Shown here in pieces: positions 1-40,286 of a stretch of DNA of 40,286 bases; the stretch's first letter is position 1, and every line of letters starts with the position of its first letter. Location: the NCBI GenBank assembly GCA_001314905.1, contig LJZT01000034.1:1-40286 (forward strand), written 5' to 3'. Below the pieces are notes generated by a model. That model worked only from the letters and a program-made list of their open reading frames with translations, ran no database searches and was not told the DNA's origin. This stretch comes from Phormidium sp. OSCR (GTDB lineage Bacteria; Cyanobacteriota; Cyanobacteriia; Cyanobacteriales; Geitlerinemataceae). A program made the position numbers and the translations under genes.

Positions 1-63
1 GATAAGCACAAATCCTGTATTCTTTTTTGTGGGTTGCCATTCATCTCACCGCCAAATCAAAGA

Positions 64-840
64 TTATGGCGGGAGCCTTCTTGCAACATTGAGGTAACCA
101 TGTAACCAATCAAACACATCAGCAATATCACTGACACAGTCCCCAGTCGGCATGGCTGGCCGTTGCACCATAATGATGGGAAGCTGCAACTCTCGGGCCG
201 CGACAATCTTGGCGTAGGTCCCATCACCGCCGCTATTCTTACTGAGGATAGCCCCAATCTGATAATCCTGCAAAAGCGTCCGCTCCGCATCGAGGGAAAA
301 CGGCCCTCGCGCCAACAGAATCTCCCCAGGAGGACGCGGACAATCCGCCGCTGGCGGATCAATCATACGCATCAGGAACCACACCTGTCGCACCTGAGCA
401 AAACGGGCCAACTCTTGACGACCAATCGTTAAAAAGACTCGCCGGGCCACCTCCCGAACCCGCTCAGCCGCCTCAGCATAACTCGACACCTCCAACCAGC
501 GATCGCCCGGCTGGGGCGACCATGGAGGACGAGTCAGCCGTAAATGGGGAATCCCCGCCTCCTCGGCTGCTTGGGCCGCATTCTGAGAAATTTGGGCCGC
601 AAAGGGATGAGTCGCATCGACCAGCGCCTCGATCTGTTGCGCCCTTAGATACTCCCGCAATCCCTCAACGCCACCAAACCCGCCGATACGGGTCGTTTCA
701 ATGGGAATATCCGGCTGGCGAGTGCGGCCGGCTAGAGAGGCGATCGCCTCAATATCGGGTCGTTGCGAGGCTTGGCGAGCCAGTTTTCGCCCCTCCCCAG
801 TTCCGACTAAAATTAAAACCCGTTTACGCAACCTCATCAT
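64..840 (-). CDS. cobK: Precorrin-6A reductase (CobK/CbiJ family)
   Basis: This enzyme reduces precorrin-6A (or the cobalt form) with NADPH in the corrin-ring stage of cobalamin synthesis, in the cytoplasm. The N-terminus has a nucleotide-binding start, ILVGTGEGRKLA, and further in there is the family signature LVDATHPFAAQIS. The C-terminal half carries ILSKNSGGDGTYAK, typical of the family. The frame stays open up to 888, but I start at the ATG at 838-840 (MMRLRKRVLIL) because homologues begin just before the hydrophobic first strand; the upstream 16 codons look non-coding. Length about 258 residues is normal. It is divergent from scpA with an 87-base gap. No other cobalamin gene is in the window, and no cobalamin riboswitch is visible. 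Confidence 0.9.
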   Translation of the reverse strand: MMRLRKRVLILVGTGEGRKLARQASQRPDIEAIASLAGRTRQPDIPIETTRIGGFGGVEGLREYLRAQQIEALVDATHPFAAQISQNAAQAAEEAGIPHLRLTRPPWSPQPGDRWLEVSSYAEAAERVREVARRVFLTIGRQELARFAQVRQVWFLMRMIDPPAADCPRPPGEILLARGPFSLDAERTLLQDYQIGAILSKNSGGDGTYAKIVAARELQLPIIMVQRPAMPTGDCVSDIADVFDWLHGYLNVARRLPP

Positions 841-927
841 TCCGTATCCATCCGTACCTATCAATATCCATCCGTAAAGGGAAAACACCAGTCCTGGTTC
901 ATTTCATTATTCAACTTCCGATCGCCT

Positions 928-1725
928 GTGACTACATCGCTTGCTCAAGACGCTATTGAACTACTCCTCGATTTGGCCGAACGAGGAGAGATTGATCCCT
1001 GGGATGTTCAGGTGATTGAGGTCATCGATCGCCACCTGAGTCAATTAGCCCCGAGTCTCTCGCCGGGTGGGATTCCCTACGAAGCCGATTTATCCCGCTC
1101 AGGACAAGCCTTTCTCTATGCGTCGATGCTATTACTCCTCAAAGCCGATACCCTCGTTCGCGCCCCCCTCGACGAAGATCCCGAAGAATTCGTCGAAGCG
1201 TTCTGGCCCGTTGACGGAGATGGACAACAATTATCCCTTCCCTTCCGCCTCGAAACCCAACTGCAACGACGGGCCGTTGCGCCCCCCTTACAAAGCCGGC
1301 CCGTCAGCCTCGGCGAGATGATTGCTCAACTCGAAACCATCGCCCAACAATTTGAAGATAACCCCCAAGAAGGGCGATCGCGCCGCCGCCGTAAAAGCAC
1401 AAAACGTGAAACCGCCGCCGAAATCGGCCAACTCGCCCATGAAGAAAACCTCACCGAAACCGCCGAGGAGATCGAAACCTTCCTCCTCCAGCACTGGGAG
1501 GCGATCGCAGCGGGGAAACCCTGGGTGAGTTTTGAGCGCCTCCTGGAGTGCTGGAGTCGTCCGAGCCAGAACCAACAAAGCCTCGCCGAACGTCAAGTAG
1601 CGGTCTTCTGGGCCTTGCTGCTATTGGCCTCTCAGTCTAAAGTGGAACTTTTCCAAGAGCAGTTCTATCGAGATATCCAGATTAAATTAACTCCAGAGTC
1701 GCCGATCGCACCGGAAACCGCCTAA
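928..1725 (+). CDS. scpA: Segregation and condensation protein A (ScpA)
   Basis: ScpA is the kleisin subunit that bridges SMC heads with ScpB in chromosome condensation and segregation. The protein is 265 residues and starts with GTG. The N-terminal block AIELLLDLAERGEIDPWDVQVIEVID contains the conserved DPWDV element of the SMC-neck binding helix, written here from residue 10 or so. The middle is rich in Arg/Lys (residues about 148-160) and is likely a flexible linker; the C-terminal 80 residues form the winged-helix part. Cyanobacterial ScpA proteins lack the first strand found in Bacillus, so the short N-terminus is expected. No scpB or smc is adjacent. Identification rests on the N-terminal motif and length. 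Confidence 0.88.
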   Translation: MTTSLAQDAIELLLDLAERGEIDPWDVQVIEVIDRHLSQLAPSLSPGGIPYEADLSRSGQAFLYASMLLLLKADTLVRAPLDEDPEEFVEAFWPVDGDGQQLSLPFRLETQLQRRAVAPPLQSRPVSLGEMIAQLETIAQQFEDNPQEGRSRRRRKSTKRETAAEIGQLAHEENLTETAEEIETFLLQHWEAIAAGKPWVSFERLLECWSRPSQNQQSLAERQVAVFWALLLLASQSKVELFQEQFYRDIQIKLTPESPIAPETA

Positions 1726-1868
1726 CTCAATGCGATCGTTCGCCGCAAGAATGCCTCAACTTGGTTTTGTCCTCGGCGATCGTGTCGTATAGTGAGAAAG
1801 AAATCGGCATCCGCATCGGCAGATCCAGCAAACTAGCCAGTTGACCAAGGGTTGGAACAGAAAAATTC

Positions 1869-3062
1869 ATGAAAGCGATGATTCTAGCGGCGGGAAAAGG
1901 TACCCGCGTGCGCCCGATTACCTACACCATTCCCAAACCCATGATTCCCATCCTGCAAAAGCCAGTGATGGAATTTCTCGTGGATCTGCTGCGTCAGAAC
2001 GGCTTTGACCAGATTATGGTCAATGTTAGCCACCTGGCCAACGAAATTGAAAACTACTTTCGCGATGGCCAGCGGTTCGGAGTCCAGATTGGCTATTCCT
2101 TTGAAGGCAAAATTACCGCCGATGGCGAACTCATCGGCAAAGCCCTCGGTTCGGCGGGCGGGATGAAGCGGATTCAGGACTTCTATCCCTTCTTTGATGA
2201 TACGTTCGTTGTCCTCTGTGGGGATGCCCTGATTGACCTCGACATCAGTGAAGCCGTCGCCTGGCATCGTAAGAAGGGAGCTGTGGCGACGGTGATTCTC
2301 AAGCCGGTGGCGAAGGAAGAAGTGTCGAGTTATGGCGTTGTCGTCACTGACGATGACGGCCGAATTAAAGCCTTCCAAGAAAAACCTGGGGTTGATGAAG
2401 CCCTCAGCAATAACATCAATACCGGAATTTATATCTTTGAGCCGGAGGTGTTCGACTATATCCCCTCGGCGACGGAATTTGATATTGGTGGGGATTTGTT
2501 CCCCAAACTCGTGGAAATGGGCGCTCCCTTCTACGGCTTGAGCATGGATTTCCAATGGGTTGACATTGGACGTGTCCCCGATTATTGGCAAGCCATTCGG
2601 ACTGTGTTGCGTGGCGAAGTCCGTAATGTCGATATTCCTGGACGAGAGGTGGCTCCGGGTATCTATACGGGCCTGAATGTGGTGGTGAACTGGGATAAAG
2701 TCGATATCCAAGGGCCAGTCTATATTGGCTCGATGACGCGCATTGAAGATGGGGTCAAAATTATTGGTCCGACGGCCATCGGCTCAAGTTGTCGCATCGG
2801 GGCCAATGCCACGGTAGATAATACGGTGATTTTTGATTACTCTCGCCTCGGCCGAGGCATTCGCTTAGTCGATAAACTGGTCTTTGGACGCTACTGTGTC
2901 GATCGCCTCGGCAATACGATTGATGTCCAGGCGGCAGCCCTCGATTGGCTGATTACAGACGCTCGTCAAGATCCTCCCTCCCGCGTTCCTCGGGAACATC
3001 AGGCGATCGCCGAACTCTTGGGTGGCGATGGCAATGCGCTCATTTCTAATGACGATGATTGA
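1869..3062 (+). CDS. NDP-sugar nucleotidyltransferase (mannose-1-phosphate guanylyltransferase-like)
   Basis: The N-terminal domain (about 1-235) is a nucleotidyltransferase that activates a sugar phosphate with NTP. It opens with LAAGKGTRVRPIT followed by IPKPMIPI, the nucleotide-binding loop and catalytic Lys region. LCGDALIDLDI supplies the metal-binding Asp and FQEKP the usual sugar-pocket segment. The C-terminal part (about 250-365) has hexapeptide-type left-handed beta-helix repeats (IGSMTRIEDGVKIIGPTAIG). Length 397 fits bacterial homologues annotated as NDP-sugar synthases or GDP-mannose pyrophosphorylase-like; the real sugar cannot be told from sequence. A short tandem duplication covers its stop codon (3058-3088). 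It is likely to feed cell-surface glycan synthesis. Confidence 0.88.
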   Translation: MKAMILAAGKGTRVRPITYTIPKPMIPILQKPVMEFLVDLLRQNGFDQIMVNVSHLANEIENYFRDGQRFGVQIGYSFEGKITADGELIGKALGSAGGMKRIQDFYPFFDDTFVVLCGDALIDLDISEAVAWHRKKGAVATVILKPVAKEEVSSYGVVVTDDDGRIKAFQEKPGVDEALSNNINTGIYIFEPEVFDYIPSATEFDIGGDLFPKLVEMGAPFYGLSMDFQWVDIGRVPDYWQAIRTVLRGEVRNVDIPGREVAPGIYTGLNVVVNWDKVDIQGPVYIGSMTRIEDGVKIIGPTAIGSSCRIGANATVDNTVIFDYSRLGRGIRLVDKLVFGRYCVDRLGNTIDVQAAALDWLITDARQDPPSRVPREHQAIAELLGGDGNALISNDDD

Positions 3063-3088
3063 TAGGCGCAATTGATAGGCTCAATTGA
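3058..3088. repeat. 13-bp tandem duplication over the nucleotidyltransferase stop
   Basis: ATTGATAGGCGCA (3058-3070), ATTGATAGGCTCA (3071-3083) and a partial ATTGA follow in tandem. The first unit contains the stop codon TGA (3060-3062). Confidence 0.8.
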
Positions 3089-3194
3089 ATGGGCGCGATC
3101 GCCATTGATGATTGCTCTTGATTGTCAAAATACGATTGTCAAGAGACAAATTACCCCGTTGACTCGACCAATACCGACTCCTTAGAGGCTTCCC

Positions 3195-5135
3195 ATGACT
3201 TCCTCCCTAAAGCAAAAAGCAGCCTATGGTGCTTGGAAATCCCCCATTACTGCTGATTTGATTGTTTCTGAAAGCATTGGCTTAGGAGGCATTGCCTCAG
3301 ATGGAGACAGCCTCTACTGGCTCGAACGTCGTCCCTCGGAAGGAGGACGCAATGTGTTAGTCCGTCGTCATTCTGATGGCGGGGTTGAGGATGTCACCCC
3401 TGCGGGATATAACGTTCGCAATCGGGTTCATGAATATGGCGGTGCAGCCTTCACGGTGGCCGATGGCAGGGTCTATTTTTCCAATTTTGCCGATGGACGA
3501 TTGTATCGACAAAACCTCCAAAACCTCGGCGGCGAACCCGAAGCCATAACCCCTGAGGCTGAGGTACGCTATGCGGATTTTCGCGTCGATGGGACGCGAT
3601 CGCGGCTGATTGGAGTCCGTGAAGATCATCGCGGTGAGGGAGAAGCTAAAAATGAGATTGTCGCTGTTGGCTTTGATGGAACGGTGGAGGTGTTGGTGTC
3701 GGGAAGCGATTTCTACGCCTCCCCCCGCCTCAGTCCCGATGGGCAAACCCTCGCCTGGCTGAGTTGGAATCATCCTAATCTCCCCTGGGATGGTACGGAA
3801 CTCTGGACCGCGCAGGTAACCGATTCAGGACGCTTGAGCGCACCGAAGAAGATTACCGGGGGAACGGCAGAATCGGTGTTTGGCCCTCAATGGTCTCCTG
3901 ATGGGGTGCTATATTTTGTCAGCGATCGCGCCAGTTGGTGGAATCTCTACCGCCAGGGAGACGAGGGTGTTGAACCTCTATTTCCTCTCAATGCCGAGTT
4001 TGCTACGCCTCAATGGGTGTTTGGGATGTCCACCTATACGTTCCTGAGCGCGGAACGCTTGGTTTGCACCTATACCCAGCGAGGATTATGGCAGTTAGCC
4101 ACCCTCAATCCGAAAAGCCGCCGTTTGCAAAATCTCGAAACCCCCTACAGCCAAATTTCCTCTCTAACCGCTCACGGCCATCGCTTAGCCTTTTTAGGGG
4201 CCTCCGCTACCGAGTCGAGTGCGTTCTTGCTGATGGATCTCGATGAGGGAGAAGTCGAGGTGTTACGGCGATCGACGACCCTAAAGATTGACCCGGGCTA
4301 TCTCTCCCAACCACAGCCGATTGAGTTCCCCACCGGTGACGGGGCGACGGCCTATGGCTTCTTCTATCCCCCCAAAAACCGCGATTATGACCCCTTAGAG
4401 GGCGAGAAACCGCCGTTACTGGTCAAAAGTCATGGCGGCCCTACCGCAGCCGCGTCGAGCGCCTTACGGTTGTCGGTTCAGTATTGGACCAGTCGCGGCT
4501 TTGCCTTTTTGGATGTGAATTATCGCGGCAGTACCGGCTTTGGCCGGGAGTATCGCCAGGCGTTAGATGGCCAATGGGGTATCGCTGATGTAGAGGATTG
4601 CGCCAATGGGGCGGAGTTTTTAGCGCAACAGGGTTGGGTCGATGGCGATCGCCTCGCCATTACCGGTAGTAGCGCTGGAGGCTATACGACCCTAGCGGCG
4701 TTAACCTTCCGGGATACTTTCAAAGCCGGGGCCAGTTACTACGGAATTAGTGATCTCGAAGCCCTGGCCACGGATACTCATAAGTTTGAGTCTCGCTATT
4801 TAGACCGTCTCGTCGGTCCCTATCCCGAGGACAAAGAACGCTACATGGCGCGATCGCCGATTCATTTTGCCGATCGCCTCTCCTGTCCCGTGGTCTTCTT
4901 CCAAGGACTTGAGGACAAAGTGGTTCCCCCCAATCAAGCCGAACGTATGGTTGACGCTCTGCGGGAGAACGGCCTACCGGTGGCCTATGTTCCCTTTGAG
5001 GGAGAGTCTCACGGATTTCGTCAGGCGGCTAATATTAAACGGGCCTTAGAAGCGGAGTTTTATTTCTATTCCCGTGTCTTTGGCTATGAACCGGCCGAGG
5101 CGATCGAACCCCTAGACATTGAAAATATGGACTGA
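3195..5135 (+). CDS. S9 family (prolyl oligopeptidase-type) peptidase
   Basis: A 646-residue serine peptidase or acylaminoacyl-peptidase-like enzyme. The N-terminal part (about 1-370) has beta-propeller-like repeats, for example [23 protein letters not shown]-type blades. The C-terminal alpha/beta hydrolase domain holds the whole catalytic triad: Ser493 in TGSSAGGY, Asp574 in GLEDKVVPP, and His606 in GESHGFR. An HGGP oxyanion segment precedes it ([12 protein letters not shown]). There is no signal peptide, so it is probably cytoplasmic. It stands alone, with about 130 bases upstream and a hairpin downstream where it meets the cyanoexosortase gene. The substrate is unknown; family members cut short peptides. 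All key residues are present, so it should be active. Confidence 0.93.
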
Positions 5136-5174
5136 ATGCAGGCTATCCCACACCTGGCCTGCATCTGGCCAGAT
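5136..5174. terminator. Hairpin between convergent genes (S9 peptidase / cyanoexosortase)
   Basis: An 8-bp perfect stem, ATGCAGGC at 5136-5143 with GCCTGCAT at 5157-5164, begins right at the stop of the peptidase gene. It overlaps a second palindrome, ATCTGGCCAGAT, at 5163-5174. There is no T-run, so this is a weak or factor-dependent terminator candidate for the two converging genes. Confidence 0.4.
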
Positions 5175-5189
5175 GAGGATAAACCTGAG

Positions 5190-6083
5190 TTAAACCGATT
5201 CCGTCGTCCCCGTTCCCGAGAGGGCGTCCCGGAGTTTTTCTAACGCAATGAGAGTCGGCACTAACGCCAATAACATCAACGCTGACACCATATCGCCTCC
5301 CCAACCTTCGTGAAGCCAGTGAAATAGATTATCATAGCCCTGACCATGAAAGAGGGTTAGAAAGGTGTTGCGTAAAATGTTAGTGACAACACTAATAATA
5401 ACCCCACAGAAGAGAAAGACAACCACCGTTTTACGGGATTTAAATGCCCCAGTCCAATAGAGTAACATCAACGCCACATACAAGGTCGTAAACAGCATCT
5501 TAAACCCGGCACAGTGCGGGGCAACTTCCACAATGCGTCCCCCCACATAAATGAAAATTTCTTGAACGTTAACATCAAATCCCCATTGCGTTAAAATAAA
5601 TCCCGCTGTCCCAGCAATAAAGCTTTGTAAGGGATAGGAAAATGGGGCAATTAAATAGGGAATATCGGTGGGAGTGGCTAACAAAACCAAAAACCAAGGA
5701 ATACTAAAAATTTTCATCCCCGGAACGCCTTTAAGACCAAAACAAAGTCCCGACAAGGTAATGGGTAAAGAGAGATTGACTAAATCAGGGACACCACTCA
5801 GATAAAACACGGCAGCTAACCCGAGTAACACCGCACCAAAAGGATTAAAGCGATCGGGAAGTTCTTGCCATTTGTGACGTTTTTCCCAAACAATATAGGC
5901 GGCAAACGGTAAACCAATTACGCCATGACTGTAGTATTCATGCTCTAGGCTAATACTTTTATTGAGCCAGCCATCATACCAATAGACAATCAAAGGGAGA
6001 TACAAAACTGCCAGCAAAACCGCCACCAGAATTTCGGTGGAATGTCGTTGTAGAGTGGATTTGAGTGGGGCTTGTAGGGTCAT
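5190..6083 (-). CDS. Cyanoexosortase (exosortase/archaeosortase family transpeptidase)
   Basis: A 297-residue polytopic membrane enzyme with about eight hydrophobic segments. Exosortases recognise C-terminal sorting signals (PEP-CTERM type) of secreted proteins, cut them and probably attach them to a surface carrier. The catalytic set is visible: Cys191 in APHCAGFK, Arg238 in NILRNTF, and His258 in HWLHEGWGG (His255 nearby). The early block HEYYSHGVIGLP matches the conserved YSHG of the family. It resembles the cyanobacterial branch (cyanoexosortase A-like), but I cannot fix the subtype. No sorting-signal protein and no small exosortase partner gene is seen in the window. Downstream on the same strand side lie an aminotransferase and an SGNH hydrolase, which suits a link to surface polysaccharide. 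Confidence 0.88.
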   Translation of the reverse strand: MTLQAPLKSTLQRHSTEILVAVLLAVLYLPLIVYWYDGWLNKSISLEHEYYSHGVIGLPFAAYIVWEKRHKWQELPDRFNPFGAVLLGLAAVFYLSGVPDLVNLSLPITLSGLCFGLKGVPGMKIFSIPWFLVLLATPTDIPYLIAPFSYPLQSFIAGTAGFILTQWGFDVNVQEIFIYVGGRIVEVAPHCAGFKMLFTTLYVALMLLYWTGAFKSRKTVVVFLFCGVIISVVTNILRNTFLTLFHGQGYDNLFHWLHEGWGGDMVSALMLLALVPTLIALEKLRDALSGTGTTESV

Positions 6084-6141
6084 GTCTTTAGCAAATACAG
6101 GACGGATTAGAGGTTAAACTGAAGATGAAATCAAGATGAAA

Positions 6142-7359
6142 CTAAGATGAAGTCGAAAGATGGGCTTTAATGGCATACACAACGCGCTCAATCTCCTCGT
6201 CACTTAACCCTGGATACATGGGTAGAGAGAGGATATGTTCACTTAACTGTTCCGAGACGGGAAAATTACCTGCACTATACCCGAGGTTGCGATAGGCCGG
6301 TTGCAGGTGACAAGGAATGGGGTAGTGAATCCCCGTTTGAATCCCTTGTTCGGCTAAGGCTTGACTTAGGGTATTGCGATCACGAAGCGGGCGGGAACCG
6401 CCATCGCGAAGCGGGGGGGAATCGCCATCGCGAAGCGGGGGGGAACCGCCATCGCCGTGGGGACTGTTAACCTGAATCACATAGAGATGATAAACATGAC
6501 CGAGACCAGAGTCATTTCGCATTGGGACAACGCCTAACTCCTTGAGGGGAGTTAGGAGGCGATCATAGGTTTGGGCGGCGTGGTTTCGCTGTTGGTTCCA
6601 TTGCCCGAGATAGGGGAGTTTTACCTTCAGGACTGTTCCTTGCAACGTATCGAGGCGGCTGTTGGTTCCTCGGTAAACGTGAACGTACTTTTTAGGGGCA
6701 CCATAGTTGCGCAGCGATCGCACCCGTTCAGCCACATCAGAGTTGGCAGTAACAACCATTCCCCCATTTCCCACTGTACCCAGATTTTTACTGGGGTAGA
6801 AACTAAAGGCCGCCGCCATGCCAATTGAACCGGCGATTTCCCCATCTCGTTGTCCCAAATGCGCTTGGGCCGCATCTTCAAAGATAATCAGATTATGAAT
6901 CGCGGCAATCTCCCGTAGTTTTCGCGGCGACACCACCTGTCCGTACAGATGAACCGGTAGAATCGCGCGAGTTCGGGGGCTAATCGCCTCTTCGACGGCA
7001 TCGAGGTCCATCAGGGCCGTGTGGGGATCACAATCGACGAGAACTGGGGTAGCTTCAGCATGGAGAACACCAATCACCGTCGCAATAAAGGTGTTCGCCG
7101 GAACAATCACTTCATCCCCCTTACCGATACCACAGGCTTGTAATCCCAGGGCGATCGCATCGGTCCCACAGGCGACTCCTACAGCATGTTCAACGCCACA
7201 GGCTTGGGCAAAAGCAGCTTCAAAATCACGAACCGCCTGCCCCAAAATAAAGTCACCTCGTGCTAAGACTTGGGCGATGGCCGCATCAAGTTCCGTTTGA
7301 ATTGGCTGGTGAAGGGCGTGCAAATCGACGAAGGGAATTGGCTGGGGAACTGAGGTCAT
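6142..7359 (-). CDS. DegT/DnrJ/EryC1/StrS family sugar aminotransferase
   Basis: A PLP enzyme that transaminates nucleotide-linked keto-sugars, used for amino sugars of surface polysaccharides. PLP-binding residues are clear: Lys191 in FYPSKNLGT (Schiff base), EDAAQAHLG (Asp stacked on the PLP ring), and the N-terminal ACGTDAIALGL phosphate-binding segment. Near the C-terminus GIQTGIHYPIPCHLQPAY is a family hallmark. The 405 residues are about 30 more than usual. The excess is a low-complexity insert, roughly residues 296-326 (GDGGSPPLRD-like, repeated three times), produced by three 24-bp tandem repeats at 6383-6454. The insert falls in a surface loop before the final helix-strand unit, so the enzyme may still fold. 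The product sugar cannot be predicted. Confidence 0.92.
   Translation of the reverse strand: MTSVPQPIPFVDLHALHQPIQTELDAAIAQVLARGDFILGQAVRDFEAAFAQACGVEHAVGVACGTDAIALGLQACGIGKGDEVIVPANTFIATVIGVLHAEATPVLVDCDPHTALMDLDAVEEAISPRTRAILPVHLYGQVVSPRKLREIAAIHNLIIFEDAAQAHLGQRDGEIAGSIGMAAAFSFYPSKNLGTVGNGGMVVTANSDVAERVRSLRNYGAPKKYVHVYRGTNSRLDTLQGTVLKVKLPYLGQWNQQRNHAAQTYDRLLTPLKELGVVPMRNDSGLGHVYHLYVIQVNSPHGDGGSPPLRDGDSPPLRDGGSRPLRDRNTLSQALAEQGIQTGIHYPIPCHLQPAYRNLGYSAGNFPVSEQLSEHILSLPMYPGLSDEEIERVVYAIKAHLSTSS
6383..6454. repeat. Three tandem 24-bp repeats inside the aminotransferase gene
   Basis: Three consecutive 24-bp units (6383-6406, 6407-6430, 6431-6454), each starting CGAAGCGGG and ending CCATCG, differ at only one or two bases. 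As 24 is a multiple of three, the reading frame stays open and adds eight residues per unit to the protein on the minus strand. Confidence 0.95.
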
Positions 7360-7473
7360 GGCGGCAGTGGCTAGAATGAGGATTACAGGAGTGAGTTTGG
7401 TTATTCCACTGTAGCCCGGTTATTTTGGCGATCGCTCAGGGTTTAGAGAAACTTCATAGAATCTTTACAGTGG

Positions 7474-7518
7474 TCAAAATCGGGATAATCAAAATCGGGA
7501 TAGTCAAAATCGGGCTCA
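7474..7518. repeat. Three 15-bp direct repeats upstream of the aminotransferase gene
   Basis: Units TCAAAATCGGGATAA (7474-7488), TCAAAATCGGGATAG (7489-7503) and TCAAAATCGGGCTCA (7504-7518) follow without gaps in the 200-base region between the aminotransferase start and the end of the SGNH hydrolase gene. They could be a regulator-binding array or a simple slippage product. Confidence 0.85.
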
Positions 7519-7559
7519 CCGATTGCCGAACATCGACGTTTGATTCAAGCAACAGTCAA

Positions 7560-8510
7560 TCAACTGATCGTCCAGACCGGAATTTCATGTTTTCCCGAGA
7601 GTCTCAAGTAAAGTAATTCCGTCAAGATATGATTGCCCGATCCATTAAAATGAATGCTATCTCGATATAAACTCTCAGGATTTTTAAGACCATTAAAAAT
7701 GGGCAAAACATCAATATAAGTTGCCGAATACTCCTCAAGATACGCCTCAAGACGACGGCGAGCCTCCCATTCATAAGGTCGCGGTCCCGGCTCTCCCAAT
7801 TCTCGTTTTAAGGGCGTTAAGAAAATCATCAGTCGAACTTGTCGCGCCTCTAACTCAGCACAAATCTGGCCAATGGCCTCTATATTTTTCCCGACCACAT
7901 CTCCATCCTGCTCACGGATTTGGGCCAACTCAGGGATCTCAGCCGGAGGACGAAACCGATTAATCAGTTCCAACCAAGCCAGAGGGGGTCGTTTATCGGG
8001 ATAGTTGCGATCGCGTCCAACTACCACAGATGTCGGCTGACGAGAAAACAAATCATCGGTGTTGAGCAATAACACCACATCCGCCGCCGCGAAAATGCCA
8101 AACTTACGGAGATATTGCCATTGATTGCGCGGTCCCCAGGAGTTGGCCGACGCATTCAAGACCTCCACCGACCCCATCGCGTCCCCTAGACGCTCCTGCA
8201 ACTGAGCGGAAATGGTTTGAGAATCATCCGTCCACCAGCCCCCATTGGCAATGGAATCCCCCAACAGCAAGACGCGGTGAACGTTGGGGGCCGGTTCCGG
8301 GGTAATCTGTGGACCGCGCAAAGAAAACTCGTTGACACTAATGCGATTCCCGAAGCGGCGAGTCCGTTGATTTGGGGCCAGACGATAGCCGGTGGCCTCA
8401 TCCGCCACATACAGAACCGGGTTCCCAAAGCCGAAAAACCAACGCAGTCCTAACTCTGAGGCGATCGCCAGCAGAACCATCGAAACCATGAGAATTTGCA
8501 CAACTTTCAC
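7560..8510 (-). CDS. SGNH/GDSL-type hydrolase with N-terminal membrane anchor
   Basis: A probable secreted or membrane-anchored esterase/acyl-transfer-like protein of the SGNH hydrolase fold. Block I is LLGDSIANGGWW (nucleophile Ser in GDS), an oxyanion Asn lies in LLNTDDL or the earlier NASANSWGPRN, and block V is DSIHFNGSGN with the Asp-x-x-His pair. I start at the GTG at 8508-8510, giving VKVVQILMVSMVLLAIASELGLRW, a single N-terminal membrane segment followed by the extracytoplasmic domain, as is common in cyanobacterial relatives. The frame is open further to a GTG at 8733-8735, which would add 75 residues including another hydrophobic stretch, so the start is uncertain. Its position near sugar genes suggests a role in trimming or acylating surface glycan, but the substrate is unknown. 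Confidence 0.75.
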   Translation of the reverse strand: MKVVQILMVSMVLLAIASELGLRWFFGFGNPVLYVADEATGYRLAPNQRTRRFGNRISVNEFSLRGPQITPEPAPNVHRVLLLGDSIANGGWWTDDSQTISAQLQERLGDAMGSVEVLNASANSWGPRNQWQYLRKFGIFAAADVVLLLNTDDLFSRQPTSVVVGRDRNYPDKRPPLAWLELINRFRPPAEIPELAQIREQDGDVVGKNIEAIGQICAELEARQVRLMIFLTPLKRELGEPGPRPYEWEARRRLEAYLEEYSATYIDVLPIFNGLKNPESLYRDSIHFNGSGNHILTELLYLRLSGKHEIPVWTIS

Positions 8511-8771
8511 AATCGTTTTGGGGCGCTCAGGCTCCCATTCAGCATCGCTACACCCAGTATAGAGGGTCGCTTGTGCCAAAATCCCAGCCGCAAGAATCAA
8601 CCCGAGTCCGAGAACTGCAACGAACAAACGGTATAGTTGATCTGGGACAGGCTGGCAATCATGCCCCCTGTTCAATCGGCCCAACGCCTGGGACGATGAT
8701 TGACCATGGGCGGCATCGGACCCGCACTGGGTCACGTCTCCCGACCAACCAAGTCCGAGATTAGCAAAAAC

Positions 8772-9635
8772 GTGGACTTCAAGCAGATTTTCCCAACCTC
8801 AAACCCAGTAATCGGAGTTGTACACCTACTTCCTTTGCCCTCCTCGCCCCGATGGGGAGGGAATTTGAAGACAGTCATCGATCGCGCCGAACGAGAAGCT
8901 GCGGCCTTAGCAGCGGGCGGCGTCGATGGCATGATTGTCGAAAACTTTTTCGATGCTCCGTTCACCAATGGACAAGTTGATCCCGTCGTCGTCAGTGCGA
9001 TGACGGTGATTGTGGAGCGCCTCATGGGGTTAGTGACAGTTCCCATTGGGGTCAATGTCTTACGCAATGATGCCCGTAGCAGTTTGGCGATCGCCAGTTG
9101 TGTGGGAGCCAAATTCATTCGTGTCAACGTTCTAACGGGCGTTATGGCAACGGATCAGGGCATCATCGAAGGTTGCGCTCATGACTTGATGCGATACCGG
9201 CGAGAACTTGGCAGCGATGTCGGGATTCTGGCTGATGTGTTGGTCAAACACGCCCAACCCATTGGTCGGCCAAGTCTGAGCCTGACCGTCCGAGAAACCC
9301 TAGAACGGGGGTTAGCCGACGGGGTTATTCTCTCGGGAGCCGCCACGGGAACGCCGCCGAGTCTCGAAGACTTAGAAATGGCCCAAGCTGTCGCGGGGTC
9401 GAAACCAGTCTTGATCGGTAGTGGCGCCACCTGGGAAAATATCCCTCATTTGATGAAGGCGGCCGATGGGGCCATTGTGTCAAGTTCCCTGAAACGACAT
9501 GGCAACATCAATGAACCCATTGACCCGATTCGAGTGAGTCAGTTTGTTGAAGCGGCCCAAAGAGCCACCTCAACGGAGACGAATGAGACGGCCGCAATGG
9601 TGAATAGTCGGGCATTGGACAAGGTACGGTCTTAA
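8772..9635 (+). CDS. btpA: BtpA family photosystem I biogenesis protein
   Basis: BtpA is a thylakoid-associated protein needed to stabilise the photosystem I reaction-centre proteins in Synechocystis. The protein has a TIM-barrel-like sequence with the BtpA signatures NPVIGVVHLLPLPSSPRWGG near the N-terminus, GGVDGMIVENFFDAPF, PIGVNVLRNDARSSL and a C-terminal GADGAIVSSSLKR-like segment (here KAADGAIVSSSLKRHG). I place the start at the GTG at 8772-8774 (MDFKQIF) because known homologues begin at this point; the ATG at 8700 would add 24 residues unlike the family and run into the divergent hydrolase region. The final length of about 287 residues matches the family. VKOR follows on the same strand after 57 bases. 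Confidence 0.92.
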   Translation: MDFKQIFPTSNPVIGVVHLLPLPSSPRWGGNLKTVIDRAEREAAALAAGGVDGMIVENFFDAPFTNGQVDPVVVSAMTVIVERLMGLVTVPIGVNVLRNDARSSLAIASCVGAKFIRVNVLTGVMATDQGIIEGCAHDLMRYRRELGSDVGILADVLVKHAQPIGRPSLSLTVRETLERGLADGVILSGAATGTPPSLEDLEMAQAVAGSKPVLIGSGATWENIPHLMKAADGAIVSSSLKRHGNINEPIDPIRVSQFVEAAQRATSTETNETAAMVNSRALDKVRS

Positions 9636-9660
9636 TGTGCAGTCTTAATGTGCAGTCTTA
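9629..9660. repeat. 13-bp tandem duplication over the btpA stop codon
   Basis: GTCTTAATGTGCA occurs at 9629-9641 and 9642-9654, then the first six bases again to 9660. The first copy contains the btpA stop TAA (9633-9635). Confidence 0.85.
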
Positions 9661-9692
9661 ACCTGTGATCGGAGTTTGGAGGAGATTCAACC

Positions 9693-10643
9693 ATGACCCG
9701 TCGATTAGCTACGCCCCGCTTTAACCCTGGGTTCCGTCCCCTCATCGGGGCGATCGCCGTTTTAGGAGTCCTAGAGACGACGTTTTTAACGGTGGTGAAG
9801 CTCACAGACCAGGTGGCGACCATTTGCCCCACAGAGGGCTGTAATCAGGTCTTAACCAGTTCCTATGCCACAGTATTCGGAGTCCCTCTGACCCTATTTG
9901 GCCTCTTGGGATATGGGGTGATGACCCTGTTGGCGTTTGCCCCCTACAGTATTCGCCGCGATCGCGATCGCAAGGGCCACGATCGCCTCGATCGCCTCAG
10001 TGGTTGGGGACTCTTGATCGGAGGCAGCATCATGGCGGCCTTCAGTGGCTACCTCATGTTTCTTCTAGTCAACGAATTGCATGAGTTTTGTCCCTACTGT
10101 CTCCTCTCCGCCCTATTCTCCTTTAGTCTCTTTGGCTTAGCGGCCTTTGGGCAACATTGGGATGACGAAGGACAACCCCTGTTTACGAGCCTGATTCTCG
10201 TATTTGTGACTCTAATTGGGGTGACGGGCCTCTACGCCGAGCAACGTCCAGGGGTGGCGGCCACACCAGCCGGGGCCATCGCTGAAGCGGGAGAACGCGG
10301 CCCGGCGATCACTACCAACTCTGGTGTCTCAGAAGTGGCGCTGGCGGAGCATTTAACGACTATTGGTGCTCGCTATTTTGGGGCCTATTGGTGTCCCCAC
10401 TGTTATAGCCAGAAACAACTGTTTGGCGCTGAGGCCTTTGAGAAGCTGACCTATGTCGAATGTGATGCCAATGGCTATCAGGCTCAACCCCAAGTTTGTC
10501 AAGATGCCGGAGTGCGGGCCTATCCCACCTGGGAAATTGATGGGGAACTCTATGAGGGAACCCGAGAATTGCGGGAGTTAGCCCGGTTGTCTGGGTATGA
10601 CGGCGATCGCGAGTTTCGCCATTCGATTCGTAGCGTACGGTAA
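9693..10643 (+). CDS. Vitamin K epoxide reductase-thioredoxin fusion (VKOR-Trx)
   Basis: A membrane quinone reductase fused to its thioredoxin partner; it makes disulfides on the lumenal/periplasmic side and passes electrons to quinone. The VKOR part (about 15-180) has four hydrophobic helices, the loop pair Cys45/Cys50 (ICPTEGC) and the quinone-proximal Cys133/Cys136 (FCPYC). After a further membrane helix (about 168-185) and a Gly/Ala-rich linker comes the Trx-like domain with Cys234/Cys237 in YWCPHC and the cis-Pro in YPTWEIDG. All six redox cysteines are present. The 316-residue length and domain order match the cyanobacterial VKOR of solved structure. It follows btpA on the same strand. 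Knockouts of this family affect photosystem assembly, so co-location may be meaningful, but this is inference. Confidence 0.95.
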   Translation: MTRRLATPRFNPGFRPLIGAIAVLGVLETTFLTVVKLTDQVATICPTEGCNQVLTSSYATVFGVPLTLFGLLGYGVMTLLAFAPYSIRRDRDRKGHDRLDRLSGWGLLIGGSIMAAFSGYLMFLLVNELHEFCPYCLLSALFSFSLFGLAAFGQHWDDEGQPLFTSLILVFVTLIGVTGLYAEQRPGVAATPAGAIAEAGERGPAITTNSGVSEVALAEHLTTIGARYFGAYWCPHCYSQKQLFGAEAFEKLTYVECDANGYQAQPQVCQDAGVRAYPTWEIDGELYEGTRELRELARLSGYDGDREFRHSIRSVR

Positions 10644-10686
10644 TCTTAAGCTTTTACCTATTCCCTGTCGCCTGTCCCCTTCCCCC

Positions 10687-11289
10687 ATGCAAACCCTTCA
10701 CCAATCTCTGGTTATGAATCGCCGGGTTGAGGTGTTGGCCCGTCATCTGGCTAACCTCATCCCCAAAACCCAACCCCTGCAAGGACTTGACGTTGGCTGC
10801 GGCAGTGGCGAAATTGCCCAGGCCATCCAACAGTTACGGCCCTACAGCCAACTCAAAGGCGTTGATGTTCTCGTCCGTCGCCAAACCGTGATTCCCGTCG
10901 AAGCCTTTGACGGACAAACCCTTCCCTATCCCGATAACCATGTCGATGTGGTGTTACTCGTCGATGTCCTTCACCACACCCACCATCCCCAGCAACTGTT
11001 ACGTGAATGTTGCCGCGTCGCCAAACAGGCCATCCTCATCAAAGACCATACCTGTAACAATCCCTTCGACGAAGTCCGGTTGCGATTCATGGATTGGGTG
11101 GGAAATCGCAGTTACGGCGTTTCCCTTCCCTATAACTACCTTTCCTCTCGGCAATGGACTCGCCTGTTTGACGAGTTAGGCTGGTATCCCGACGTGAAAC
11201 GAACCCAACTAAATCTCTATCCCACTCCCTTCAGCTATCTCTTCGATGGGAATCTACATTTTGTGACTCGCTTAAAACCGACCCCCTAA
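10687..11289 (+). CDS. Class I SAM-dependent methyltransferase
   Basis: A 200-residue methyltransferase with motif I LDVGCGSGEIAQ, then GVDVLVRRQTVIPVEAFDG (motif II region), and LPYPDNHVDVVLLVDVLHHTHHPQQLL, the common motif III/IV segment of the Methyltransf_11/25 group. The ATG at 10687 is preferred over the longer frame from 10597, which overlaps the VKOR gene and adds unrelated sequence. The product and substrate cannot be deduced. It is followed by a DUF2142 membrane protein 29 bases downstream, then by another methyltransferase and rhamnose genes, so it may act on a glycan or lipid-linked sugar. It lacks a signal peptide and should be cytoplasmic. Confidence 0.85.
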   Translation: MQTLHQSLVMNRRVEVLARHLANLIPKTQPLQGLDVGCGSGEIAQAIQQLRPYSQLKGVDVLVRRQTVIPVEAFDGQTLPYPDNHVDVVLLVDVLHHTHHPQQLLRECCRVAKQAILIKDHTCNNPFDEVRLRFMDWVGNRSYGVSLPYNYLSSRQWTRLFDELGWYPDVKRTQLNLYPTPFSYLFDGNLHFVTRLKPTP

Positions 11290-11318
11290 TTCCCGACTCA
11301 CTCATTGCCACGATAGCT

Positions 11319-12710
11319 ATGCTGCGTCCCGCTGTGGTGTTTCTGAGACTGGCCATCCCCTTCGGGGTGATCTTGACTCTTCTGACTCCTCCGTTTCAGT
11401 CTCCCGATGAACATTTGCACTTTTACCGGGCCTGGCAAATTGCTGAGGGTCATCTCGTGGCTAGTCAACAGCGGGGGGACTGCTATGGCTATAGTCGCTA
11501 TTTTGACGATGAACTCTGTCTTGGCGGGGAACTTCCCCAAAGTGTTTTGACGACGGTTCGCCAGGTGTCCCAAGCGGATTTACGCTTCGACGCCAATCAA
11601 CGGCAACGGCCTGAAGATATCGTAAATCTGCTTTGGCTTCCCCTCCATCGCCAGAATCGCCTCTTTCTCAATTTCAAAACTACCGCTTTGCATTCGCCAA
11701 TTCCCTATCTTCCCCAAGCGATGGGAATTGGGGTGGGACAGGTTTTGCATCTGTCGCCATTGCTACTGATGTATTTGGGACGATTGACCAATTTGGGGGT
11801 CTGGCTGTTGTTGCTGGTGGGGTCGATTCGGCTGACACCGCTGAATCCTTGGTTGTTGGTGGGATTGGCGTTAACGCCGATGTCTCTGTTTCAAGCCGCG
11901 TCGTTGTCGGTGGATGTGTTGACGAATGGGGTGGCGTTTCTGTTTGTGGCCTTGGTGTTACGCCATGGAGTGGGGGAGATGGCCACCAAACCTCTGAGTC
12001 TACTTGAGAGTTTAACCGTTGCGGCGTTGGCGATCGCCCTCTCGTTGGCAAAACTGGCCTATTTTCCCCTGACTCTGCTGTTATTCTCGATTCCCCGTCG
12101 TCGTTTCGGGTCCTGGCGACGCTATGGCGTGACCCTTGGCGGTATCATTCTCGCATCGGTGGTGGCGGTGGGGATTTGGTCGGCGGTGGTGTCCCAGATT
12201 TATATTCCCCTGCATCCCCAGTTGTCTCCCCAGGCCCAACTTGCGTTTATTTTGGGCCATCCCTTGGCGTTTTTGGCAACTCTCGGACGAACGATTCAGC
12301 AACAGGGGGGAGAGTTGGCCCGTCAGTTTATTGGGGTCTTGGGATGGTTGGATACTCCCCTTCCAGGATTTTTGATTCGGTCTTATTGGGGGGTGTTGCT
12401 GTGGTTGGCCGTGATTCCCGTTACGGGTGAGGGGAGGTTGAGTCGATGGCAACGGAGTTGGCTTGCGATCGCCGCCTTATCCAGTATTCTAGTTCTGTGT
12501 ACTCTGGCCTATCTCTGGAATTTCGTCGGAGAACCGATTATTGGCGGGTTACAGGGACGCTATTTTATCCCTATCGCGCCGTTGTTGGGGTTACTTCTCT
12601 ATCAGCGTCGCTGGCGTCTTCCTAGGTTAACGCCCTGGCTACTGGTGGGCTATCTTCTCTTTTCCTTAACTGTAACCTGTTTGGTGGTCGGCGATCGCTA
12701 TTATGGTTAA
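11319..12710 (+). CDS. DUF2142 family polytopic membrane protein
   Basis: A 463-residue membrane protein with about ten to twelve hydrophobic helices. After the first helix it has TPPFQSPDEHLHFYRAWQIA, the hallmark of DUF2142, a family often found in polysaccharide clusters and likely a GT-C-like glycosyltransferase or glycan-handling protein. The acidic/His segment (PDEHLHF) sits where GT-C enzymes have their catalytic Asp/Glu loop. A cysteine pair (residues about 52-67, GDCYGY and ELCLGG) in the large extracytoplasmic loop could form a disulfide. The start ATG follows the methyltransferase by 29 bases, so the two are probably co-transcribed. Function beyond family membership is inference. 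Confidence 0.85.
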   Translation: MLRPAVVFLRLAIPFGVILTLLTPPFQSPDEHLHFYRAWQIAEGHLVASQQRGDCYGYSRYFDDELCLGGELPQSVLTTVRQVSQADLRFDANQRQRPEDIVNLLWLPLHRQNRLFLNFKTTALHSPIPYLPQAMGIGVGQVLHLSPLLLMYLGRLTNLGVWLLLLVGSIRLTPLNPWLLVGLALTPMSLFQAASLSVDVLTNGVAFLFVALVLRHGVGEMATKPLSLLESLTVAALAIALSLAKLAYFPLTLLLFSIPRRRFGSWRRYGVTLGGIILASVVAVGIWSAVVSQIYIPLHPQLSPQAQLAFILGHPLAFLATLGRTIQQQGGELARQFIGVLGWLDTPLPGFLIRSYWGVLLWLAVIPVTGEGRLSRWQRSWLAIAALSSILVLCTLAYLWNFVGEPIIGGLQGRYFIPIAPLLGLLLYQRRWRLPRLTPWLLVGYLLFSLTVTCLVVGDRYYG

Positions 12711-12786
12711 TCGTGAATTGTTAATCACGGCTTGAGAGTACCTCGACCTGAAATACCCATTAACCCCTACTTGCGTTAATCGAATT

Positions 12787-13500
12787 ATGAACGATTCACA
12801 GGATTATAACTACTTCGGCGAGAAGATTTCTTGGCTGGACAAACGGCGAATGAAAGCATCCCTGACTATTCGCCGCCAACTCTATGATGAGTTTGTCCGG
12901 ATAGTGGGAGGAGTTTCGGGTAAAATCATCCTAGATCATGGTACAACCCCTGATACTGACCATGTTGATAGTAACTGTTTTATTCGTTGGCTATTGGCGG
13001 ATGGGGCAACGGTTTACGCCACCTCTCCTGAACCCATTGCTCATTTAGAAAAACACTTTCCTGGCTTAATCGTCGTCTCGTTTCCCGCCAAAACTGAACA
13101 TCTACCCAACATTGATATGGTCGTTTCATCGGCAGTTATTGAACACGTGGGGTCTCAAGCCAATCAAATTCAGTACCTGCGAGAGTTGTTCAACCTCGGT
13201 TCAGGGTTGTTTTTGACTACGCCTAACCGCTATCATTGGTTAGATTTTCATACCAAGTTGCCGTTGGTGCATTGGTTGCCTCGCCGCCAGCATCGTCGCC
13301 TTCTGCAACTGTTAGGGTTGACGTTTTGGGCGCAAGAGAAAAATTTACGTTTGTTGTCTAAACAGGATTTGGCGCGATTGGTTTGGAATGTGGTTCTGGA
13401 ACAAGATGTCAACTATTCGTTGCAATGGATTTATCCAAGATTTCTCGGTTCAATCTCTAATTTAGGAGTGGTTGCATATCGAAAAAAATCCAAAATATAG
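12787..13500 (+). CDS. Class I SAM-dependent methyltransferase-like protein
   Basis: A 237-residue protein whose order of motifs matches a methyltransferase: IILDHGTTPDTDHVDSN in the motif I position, VYATSPEPIAHLEKHFPG as motif II, and NIDMVVSSAVIEHVGS as motif IV, followed by LFLTTPNRYHWLDFHTKLPLVHWLP, which is very typical of glycan-cluster methyltransferases. Motif I is degenerate: the GxGxG loop is replaced by DHGTTPDTD, so cofactor binding may differ. The gene lies 76 bases after the DUF2142 gene and shares its strand. A hairpin CGTGA-N8-TCACG lies between them. After it comes a 518-base gap before rfbC. The likely role is decoration of surface polysaccharide. Confidence 0.8.
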   Translation: MNDSQDYNYFGEKISWLDKRRMKASLTIRRQLYDEFVRIVGGVSGKIILDHGTTPDTDHVDSNCFIRWLLADGATVYATSPEPIAHLEKHFPGLIVVSFPAKTEHLPNIDMVVSSAVIEHVGSQANQIQYLRELFNLGSGLFLTTPNRYHWLDFHTKLPLVHWLPRRQHRRLLQLLGLTFWAQEKNLRLLSKQDLARLVWNVVLEQDVNYSLQWIYPRFLGSISNLGVVAYRKKSKI

Positions 13501-13747
13501 AGGTTTCTGGGTTTGAAATGATGAATAAAAAATATATCCTATCGAGTTCACAGGAATTTTGTTTTTTGGGCAATCCATAATTTCTTGGTTATGGGAGTCC
13601 AAAAAGTGTTTTAGATATGGTATGCTGTTATGTAAAACTGGACGAACGTACAAAAAATCTTCAAAGAGGATTCAATTTGTTGTGTTATACATCCAAAATA
13701 TACGGGTACATCTCAATGCGTGCTATCGCTTCAGATAATCCACTCCT

Positions 13748-13796
13748 ACCCCTCCCAAGAGGGGATTTTTCAGGTATTTCCCCTCCTGGGAGGGGT
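13748..13796. repeat. Nested inverted repeat, small MITE-like palindromic element
   Basis: Outer arms ACCCCTCCCA (13748-13757) and TGGGAGGGGT (13787-13796) pair perfectly. Inner halves CCCCTCCCAAGAGGGG and CCCCTCCTGGGAGGGG are each palindromic. C/G-rich elements of this style are common, dispersed intergenic repeats in cyanobacteria. Confidence 0.75.
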
Positions 13797-13866
13797 GCGA
13801 GATAGCGCGGGGTGGGTTCAACACTTGCCAACTGAGATACTTCCAAATATACGGTTTAGTTTGTTG

Positions 13867-13872
13867 TATAAT
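13867..13872 (+). promoter_or_regulatory. Candidate -10 element for rfbC-rfbD
   Basis: A perfect TATAAT lies about 150 bases upstream of the rfbC start. No good -35 is found at the usual distance, so this is only a candidate and would imply a long leader. Confidence 0.3.
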
Positions 13873-14018
13873 GCACCTAATAGTAGGGGCTAAAAATTTA
13901 TATACCCTACCACGGAATTATATTGTAATTCCAAAATCAAAAATTCCTTAATCTGCATACTTATGGCTTTTTTGACTGTTGTTTTACCCAAAAGAAGGAG
14001 GATTTAAAATTTTAAATT

Positions 14019-14567
14019 ATGAACGTTATCCAAACCAAAATCCCGGACGTACTCCTAATTGAGCCTCAAGTCTTTGGCGACCATCGTGGCTTCTTTTTTG
14101 AGAGTTTTAATCAGAAACGCTTTGAGGAGAAAACCGGCGTCAAAACCCAATTTGTCCAAGATAATCACTCCCGTTCTACTCAAGGCGTGTTGCGCGGCTT
14201 ACATTACCAAATCCAACAGGCTCAAGGTAAACTACTACGAGCTACTGTAGGCGAAATCTTTGACGTGGCCGTCGATATTCGCAAGAATTCAGTAACATTT
14301 GGTCAATGGGTGGGCTATCGCTTGAGTGCAGAGAACAAACGACAACTCTGGATTCCGGCTGGCTTCGCTCATGGGTTTGCGGTGTTATCTGAGGTGGCGG
14401 AAGTCCTCTATAAAACCACCGATTATTATGCCAAAGACTATGAACGGAGTATTCTTTGGAATGACCCGGAATTAGGCATTGATTGGCAGTTAGGCGACAT
14501 CAAACCCCGACTCTCTGCTAAAGATGAAGCTGGGGTGTTGTTGAAAGACGCGGAGGTATTTGAATAA
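14019..14567 (+). CDS. rfbC: dTDP-4-dehydrorhamnose 3,5-epimerase
   Basis: RfbC/RmlC epimerises dTDP-4-keto-6-deoxyglucose, the third step to dTDP-L-rhamnose. The 182-residue cupin has DHRGFFFESF at the N-terminus, QDNHSRSTQGVLRGLHYQ with the catalytic base His62, then QGKLLRATVGEIFDVAVDIR, and WIPAGFAHGFAVLS and YKTTDYY in the second half. All are standard for the family. The ribosome site AAGGAGG (13995-14001) is 17 bases from the ATG, an unusually long spacing filled by an A/T-rich run; no other start codon fits. It overlaps the start of rfbD by one base (TAATG), showing translational coupling. rfbA and rfbB are not in the window. Confidence 0.95.
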   Translation: MNVIQTKIPDVLLIEPQVFGDHRGFFFESFNQKRFEEKTGVKTQFVQDNHSRSTQGVLRGLHYQIQQAQGKLLRATVGEIFDVAVDIRKNSVTFGQWVGYRLSAENKRQLWIPAGFAHGFAVLSEVAEVLYKTTDYYAKDYERSILWNDPELGIDWQLGDIKPRLSAKDEAGVLLKDAEVFE

Positions 14568-15454
14568 TGCGAATTTTGTTAACTGGAGTCAACGGACAAC
14601 TGGGGTCAGAATTGCAAGGAACTCTGGCCTCCTTGGGAGAGGTGGTTGCGGTGGGCCGCGATCGCCTAGACTTATCACAACCCGAAACCCTCCCCGGCGT
14701 GGTAGAGGAGATACACCCAGATTTAATCGTCAACTGTGCCGCCTATACCGCCGTCGATAAGGCTGAAACCGAGGTGGAGTTAGCTCATACCGTCAATGCG
14801 ATCGCCCCCGGAACCCTCGCCAAAACCGCCGCCAAGTTAGAGGCCACATTACTCCATATTTCCACGGATTACGTCTTTGACGGCACTCAAAGCCGTCCCT
14901 ACCTCGAAACCGACACCACCAACCCCATCGGTGAATATGGGAAATCGAAATTCGCCGGGGAAATGGCGATTCTACAAACCGGGTTCCCCCACATCATCCT
15001 ACGCACCGCCTGGGTGTATGGCGTGGGCGGAACGGGAAATTTCGTCAAAACCATGTTGAGACTCGGCCAAGAGCGTCCTGAACTGCGGGTTGTGGCTGAT
15101 CAGGTGGGGACTCCCTCCTGGACTGGGGATATTGCTGAGGCGATCGCCCAAATTGCCAGTCAACACCAAGATCTCGAAGGAACCTATCACTTTACCAACA
15201 GTGGCGTCGCCAGTTGGTATGACTTCGCCGTGGCCATCTTCGAGGAAGCGGCGGCTTTAGGCTTTCCCCTACAGGTGCGGCGCGTTTATCCCATCACCAC
15301 TGCCGAGTATCCCACCCCCGCCAAGCGTCCCGCCTATTCTGTCCTTTGCGGGAAAAAGTTAGAAGCCATACTAAATGAGCCTGCACCCCACTGGCGTCAG
15401 GGATTACGCCAGATGTTAACGGGGTTACAGGCTTCCTTAACCGATGGACTGTAG
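14567..15454 (+). CDS. rfbD: dTDP-4-dehydrorhamnose reductase
   Basis: RfbD/RmlD is the NADPH-dependent last step of dTDP-L-rhamnose synthesis. The 295-residue short-chain dehydrogenase has the nucleotide loop LLTGVNGQLGSE (residues 4-15), NCAAYTAVDKAE, the HISTDYVFDG strand and the catalytic pair Tyr124/Lys128 in EYGKSKFAGE. LRTAWVYG and VADQVGTPSWTGDIA complete the family pattern. Coupled to rfbC by a one-base overlap, so the two are one operon. It ends 13 bases from the convergent DUF4168 gene. The rhamnose would be used in lipopolysaccharide or exopolysaccharide, together with the upstream methyltransferases. Confidence 0.96.
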   Translation: MRILLTGVNGQLGSELQGTLASLGEVVAVGRDRLDLSQPETLPGVVEEIHPDLIVNCAAYTAVDKAETEVELAHTVNAIAPGTLAKTAAKLEATLLHISTDYVFDGTQSRPYLETDTTNPIGEYGKSKFAGEMAILQTGFPHIILRTAWVYGVGGTGNFVKTMLRLGQERPELRVVADQVGTPSWTGDIAEAIAQIASQHQDLEGTYHFTNSGVASWYDFAVAIFEEAAALGFPLQVRRVYPITTAEYPTPAKRPAYSVLCGKKLEAILNEPAPHWRQGLRQMLTGLQASLTDGL

Positions 15455-15467
15455 CGTACGGTTAAGC

Positions 15468-16019
15468 TTAGTTCTCCAACATTTCCATCACCCGCTGTTG
15501 CAGGGAAGGATCTTGTTGAACCGCTTGGGAGATCAGGTTGAACTCCTCAACATCTAAGCCTTCTTGTTGGACAGCGGTTTCCATTTCCATTTCCGCTTCC
15601 TGACGAATCCCGGAAATGCGTTCGACGGCTTGGTCGAAGATTTCAGCTTCCTCGCCCGAGACCTCGACTTGCTCTTGCATCGAGGGGTCTTGCTGACTTT
15701 GGGCGATTTCATTGAATCGCTCAATGGTCAATCCCTGGGATTCAATCACCTCAATCATCTGTGCCTGAGCCTGTTGTTCAATCTCCTGGATTTGCTGAAT
15801 GGCCACAGCAAACCGTTGTAAGTCATCTTCGCTTACATCGGCTTGGGGAGCCTGCTGCATCCCCGGATCTTGCTGCATCCCCGGATCTTGTTGCTGCATC
15901 CCCGGATTTTGCTGCTGCGTCTCTGGCTGAGGTGCTGGTCCTTGTGCGCTTACGGTAGAGGCGCCGCCAAATAACAGTAGCCCAACCAGGGTGCTTCCAG
16001 ACAGTAATTGCTTAAGCAT
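15468..16019 (-). CDS. Secreted DUF4168 domain protein
   Basis: A 183-residue exported protein. It has a clear signal peptide (about 1-25, MLKQLLSGSTLVGLLLFGG followed by STVSAQ). Residues 26-60 are Gln/Met/Pro-rich and contain a repeated QQDPGMQQ-type element made by short DNA repeats at about 15850-15925. The rest has two helical DUF4168-like units (AVAIQQIQEIEQQAQAQM and IFDQAVERISGIRQEAEMEM), each followed by LT/LDVEEFN-type segments. DUF4168 proteins are periplasmic, helical and of unknown function. Highly acidic. It is convergent with rfbD and divergent from the arsenic operon with about 290 bases between them. Confidence 0.85.
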   Translation of the reverse strand: MLKQLLSGSTLVGLLLFGGASTVSAQGPAPQPETQQQNPGMQQQDPGMQQDPGMQQAPQADVSEDDLQRFAVAIQQIQEIEQQAQAQMIEVIESQGLTIERFNEIAQSQQDPSMQEQVEVSGEEAEIFDQAVERISGIRQEAEMEMETAVQQEGLDVEEFNLISQAVQQDPSLQQRVMEMLEN

Positions 16020-16219
16020 GAAAAAATCCTCTTTGTAGGTTGCTCTCTACAGGAGAGCGTACATTTAGGGCGATCGCCCCAGAAACTAGCTTCAGTTTTA
16101 GCGCAGCTTCCGCTATTTATCAACTTGCCAGCCAGATGTGAACCAGTCTTGACGAGGATGTGAAGCTTCTGACACGATTTTAGTCCCGTTAGTCCGAGAA
16201 TCGCGATCGCCATCAATCC

Positions 16220-16258
16220 ATCAAAAAAACTTGATGTATCAAAAAAACTTGATATGAT
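16220..16258 (+). promoter_or_regulatory. ArsR-type double operator overlapping the ars promoter
   Basis: Two copies of ATCAA-N6-TTGAT (16220-16235 and 16238-16253), each an inverted repeat and both with the same centre AAAAAC, lie 18 bases apart. The -35-like TTGATG (16231-16236) and -10 TATGAT (16253-16258, 16-base spacing) are inside or next to them. The arrangement matches the two direct repeats bound by ArsR upstream of arsBHC in Synechocystis as I recall it. A repressor bound here would block RNA polymerase. No arsR gene is seen in the window. Confidence 0.8.
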
Positions 16259-16309
16259 ACAAACAAACACCCCTCGGTGAAACCTGCCAACCACCAGATA
16301 CCCATCACC

Positions 16310-17458
16310 ATGACCACCGAACGCGCCGCCCCCCAAGCCGGCGGAACCCTCAACCGCTTCGAGAAATATCTCACCCTTTGGGTTCTCCTCTGTATCATCG
16401 CCGGCATCGCCCTGGGGAAACTCTTTCCCAACGTTGCCGGCCAACTCGACAGCCTCAGCGTCTATAACGTCTCGATTCCCATCGCCATCTGTCTCTTCTT
16501 CATGATGTATCCCATCATGGTGAAGATTGACTTCTCCCAAGCCGCCGAAGCCGCCAAATCCCCCAAACCCGTCCTCTTAACCCTGGGGGTAAACTGGCTC
16601 ATCAAACCCTTCACCATGGTGGTGATTTCCCAATTCTTCCTAGGGATTGTCTTTCGGCCCCTGATTCAAGGCACCGAGATGATTCGCGGTGCAGAAGTCT
16701 CCATCGCCGACTCCTACATCGCCGGAACCATCTTGCTGGGAATCGCCCCCTGTACCGCTATGGTGCTGATGTGGGGCTATCTCTCCTACAGTAACCAGGG
16801 TCATACCTTAGTGATGGTAGCGGTGAACTCCCTGGCCATGCTGTTTCTCTACGCACCCCTCGGCAAATGGCTGCTGGCGGCAAACAATCTCACGGTTCCT
16901 TGGCAAACCATTGTCTTCTCGGTTCTCATTTATGTGGGATTGCCCCTCATCGCTGGCTATTTCACCCGAACCTGGAGTTTACGCCACAAAGGCCGAGATT
17001 GGTTTGAAAATTACTTCCTGAAACGACTTGGCCCCATTTCCATCATTGCCCTACTGGTGACGTTGATTCTCCTGTTCGCCTTCAAAGGAGAACTGATTGT
17101 CAACCATCCCCTGCATATCCTGCTGATTGCCGTACCGCTGTTTATTCAAACCAACCTGATTTTCTTGATTACCTATGTGGTGGCCTTGAAACTCAATCTC
17201 TCCTATGAAGACGCGGCCCCGGCGGCGTTGATTGGGGCCAGCAACCACTTTGAGGTGGCCATTGCCACCGCCGTGATGCTATTCGGCCTCAACTCCGGTG
17301 CCGCCTTAGCCACTGTCGTCGGAGTTCTCATTGAAGTGCCAGTCATGTTGATGCTGGTTCGCATCTGTCAGCGAACCGCCGGTTGGTTCCCCCGAGAACC
17401 GGACAAAGCCACGCTGCGAGACCCCCGTTGTACTCGCAACTATTCCGTCGAACCCTAA
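16310..17458 (+). CDS. arsB: ACR3-family arsenite efflux transporter
   Basis: ACR3 exports arsenite from the cell using the membrane potential. The protein (382 residues from the ATG at 16310) has about ten hydrophobic helices and family motifs [44 protein letters not shown] with the conserved functional Cys148, and [16 protein letters not shown] near the end. The frame is open from a GTG at 16277, but the ATG fits the family start better. It is the first gene of a three-gene operon with arsH and arsC, controlled by the double ArsR-like site just upstream. The name arsB follows the cyanobacterial operon; structurally it is an ACR3, not the E. coli-type ArsB. Confidence 0.95.
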
Positions 17459-17599
17459 ACCCATCTCCCGTTAATTAGACAGACGAGTTAGGACGATAAT
17501 TTGCCGACATAATAGATATACTTCGGGTATCGCCAATATCGAGAATTTTTAGTCCTAGTTCAATTGTCTGACTTCTTACGATTTATCACTGCCCAGAGT

Positions 17600-18238
17600 A
17601 TGGAAAACTTCGATCGCCCTCCCAAAATTCTCTTCCTCTACGGGTCCCTACGAGAACGCTCCTATAGCCGTCTCCTGGCCGAAGAAGCGGCCCGCATTAT
17701 CAGCGACTTCGGGGCTGAGGTTCGCATCTTTGACCCCCGAGAATTGCCCCTGCGGGGTCAAGTCCCCGAGACTCACCCCAAAGTTCAAGAGTTGCGGGAG
17801 TTGAGTCAATGGTCTGAGGGACAAGTCTGGTCTTCCCCGGAGATGCACGGCAACGTCACGGGAATCTTAAAAAATCAGATTGATTGGATTCCCCTGAGTT
17901 TGGGGGCTGTCCGGCCCACCCAGGGGCGAACCTTGGCCCTGATGCAAGTCAGCGGCGGGTCTCAGTCGTTTAATGCCCTCAATACTATGCGCATTTTGGG
18001 TCGCTGGATGCGGATGTTTACCATTCCCAATCAGTCCTCCGTGGCCAAGGCCTATCAGGAGTTCCATGAGGACGGAACCATGAAGGAGTCGAGTTACCGC
18101 GATCGCGTGGTGGACGTGATGGAGGAGTTATACAAATTCACCGTCTTGCTGCGAGATCACACTGAGTATCTTACAGACCGCCATAGCGAACGAAAAGCTC
18201 ACGCACAGGCATCAGAACAAGCTAAACAAGCCGTTTAA
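17600..18238 (+). CDS. arsH: NADPH-dependent FMN reductase-like protein ArsH
   Basis: ArsH is a flavodoxin-fold NADPH:FMN oxidoreductase linked to arsenic resistance, acting on quinones, metals or organoarsenicals depending on the species. [20 protein letters not shown] is the FMN phosphate-binding loop, [21 protein letters not shown] is the second FMN/dimer segment, and [26 protein letters not shown] follows. The start is uncertain: a TTG at 17564 adds 12 residues ([12 protein letters not shown]), while the ATG at 17600 begins just before the first strand; I use the ATG. It lies between arsB and arsC, with 11 bases to arsC. The order arsB-arsH-arsC is as in Synechocystis. Confidence 0.93.
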
Positions 18239-18249
18239 TTAGGATTTCC

Positions 18250-18645
18250 ATGAAAAAAGTCATGTTCGTCTGCAAACGCAACTCCTGCCGCTCTCAGATG
18301 GCGGAAGGGTTCACCCGTCACCTAGGACAGGGAGTTGTCGAGGTTCACAGTTGCGGCTTAGAAGCCTCCCGCGTCCATCCCACCGCTATTGAGGTGATGC
18401 AGGAGGCGGGGATTGATATCACGGGCCAAACCTCAGATCCCATCGGTAACTTCAAGGCTGAGGACTATGATGCGGTGATTTCTCTCTGTGGCTGTGGGGT
18501 GAACTTACCGCCGGAGTGGGTGAGTCAAGAGATATTCCAGGATTGGCAACTCGATGACCCTGATGGACAGCCGCTGGAGACCTTTCGCCGGGTTCGGGAT
18601 GAAGTACGCGATCGCGTCAAAACCCTCCTCGACAGCCTGAAATAG
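18250..18645 (+). CDS. arsC: Arsenate reductase, cyanobacterial glutaredoxin-linked type
   Basis: Reduces arsenate to arsenite, which ArsB then expels. It has the low-molecular-weight phosphatase loop Cys8-x5-Arg14 (VCKRNSCRSQMAEG), a second loop with Cys80 and Cys82 (SLCGCGVNL), and Cys13 and Cys35. This Cys8/Cys80/Cys82 arrangement is known for the Synechocystis enzyme, which has a phosphatase-like fold but uses glutathione/glutaredoxin. At 131 residues the length matches. It is the last gene of the operon and is followed by a strong intrinsic terminator. All catalytic residues are present. Confidence 0.95.
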   Translation: MKKVMFVCKRNSCRSQMAEGFTRHLGQGVVEVHSCGLEASRVHPTAIEVMQEAGIDITGQTSDPIGNFKAEDYDAVISLCGCGVNLPPEWVSQEIFQDWQLDDPDGQPLETFRRVRDEVRDRVKTLLDSLK

Positions 18646-18683
18646 CTCAAATTCAACCCAGGGGATAATCACCCCAAATGTTC

Positions 18684-18727
18684 ACCGACCTGTTTCTCTC
18701 TCCCAGGAAAACAGGTCGGTTTTCGCT
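18684..18727 (+). terminator. Intrinsic terminator of the ars operon
   Basis: A perfect 12-bp stem (18684-18695 with 18709-18720, ACCGACCTGTTT against AAACAGGTCGGT) with a 13-base loop, followed by TTTCGCTT. It ends the arsB-arsH-arsC transcript. Confidence 0.85.
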
Positions 18728-18769
18728 TGAATTTGCTATGGTAGGCCATCGGTTATCTCGTCCTTCCTG

Positions 18770-21700
18770 ATGCAACAGCCTTCTCCCCAAGAGATTATCG
18801 CTCAACAACAGGCCCAACTTGAGGAACTTCAGTTACAACTTGAAGTTGAGCAACAGTATCGCGAGTTATTAACCCAGCAACTGGCTACCTCAGAACGGCA
18901 ACTGCGAGGAATTTTAGGGGCCATCATGGATGTGGTCTTAGAAATCGAAATCGAAGCCGGACAAATTCAAGGGATTGATATTGCCCCAACCCATTTAAGT
19001 GCCTTATATGATGCTCAGGACTACCGCAGTGATTGGGTCAATCAGATGATTTCTCGGTTTTTTGAGCCGGAGATAGGTGAGATTTGGCTTGAGCAAATTC
19101 AACAGGTTTTAGAGGAACAAAAACGGCGTGATTTTGACTATGACGTGACAATTGCTGGTGAGAAACTTTGGTTTTCGGCTCAGATTTCTCCGTTGACGAA
19201 AACTCGGGTGATTTGGGTGGCGCGGGATATTAGCGATCGCAAATACTATTCTGATGCGCTACAGCTTATTGTGGAGGGAACCACCTCAGAAACCGGCCAG
19301 GAATTTTTTGATGCTTGTGTTCGCTATTTAGCTGAAGCCTTGCAAGTTCGCTATGCGATCGTTAGTGAGTTTGCGCCTAAACAGACGCGTCTGCGTTCTT
19401 TAGCCTATTGGACAGGAGAAACTTGGCATAATCGGTTGGAATATGATATCCAGGGGACTCCTTGTGCCGAAGTGTTACGGGGAAATATCTGTTATTATCC
19501 CAATAAAGTGGCTGAGTTGTTTCCCGGCGATCGCGATTTACAAGACATTAATGCCGTCAGTTATGTGGGGATTCCTCTCTATAGTTCTACTCAGGAAATT
19601 TTAGGACATTTAGCGGTTATTGACACGAAAGCAATTCCCGTTGACCAAAACTATGAAAAAATCCTAAAAATCTTTGCCGCTCGTGCAGGAGCAGAGTTAG
19701 AGCGAGTGCAGGCAGAGAAAGCCTTAAAAACCAGTGAACGACAGTACCGAACCTTAGTTGAAACGGCAAATTGTATTATATTACGTTGGGATTTACGGGG
19801 CAAAATTAAGTTTATCAATCAGTTTGGCGCTGATTTTTTTGGCTTCAAAGTGGCTGAACTTGTGGGACAACCCGTTTTAGGGACGATTGTCCCCAAGCAG
19901 GATTCATCGGGACAGAACTTAGAGGATTTAATCGCCAAGATTTGCCAGAATCCCAATCGTTTTTTAGCCAATGAAAACGAAAATATCAGTCGTGATGGTA
20001 AGCAATTTTATATTAGCTGGGTGAATCAACTGACTCAACTGGGTACAGAAGCAGAACTGTTATCGATTGGAACCGATGTCAGCGATCGCAAACGAGCCGA
20101 AGATGAACTCGCCCGCAAACTGAAGCAGGAAAAACTGCTGAATCAAATCACCTACCAAATTCGTCAAAGTTTAGATATTCACGATATTTTCAATGTGGCG
20201 GTGCAAGAAATCGCGTCAGTGTTTCAGGTTGATCGTTGTCATTTACAAATTTATCAAGATGATCCAACTCCTGACTTTCCGCAATATTCAGACTATCGTC
20301 GTTGTGGCTATTCAGTTTGCTTGAATCAAGGAGTTTGGAGTAAAGAAAGTCGCTATGTACAAACCCTGTTAAGCCAAGATTACGCCTTAGCGAGTGATAG
20401 TATTGAAGATGATGTTTTACTCAAAGAAACATTTTCAGCAGAGTTTAACCTCAAATCTGTTTTGAGTATTCGCACCTCCTATCAAGGCAAAGCCAATGGT
20501 ATCCTGAGTTTGCACCAATGCGATCGCTACCGTCATTGGACAAAAGAGGATATCGAACTCATCGAATCAGTGGCGTCTCGGATTGGGATTGCGATCGCCC
20601 AAGCCAATCTCTTAGCACAAGCGAAACAACGACAAGTTGAACTCGAAGCCGCTCGCCGAGCCGCTGAAGATGCAAACCAATCTAAAAGTCAGTTTTTGGC
20701 TAACATGAGTCATGAACTGCGAACGCCTCTCAATGCAATTTTAGGCTTTAGCCAACTGATGACACGTCAGGGAACCCTTGATAGCGAGCAACGTCATCAG
20801 TTGGGGGTAATTCAAAACAGTGGGGAACATTTACTGCAACTGATTAACGAAATTTTGGATATGTCCAAAATCGAAGCGGGTCATATTCAACTTAATCCCA
20901 GTCAGTTTGATCTTCACCATCTCCTTGAGAGTATTCAAGGGATGTTTCAACTACGTGCCTCTCAAAAGTTTTTGGCCCTCACAATTGAGCGTCAAGACGA
21001 AGTTCCCCAATATATCGAAGCGGATGAAGGGAAACTACGACAAGTTTTAATGAATTTACTCAGTAATGCCATTAAATTTACAGAACAGGGAGGAATCACG
21101 GTTCAGGTATCCCTTGATTCAGCCAGCGAAGATCCCAGCAGGTCTCAATCCCTCCAGGAGACGAGTTTACCTCATTTAGCGATCGCCGTCGAAGACACAG
21201 GGCCGGGTATCGCCTCGGAGGACTTAGAGACAATTTTTGAAGCCTTTGTGCAAACGGATTTGAGCAATCACAACCATACCGGAACAGGGTTGGGCCTGGC
21301 GATTAGTCAGAAATTTGTGCAGATGATGGGAGGCCAGTTACAGGTTGAAAGTACCCTCAGCCAGGGGAGTCGCTTTTATTTTGCCGTTCCCATCACACCA
21401 GTGACACCCTCAGCCGAGGAGATCTCGTCTTCCTCCGCCATGCAACGACGCATCGTGAGTCTGGCTGCTAATCAACCGGATTATCGCATTCTCGTGGTGG
21501 ACGATCGCTGGGAAAGTCGTCAGTTTTTAGTCGAACTCCTCAAGTCTGTGGGGTTTCAGGTTCGGGAAGCGGAAAATGGCTGTGAGGCTATTCAACAATG
21601 GCAACAATGGCACCCTCATCTGATCTGGATGGATATGCGAATGCCAGAGATGAATGGCTATGAAGCCACCGAACGCATTAAAGCTCATTTAGAAGGCCAA

Positions 21701-22120
21701 GCCACAGTCATTATTGCCCTAACTGCCAGTGCGTTAGAAAATGAAAAATCGGTGATTCTCTCAGCGGGATGTGATGATTTTGTACGCAAACCCTTCCGGG
21801 AATCCCTGATTTTCGAGAAAATTAGCCAGTATTTAGGGGTTGAGTACTGCTATGAAGACGCCTCCGTTCGCTCAAATTCCTTAGACGCCACATCCCTGCT
21901 GTCCGAGAGTGAGATGGTAGAGAGCCTCAGCCACTTGGCGATCCCTTGGCGACAGGCTCTCAAAGATGCCGTTGAATTGGCTGACGAAGAGGTCATTTTA
22001 GAACTTTTACAAGAATTACCCCCTGAACAGGCCGCTTTAGGGCAAACCCTTCGCCAACTGATCGATGAATTTCAATATGGTACATTATTAAACAGACTCT
22101 CATTTCCATCCCTGGACTAA
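18770..22120 (+). CDS. Hybrid sensor histidine kinase (PAS/GAF/PAS/GAF-HisKA-HATPase-REC)
   Basis: A soluble 1116-residue kinase. Order: coiled coil (1-45), PAS-like (about 45-160), GAF (about 170-318), PAS (about 325-440), GAF (about 465-615), HisKA with phospho-acceptor His648 in NMSHELRTPLN, HATPase with LRQVLMNLLSNAIKF, DTGPGIASEDLETIFEAF and GTGLGLAI, and a receiver with DD at the start of REC and phospho-acceptor Asp955 (WMDMRMPEMNGYEA). A helical tail after the receiver (about 1045-1116) lacks a clear HPt histidine. The last GAF has Cys residues but no CH/CY chromophore motif that I can recognise, so light sensing is not supported. A response regulator follows 24 bases downstream, almost certainly in the same operon. 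Input signal unknown. Confidence 0.93.
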   Translation: MQQPSPQEIIAQQQAQLEELQLQLEVEQQYRELLTQQLATSERQLRGILGAIMDVVLEIEIEAGQIQGIDIAPTHLSALYDAQDYRSDWVNQMISRFFEPEIGEIWLEQIQQVLEEQKRRDFDYDVTIAGEKLWFSAQISPLTKTRVIWVARDISDRKYYSDALQLIVEGTTSETGQEFFDACVRYLAEALQVRYAIVSEFAPKQTRLRSLAYWTGETWHNRLEYDIQGTPCAEVLRGNICYYPNKVAELFPGDRDLQDINAVSYVGIPLYSSTQEILGHLAVIDTKAIPVDQNYEKILKIFAARAGAELERVQAEKALKTSERQYRTLVETANCIILRWDLRGKIKFINQFGADFFGFKVAELVGQPVLGTIVPKQDSSGQNLEDLIAKICQNPNRFLANENENISRDGKQFYISWVNQLTQLGTEAELLSIGTDVSDRKRAEDELARKLKQEKLLNQITYQIRQSLDIHDIFNVAVQEIASVFQVDRCHLQIYQDDPTPDFPQYSDYRRCGYSVCLNQGVWSKESRYVQTLLSQDYALASDSIEDDVLLKETFSAEFNLKSVLSIRTSYQGKANGILSLHQCDRYRHWTKEDIELIESVASRIGIAIAQANLLAQAKQRQVELEAARRAAEDANQSKSQFLANMSHELRTPLNAILGFSQLMTRQGTLDSEQRHQLGVIQNSGEHLLQLINEILDMSKIEAGHIQLNPSQFDLHHLLESIQGMFQLRASQKFLALTIERQDEVPQYIEADEGKLRQVLMNLLSNAIKFTEQGGITVQVSLDSASEDPSRSQSLQETSLPHLAIAVEDTGPGIASEDLETIFEAFVQTDLSNHNHTGTGLGLAISQKFVQMMGGQLQVESTLSQGSRFYFAVPITPVTPSAEEISSSSAMQRRIVSLAANQPDYRILVVDDRWESRQFLVELLKSVGFQVREAENGCEAIQQWQQWHPHLIWMDMRMPEMNGYEATERIKAHLEGQATVIIALTASALENEKSVILSAGCDDFVRKPFRESLIFEKISQYLGVEYCYEDASVRSNSLDATSLLSESEMVESLSHLAIPWRQALKDAVELADEEVILELLQELPPEQAALGQTLRQLIDEFQYGTLLNRLSFPSLD

Positions 22121-22144
22121 TCTACATTTCAAGGACCCCGTTCT

Positions 22145-23980
22145 ATGACTCAGGAGCATCCTAAAACTGATAGCTATCGAGGAGACATCTTAATTGTTGA
22201 TGATACTCCCGAAAATTTAAAGTTTCTCTCAAAAACTTTGGCAGAGCAGCGCTATAAAGTTCGCAGTGTCACTGAAGGAGACATGGCGTTACGGGTGGCC
22301 AACGCTGCCCCGATCAACTTGATTCTCTTGGATGTCAAAATGCCAGATATGGATGGCTATGAGGTCTGTTGTCGTCTTAAGAGAAATGATAAAACCAAGG
22401 ATATTCCTGTGATTTTTATTAGTGCTTTAGATGACATGATTGACAAAGTTAAAGCCTTTGATGTGGGAGGGGTTGATTACATCACAAAACCTTTTCATGT
22501 TGAAGAAGTTTTAGCTCGCATTGAAACTCATATCACCTTGGAGGCGGCTAAAACAGAAATCCTCAAACTTAATTCAGAATTAGAACATCGAGTGCGACAA
22601 CGCACTCATCAACTGGAAAAAGAGATTTCCGCTCGTCAGGAAGCCCAAGAACAACTATTACATTTAGCATTACATGATTCTCTAACTGAGTTGCCGAATC
22701 GCGTTTTATTTATGAAACAACTCGGTCGTATTTTGGAGCAAAGTAAACAAAATAACGACCATAATTTCTCCTTAATGTTGTTAGATTGCGACCATTTTAA
22801 GGTGGTCAATGATTCTTTGGGTCATGTGGTGGGCGATCGCCTGCTGATTTCCGTGGCCCGTCGCATTCAAACCTGTTTACCCCCTGGGGTGATGTTAGCA
22901 CGACTCGGGGGAGATGAGTTCGCCATTTTACTCGAAGATGATACCCCAAGCGGCGATCGCGCCATCGCCTTAGCCAAAACGATTCAAGAGGAGTTGAGTT
23001 ATCCCTTTCAATTGGGAACTCAGGAGAATTTCACCAATGTCAGTGTGGGAATTGTGCTGAGTCATCCTAATTATGAACAGCCTGAACATCTGTTGCGCGA
23101 TGCAGATTCAGCCATGTATCAAGCTAAAGCCAAAGGGAAGGCCAGCAAACAGATATTTGACCCGAGAATGTACACTCAGGCTATCATTCGCCTGCAACTG
23201 GAAACCGACTTACGGCGGGCGATCGAGCGCGGTGAATTTGTTTTGTACTATCAGCCGATTATTGACCTAAAAACTCGGAAAGTAGCGGGCTTAGAATCCC
23301 TAATTCGTTGGCAACATCCCAGCCGTGGCTTATTGCTTCCGGGCGAGTTTTTACCCATCGCTCAAGATAGTGATCTCATGAGTCAGATTGATACTTGGGT
23401 TTTGCGAGAAGCCTGTTTACAACTGAGGGATTGGCAAGAAAACGCAACCATTCCCGACTCAATCTTTATGTCCACAAATCTCTCTGTTCATAACTTCTTG
23501 CGAGACGATATTACTGAAACCATATTCAATATCTTATTAGAAACAGGCGTTTCTGGTCATTGCCTCGAACTCGAAATCACCGAAGAAAGTATTGTTAGCA
23601 ATCCCCAGCGAGTGAATTGTATTTTAAAAGAACTCAAACATCGCAACATTAAATTCAGTATTGATGACTTTGGAACCGGGTATTCATCCTTAAGCTATTT
23701 GCATCAATTTTCCGTCGATAGTTTAAAAATTGACCGCTCGTTTATTGAGCGAATTTCACCTCGCGGCGCTTTACCCGGAAATACAGAAATTGCCCAAACG
23801 ATTATTCAACTCGCCGAGAGTTTGAAACTATCCGTTATTGCCGAGGGAATTGAAACCATTGAGCAGTTGACAGTTTTAGAGAAATTAAATTGTAACTATG
23901 GCCAAGGATTTTATTTCTCACGCCCTTTACCGGCAGAGACGACATTGGACTTTGTAAGCTATTGTCAGCATTCGGGGTGA
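22145..23980 (+). CDS. Response regulator with GGDEF and EAL domains
   Basis: A 611-residue regulator of cyclic di-GMP. REC (about 10-130) has Asp63 in LLDVKMPDMDGYEV and the KPF end motif. A coiled coil links to GGDEF (about 175-340), where the motif is intact at 255-259 (LGGDEFAILL), suggesting diguanylate cyclase activity; no RxxD inhibitory site is seen five residues before it. The EAL domain (about 355-605) has ESL at 384-386 in place of EAL but keeps LELEITEE, IDDFGTGYSSLSYL, LKIDRSFI and AEGIE, so phosphodiesterase activity is likely. It directly follows the hybrid kinase, which probably phosphorylates it. Its end faces the adhesin gene, with a hairpin in between. Confidence 0.95.
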   Translation: MTQEHPKTDSYRGDILIVDDTPENLKFLSKTLAEQRYKVRSVTEGDMALRVANAAPINLILLDVKMPDMDGYEVCCRLKRNDKTKDIPVIFISALDDMIDKVKAFDVGGVDYITKPFHVEEVLARIETHITLEAAKTEILKLNSELEHRVRQRTHQLEKEISARQEAQEQLLHLALHDSLTELPNRVLFMKQLGRILEQSKQNNDHNFSLMLLDCDHFKVVNDSLGHVVGDRLLISVARRIQTCLPPGVMLARLGGDEFAILLEDDTPSGDRAIALAKTIQEELSYPFQLGTQENFTNVSVGIVLSHPNYEQPEHLLRDADSAMYQAKAKGKASKQIFDPRMYTQAIIRLQLETDLRRAIERGEFVLYYQPIIDLKTRKVAGLESLIRWQHPSRGLLLPGEFLPIAQDSDLMSQIDTWVLREACLQLRDWQENATIPDSIFMSTNLSVHNFLRDDITETIFNILLETGVSGHCLELEITEESIVSNPQRVNCILKELKHRNIKFSIDDFGTGYSSLSYLHQFSVDSLKIDRSFIERISPRGALPGNTEIAQTIIQLAESLKLSVIAEGIETIEQLTVLEKLNCNYGQGFYFSRPLPAETTLDFVSYCQHSG

Positions 23981-24002
23981 CCTGTAGAGTGCAGCCTTGA
24001 CA

Positions 24003-24062
24003 GATCGCCCCTGAAAATTCCGTCGGTGGCTCGATGTCCACCGCTGGCTTACAGGGGCGATC
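24003..24062. terminator. Bidirectional hairpin between convergent genes
   Basis: An 11-bp stem, GATCGCCCCTG (24003-24013) with CAGGGGCGATC (24052-24062), encloses a second stem CGGTGG/CCACCG (24024-24029 and 24038-24043). It lies between the ends of the GGDEF-EAL gene and the adhesin gene. No long T-run, but the position suits termination from either side. Confidence 0.6.
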
Positions 24063-27000
24063 GCCGCCGTTATAAACTGGCGAAATTCGCGAGATCAAGA
24101 GTCGTTGCACTAACATTCTGGAGCAAGAGTGAACCGTCCTCGAACTCAATCAGCGCACCCCCCGTCACATCAGACGCTACCGCTGGGCGAGAGCGAACCT
24201 CCGCCAGCAGTGCTTCCGGGAGGGCGATCGCATCAACCCCAACCTGGAAATCGATAATGGTGTCATGACCGTGCAACCCTTTGTAGACAAAGTGATCGGC
24301 ACCGTCTCCACCCGTCAAGGTGTCATCGCCCAAATCCCCCGAAAGCGTATCATTTCCGGCCCCGCCGAAGATAACATCATTATCACGACCGCCAAAGAGG
24401 ATGTCGTTACCCTCTCCACCATTGAGGATATCTTGCCCCCGGTTGCCGAAGATATAATCATTGCCAGCATTGCCATTCAAGTCATCATTGTCATTGCCGC
24501 CGACAATGGTATCGTTCCCGTCGTCACCTGAGACACGGTCATTCCCCAAACCGGCAAGGACGAGATCATCTCCCGCACCCCCTTCGAGAGAGTCGTCACC
24601 GTCACCTCCCACAATCAGGTCGTCCCCGAGTCCACCTCGAACCAGATCATTGCCCAAATCCCCGAACAGTTCGTCATGGCCATCTCCTCCGTCAATAATG
24701 TCGTCGTCTTGGCCACCGTGAATCAGGTCGGCATCTTCACCGCCGTCGATGACATCATTGCCCTTGTTACCAAACAGCGCATCGCTTCCGGCATTGCCCA
24801 GAATGCGATCGCCGTCTCGTCCACCAGCGATCACATCGTTGCCATCTCCCCCGGAAATGTCATCGCTGCCTTGATTGCCAAACATCAAGTCGTCCCCACC
24901 GTTACCTTCAATCAAGTCGTCGCCAGCAAAGCCGGTGATGGCTTCGTTGCGATCGCCGCCAATTAACGTATCATCCTCCTCAGTTCCATTGAGAATCGCC
25001 TCAATGACTAACCGAGATTGGAGGTTTTCGTTATAGTCGATGAGGTCATTGAGTTGGGCGGCAGAGATTTCACCCAGGGCCAGAGATTGTAACAGGGATG
25101 CCTGAAGTCCTTGGGCAATGGTTTGTTCAGCAGCAATATCGGCACGAATTTGACGCAAATTGCCGCCGGTCCCGGCTGTCCGTGCGATTTCGCTCATGCG
25201 AGCGTTGCGCTTAGCGATGACCTCGGCCACAATCTCTAAGGTCTCGGGGTTCAGGCTGCCTCCCGTCACGACCTGTTCCAACAAGGGTTGGATCTGTTCC
25301 GGGTTGCCCAGGTTGTTGTACCGTTGCCCCGCTTCGAGGTTGGCAACAAAGATCTCAATGACGCGATCTTCGGCCGCTTCAACTCCCAGTCCACGGGCCA
25401 CTTCGGCCAGTTGGGTCCAGGTGGCGTTGAGTTGAACCTGTTTAGCATAGACTTCGGCAGCGACGGGATTGCCAGCCTCGAGTTCCGCGATCACGTCAAA
25501 ACTGCTGAGATCCAACAGGGGTAAATCGAGGGCCGTTTGAACGACGCTCTTCGCCGTCTCGGTATCGGGAGTTGGGACCGAGGCACGCAACAGACTCGAC
25601 CAAGCGGTTTCAAGCAGATCCAGATAGCTACGATCGACCGCCTCGTAAGCCACCTGTTCCGTAATAGCGGCCCGAGCCGTTTCGCCCGAACCCGTGATTT
25701 TGGCAATCTCAGCGTTGAGATAGGCCAGTTCATCGAGAACCACATCGCCGTCTTCGAGGGTCTGTCCTAGGCTTGTCGCTGCGCCGTTTAAGAGGGATTC
25801 GAGGTCGTCGCGATCGCTCAAATCGAGAGTTTGACCGCTGACAACGCGATCGCTGATGCCATCGAGAATCTCTAAAACCCCGGCTTTGCGAGCGTCTGCT
25901 TCTCCCAGGGCGTTTCCGCCTAGGATTAACAGGTTCTGCAACTGGGCCTGCACCCGGAACACCGCTGCGGCGTCGCGATCGCCGGCCACAATTCCCTCCA
26001 GGGGACTATCGTCGTAGAGGTCAAAGCTCGCCGGCAACCCGAAGGTCGTTTGCACCTGGTTGGCAATGGTGTCGGTTTCAGGTTCTTCGAGCTTGATGGC
26101 CAGCAACGTCAGGGGTGAGGCAACCTCCCAGTCAGGAGCCGTCGAGAAGGCAAATTTCTGATCTTGGAAGGTATCTGTATCCACCCCATCCTGAATGATT
26201 ACCTGACCTTCACTGAGATCAATCTTGCCGTTGCCGTTGATGTCGTACTCTTCTAGGGGAATCGCCAGTTGATAACTGCCGTCAATTTGCGTCAGGGTAA
26301 AGGGTTCATCGGCATCTTGCTCGCCGTCGAAGTCCGCATCGAAGAACACCGTACCGCCGGCGATCGGCCCGTCAAAGACCGTGGCTACCGTAAATCCGTT
26401 TTCACCATACTCAAACGTCGCCAGGGTAAACGGCCCGAAGTCTTTGCGATAGAGATCCTCTTTCAACACTCCGACGACTTGAGCCCGAATGCCCACCGTA
26501 GCACTGGCGGTTAACGCCCCTGACAGGTTAAACAACTGCCAGGGCTGTGTGATATTGGCACCAATTTCGGAAATCGCGCGGATTTTGCCGTCGGAGGTTC
26601 CGGTACTTTCGCCGGTATCCCGGAAATCGAGCCCTAAAGACCCCAGCAAGCCACCCCGTGCGTATCCTTCGAGGGAAGCCACGCCGACGTTTAACCCCAC
26701 CCCAAGTTCAATGTTGGCCCCGAGAGCTGCGGTGATTTCGTCCCCGTCTTCGCCGGTTCCATCCGCATTGACGCGATCGCTGAGATAGAACCCATCCAGA
26801 ACCCGGAAACTTTGATCAAGTGCGAAATCCCGATTTGACCAGTCAACTAAACCTTTGCTATCGAAGCCGAAGGCCAAATCGGCCGCAACCTCGATATCTC
26901 CACCAAAGCCAAGTCGCACCGTTGGCGGTGAATAGACGATAAAGTTGGCCTGGAAACTTGCCCCCAATTCCAGCGGTGGAAGGTCGAAGGTAAAGAGATT

Positions 27001-30000
27001 GGCACCGGGTTTACCCAATAACAAATCGATCGCCACGGAGGGATCGGTCAAAATGGGAAAGTCGAAGGTTCCTTCTTTAATGGTTCCCAAGAGTTCCTTG
27101 GCTGAACCTGATGACGAGGTTTCGATTTGTCCGCCCACATCGGGAACTTGAACTTTGGGACGGGGAATTTTCTTCAGTTCTTCTGTAACACTATCAGCCA
27201 AACCACTAAAGCTGAAGTTTTTGCTGGCAAATAATGGCTCAAAAACATCGGTGAGTTCTTTGAGGGAAATGTCGCTGAGATTGAGCGATCGCCCACTGAG
27301 TCCGGCGCGATTGGCGGCGATCGCGTTTAAGCCAACCGCAAAGTCTTCTAAGGACAGTTTCGACCAATCCACAGATAAATTACCGGGATCGGTTCCCGCA
27401 AACCAGGCACTCATCCCCTGGGTAAAGTCCCGTAGGCTGATACCTGATGATCCCAACATTGACCCCGGTGTCAGACTGGAAATATCGACGGATACATCAA
27501 AGTTTTGAGCAAAGTCTTTCAGGGAAATTTTTGTCCAGTCGAAATCTAAACCCGATCGCAAACCCGACTTCGAGAACAGCTTTTTAATCCCACCGGAGAA
27601 GTCGCCAAAGGAGAGATCGGGCCAGGTGAACTCAGGATTGTCTCCTGAGGAAAATAGAGTCGTAAGCCCGTCAGAAAAATCATTAATGGAAAAACTCGGC
27701 AGACTAAAATCAAAGGTACTTGTTCGTGATTTTTCCCCTGTATTTCCTCCCCCTAAATCAACCTCATAGGAACCGAGTTCAATAAAATAATTGCCTTGGC
27801 TTCCTGACAACTCATCCACCAGTTGAGCAAAGCGATCGACCTGATCAATCGTGTTGATAAACGGTAAAACATTGACTTTATTTTGAGGCAATGCCTGAAT
27901 CAACTCAATTAGGGATTTTGTGCCATCACCATCGCGATCGAGGGGTTGCCCAAACAAGGAATCCAACCCAAAGGTTGAGAGAAATGTCAAGTCTTGTTTG
28001 AGAAACTTAATAAAGGGGCGAATTGGCTCGACAACCTCGTTCACGTTCTTAAAAATCGGACGAGCAAAGTCACTGGCAAAACTGCCCACATCGATTTTTA
28101 GATTATCAAACGAAATTGCCGGTAAAGACGGCTTCTCAAATTGGCCATCAGCATAGCGAAACGCATTCCAGTCGGCATTAAGATCGAGTAAGAAACTGGG
28201 AATTGCACTGCTACCATTAACACTGGTGACCAACTGTAACCCCAGATTGGCGTTGCCATCTAGGGTAGGAGAAAACAGGTCACTCAGTTGGAAGTCGCGG
28301 CGCAGTTCGGCCAGCGTTAGGCGATCGCCATCGTCCGGCGTCTCCTGGGTTTTAATGTCGCCTTCGCTGGCATCATACTGACCGTTGCGGTTCGTGTCAT
28401 AACGACCCACGATGGGCAACGCCGGAAAGTTACCCTGGGCATCGCTTTCTACGCTCGGTTCCCCCGAATCAAACTCCCCATTACCATTGGCATCAAGATA
28501 TTGAATCCTGGGAACATTATCGAGATCCTTGAGTTTTGCCTCAAACTCAATTCCCGCCTCAGTGGCATCATCGGGATTATTGGCCGCCTCAATTTGCAAA
28601 AAGCCGAGGTTTCCTTGTGCCTTAAACCCATCACTGAGCGACACATCCACACCAGCCGAGAGTCCCGTTTTTTCAGTATCCACAAAGAAGCCAAAATCGG
28701 CATCCCAACCAATCCCCAGTCCCAACTCATACTCAAAGCCGCTCGTCGTCGAACCGTCCACATTCAAACCCAAACCGGGAATGCCGAGATCCCGACTCAG
28801 ATCGGTCTCAATGTCATAACGGCTGCCGATTTTAATATCAAAGGTCGTCGCGTCCAGGCCCGCCGAGAGATCGACGCTGACATCAGTATCAATGCCAATC
28901 TTGTTAAACGAACGCTCAATGGCATTTTGAATGGTGTTGGCAATTTGAGAGGTGGTTGCCGTTCCACCCGATTCAAGTTCAGCGACGACAAACTCTCGGA
29001 AGGTTTCGATGAAGTCCGGGGTATAGTCGCCGAGAGTCCCAATCAGGGGCAGTTCGGTGTTGTCGAGTTGCTCGCCAATCAGACTATTAATTTGCCGCAG
29101 AAGCAAATCGAAGCCATCACTGAAGGTCGAGCCTTCGATTTGCGTATCGGAGATGACGACGGGAAGCGAGGGAACCGCATAATCAGGATTGTTGACGAGG
29201 GTATCGAAACTGGCACCGCCTCCCGTCACCGTGAAGCCGACATTGAAGGTTTCGTTCTCGGGTTCGACTTCGTCATCGTTTTTGGCGTAGACATCGACAG
29301 TGACGGGTTCGTCCCAGTTGGCCAGAGGAATGGTGACGTCGGAAATGGCTTCGAGGTCGTCTCCTGTGTCGAAGGAAATGGTGACATCAGCATCAGGTTG
29401 TTTAACTAAGACGATCTCGAACTGGTCCGGTTCGTTTGTTCCCTCCACCACAAAAGTCCGAGCGCCGGTTTTATTGATGAGGATAAATTCATCACTCAGA
29501 CTCGGTTCGCGCACACTGGCCCCGTCAAGAATGACCGTGCGGCCTTCGCTGGCCGCAGGATCGAGGGCGTAGCCAACGCCACCGGGATCGCTGAGGGTAA
29601 TCTCGATGGATTCGCCGTTATCTTCGATTTGGTCGTCAAAGGCTTCAATCTTCACCGTCGCCGAACTTTCACCGGTTCCAATGGAGACAGACTTAGCAAT
29701 GGGGACGTAGTCGTCATCGTTGCCTTCAACTGCCGTTCCGCCAATGGTGAAGGGAATCGTTAGCGGCGTCGGCGCCGGGTTACTCAGTTCAATCGTGAAG
29801 ACGGTTTGCTCGTTGCCGTTTTCTTCGGTAATAGAATCGACGGCAGACACGGACACCGTTGGCTCGTTATCCTCGATGGTAATAGTTTCGCTCGCCGGGG
29901 TATCGAGGTCGTAGAGTAGGCCATCCTCTAAGGACACCTCGATGGTTTCATCAGGATCAACCGTTGTATCGTCGATGGGAACGAGATTGACTTGTAGGGA

Positions 30001-30143
30001 CGTTGTATTGGCAGGGATGGTGACCTGGTTGCCGGCGATCGCCGTCCCATCAGTCAGTTCTAGGGTGTAGTCATCCCCCCGCGTTGCCGTTCCACTCAGG
30101 CTGAAGTCCACCACAATCTGACCGGCCAGGGTTCGGTCTAAGG

Positions 30144-31685
<1,542 letters not shown>

Positions 31686-32214
31686 ATTTAAGTAAAAACG
31701 ACTGCATAGCTAAACAACTGTGAAGCTTCCAAAAGCTTGCAAGATTCAATGTTTTTACGGAGACCAAACTCCTCCCAACCTACTTAGAAATACTTAAATC
31801 TGGGGTTAATGAGATTAAATTTTAAGTAAATCTTCATAAACTTCTACCCAGAAGCAATTTCTGTTAAAGATTCAGGCCAATGAGTTGACGAAGCCAGAAC
31901 CCATAGGTTAATAAAAAAACAATTAATAACTATAATTTATTTTAGTAATCAAAAAGCTGAATGAGAACAAGTCTGAAACCGGGCCAGGAGCAACAAAACT
32001 CTGAAGATGCTGGGTTCGTAGTCCGAGGTATTTTTTATCCCCCCGTGGGGCATCTCATGGAAGCAGTCACACTGAGAAGATAGGTAAACCGAGGTGTTTG
32101 ACCTAAGTCAAGGAAATTGTCAAGGTTTTATGACCACACTGGGGCTGCGGACAATAGGATGTCCGACCAATAGATCCATTTGTCCCTAACGATGTCCTGA
32201 AAAGACTTTAAATC
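31686..32214. other. Gene-free region between the adhesin and the NorB-like gene
   Basis: The two genes diverge here. The half next to the adhesin is AT-rich, with TATAAT at 31931-31936 on the plus strand but no matching -35. The half next to the NorB-like gene carries the TTGA-N6-TCAA site (32098-32111). I see no open frame worth calling. Confidence 0.7.
32098..32111 (+). promoter_or_regulatory. FNR/DNR-type palindrome upstream of the NorB-like gene
   Basis: TTGACCTAAGTCAA is a perfect TTGA-N6-TCAA palindrome 103 bases upstream of the start codon. CRP/FNR-family regulators, in particular the NO-responsive DNR/NnrR branch, bind this form; it differs from the cyanobacterial NtcA site (GTA-N8-TAC). 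The TSS would be expected about 40 bases after its centre. Confidence 0.6.
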
Positions 32215-33093
32215 ATGACCAATCCGACCCTCGACCTGAAGGTGGCGCGATCGCCGATTACGCGATTCAGCCTACCGGCCTGGTTAGTGCTGGTGTGTGT
32301 TGTGACCTTCACCGTACTCATTGGGGCCGGGGCCGCCATCTACAAAAATGCGCCCCCCATTCCCGCCACGATGGTCTCGCCTCAACAGGAGACCGTTCTC
32401 AGCCAAGAAAACATCCAACTGGGGCAAGAAACCTATCTGGCCCGAGGAGGACAGCATATCGGCAGTATTTGGGGTCATGGCAGTTATCTGGCCCCCGATT
32501 GGACCGCCGATGTCCTTCACCGTTGGGGATTAGCCACCGCTGGCGTTCTCTATCGCATTCCCCTAAAGTTCTTCTTGGCCACTTGTTTCTGGAACCTCGT
32601 CGGAGCGGGAGTTTTTGGCTTCCTCATCAATCCCCCCATCGTTCTCTACTATTCCCAAGGGATTAACACCACTCCCATTCATGCGCACTCAGCCTTATTT
32701 GGAGTCTATGGCTCTTTAGCCTTAGCTTTGATGCTATTTGCCCTCCGGGAGATTACCCCCGATCGCGCCTGGAATGAAACCTGGTTTAATCGCTCCTTTT
32801 GGAGTATCAACATCGGCTTAGGGATGATGATGGTGTTCGGTTTGATTCCCAGTGGCTTCTACCAACTGGTGCAATCGGTCAATCATGGCACGTGGTACGC
32901 TCGCAGTGCTGAGGTGATTAGTTCGGCCTGGATGCACTGGACGGTCTGGCTACGGATTCCTGGGGATGTTGTCTTTAGTTTAGGGGCTTTGTTGATGGTG
33001 ATTTGCGTCTTACGGGCGATCGTTGCCATTTTCCAAGAACCGACACAACTGCAACCGGCAGAAGCGTTAACTCCCGAACTTTCTCAGGGGTAA
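32215..33093 (+). CDS. NorB-like protein with the central membrane region missing
   Basis: A 292-residue protein composed of the two ends of a quinol-type nitric oxide reductase. The N-terminus has one membrane helix (about 20-42), then NAPPIPATM and GSIWGHGSYLAPDWTADVLHRWG (residues 83-105), the well-known periplasmic qNOR block. At residues 113-114 it passes directly into RIPLKFFLATCFWNLVGAGVFGFLINPP and NTTPIHAHSALFGVYG (His156, His158), the late helices that in full enzymes hold heme ligands, and ends with WYARSAEV and RIPGDVVFSLG. Full-length qNOR is about 750 residues; about 430 residues with the FeB histidines, the Glu and the first heme ligand are absent. It therefore should not reduce NO as the family does. 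The frame is intact. GlbN follows after 67 bases. Confidence 0.8.
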   Translation: MTNPTLDLKVARSPITRFSLPAWLVLVCVVTFTVLIGAGAAIYKNAPPIPATMVSPQQETVLSQENIQLGQETYLARGGQHIGSIWGHGSYLAPDWTADVLHRWGLATAGVLYRIPLKFFLATCFWNLVGAGVFGFLINPPIVLYYSQGINTTPIHAHSALFGVYGSLALALMLFALREITPDRAWNETWFNRSFWSINIGLGMMMVFGLIPSGFYQLVQSVNHGTWYARSAEVISSAWMHWTVWLRIPGDVVFSLGALLMVICVLRAIVAIFQEPTQLQPAEALTPELSQG

Positions 33094-33140
33094 AACATCG
33101 GTTTGCTCATTTTTGCTCAATCAAGCTCATTCAATTTTTA

Positions 33141-33156
33141 AGGAGATATAAGGAGA
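33141..33156 (+). promoter_or_regulatory. Duplicated Shine-Dalgarno before glbN
   Basis: AGGAGA occurs twice (33141-33146 and 33151-33156) within a repeated ten-base element. The second copy is 4 bases before the ATG and sets the start at 33161. Confidence 0.7.
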
Positions 33157-33160
33157 CATC

Positions 33161-33532
33161 ATGACGACTTTATTCGAGAAACTTGGCGGAGAACCTGCCA
33201 TTGATGCTGCGGTGGACAAGTTCTACAACCGGGTGTTGAACGACGATCGCATCAAACACTTTTTTGCCGACACCAACATGACTCGCCAGCGGCAACATCA
33301 GAAAGCCTTTCTCACCTATGCCTTAGGTGGCGGTGGTTACACGGGCCGCTCGATGCGGCAGGCTCACAAAGCCTTAGTCGAAGAACAAGGCTTACGGGGT
33401 GAACATTTCGATGCGGTAGCTGAGGACTTGCTCATCACTCTAAAAGAGATGGGGGTCGCTGATGATTTACTCTCAGAAGTGGCTGCTGTTGTGGGTGATG
33501 TTCAGCATAAGAAAGATGTCTTAAATCAATAA
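33161..33532 (+). CDS. glbN: Group I truncated hemoglobin (cyanoglobin GlbN)
   Basis: A 123-residue 2-on-2 globin that protects against reactive nitrogen and oxygen species. Its residues match the Synechocystis protein closely: Tyr22 (B10), Gln43 (E7), His46 (E10, distal heme ligand), Gln47 (E11), His69 (F8, proximal ligand) and His116 in QHKKDVLNQ. The last equals the histidine that forms a covalent bond to the heme vinyl in cyanobacterial GlbN, so this globin can probably make that link. The two-glycine corner GGGGYTGR is present. Translation is supported by two AGGAGA sites. It follows the NorB-like gene on the same strand and may share its transcript and the DNR-like control. An intrinsic terminator follows. 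Confidence 0.96.
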   Translation: MTTLFEKLGGEPAIDAAVDKFYNRVLNDDRIKHFFADTNMTRQRQHQKAFLTYALGGGGYTGRSMRQAHKALVEEQGLRGEHFDAVAEDLLITLKEMGVADDLLSEVAAVVGDVQHKKDVLNQ

Positions 33533-33562
33533 GTCGTCATCAGGCTGAAACTGCCTACTAAA

Positions 33563-33592
33563 AAACCCGATCGCCGGCCGGCGATCGGGTTT
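33563..33592 (+). terminator. Terminator after glbN
   Basis: A perfect 15-bp inverted repeat (33563-33577 with 33578-33592) around GATCGCCGGCCGGCGATC, with AAA before it and TTT after it. It could act on both strands, ending glbN from the left and the small gene from the right. Confidence 0.8.
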
Positions 33593-33626
33593 CTCTCTCA
33601 CGCTAAGGGAATAGATAAGGGTTGGC

Positions 33627-33869
33627 TTAGGCCCTCAAGCTTAGGGGTTCGGGTTGAGGAGACTCCTGGGTTTCCTGGGAGGGCAGGGCCTGCAAGACCT
33701 CTCCATACTTAAAGGCTAGATGGCCGAACTCACGGGAGAGCCAGTCCAGGGTAAAGTTGCCCCCTTGGCGATCGCTTTCACAGGCGATCGCTTGCGAAAT
33801 CAGTAAGGCCAACTCTTGTAATGTGAACTGCTCTAAGATTTGCTTTTGTCGCTCATTGAATCTAACCAT
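33627..33869 (-). CDS. Small protein of unknown function
   Basis: An 80-residue protein, MVRFNERQKQILEQFTLQEL and so on. I do not recognise a named family. It is predicted mostly helical, with QKQILEQF-TLQELALLISQAIA as an amphipathic helix and a C-terminal Glu/Pro-rich tail. The start is fixed by AGGAGG eight bases upstream of the ATG at 33867-33869; the open frame begins two codons earlier with TTG. No signal peptide or membrane segment, so likely cytoplasmic. The gene stands alone and faces the glbN terminator. Upstream, 33870-34151 is AT-rich and holds an inverted repeat. Confidence 0.65.
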   Translation of the reverse strand: MVRFNERQKQILEQFTLQELALLISQAIACESDRQGGNFTLDWLSREFGHLAFKYGEVLQALPSQETQESPQPEPLSLRA

Positions 33870-34060
33870 ATCCAAACCTCCTAAGCTAGTTTTAGCTTAG
33901 CAATTTGTGTTTAAAAAGTGTCTAAAAAATTCTTAAAAAACACAAAATTTTACATTTCACCAACATATCTTGATACTTTTTAGAGAATTTAAGTGAAATT
34001 ACTGAACTCTGAGCGTCGAGAGTCATAGTCTGTGATCCCCATTGTTTTTTTGTGGTCTTG

Positions 34061-34108
34061 CCCTCGTTAGACTTAGGGAATGTTCTGGAGACTTGAGTCT
34101 AACGAGGG
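34061..34108. repeat. Inverted repeat with perfect 13-bp arms
   Basis: CCCTCGTTAGACT (34061-34073) pairs with AGTCTAACGAGGG (34096-34108) over a 22-base loop. There is no T-run. It lies between the small gene and the end of the polytopic membrane protein gene. It could be a terminator for the latter, a small transposon end pair or a structured transcript. Confidence 0.75.
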
Positions 34109-34151
34109 GATAAATGCCGAGAAACGAATACCCTGTTGAACGGTTTTTGCC

Positions 34152-36017
34152 TCAATCGTGATGAGCGGAGTCTGGGTTGGGGACTTGGTAAATCACCCAA
34201 TCCTCTTCGCGATCGAGAATCGGATAAGGAATCTCTCCATGCCAGTCTTGCCGAGTTAGCACATAGTTAGCGCCAAACTGCTGAGCTAACAGAGTCAGTT
34301 GTTCCGGGGTATGCTCTTGATAACTCGGGGCCAGAACTTGGAGGCTTTGCCATCGCCTAAACCATTCTTGCATTCCGCGATCGCTAAAGGGAATACTCTT
34401 AAACGCAAACACCACAGAGCGTTGGCAATAGGCACGGAACCTTTGACCTGAACCGGGAATTAAAATTAGAGCATCTTCGGGTATCTTCTGCTTAACACGC
34501 TTGCCTAAATGATAAAGAAAATTATTCGAGTCACGAGTGAAGGAGATACGACCCCGGAAGGGATTTTGTAGGGGAGGCGGTAACTTCTCTTGAAGTCCCA
34601 AAAGCAGAATCAGTAAGGGAACAACACCGATGCTATAGCTCAACTGAGAAATCAGCCTAGGAAACCGTTGCTGCAACCCAGAATTTGACCGCAGTTTCTC
34701 AATTAAGGCGGGAATCATCAAACATCCCCAAAGCATCGCCAACCATCCTAGATCACGAATGAACTGACTGGGGTTATTTTGAAGATTTAAAATTAACAAG
34801 ATGACGGCGATCGCCAGAGCAATTGAACTCTGAATAAAACTCGTCCAAGGTCGCCCAATGTGAGTTAAGACGTGAGTTAAGGCTTTAGTTAAGACTAAGG
34901 TGAGTAAGATGGGTGCAAACCACGGGCTTGAGCCTAGGACGAGAATCGTCACCAGTAGGACGATTGAGCCTGAGTTTCGTTCTTGATACCACTCTTGAGC
35001 TAAGATACCAAATCCCAGCAAGGAAAATAACTGCATGAAGGGAGTGAGTCGTGCCAATTGGAGCTTAGCAACTAACGTGATTGGGTAAATTTCAACAAAA
35101 ATATAGCCAAGGGGCAAAATTAAAGCGCCTAATAGAATTGGAACCAACAAATTCCGCTTCTGTTCACGTGGTAATGATTTCAACATGGCGATATTGATGA
35201 TACCTGCGATCGTAAACAGGATAAAATCGCGCCACGTGGGATAGCCAAAACTCGAAAAAATAATATGGTGAGGATGGCGAATTTCTCCATAAATATGAAT
35301 AAAATCTTGGTGACTGAGGAGTTCACTCCCCGTCACGCCCGTTAATTTCATCGGGATATAAACACAGGCCGCCAAGCCACCTAACGCGAGAAGCGAGAGG
35401 CTGAGTGTCTTGAGACTGCGATCGCGGCTAACAGATGCTAATAGTAATGGCAGCATCAGTAAGCCTGGTAATACGCCGATAAGAAATTGAAAGAGGCTGG
35501 CTAGACCAAATAAGAAATAGCCCCAGATCCAGCGGTTTGAATAACAACAAAAAAAGCCCCAAGTCACAAATCCCATTGACCAAATCGCGGGGATTGGCTC
35601 AGTGCGAAAGAGGTCAACCACTCCCACCGTTCCCACAGAAGCACTTAGGGCAAGAAAGATAACAATAGCGGCGGTAAACCAGGAGCCATTAAATCGTCTC
35701 GTTAGCGCAAATAATCCTGAAATAAATCCAGCATAAGCGAGGCTATAAACTCCAAAATAAATCCAAGGCAATGGAATACCAAGTTCCATAAAAGTAACCA
35801 GTACTATTTGGTAATAATAGCGCGGGGAAAACTGGGTAAACTCTTGCACATAAAAGTCCCGAGGATATAAATCCTGATTTCTCAAGACCTCAATATAGGA
35901 TAAATGATTGAGTGAGTTTTCTGAGGGGAAGTCATAGCCATACGCTATCAATGATGCGACGATAACACCCAGAAAGATGAAGAGTCTGGGAGCGGAGATA
36001 GGGCGAGATTTGAACAT
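34152..36017 (-). CDS. Polytopic membrane protein of unknown function
   Basis: A 621-residue protein with about a dozen hydrophobic helices (from about 10 to 470) and a soluble C-terminal part of about 140 residues (LIPGSGQRFRAYCQRSVVF, FGANYVLTRQD). After helix 1 comes LSYIEVLRNQDLYPRDFYVQEFTQFSPRYYY, an extracytoplasmic loop rich in aromatic residues. The general plan (many helices plus an outside domain near the C-terminus) resembles GT-C-like glycosyltransferases, and the C-terminal part resembles DUF6798, but I cannot confirm either. It starts at the ATG near 36017 and is divergent from glmU with 275 bases between them, in which I see no convincing gene. Confidence 0.75.
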   Translation of the reverse strand: MFKSRPISAPRLFIFLGVIVASLIAYGYDFPSENSLNHLSYIEVLRNQDLYPRDFYVQEFTQFSPRYYYQIVLVTFMELGIPLPWIYFGVYSLAYAGFISGLFALTRRFNGSWFTAAIVIFLALSASVGTVGVVDLFRTEPIPAIWSMGFVTWGFFCCYSNRWIWGYFLFGLASLFQFLIGVLPGLLMLPLLLASVSRDRSLKTLSLSLLALGGLAACVYIPMKLTGVTGSELLSHQDFIHIYGEIRHPHHIIFSSFGYPTWRDFILFTIAGIINIAMLKSLPREQKRNLLVPILLGALILPLGYIFVEIYPITLVAKLQLARLTPFMQLFSLLGFGILAQEWYQERNSGSIVLLVTILVLGSSPWFAPILLTLVLTKALTHVLTHIGRPWTSFIQSSIALAIAVILLILNLQNNPSQFIRDLGWLAMLWGCLMIPALIEKLRSNSGLQQRFPRLISQLSYSIGVVPLLILLLGLQEKLPPPLQNPFRGRISFTRDSNNFLYHLGKRVKQKIPEDALILIPGSGQRFRAYCQRSVVFAFKSIPFSDRGMQEWFRRWQSLQVLAPSYQEHTPEQLTLLAQQFGANYVLTRQDWHGEIPYPILDREEDWVIYQVPNPDSAHHD

Positions 36018-36292
36018 GGCTTGCGAGTTCTAAACAATAATTGAAGTGGACTCAACAATCATTCAAAAAAGCAGAAATAAGCCGCAACGACGGCGGAGTC
36101 CAAGTGAGTGCAGAATTAAGTACAATGAACCGCAAGGATTTAAAGGAAAAACCAGTCAGTTAGACAAGCTCTTGTCCGTTGTAGGCGAGAAAAATTTAGA
36201 TGTCAAGCTGACTCTCGCTAGATTGCAGACAGAAACCGCGATATACTCCAAACGGATATGAATTACCTCAACACACGATTCAAGAGACGACT

Positions 36293-37669
36293 ATGGTAGC
36301 GGTAGCAATTCTGGCAGCCGGACGGGGAACCCGCATGAAATCTTCACTTCCAAAAGTGTTGCATCCCCTGGGCGGACGCTCTTTAATCGAGCGAGTGTTA
36401 GGGAGTTTAGCCCCCATCGCCCCCGATCGCATCCTTCCCATCATTGGCTACCAGGGCGATCGCGTCCAAGAGGCCTTACATCACTATCCCCATCTGGAGT
36501 TTGTCGAACAAGCCCAACAACTCGGCACCGGCCATGCCGTTCAACAGCTTCTCCCCTATCTCGAAGGCTATCAGGGGGAACTGCTTGTCCTCAACGGCGA
36601 TGTTCCCCTACTGCGGACGAGTACCCTGCAACAGCTTCTGCAAACCCACCGCGATCGCCAAAACGCCGCCACCGTACTCACGGCCCAACATCCCACCCCC
36701 CAAGGCTACGGACGAGTCTTCTGCGATCGCCGCAACGTCTTTGAACAGATTGTCGAAGATCGCGACTGTACCACCGCCCAGAAACAAAACCCCCGCATCA
36801 ACGCCGGAATCTACTGCTTTGACTGGGAAAAACTGGCCCAAATCCTCCCCAAACTGCAAGCCAACAACGACCAGGGAGAATACTACATCACCGATGCAGT
36901 GAACTACCTCAACCCCGTCACCGTCGTCGATGTCGAGGATTACCAAGAAATCTTCGGCGTCAACGATCGCAAACAACTGGCGATCGCCTACGATATCCTG
37001 CAAACTCGTCTCAAAGACGAAGCCATGGCCAGCGGCGTTACCCTCGTCGATCCCCACAGCATCACCCTCGACGATACCGTTGTCCTCGAACCCGACACCA
37101 TCATCGAACCCAACTCCCACATTCGCGGCGATAGCGTCATCCAAACCGGAAGCCGCATCGGCCCCGGAAGTCTGATTGAAAACAGTCATATTGGCGAGAA
37201 TGTCACCGTTCTCTATTCCGTGATCTCCGATAGTGTTGTAGCCGCCGACAGCCGTATCGGTCCCTACGCTCATTTACGAGGCCAAGCCGACATTGGCCAA
37301 GGCTGTCGGATTGGCAACTTCGTGGAAATCAAACAAACCCAAGTGGGCAACAACACCAATGTGGCTCACCTAGCCTATCTCGGCAATGCCACCCTGGGCG
37401 AGAAAGTCAATATCGGGGCCGGAACCATCACCGCCAACTATGATGGGGTCAACAAACATCCCACCCACATCGGTAACGGCACAAAAACCGGGTCAAATAG
37501 TGTATTAGTAGCCCCCATTACCCTAGGAAACGATGTGACCGTAGGGGCCGGATCAGTTATTACCAAAGATGTCCCCGAGGATAGTCTTGTGGTGGCGCGA
37601 TCGCGTCAAGTGGTCTATCCCGGCTGGCGCATGACCCCCAAATCCACCTCTAATTCTCAAAAGACCTGA
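36293..37669 (+). CDS. glmU: Bifunctional GlmU (GlcNAc-1-P uridyltransferase / GlcN-1-P acetyltransferase)
   Basis: Makes UDP-GlcNAc, the precursor of peptidoglycan and lipopolysaccharide. Residues 1-230 are the uridyltransferase: [43 protein letters not shown] and the NAGIY segment. From about 250 to 445 a left-handed beta-helix ([25 protein letters not shown] and others) forms the acetyltransferase, with NVAHLAYLG holding the catalytic His and [13 protein letters not shown] the acetyl-CoA site. Length 458 is normal. A hairpin (37677-37709) follows it. The gene is alone and divergent from the polytopic membrane protein gene. Confidence 0.97.
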
Positions 37670-37676
37670 TGCCAAA

Positions 37677-37709
37677 ACCCCCCGGCTGACTGACGTTCAA
37701 CCGGGGGGT
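37677..37709. terminator. Hairpin between glmU and tRNA-Ser
   Basis: A 9-bp stem (ACCCCCCGG 37677-37685 with CCGGGGGGT 37701-37709) and 15-base loop. On the minus strand it is followed by TTTT, so it best ends the tRNA-Ser transcript, while it may also stop glmU. Confidence 0.7.
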
Positions 37710-37717
37710 CATTAAAG

Positions 37718-37804
37718 CGGAGAGGGAGGGATTCGAACCCTCGATGGCTGTGACACCATAACAGATTTCGAGTCTGCCGCATTCAACCGCTCTGCCACCT
37801 CTCC
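37718..37804 (-). tRNA. tRNA-Ser (anticodon CGA)
   Basis: An 87-base class II tRNA on the minus strand. Acceptor arms GGAGAGG and CCTCTCC pair perfectly, with discriminator G. The D-arm is GGTGGCAGAGCGGTTGAATGC-like, the anticodon loop reads CTCGAAA (anticodon CGA, codon UCG), there is a long variable arm as in tRNA-Ser, and the T-loop is GGTTCGAATCC. The CCA end is not encoded. Confidence 0.95.
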
Positions 37805-37853
37805 AGGGGCGAATCTCATCCTAGCAGGTTTTGCGGGGAAAAGGCAAGGAGAA

Positions 37854-38063
37854 GGAATAGGGAACAGGGAACAGGGAATAGGGAACAGGGAACAGGGAAT
37901 AGGGAATAGGGAACAGGGAACAGGGAACAGGGAACAGGGAATAGGGAACAGGGAACAGGGAATAGGGAACAGGGAATAGGGAACAGGGAACAGGGAATAG
38001 GGAATAGGGAACAGGGAACAGGGAACAGGGAACAGGGAACAGGGAACAGGGAACAGGGAATAG
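37854..38063. repeat. Tandem array of 30 heptamers GGAA(C/T)AG
   Basis: Thirty gapless 7-base units; 20 read GGAACAG and 10 read GGAATAG. The array ends five bases before the der stop codon and begins 49 bases from the tRNA-Ser gene. Only the fifth base of the unit varies. Such short heptanucleotide arrays are known in filamentous cyanobacteria. Confidence 0.97.
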
Positions 38064-38068
38064 GGGAT

Positions 38069-39433
38069 TTAGACTCGGACGGCGCGGTTTGACGTGCCTC
38101 GGGTTTCCATGTCGCGGGGTTTCTTGCCGCGCCAGATCAGTCGCATCGGGGTTCCGGTGAAACCTAACTGGTCCCGTAACTGGCGTTCAATGTAGCGGCG
38201 ATAGTTGTCATTGAAGCGTTTAGGATCATTGACAAATAGGGTAATCGTCGGCGGTTGACTGCGAACTTGGGTTCCGTAATAGATTTTGCCTTGTCGTCCC
38301 TGGCGGTTGGTGGGGGGTGACTTCCAGGAAATCGCATCTTCGAGAACCTCGTTGATGACCGATGTTGTCACCCGCCGTTTGTGTTCTTCATTGGCGATGT
38401 TGACCAAATCGAGGATATTTTGTAGCCGTTGTCCCGTTTGGGCGCTGACATAGACCCGTTGCGCCCAACTGACATAATAGAAACGACTATCAATATGTTG
38501 GTCATAGTCATAAATGGTGTGAGAGTCTTTATCGATCGCATCCCACTTATTAATCACCAAAACACAGGCCCGCCCTTCCTCAACAATCCGGCCCATCAGT
38601 TTCTGGTCCTGTTCCGTTACCCCATCGAGGGCGTCAATGACCAGCAACACCACATCAGACCGACGAATCGCCTTAAAGGCCCGGTTAATACTGAAAAACT
38701 CCGCCCCATAATCCACGTGTTTCTTCTTGCGGATTCCGGCGGTATCAATGAGGCGATAGCGAACTCCCTCCCGTTCAACGAGAGTGTCGATGGTGTCGCG
38801 AGTGGTTCCCGAGATGGGGCTAACAATGGCCCGATTTTGCCCCACAAAGGCATTGAGAAGGCTAGATTTACCCACGTTAGGACGACCCACGATCGCCACC
38901 TTAATCTCTTCAATCTCGTCCTCTTCTACCGTCGTGGGAAGATGGGCGATGACCGCATCGAGGAGATCCCCCACACCGCTACCATGAATCCCGGAGACGG
39001 GGAACGGTTCACCAATCCCCAATTCCCAAAACTCCGCCGCTTGGATGAGGCCTTGGTCAACGGATTCACATTTGTTAACCGCAAGGAGGACAGGAACTGA
39101 TTGCAACCGTAACCAATCGGCAATTTCGCGATCAGCCGCAGTCGGTCCCATTTGTCCATCTACCACAAAAATTGCCACTTGGGCTTCAGCTAGGGCGAGG
39201 CGGGATTGTTCGCGGATTTCCGGCAGAAATTCGCTATCGTCATCGAAGACAAGGCCGCCTGTATCGACCACCTGAAACTCGCGATCGCACCAAAAGGCTT
39301 GTTTATAGGTGCGATCGCGAGTAATTCCGGGTTCATCATGGACAATAGCTTCCTTCCCACCAGCGAGGCGGTTAACAAGGGTCGATTTCCCCACATTGGG
39401 ACGACCGATAATAGCAACTATAGGACGTGGCAT
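38069..39433 (-). CDS. der: Ribosome biogenesis GTPase Der (EngA)
   Basis: A double GTPase needed for 50S subunit maturation. The first G domain (about 1-165) has [16 protein letters not shown] (P-loop), [11 protein letters not shown] (switch I), VDTGGL and NKCE. The second (about 180-345) has [29 protein letters not shown] and INKWD. The C-terminal KH-like domain ends with [29 protein letters not shown]. All G motifs are intact; length 454 is normal. The gene is alone on the minus strand, with the heptamer array at its 3' end and a gap of about 300 bases upstream that holds a structured element. Confidence 0.97.
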
Positions 39434-39522
39434 ATATGAAAAACTGAGCGCTTGAGCGGCGTATAGGATCGAAGTTCAATTATAGCTTTACCAGAACCCG
39501 CCCTTCTCGATCGCTTAAAGAC

Positions 39523-39600
39523 AGGAAAAGAGGAGAGAGGTATGACATGGTGAACCCAGGCTTCACCAGACAACATACACGACCCAGAGACTCTCTCCCC
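39523..39600 (-). ncRNA. Candidate structured RNA or leader upstream of der
   Basis: On the minus strand the stretch starts GGGGAGAGAG and ends CTCTCTCCTCTTTTCC. The two ends pair over 8 bases (39591-39598 with 39532-39539); inside is a GGTGAA/TTCACC hairpin (39549-39554 and 39562-39567). The 3' end has a TTTT run and the upstream GATAAT could be a -10. It may be a small RNA or an attenuator-like leader of der. No known RNA family is recognised. Confidence 0.35.
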
Positions 39601-39732
39601 TTATTATCTGTCGGAATAACCCCGCCAGTTTTACGTAATCGCGCCCATTCTGTAACATAAGTTTACAAACAGCCCGTTTTCCCTCCTCTCAAGTGTCCCC
39701 TAATTGTCCCCTGTCGCATCGTCCCTATTCCC

Positions 39733-40286
39733 GTGTCAGACTCCCCTCCCGAGATTTCTGAAGCCATTTCTTGGCGTCATCGCGCCATTTCCTATTCCCC
39801 TCGCATCTGGTGGCGATGGGGAGGACTATCGGTGGGAATCCATCTGTTGCTATGGGGATTTGTACAATCTCGGCTGCTGATTCCCTCTCCGTCTCCTTCC
39901 CCCAGTCAAGAGGTGATTGTCCCCATTGAGTTACTCAATCCCGAACCGAGTCCCGAGGTGACCACGGATGACTCCCCAGAGTTGGCGGACAACCCCATTG
40001 AGGAGTCCGACTCTCCCCAACCCTCGCCAGATGATATCGCCGCCGTCCCTCCATCTCCCACGCCAACTCCACAGCCGACTCCACAGCCGACTCCAGTTGC
40101 AACTCCAACTCCAACTCCAACGCCGCAACCAACTCCAACTCCAACTCCAACGCCGCAACCAACTCCAACTCCAACTCCAACTCCAACGCCGCAACCAACT
40201 CCAACGCCGCAACCAACTCCAACTCCAACTCCAACACCGCAACCAACTCCAACTCCAACTCCAACTCCAACGCCGCAACCAACTCC
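39733..40286 (+). CDS. Proline-rich TonB-like membrane protein (5' part)
   Basis: A gene cut by the right end of the window. From the GTG at 39733 it reads VSDSPPEISEAISWRHRAIS, then a single membrane helix (about residues 30-52, GLSVGIHLLLWGFVQSRL), an acidic segment (about 60-108), and then a long run of TPTPQP-type repeats to the end. An N-terminal anchor followed by a proline-rich, extended periplasmic part is the architecture of TonB-like energy transducers or related envelope-spanning proteins. The C-terminal domain that would decide this is not visible. The open reverse-strand frames across the repeat are by-products of its low complexity. Sequence of the first 110 residues is normal coding DNA. 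Confidence 0.75.
   Translation, partial: MSDSPPEISEAISWRHRAISYSPRIWWRWGGLSVGIHLLLWGFVQSRLLIPSPSPSPSQEVIVPIELLNPEPSPEVTTDDSPELADNPIEESDSPQPSPDDIAAVPPSPTPTPQPTPQPTPVATPTPTPTPQPTPTPTPTPQPTPTPTPTPTPQPTPTPQPTPTPTPTPQPTPTPTPTPTPQPT
40048..40286. repeat. Proline/threonine codon repeats in the TonB-like gene
   Basis: Six-base units CCAACT and related CCAACG/CCGCAA repeat in blocks such as (PT)n-PQ. Block length changes from copy to copy, which indicates slippage expansion. The array continues past the window end. Confidence 0.9.

Follow-up and report, generated by a model that had tools for sequence, protein, structure and literature searches.

A probable young norB deletion remnant ahead of glbN in Phormidium sp. 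OSCR: gene decay is more likely than a new protein

The open reading frame that stands in front of the truncated-globin gene glbN in Phormidium sp. OSCR is best explained as a young deletion remnant of norB, lying in an HcpR-type norB-glbN operon that is being reduced to glbN; we put the probability of this reading at roughly 0.84. The stretch of DNA that was analysed (the window) is 40,286 nucleotides long and is the whole of contig C52 (LJZT01000034.1) in a draft assembly of 187 contigs (GCA_001314905.1; genome label G000). In the course of events proposed here, the ancestral operon would have comprised an HcpR-type box, norB and glbN, and codons 113-588 would have been lost when two TCTA(TC) copies lying 1428 bp apart took part in slippage or a short-homology event, the frame being kept by chance (a 1 in 3 outcome). 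The product, if made at all, would be an inactive five-helix membrane protein, while, with the box and the globin gene both retained, glbN would be what is left of an NO-defence operon (hcp, with the same box, lying elsewhere), and the deletion would be one of several independent breakdowns of norB within the genus. The remnant itself would be without function, and gene decay rather than the appearance of a new protein is most likely what is seen.

The original prediction described the two ends of a quinol-type NorB (qNOR) joined without the catalytic middle in a clean frame, and this description is borne out by the reading frame itself (Table 1), by Pfam, by a search of PDB sequences and by comparison with an intact relative. 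In the encoded protein (mini-NorB), residues 50-107 match positions 1-58 of the 181 in NorB_cytochrome_c-like (PF22085, 3.4e-21) and residues 112-253 match positions 304-436 of the 436 in COX1 (PF00115, 1.4e-17), while against qNORs in the PDB residues 24-107 align with 11-94 and residues 114-269 with 587-742. Both ends are thus homologous to quinol-type NorB by Pfam and by the PDB qNORs, chance likeness being excluded by E-values down to 1.9e-60 (that of the best PDB qNOR). NCBIfam returned no match above its cut-off, and since it returned none for intact NorB either, its silence is no test of membership. Set against the intact 768-residue NorB of Phormidium willei BDU 130791 (G004), mini-NorB residues 1-112 and 113-292 correspond to residues 1-112 and 589-768, so that residues 113-588 have gone in frame; the in-frame absence had therefore been recognised correctly, whereas its size, given as about 430 residues, is in fact 476 (1428 bp). 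A search of the entire assembly with a 767-residue query, at E up to 10, found no second piece of norB, both of its two matches falling in the mini-norB reading frame.

Table 1 Features of the norB-glbN region of the window.
Feature	Position	Strand	Remarks
HcpR-type operator (candidate)	32098-32111		TTGACCTAAGTCAA, perfect match to HcpR consensus TTGACnnnnGTCAA
Hexamer CACACT at the -10 place (putative)	32135-32140	+	23 bases after the box; box-anchored comparison, 25 sites
norB-derived ORF	32215-33093	+	292 aa, ATG start, no internal stop
norB residues 1-112	32215-32550	+	TM I and first third of the periplasmic cytochrome c-like domain
Deletion junction	32549-32554	+	4 bp (TCTA) or 6 bp (TCTATC) of microhomology; codons 113-588 (1428 bp) lost; comparison with relatives
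norB residues 589-768 and stop	32551-33093	+	TM XI-XIV; H156, H158, R247, D251
glbN, truncated globin (cyanoglobin)	33161-33532	+	123 aa, intact; Bac_globin (Pfam)
Terminator-like palindrome (30 bp)	33563-33592		with GATCGCCGGCCGGCGATC, downstream of glbN; also in compared relatives; self-complementary matches

The extent of the microhomology at the join depends on which relative is taken to represent the ancestor, being TCTA if this is G004 or the metagenome-assembled genome Phormidium sp. SL48-SHIP (G006), and TCTATC if a third relative (G005) supplies the left side. When 200,000 pairs of breakpoints at least 300 bp apart were drawn at random within norB, 1.8 % of them shared 4 bp or more and 0.2 % shared 6 bp or more, and the join is most naturally read as the product of a short-homology deletion. 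A recent in-frame deletion had been offered as one of two alternatives in the original prediction, and it is this alternative that gains support, from the microhomology, from the presence of an intact gene in two sister species, from the failure to find any homologue with the same join, and from four other lesions of norB in the genus.

The genus comparison (the genus of the window and its sister genomes is presumably the one now called Sodalinema) covers the seven species returned by the searches, that of the window included. A full-length norB (768 aa) is present in two of them, G004 and G006, and the other five carry five different lesions. Besides the window's own in-frame deletion of residues 113-588, these are another in-frame deletion, of residues 349-644, by which the HAH helix is removed (G005); a fusion of the promoter to the interior of norB with loss of the start (Geitlerinema sp. 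P-1104, G003); a reduction to an 80-residue C-terminal scrap (G002); and a replacement of the N-terminal part by IS-like reading frames, of which one bears an InsA zinc ribbon that falls just short of the Pfam cut-off and the other has no Pfam match (G001). The lesions of G001 and G005 sit in single-contig genomes. Throughout, glbN is present and open (7/7), and the HcpR-type box is kept in six of the seven species, G001 being the one in which it was not found.

Elsewhere in the window, a block of about 8 kb (24070-31685) lies between sensor/regulator genes and norB, and is absent from that place in G002, G003, G004 and G005. It carries on the minus strand a DUF4347 reading frame (30144-31685) that overlaps, in another frame, one of 2089 residues (24070-30339) that has RTX repeats and matches Calx-beta below threshold; the two are probably one giant protein, frameshifted near a Gly-rich stretch. 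An ordinary tRNA-Ser (cga) is found at 37717-37804, also on the minus strand.

Beyond the genus, two overlapping samples of genomes were searched, 388 drawn from the order and 388 from the class. The query was matched in 61 of the order genomes (its own included) and 39 of the class genomes, and only the window's own genome matched residues 1-292 in one piece; of the remaining genomes with a match, 60 from the order and 38 from the class, none had the same join. The proteins of about 290 residues with the same join that were to be sought in other cyanobacteria therefore did not turn up in either sample, nor did a mini-NorB family shared with any other species. The 61 order genomes read as 45 with full-length and 16 with broken or partial norB; the split is taken straight from the match rows, in which a gene may look partial because its contig ends (G266 is one possible instance), and it includes two genomes, G079 and G114, whose matches reach no better than E about 1e-4. 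The norB of Calothrix sp. PCC 7716, a complete record (L057 4913-6337; 10 kb around norB examined), stops after residue 304 and stands between the box and glbN, a comparable and independent loss well outside the genus. A C-terminal scrap (query residues 240-290) also lies 100 bp before glbN in G097 (L103 3275-3899), where no box was found upstream of it within the fetched stretch. Among the open-access titles and abstract openings listed by literature searches, none dealt with norB loss or truncation in cyanobacteria.

The palindrome that had been noticed before the reading frame is indeed present, and its 14-mer TTGACCTAAGTCAA fits the consensus TTGACnnnnGTCAA described before Synechocystis norB in the account of Rodionov (2005; PMC1274295). 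The same 14-mer occurs at only one other site in the genome, between the hybrid-cluster protein gene hcp and a divergent Crp/FNR gene (these occupy L101 3004-5523, on contig C83). Both sequence marks of an HcpR regulon are present, the consensus upstream of norB and, beside hcp, an HcpR-like Crp/FNR gene (a putative HcpR orthologue), and HcpR would be the expected ligand of the box. The HcpR pattern as such has nine sites in the genome against six for a control pattern, so that most of its genomic sites are probably due to chance. Among the 23 cyanobacterial norB loci (out of 24) that hold the N-terminal start, 15, including G004 and G006, have the box no more than 300 bp upstream of that start, while it is absent there in 8 (for one locus, L055, just 176 bp upstream are spanned); glbN lies in the examined flank of 10 of the 24.

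The hexamer that follows the box by 23 bases reads TATACT in G004, G006 and G003, and TATACT, TACACT or TAGACT across the five box-keeping relatives in the genus, as against CACACT in the window. At exactly this distance at least four matches to TATAAT are found in 14 of 25 sites (a raw count), and three in the window. A spacing of 23 bases between box and hexamer is that of FNR-type class II activation, and the hexamer would be a promoter element; given how worn it is in the window, the promoter there may be weakened.

That the reading frame lies upstream of glbN and behind a palindrome, as the original prediction had it, reflects the ancestral norB-glbN arrangement, which is seen with an intact norB in G004 and G006. 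The glbN start follows the mini-norB stop by 67 bp, and the remnant would presumably be co-transcribed with glbN, whose product would act in NO defence. The palindrome downstream of glbN may serve as a terminator, although a terminator scan did not report it. Two published points tell against so simple a picture: according to a review (PMC3820574), the GlbN of Synechococcus protects against NO, yet neither NO nor nitrate nor nitrite apparently induces it, and a cyanobacterial globin can make NO from nitrite in the absence of oxygen, as noted in PMC10830646. In Limnospira indica PCC 8005, according to the account in PMC8400943, norB and glbN are jointly induced by gamma radiation, and an examination of the regulatory sequences upstream of the pair is called for there.

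From 38 genomes with a glbN match, 16 loci with a lone glbN were picked among the better matches away from norB (three of these genomes, G031, G089 and G074, carry norB elsewhere). The box precedes glbN in four of the 16 (G008, G049, G071 and G040, of which G049 and G071 belong to one genus), and no norB match was found in those four genomes, which may represent the end state of norB loss. In the other 12 there is no box in about 800 bp upstream, so that glbN genes do not in general carry it; for this reason, and because the hexamer in the window is worn, it is not secured that the box now serves glbN.

What the deletion has removed can be judged from published descriptions of the Achromobacter enzyme (AxqNOR), which has 14 transmembrane helices, His486, His537 and His538 as FeB ligands with Glu490 nearby, His629 as heme-b3 ligand, heme-b ligands on helices IV and XII (the latter His631), Glu407 as calcium ligand, and His305, Glu309, Arg720 and Asp724 on the quinol side. 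His156 and His158, which had been singled out as possible heme ligands, are present, and by gapless alignment are the equivalents of His629 (heme b3) and His631 (heme b), just as R247 and D251 align with Arg720 and Asp724. A further alignment places the three FeB ligands and Glu490 inside the deleted part, together with Glu407, His305 and Glu309; helix IV with the other heme-b ligand has gone while the TM XII pair H156/H158 is kept, and half of the quinol site is lost. A hydropathy scan finds five helices (I and XI-XIV) in mini-NorB, helices II-X (9 of 14) being lost, where the same scan sees 13 of the 14 in intact G004 NorB. Mini-NorB thus lacks the FeB ligands and Glu490, the full heme ligand set and the 14 helices that would make it a qNOR. 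In the intact enzyme helix XI begins on the cytoplasmic side, but as nine is an odd number it would in mini-NorB directly follow a periplasmic segment; either TM XI-XIV would have to insert upside down, against their loop charges, or helix I would, and this broken parity would speak against a native heme pocket.

AlphaFold2 models built with 18 cyanobacterial sequences were about as poor for intact NorB (mean pLDDT 54.7, pTM 0.56) as for mini-NorB (53.6 and 0.47), and the HAH region was poor in both. The sole local contrast lies in the cytochrome c-like part, where residues 51-70 and 101-110 reach 79-81 and 79 in the intact protein as against 49-53 and 39 in mini-NorB.

Selection was examined with a codon model over the 292 retained codons, on a tree topology assumed from pairwise divergence. 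With the window branch left free, dN/dS is 0.070 there against 0.076 elsewhere, and this lack of relaxation, like the clean frame, counts against decay; a value of 1 along the whole window branch is rejected (2dlnL 23.9), and the upper 95 % bound is about 0.16. Since values above about 0.16 are rejected, any neutral period can have taken up no more than about 10 % of the branch, and dN/dS is consistent either with a recent deletion or with a constrained remnant. For glbN, dN/dS on the window branch ran to the upper limit of the fit and carries no information. The window copy has six replacements that no other copy in the genus shows, and three of these fall within its final 14 residues. Relaxed selection in G005, first read from pairwise values, fails when all its 470 retained codons are considered (dN/dS 0.076, as against 0.209, 2dlnL 4.6, on the 292 shared columns).

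The alternative that survives best is that the ends of NorB are maintained as a small membrane protein, whether as a heme-based NO sensor, a quinone-linked partner of GlbN or an inactive regulator. The open frame, the preserved start region, the low dN/dS on the branch, the retention of H156 and H158 and the position behind an HcpR-type box are all as it would have them; we nevertheless consider it very improbable, as neither sample yielded a homologue with the same join, the in-frame allele of G005 lacks the HAH helix and so there is no shared mini-form, one of the two heme-b ligands and none of the FeB ligands are left, helix parity would force the inverted insertion of TM XI-XIV, and the cytochrome c-like domain is cut at position 58 of 181. 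With ligands lost, parity broken and G005 without the helix in question, the stable new protein envisaged at the outset finds no positive support. In its most specific form, a selected, five-helix GlbN partner that binds heme through the HAH helix under HcpR-type control and senses or handles NO, it can scarcely be expected to hold; were it true, the low dN/dS would reflect real constraint, and a stable mini-NorB would, as far as the searches reach, be unique to this species.

It is also conceivable, at long odds, that the protein is useless and the frame is kept open because translation through it, or the integrity of the transcript, supports glbN. Both internal deletions in the genus (G000 and G005) are in frame, which chance alone would give 1 time in 9, and the glbN start lies 67 bp beyond the remnant's stop, but glbN persists in G003 without a norB start and in G002 and Calothrix sp. 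PCC 7716 without most of the gene, and an open frame by itself would not hold dN/dS low. That the assembler simply dropped the middle of norB, as a draft in 187 contigs might suggest, is least probable of all, given that no piece of that middle was found in the assembly, that norB is broken in other ways in single-contig G001 and G005 and in the complete Calothrix record, and that a k-mer assembler is not led astray by a homology of 4-6 bp.

Taken as decay of norB, these loci amount to a natural experiment, in which norB has been broken in five ways within one genus while glbN has been kept in 7/7 species and the HcpR-type box in 6/7; this suggests that GlbN is the part of the operon worth keeping in these cyanobacteria. 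The repeated loss of norB with retention of glbN, and usually of its box, is a wider pattern worth remembering, and for norB and glbN together the box offers a candidate site of regulation of the sort that the Limnospira study asked for. A caution also follows: a clean in-frame reading frame should not be taken for a new protein without a check of sister species.

Among known systems, the closest are the intact cyanobacterial qNOR/NorB genes of G004 and G006, to which mini-NorB residues 1-112 and 113-292 are 93-95 % identical; compared with them, as with the solved qNORs of Achromobacter (6qq6) and Geobacillus (3ayf), mini-NorB is without residues 113-588 of the intact protein. With the HcpR regulon as described in PMC1274295 the window's genome has in common that TTGACnnnnGTCAA stands before norB and that the 14-mer recurs between hcp and a divergent Crp/FNR gene, and it differs in that the box, here a predicted site, precedes a norB remnant and glbN. 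Limnospira indica PCC 8005, known here through its published description (PMC8400943), likewise has norB and glbN side by side, whereas in the window norB is broken and an HcpR-type box stands upstream.
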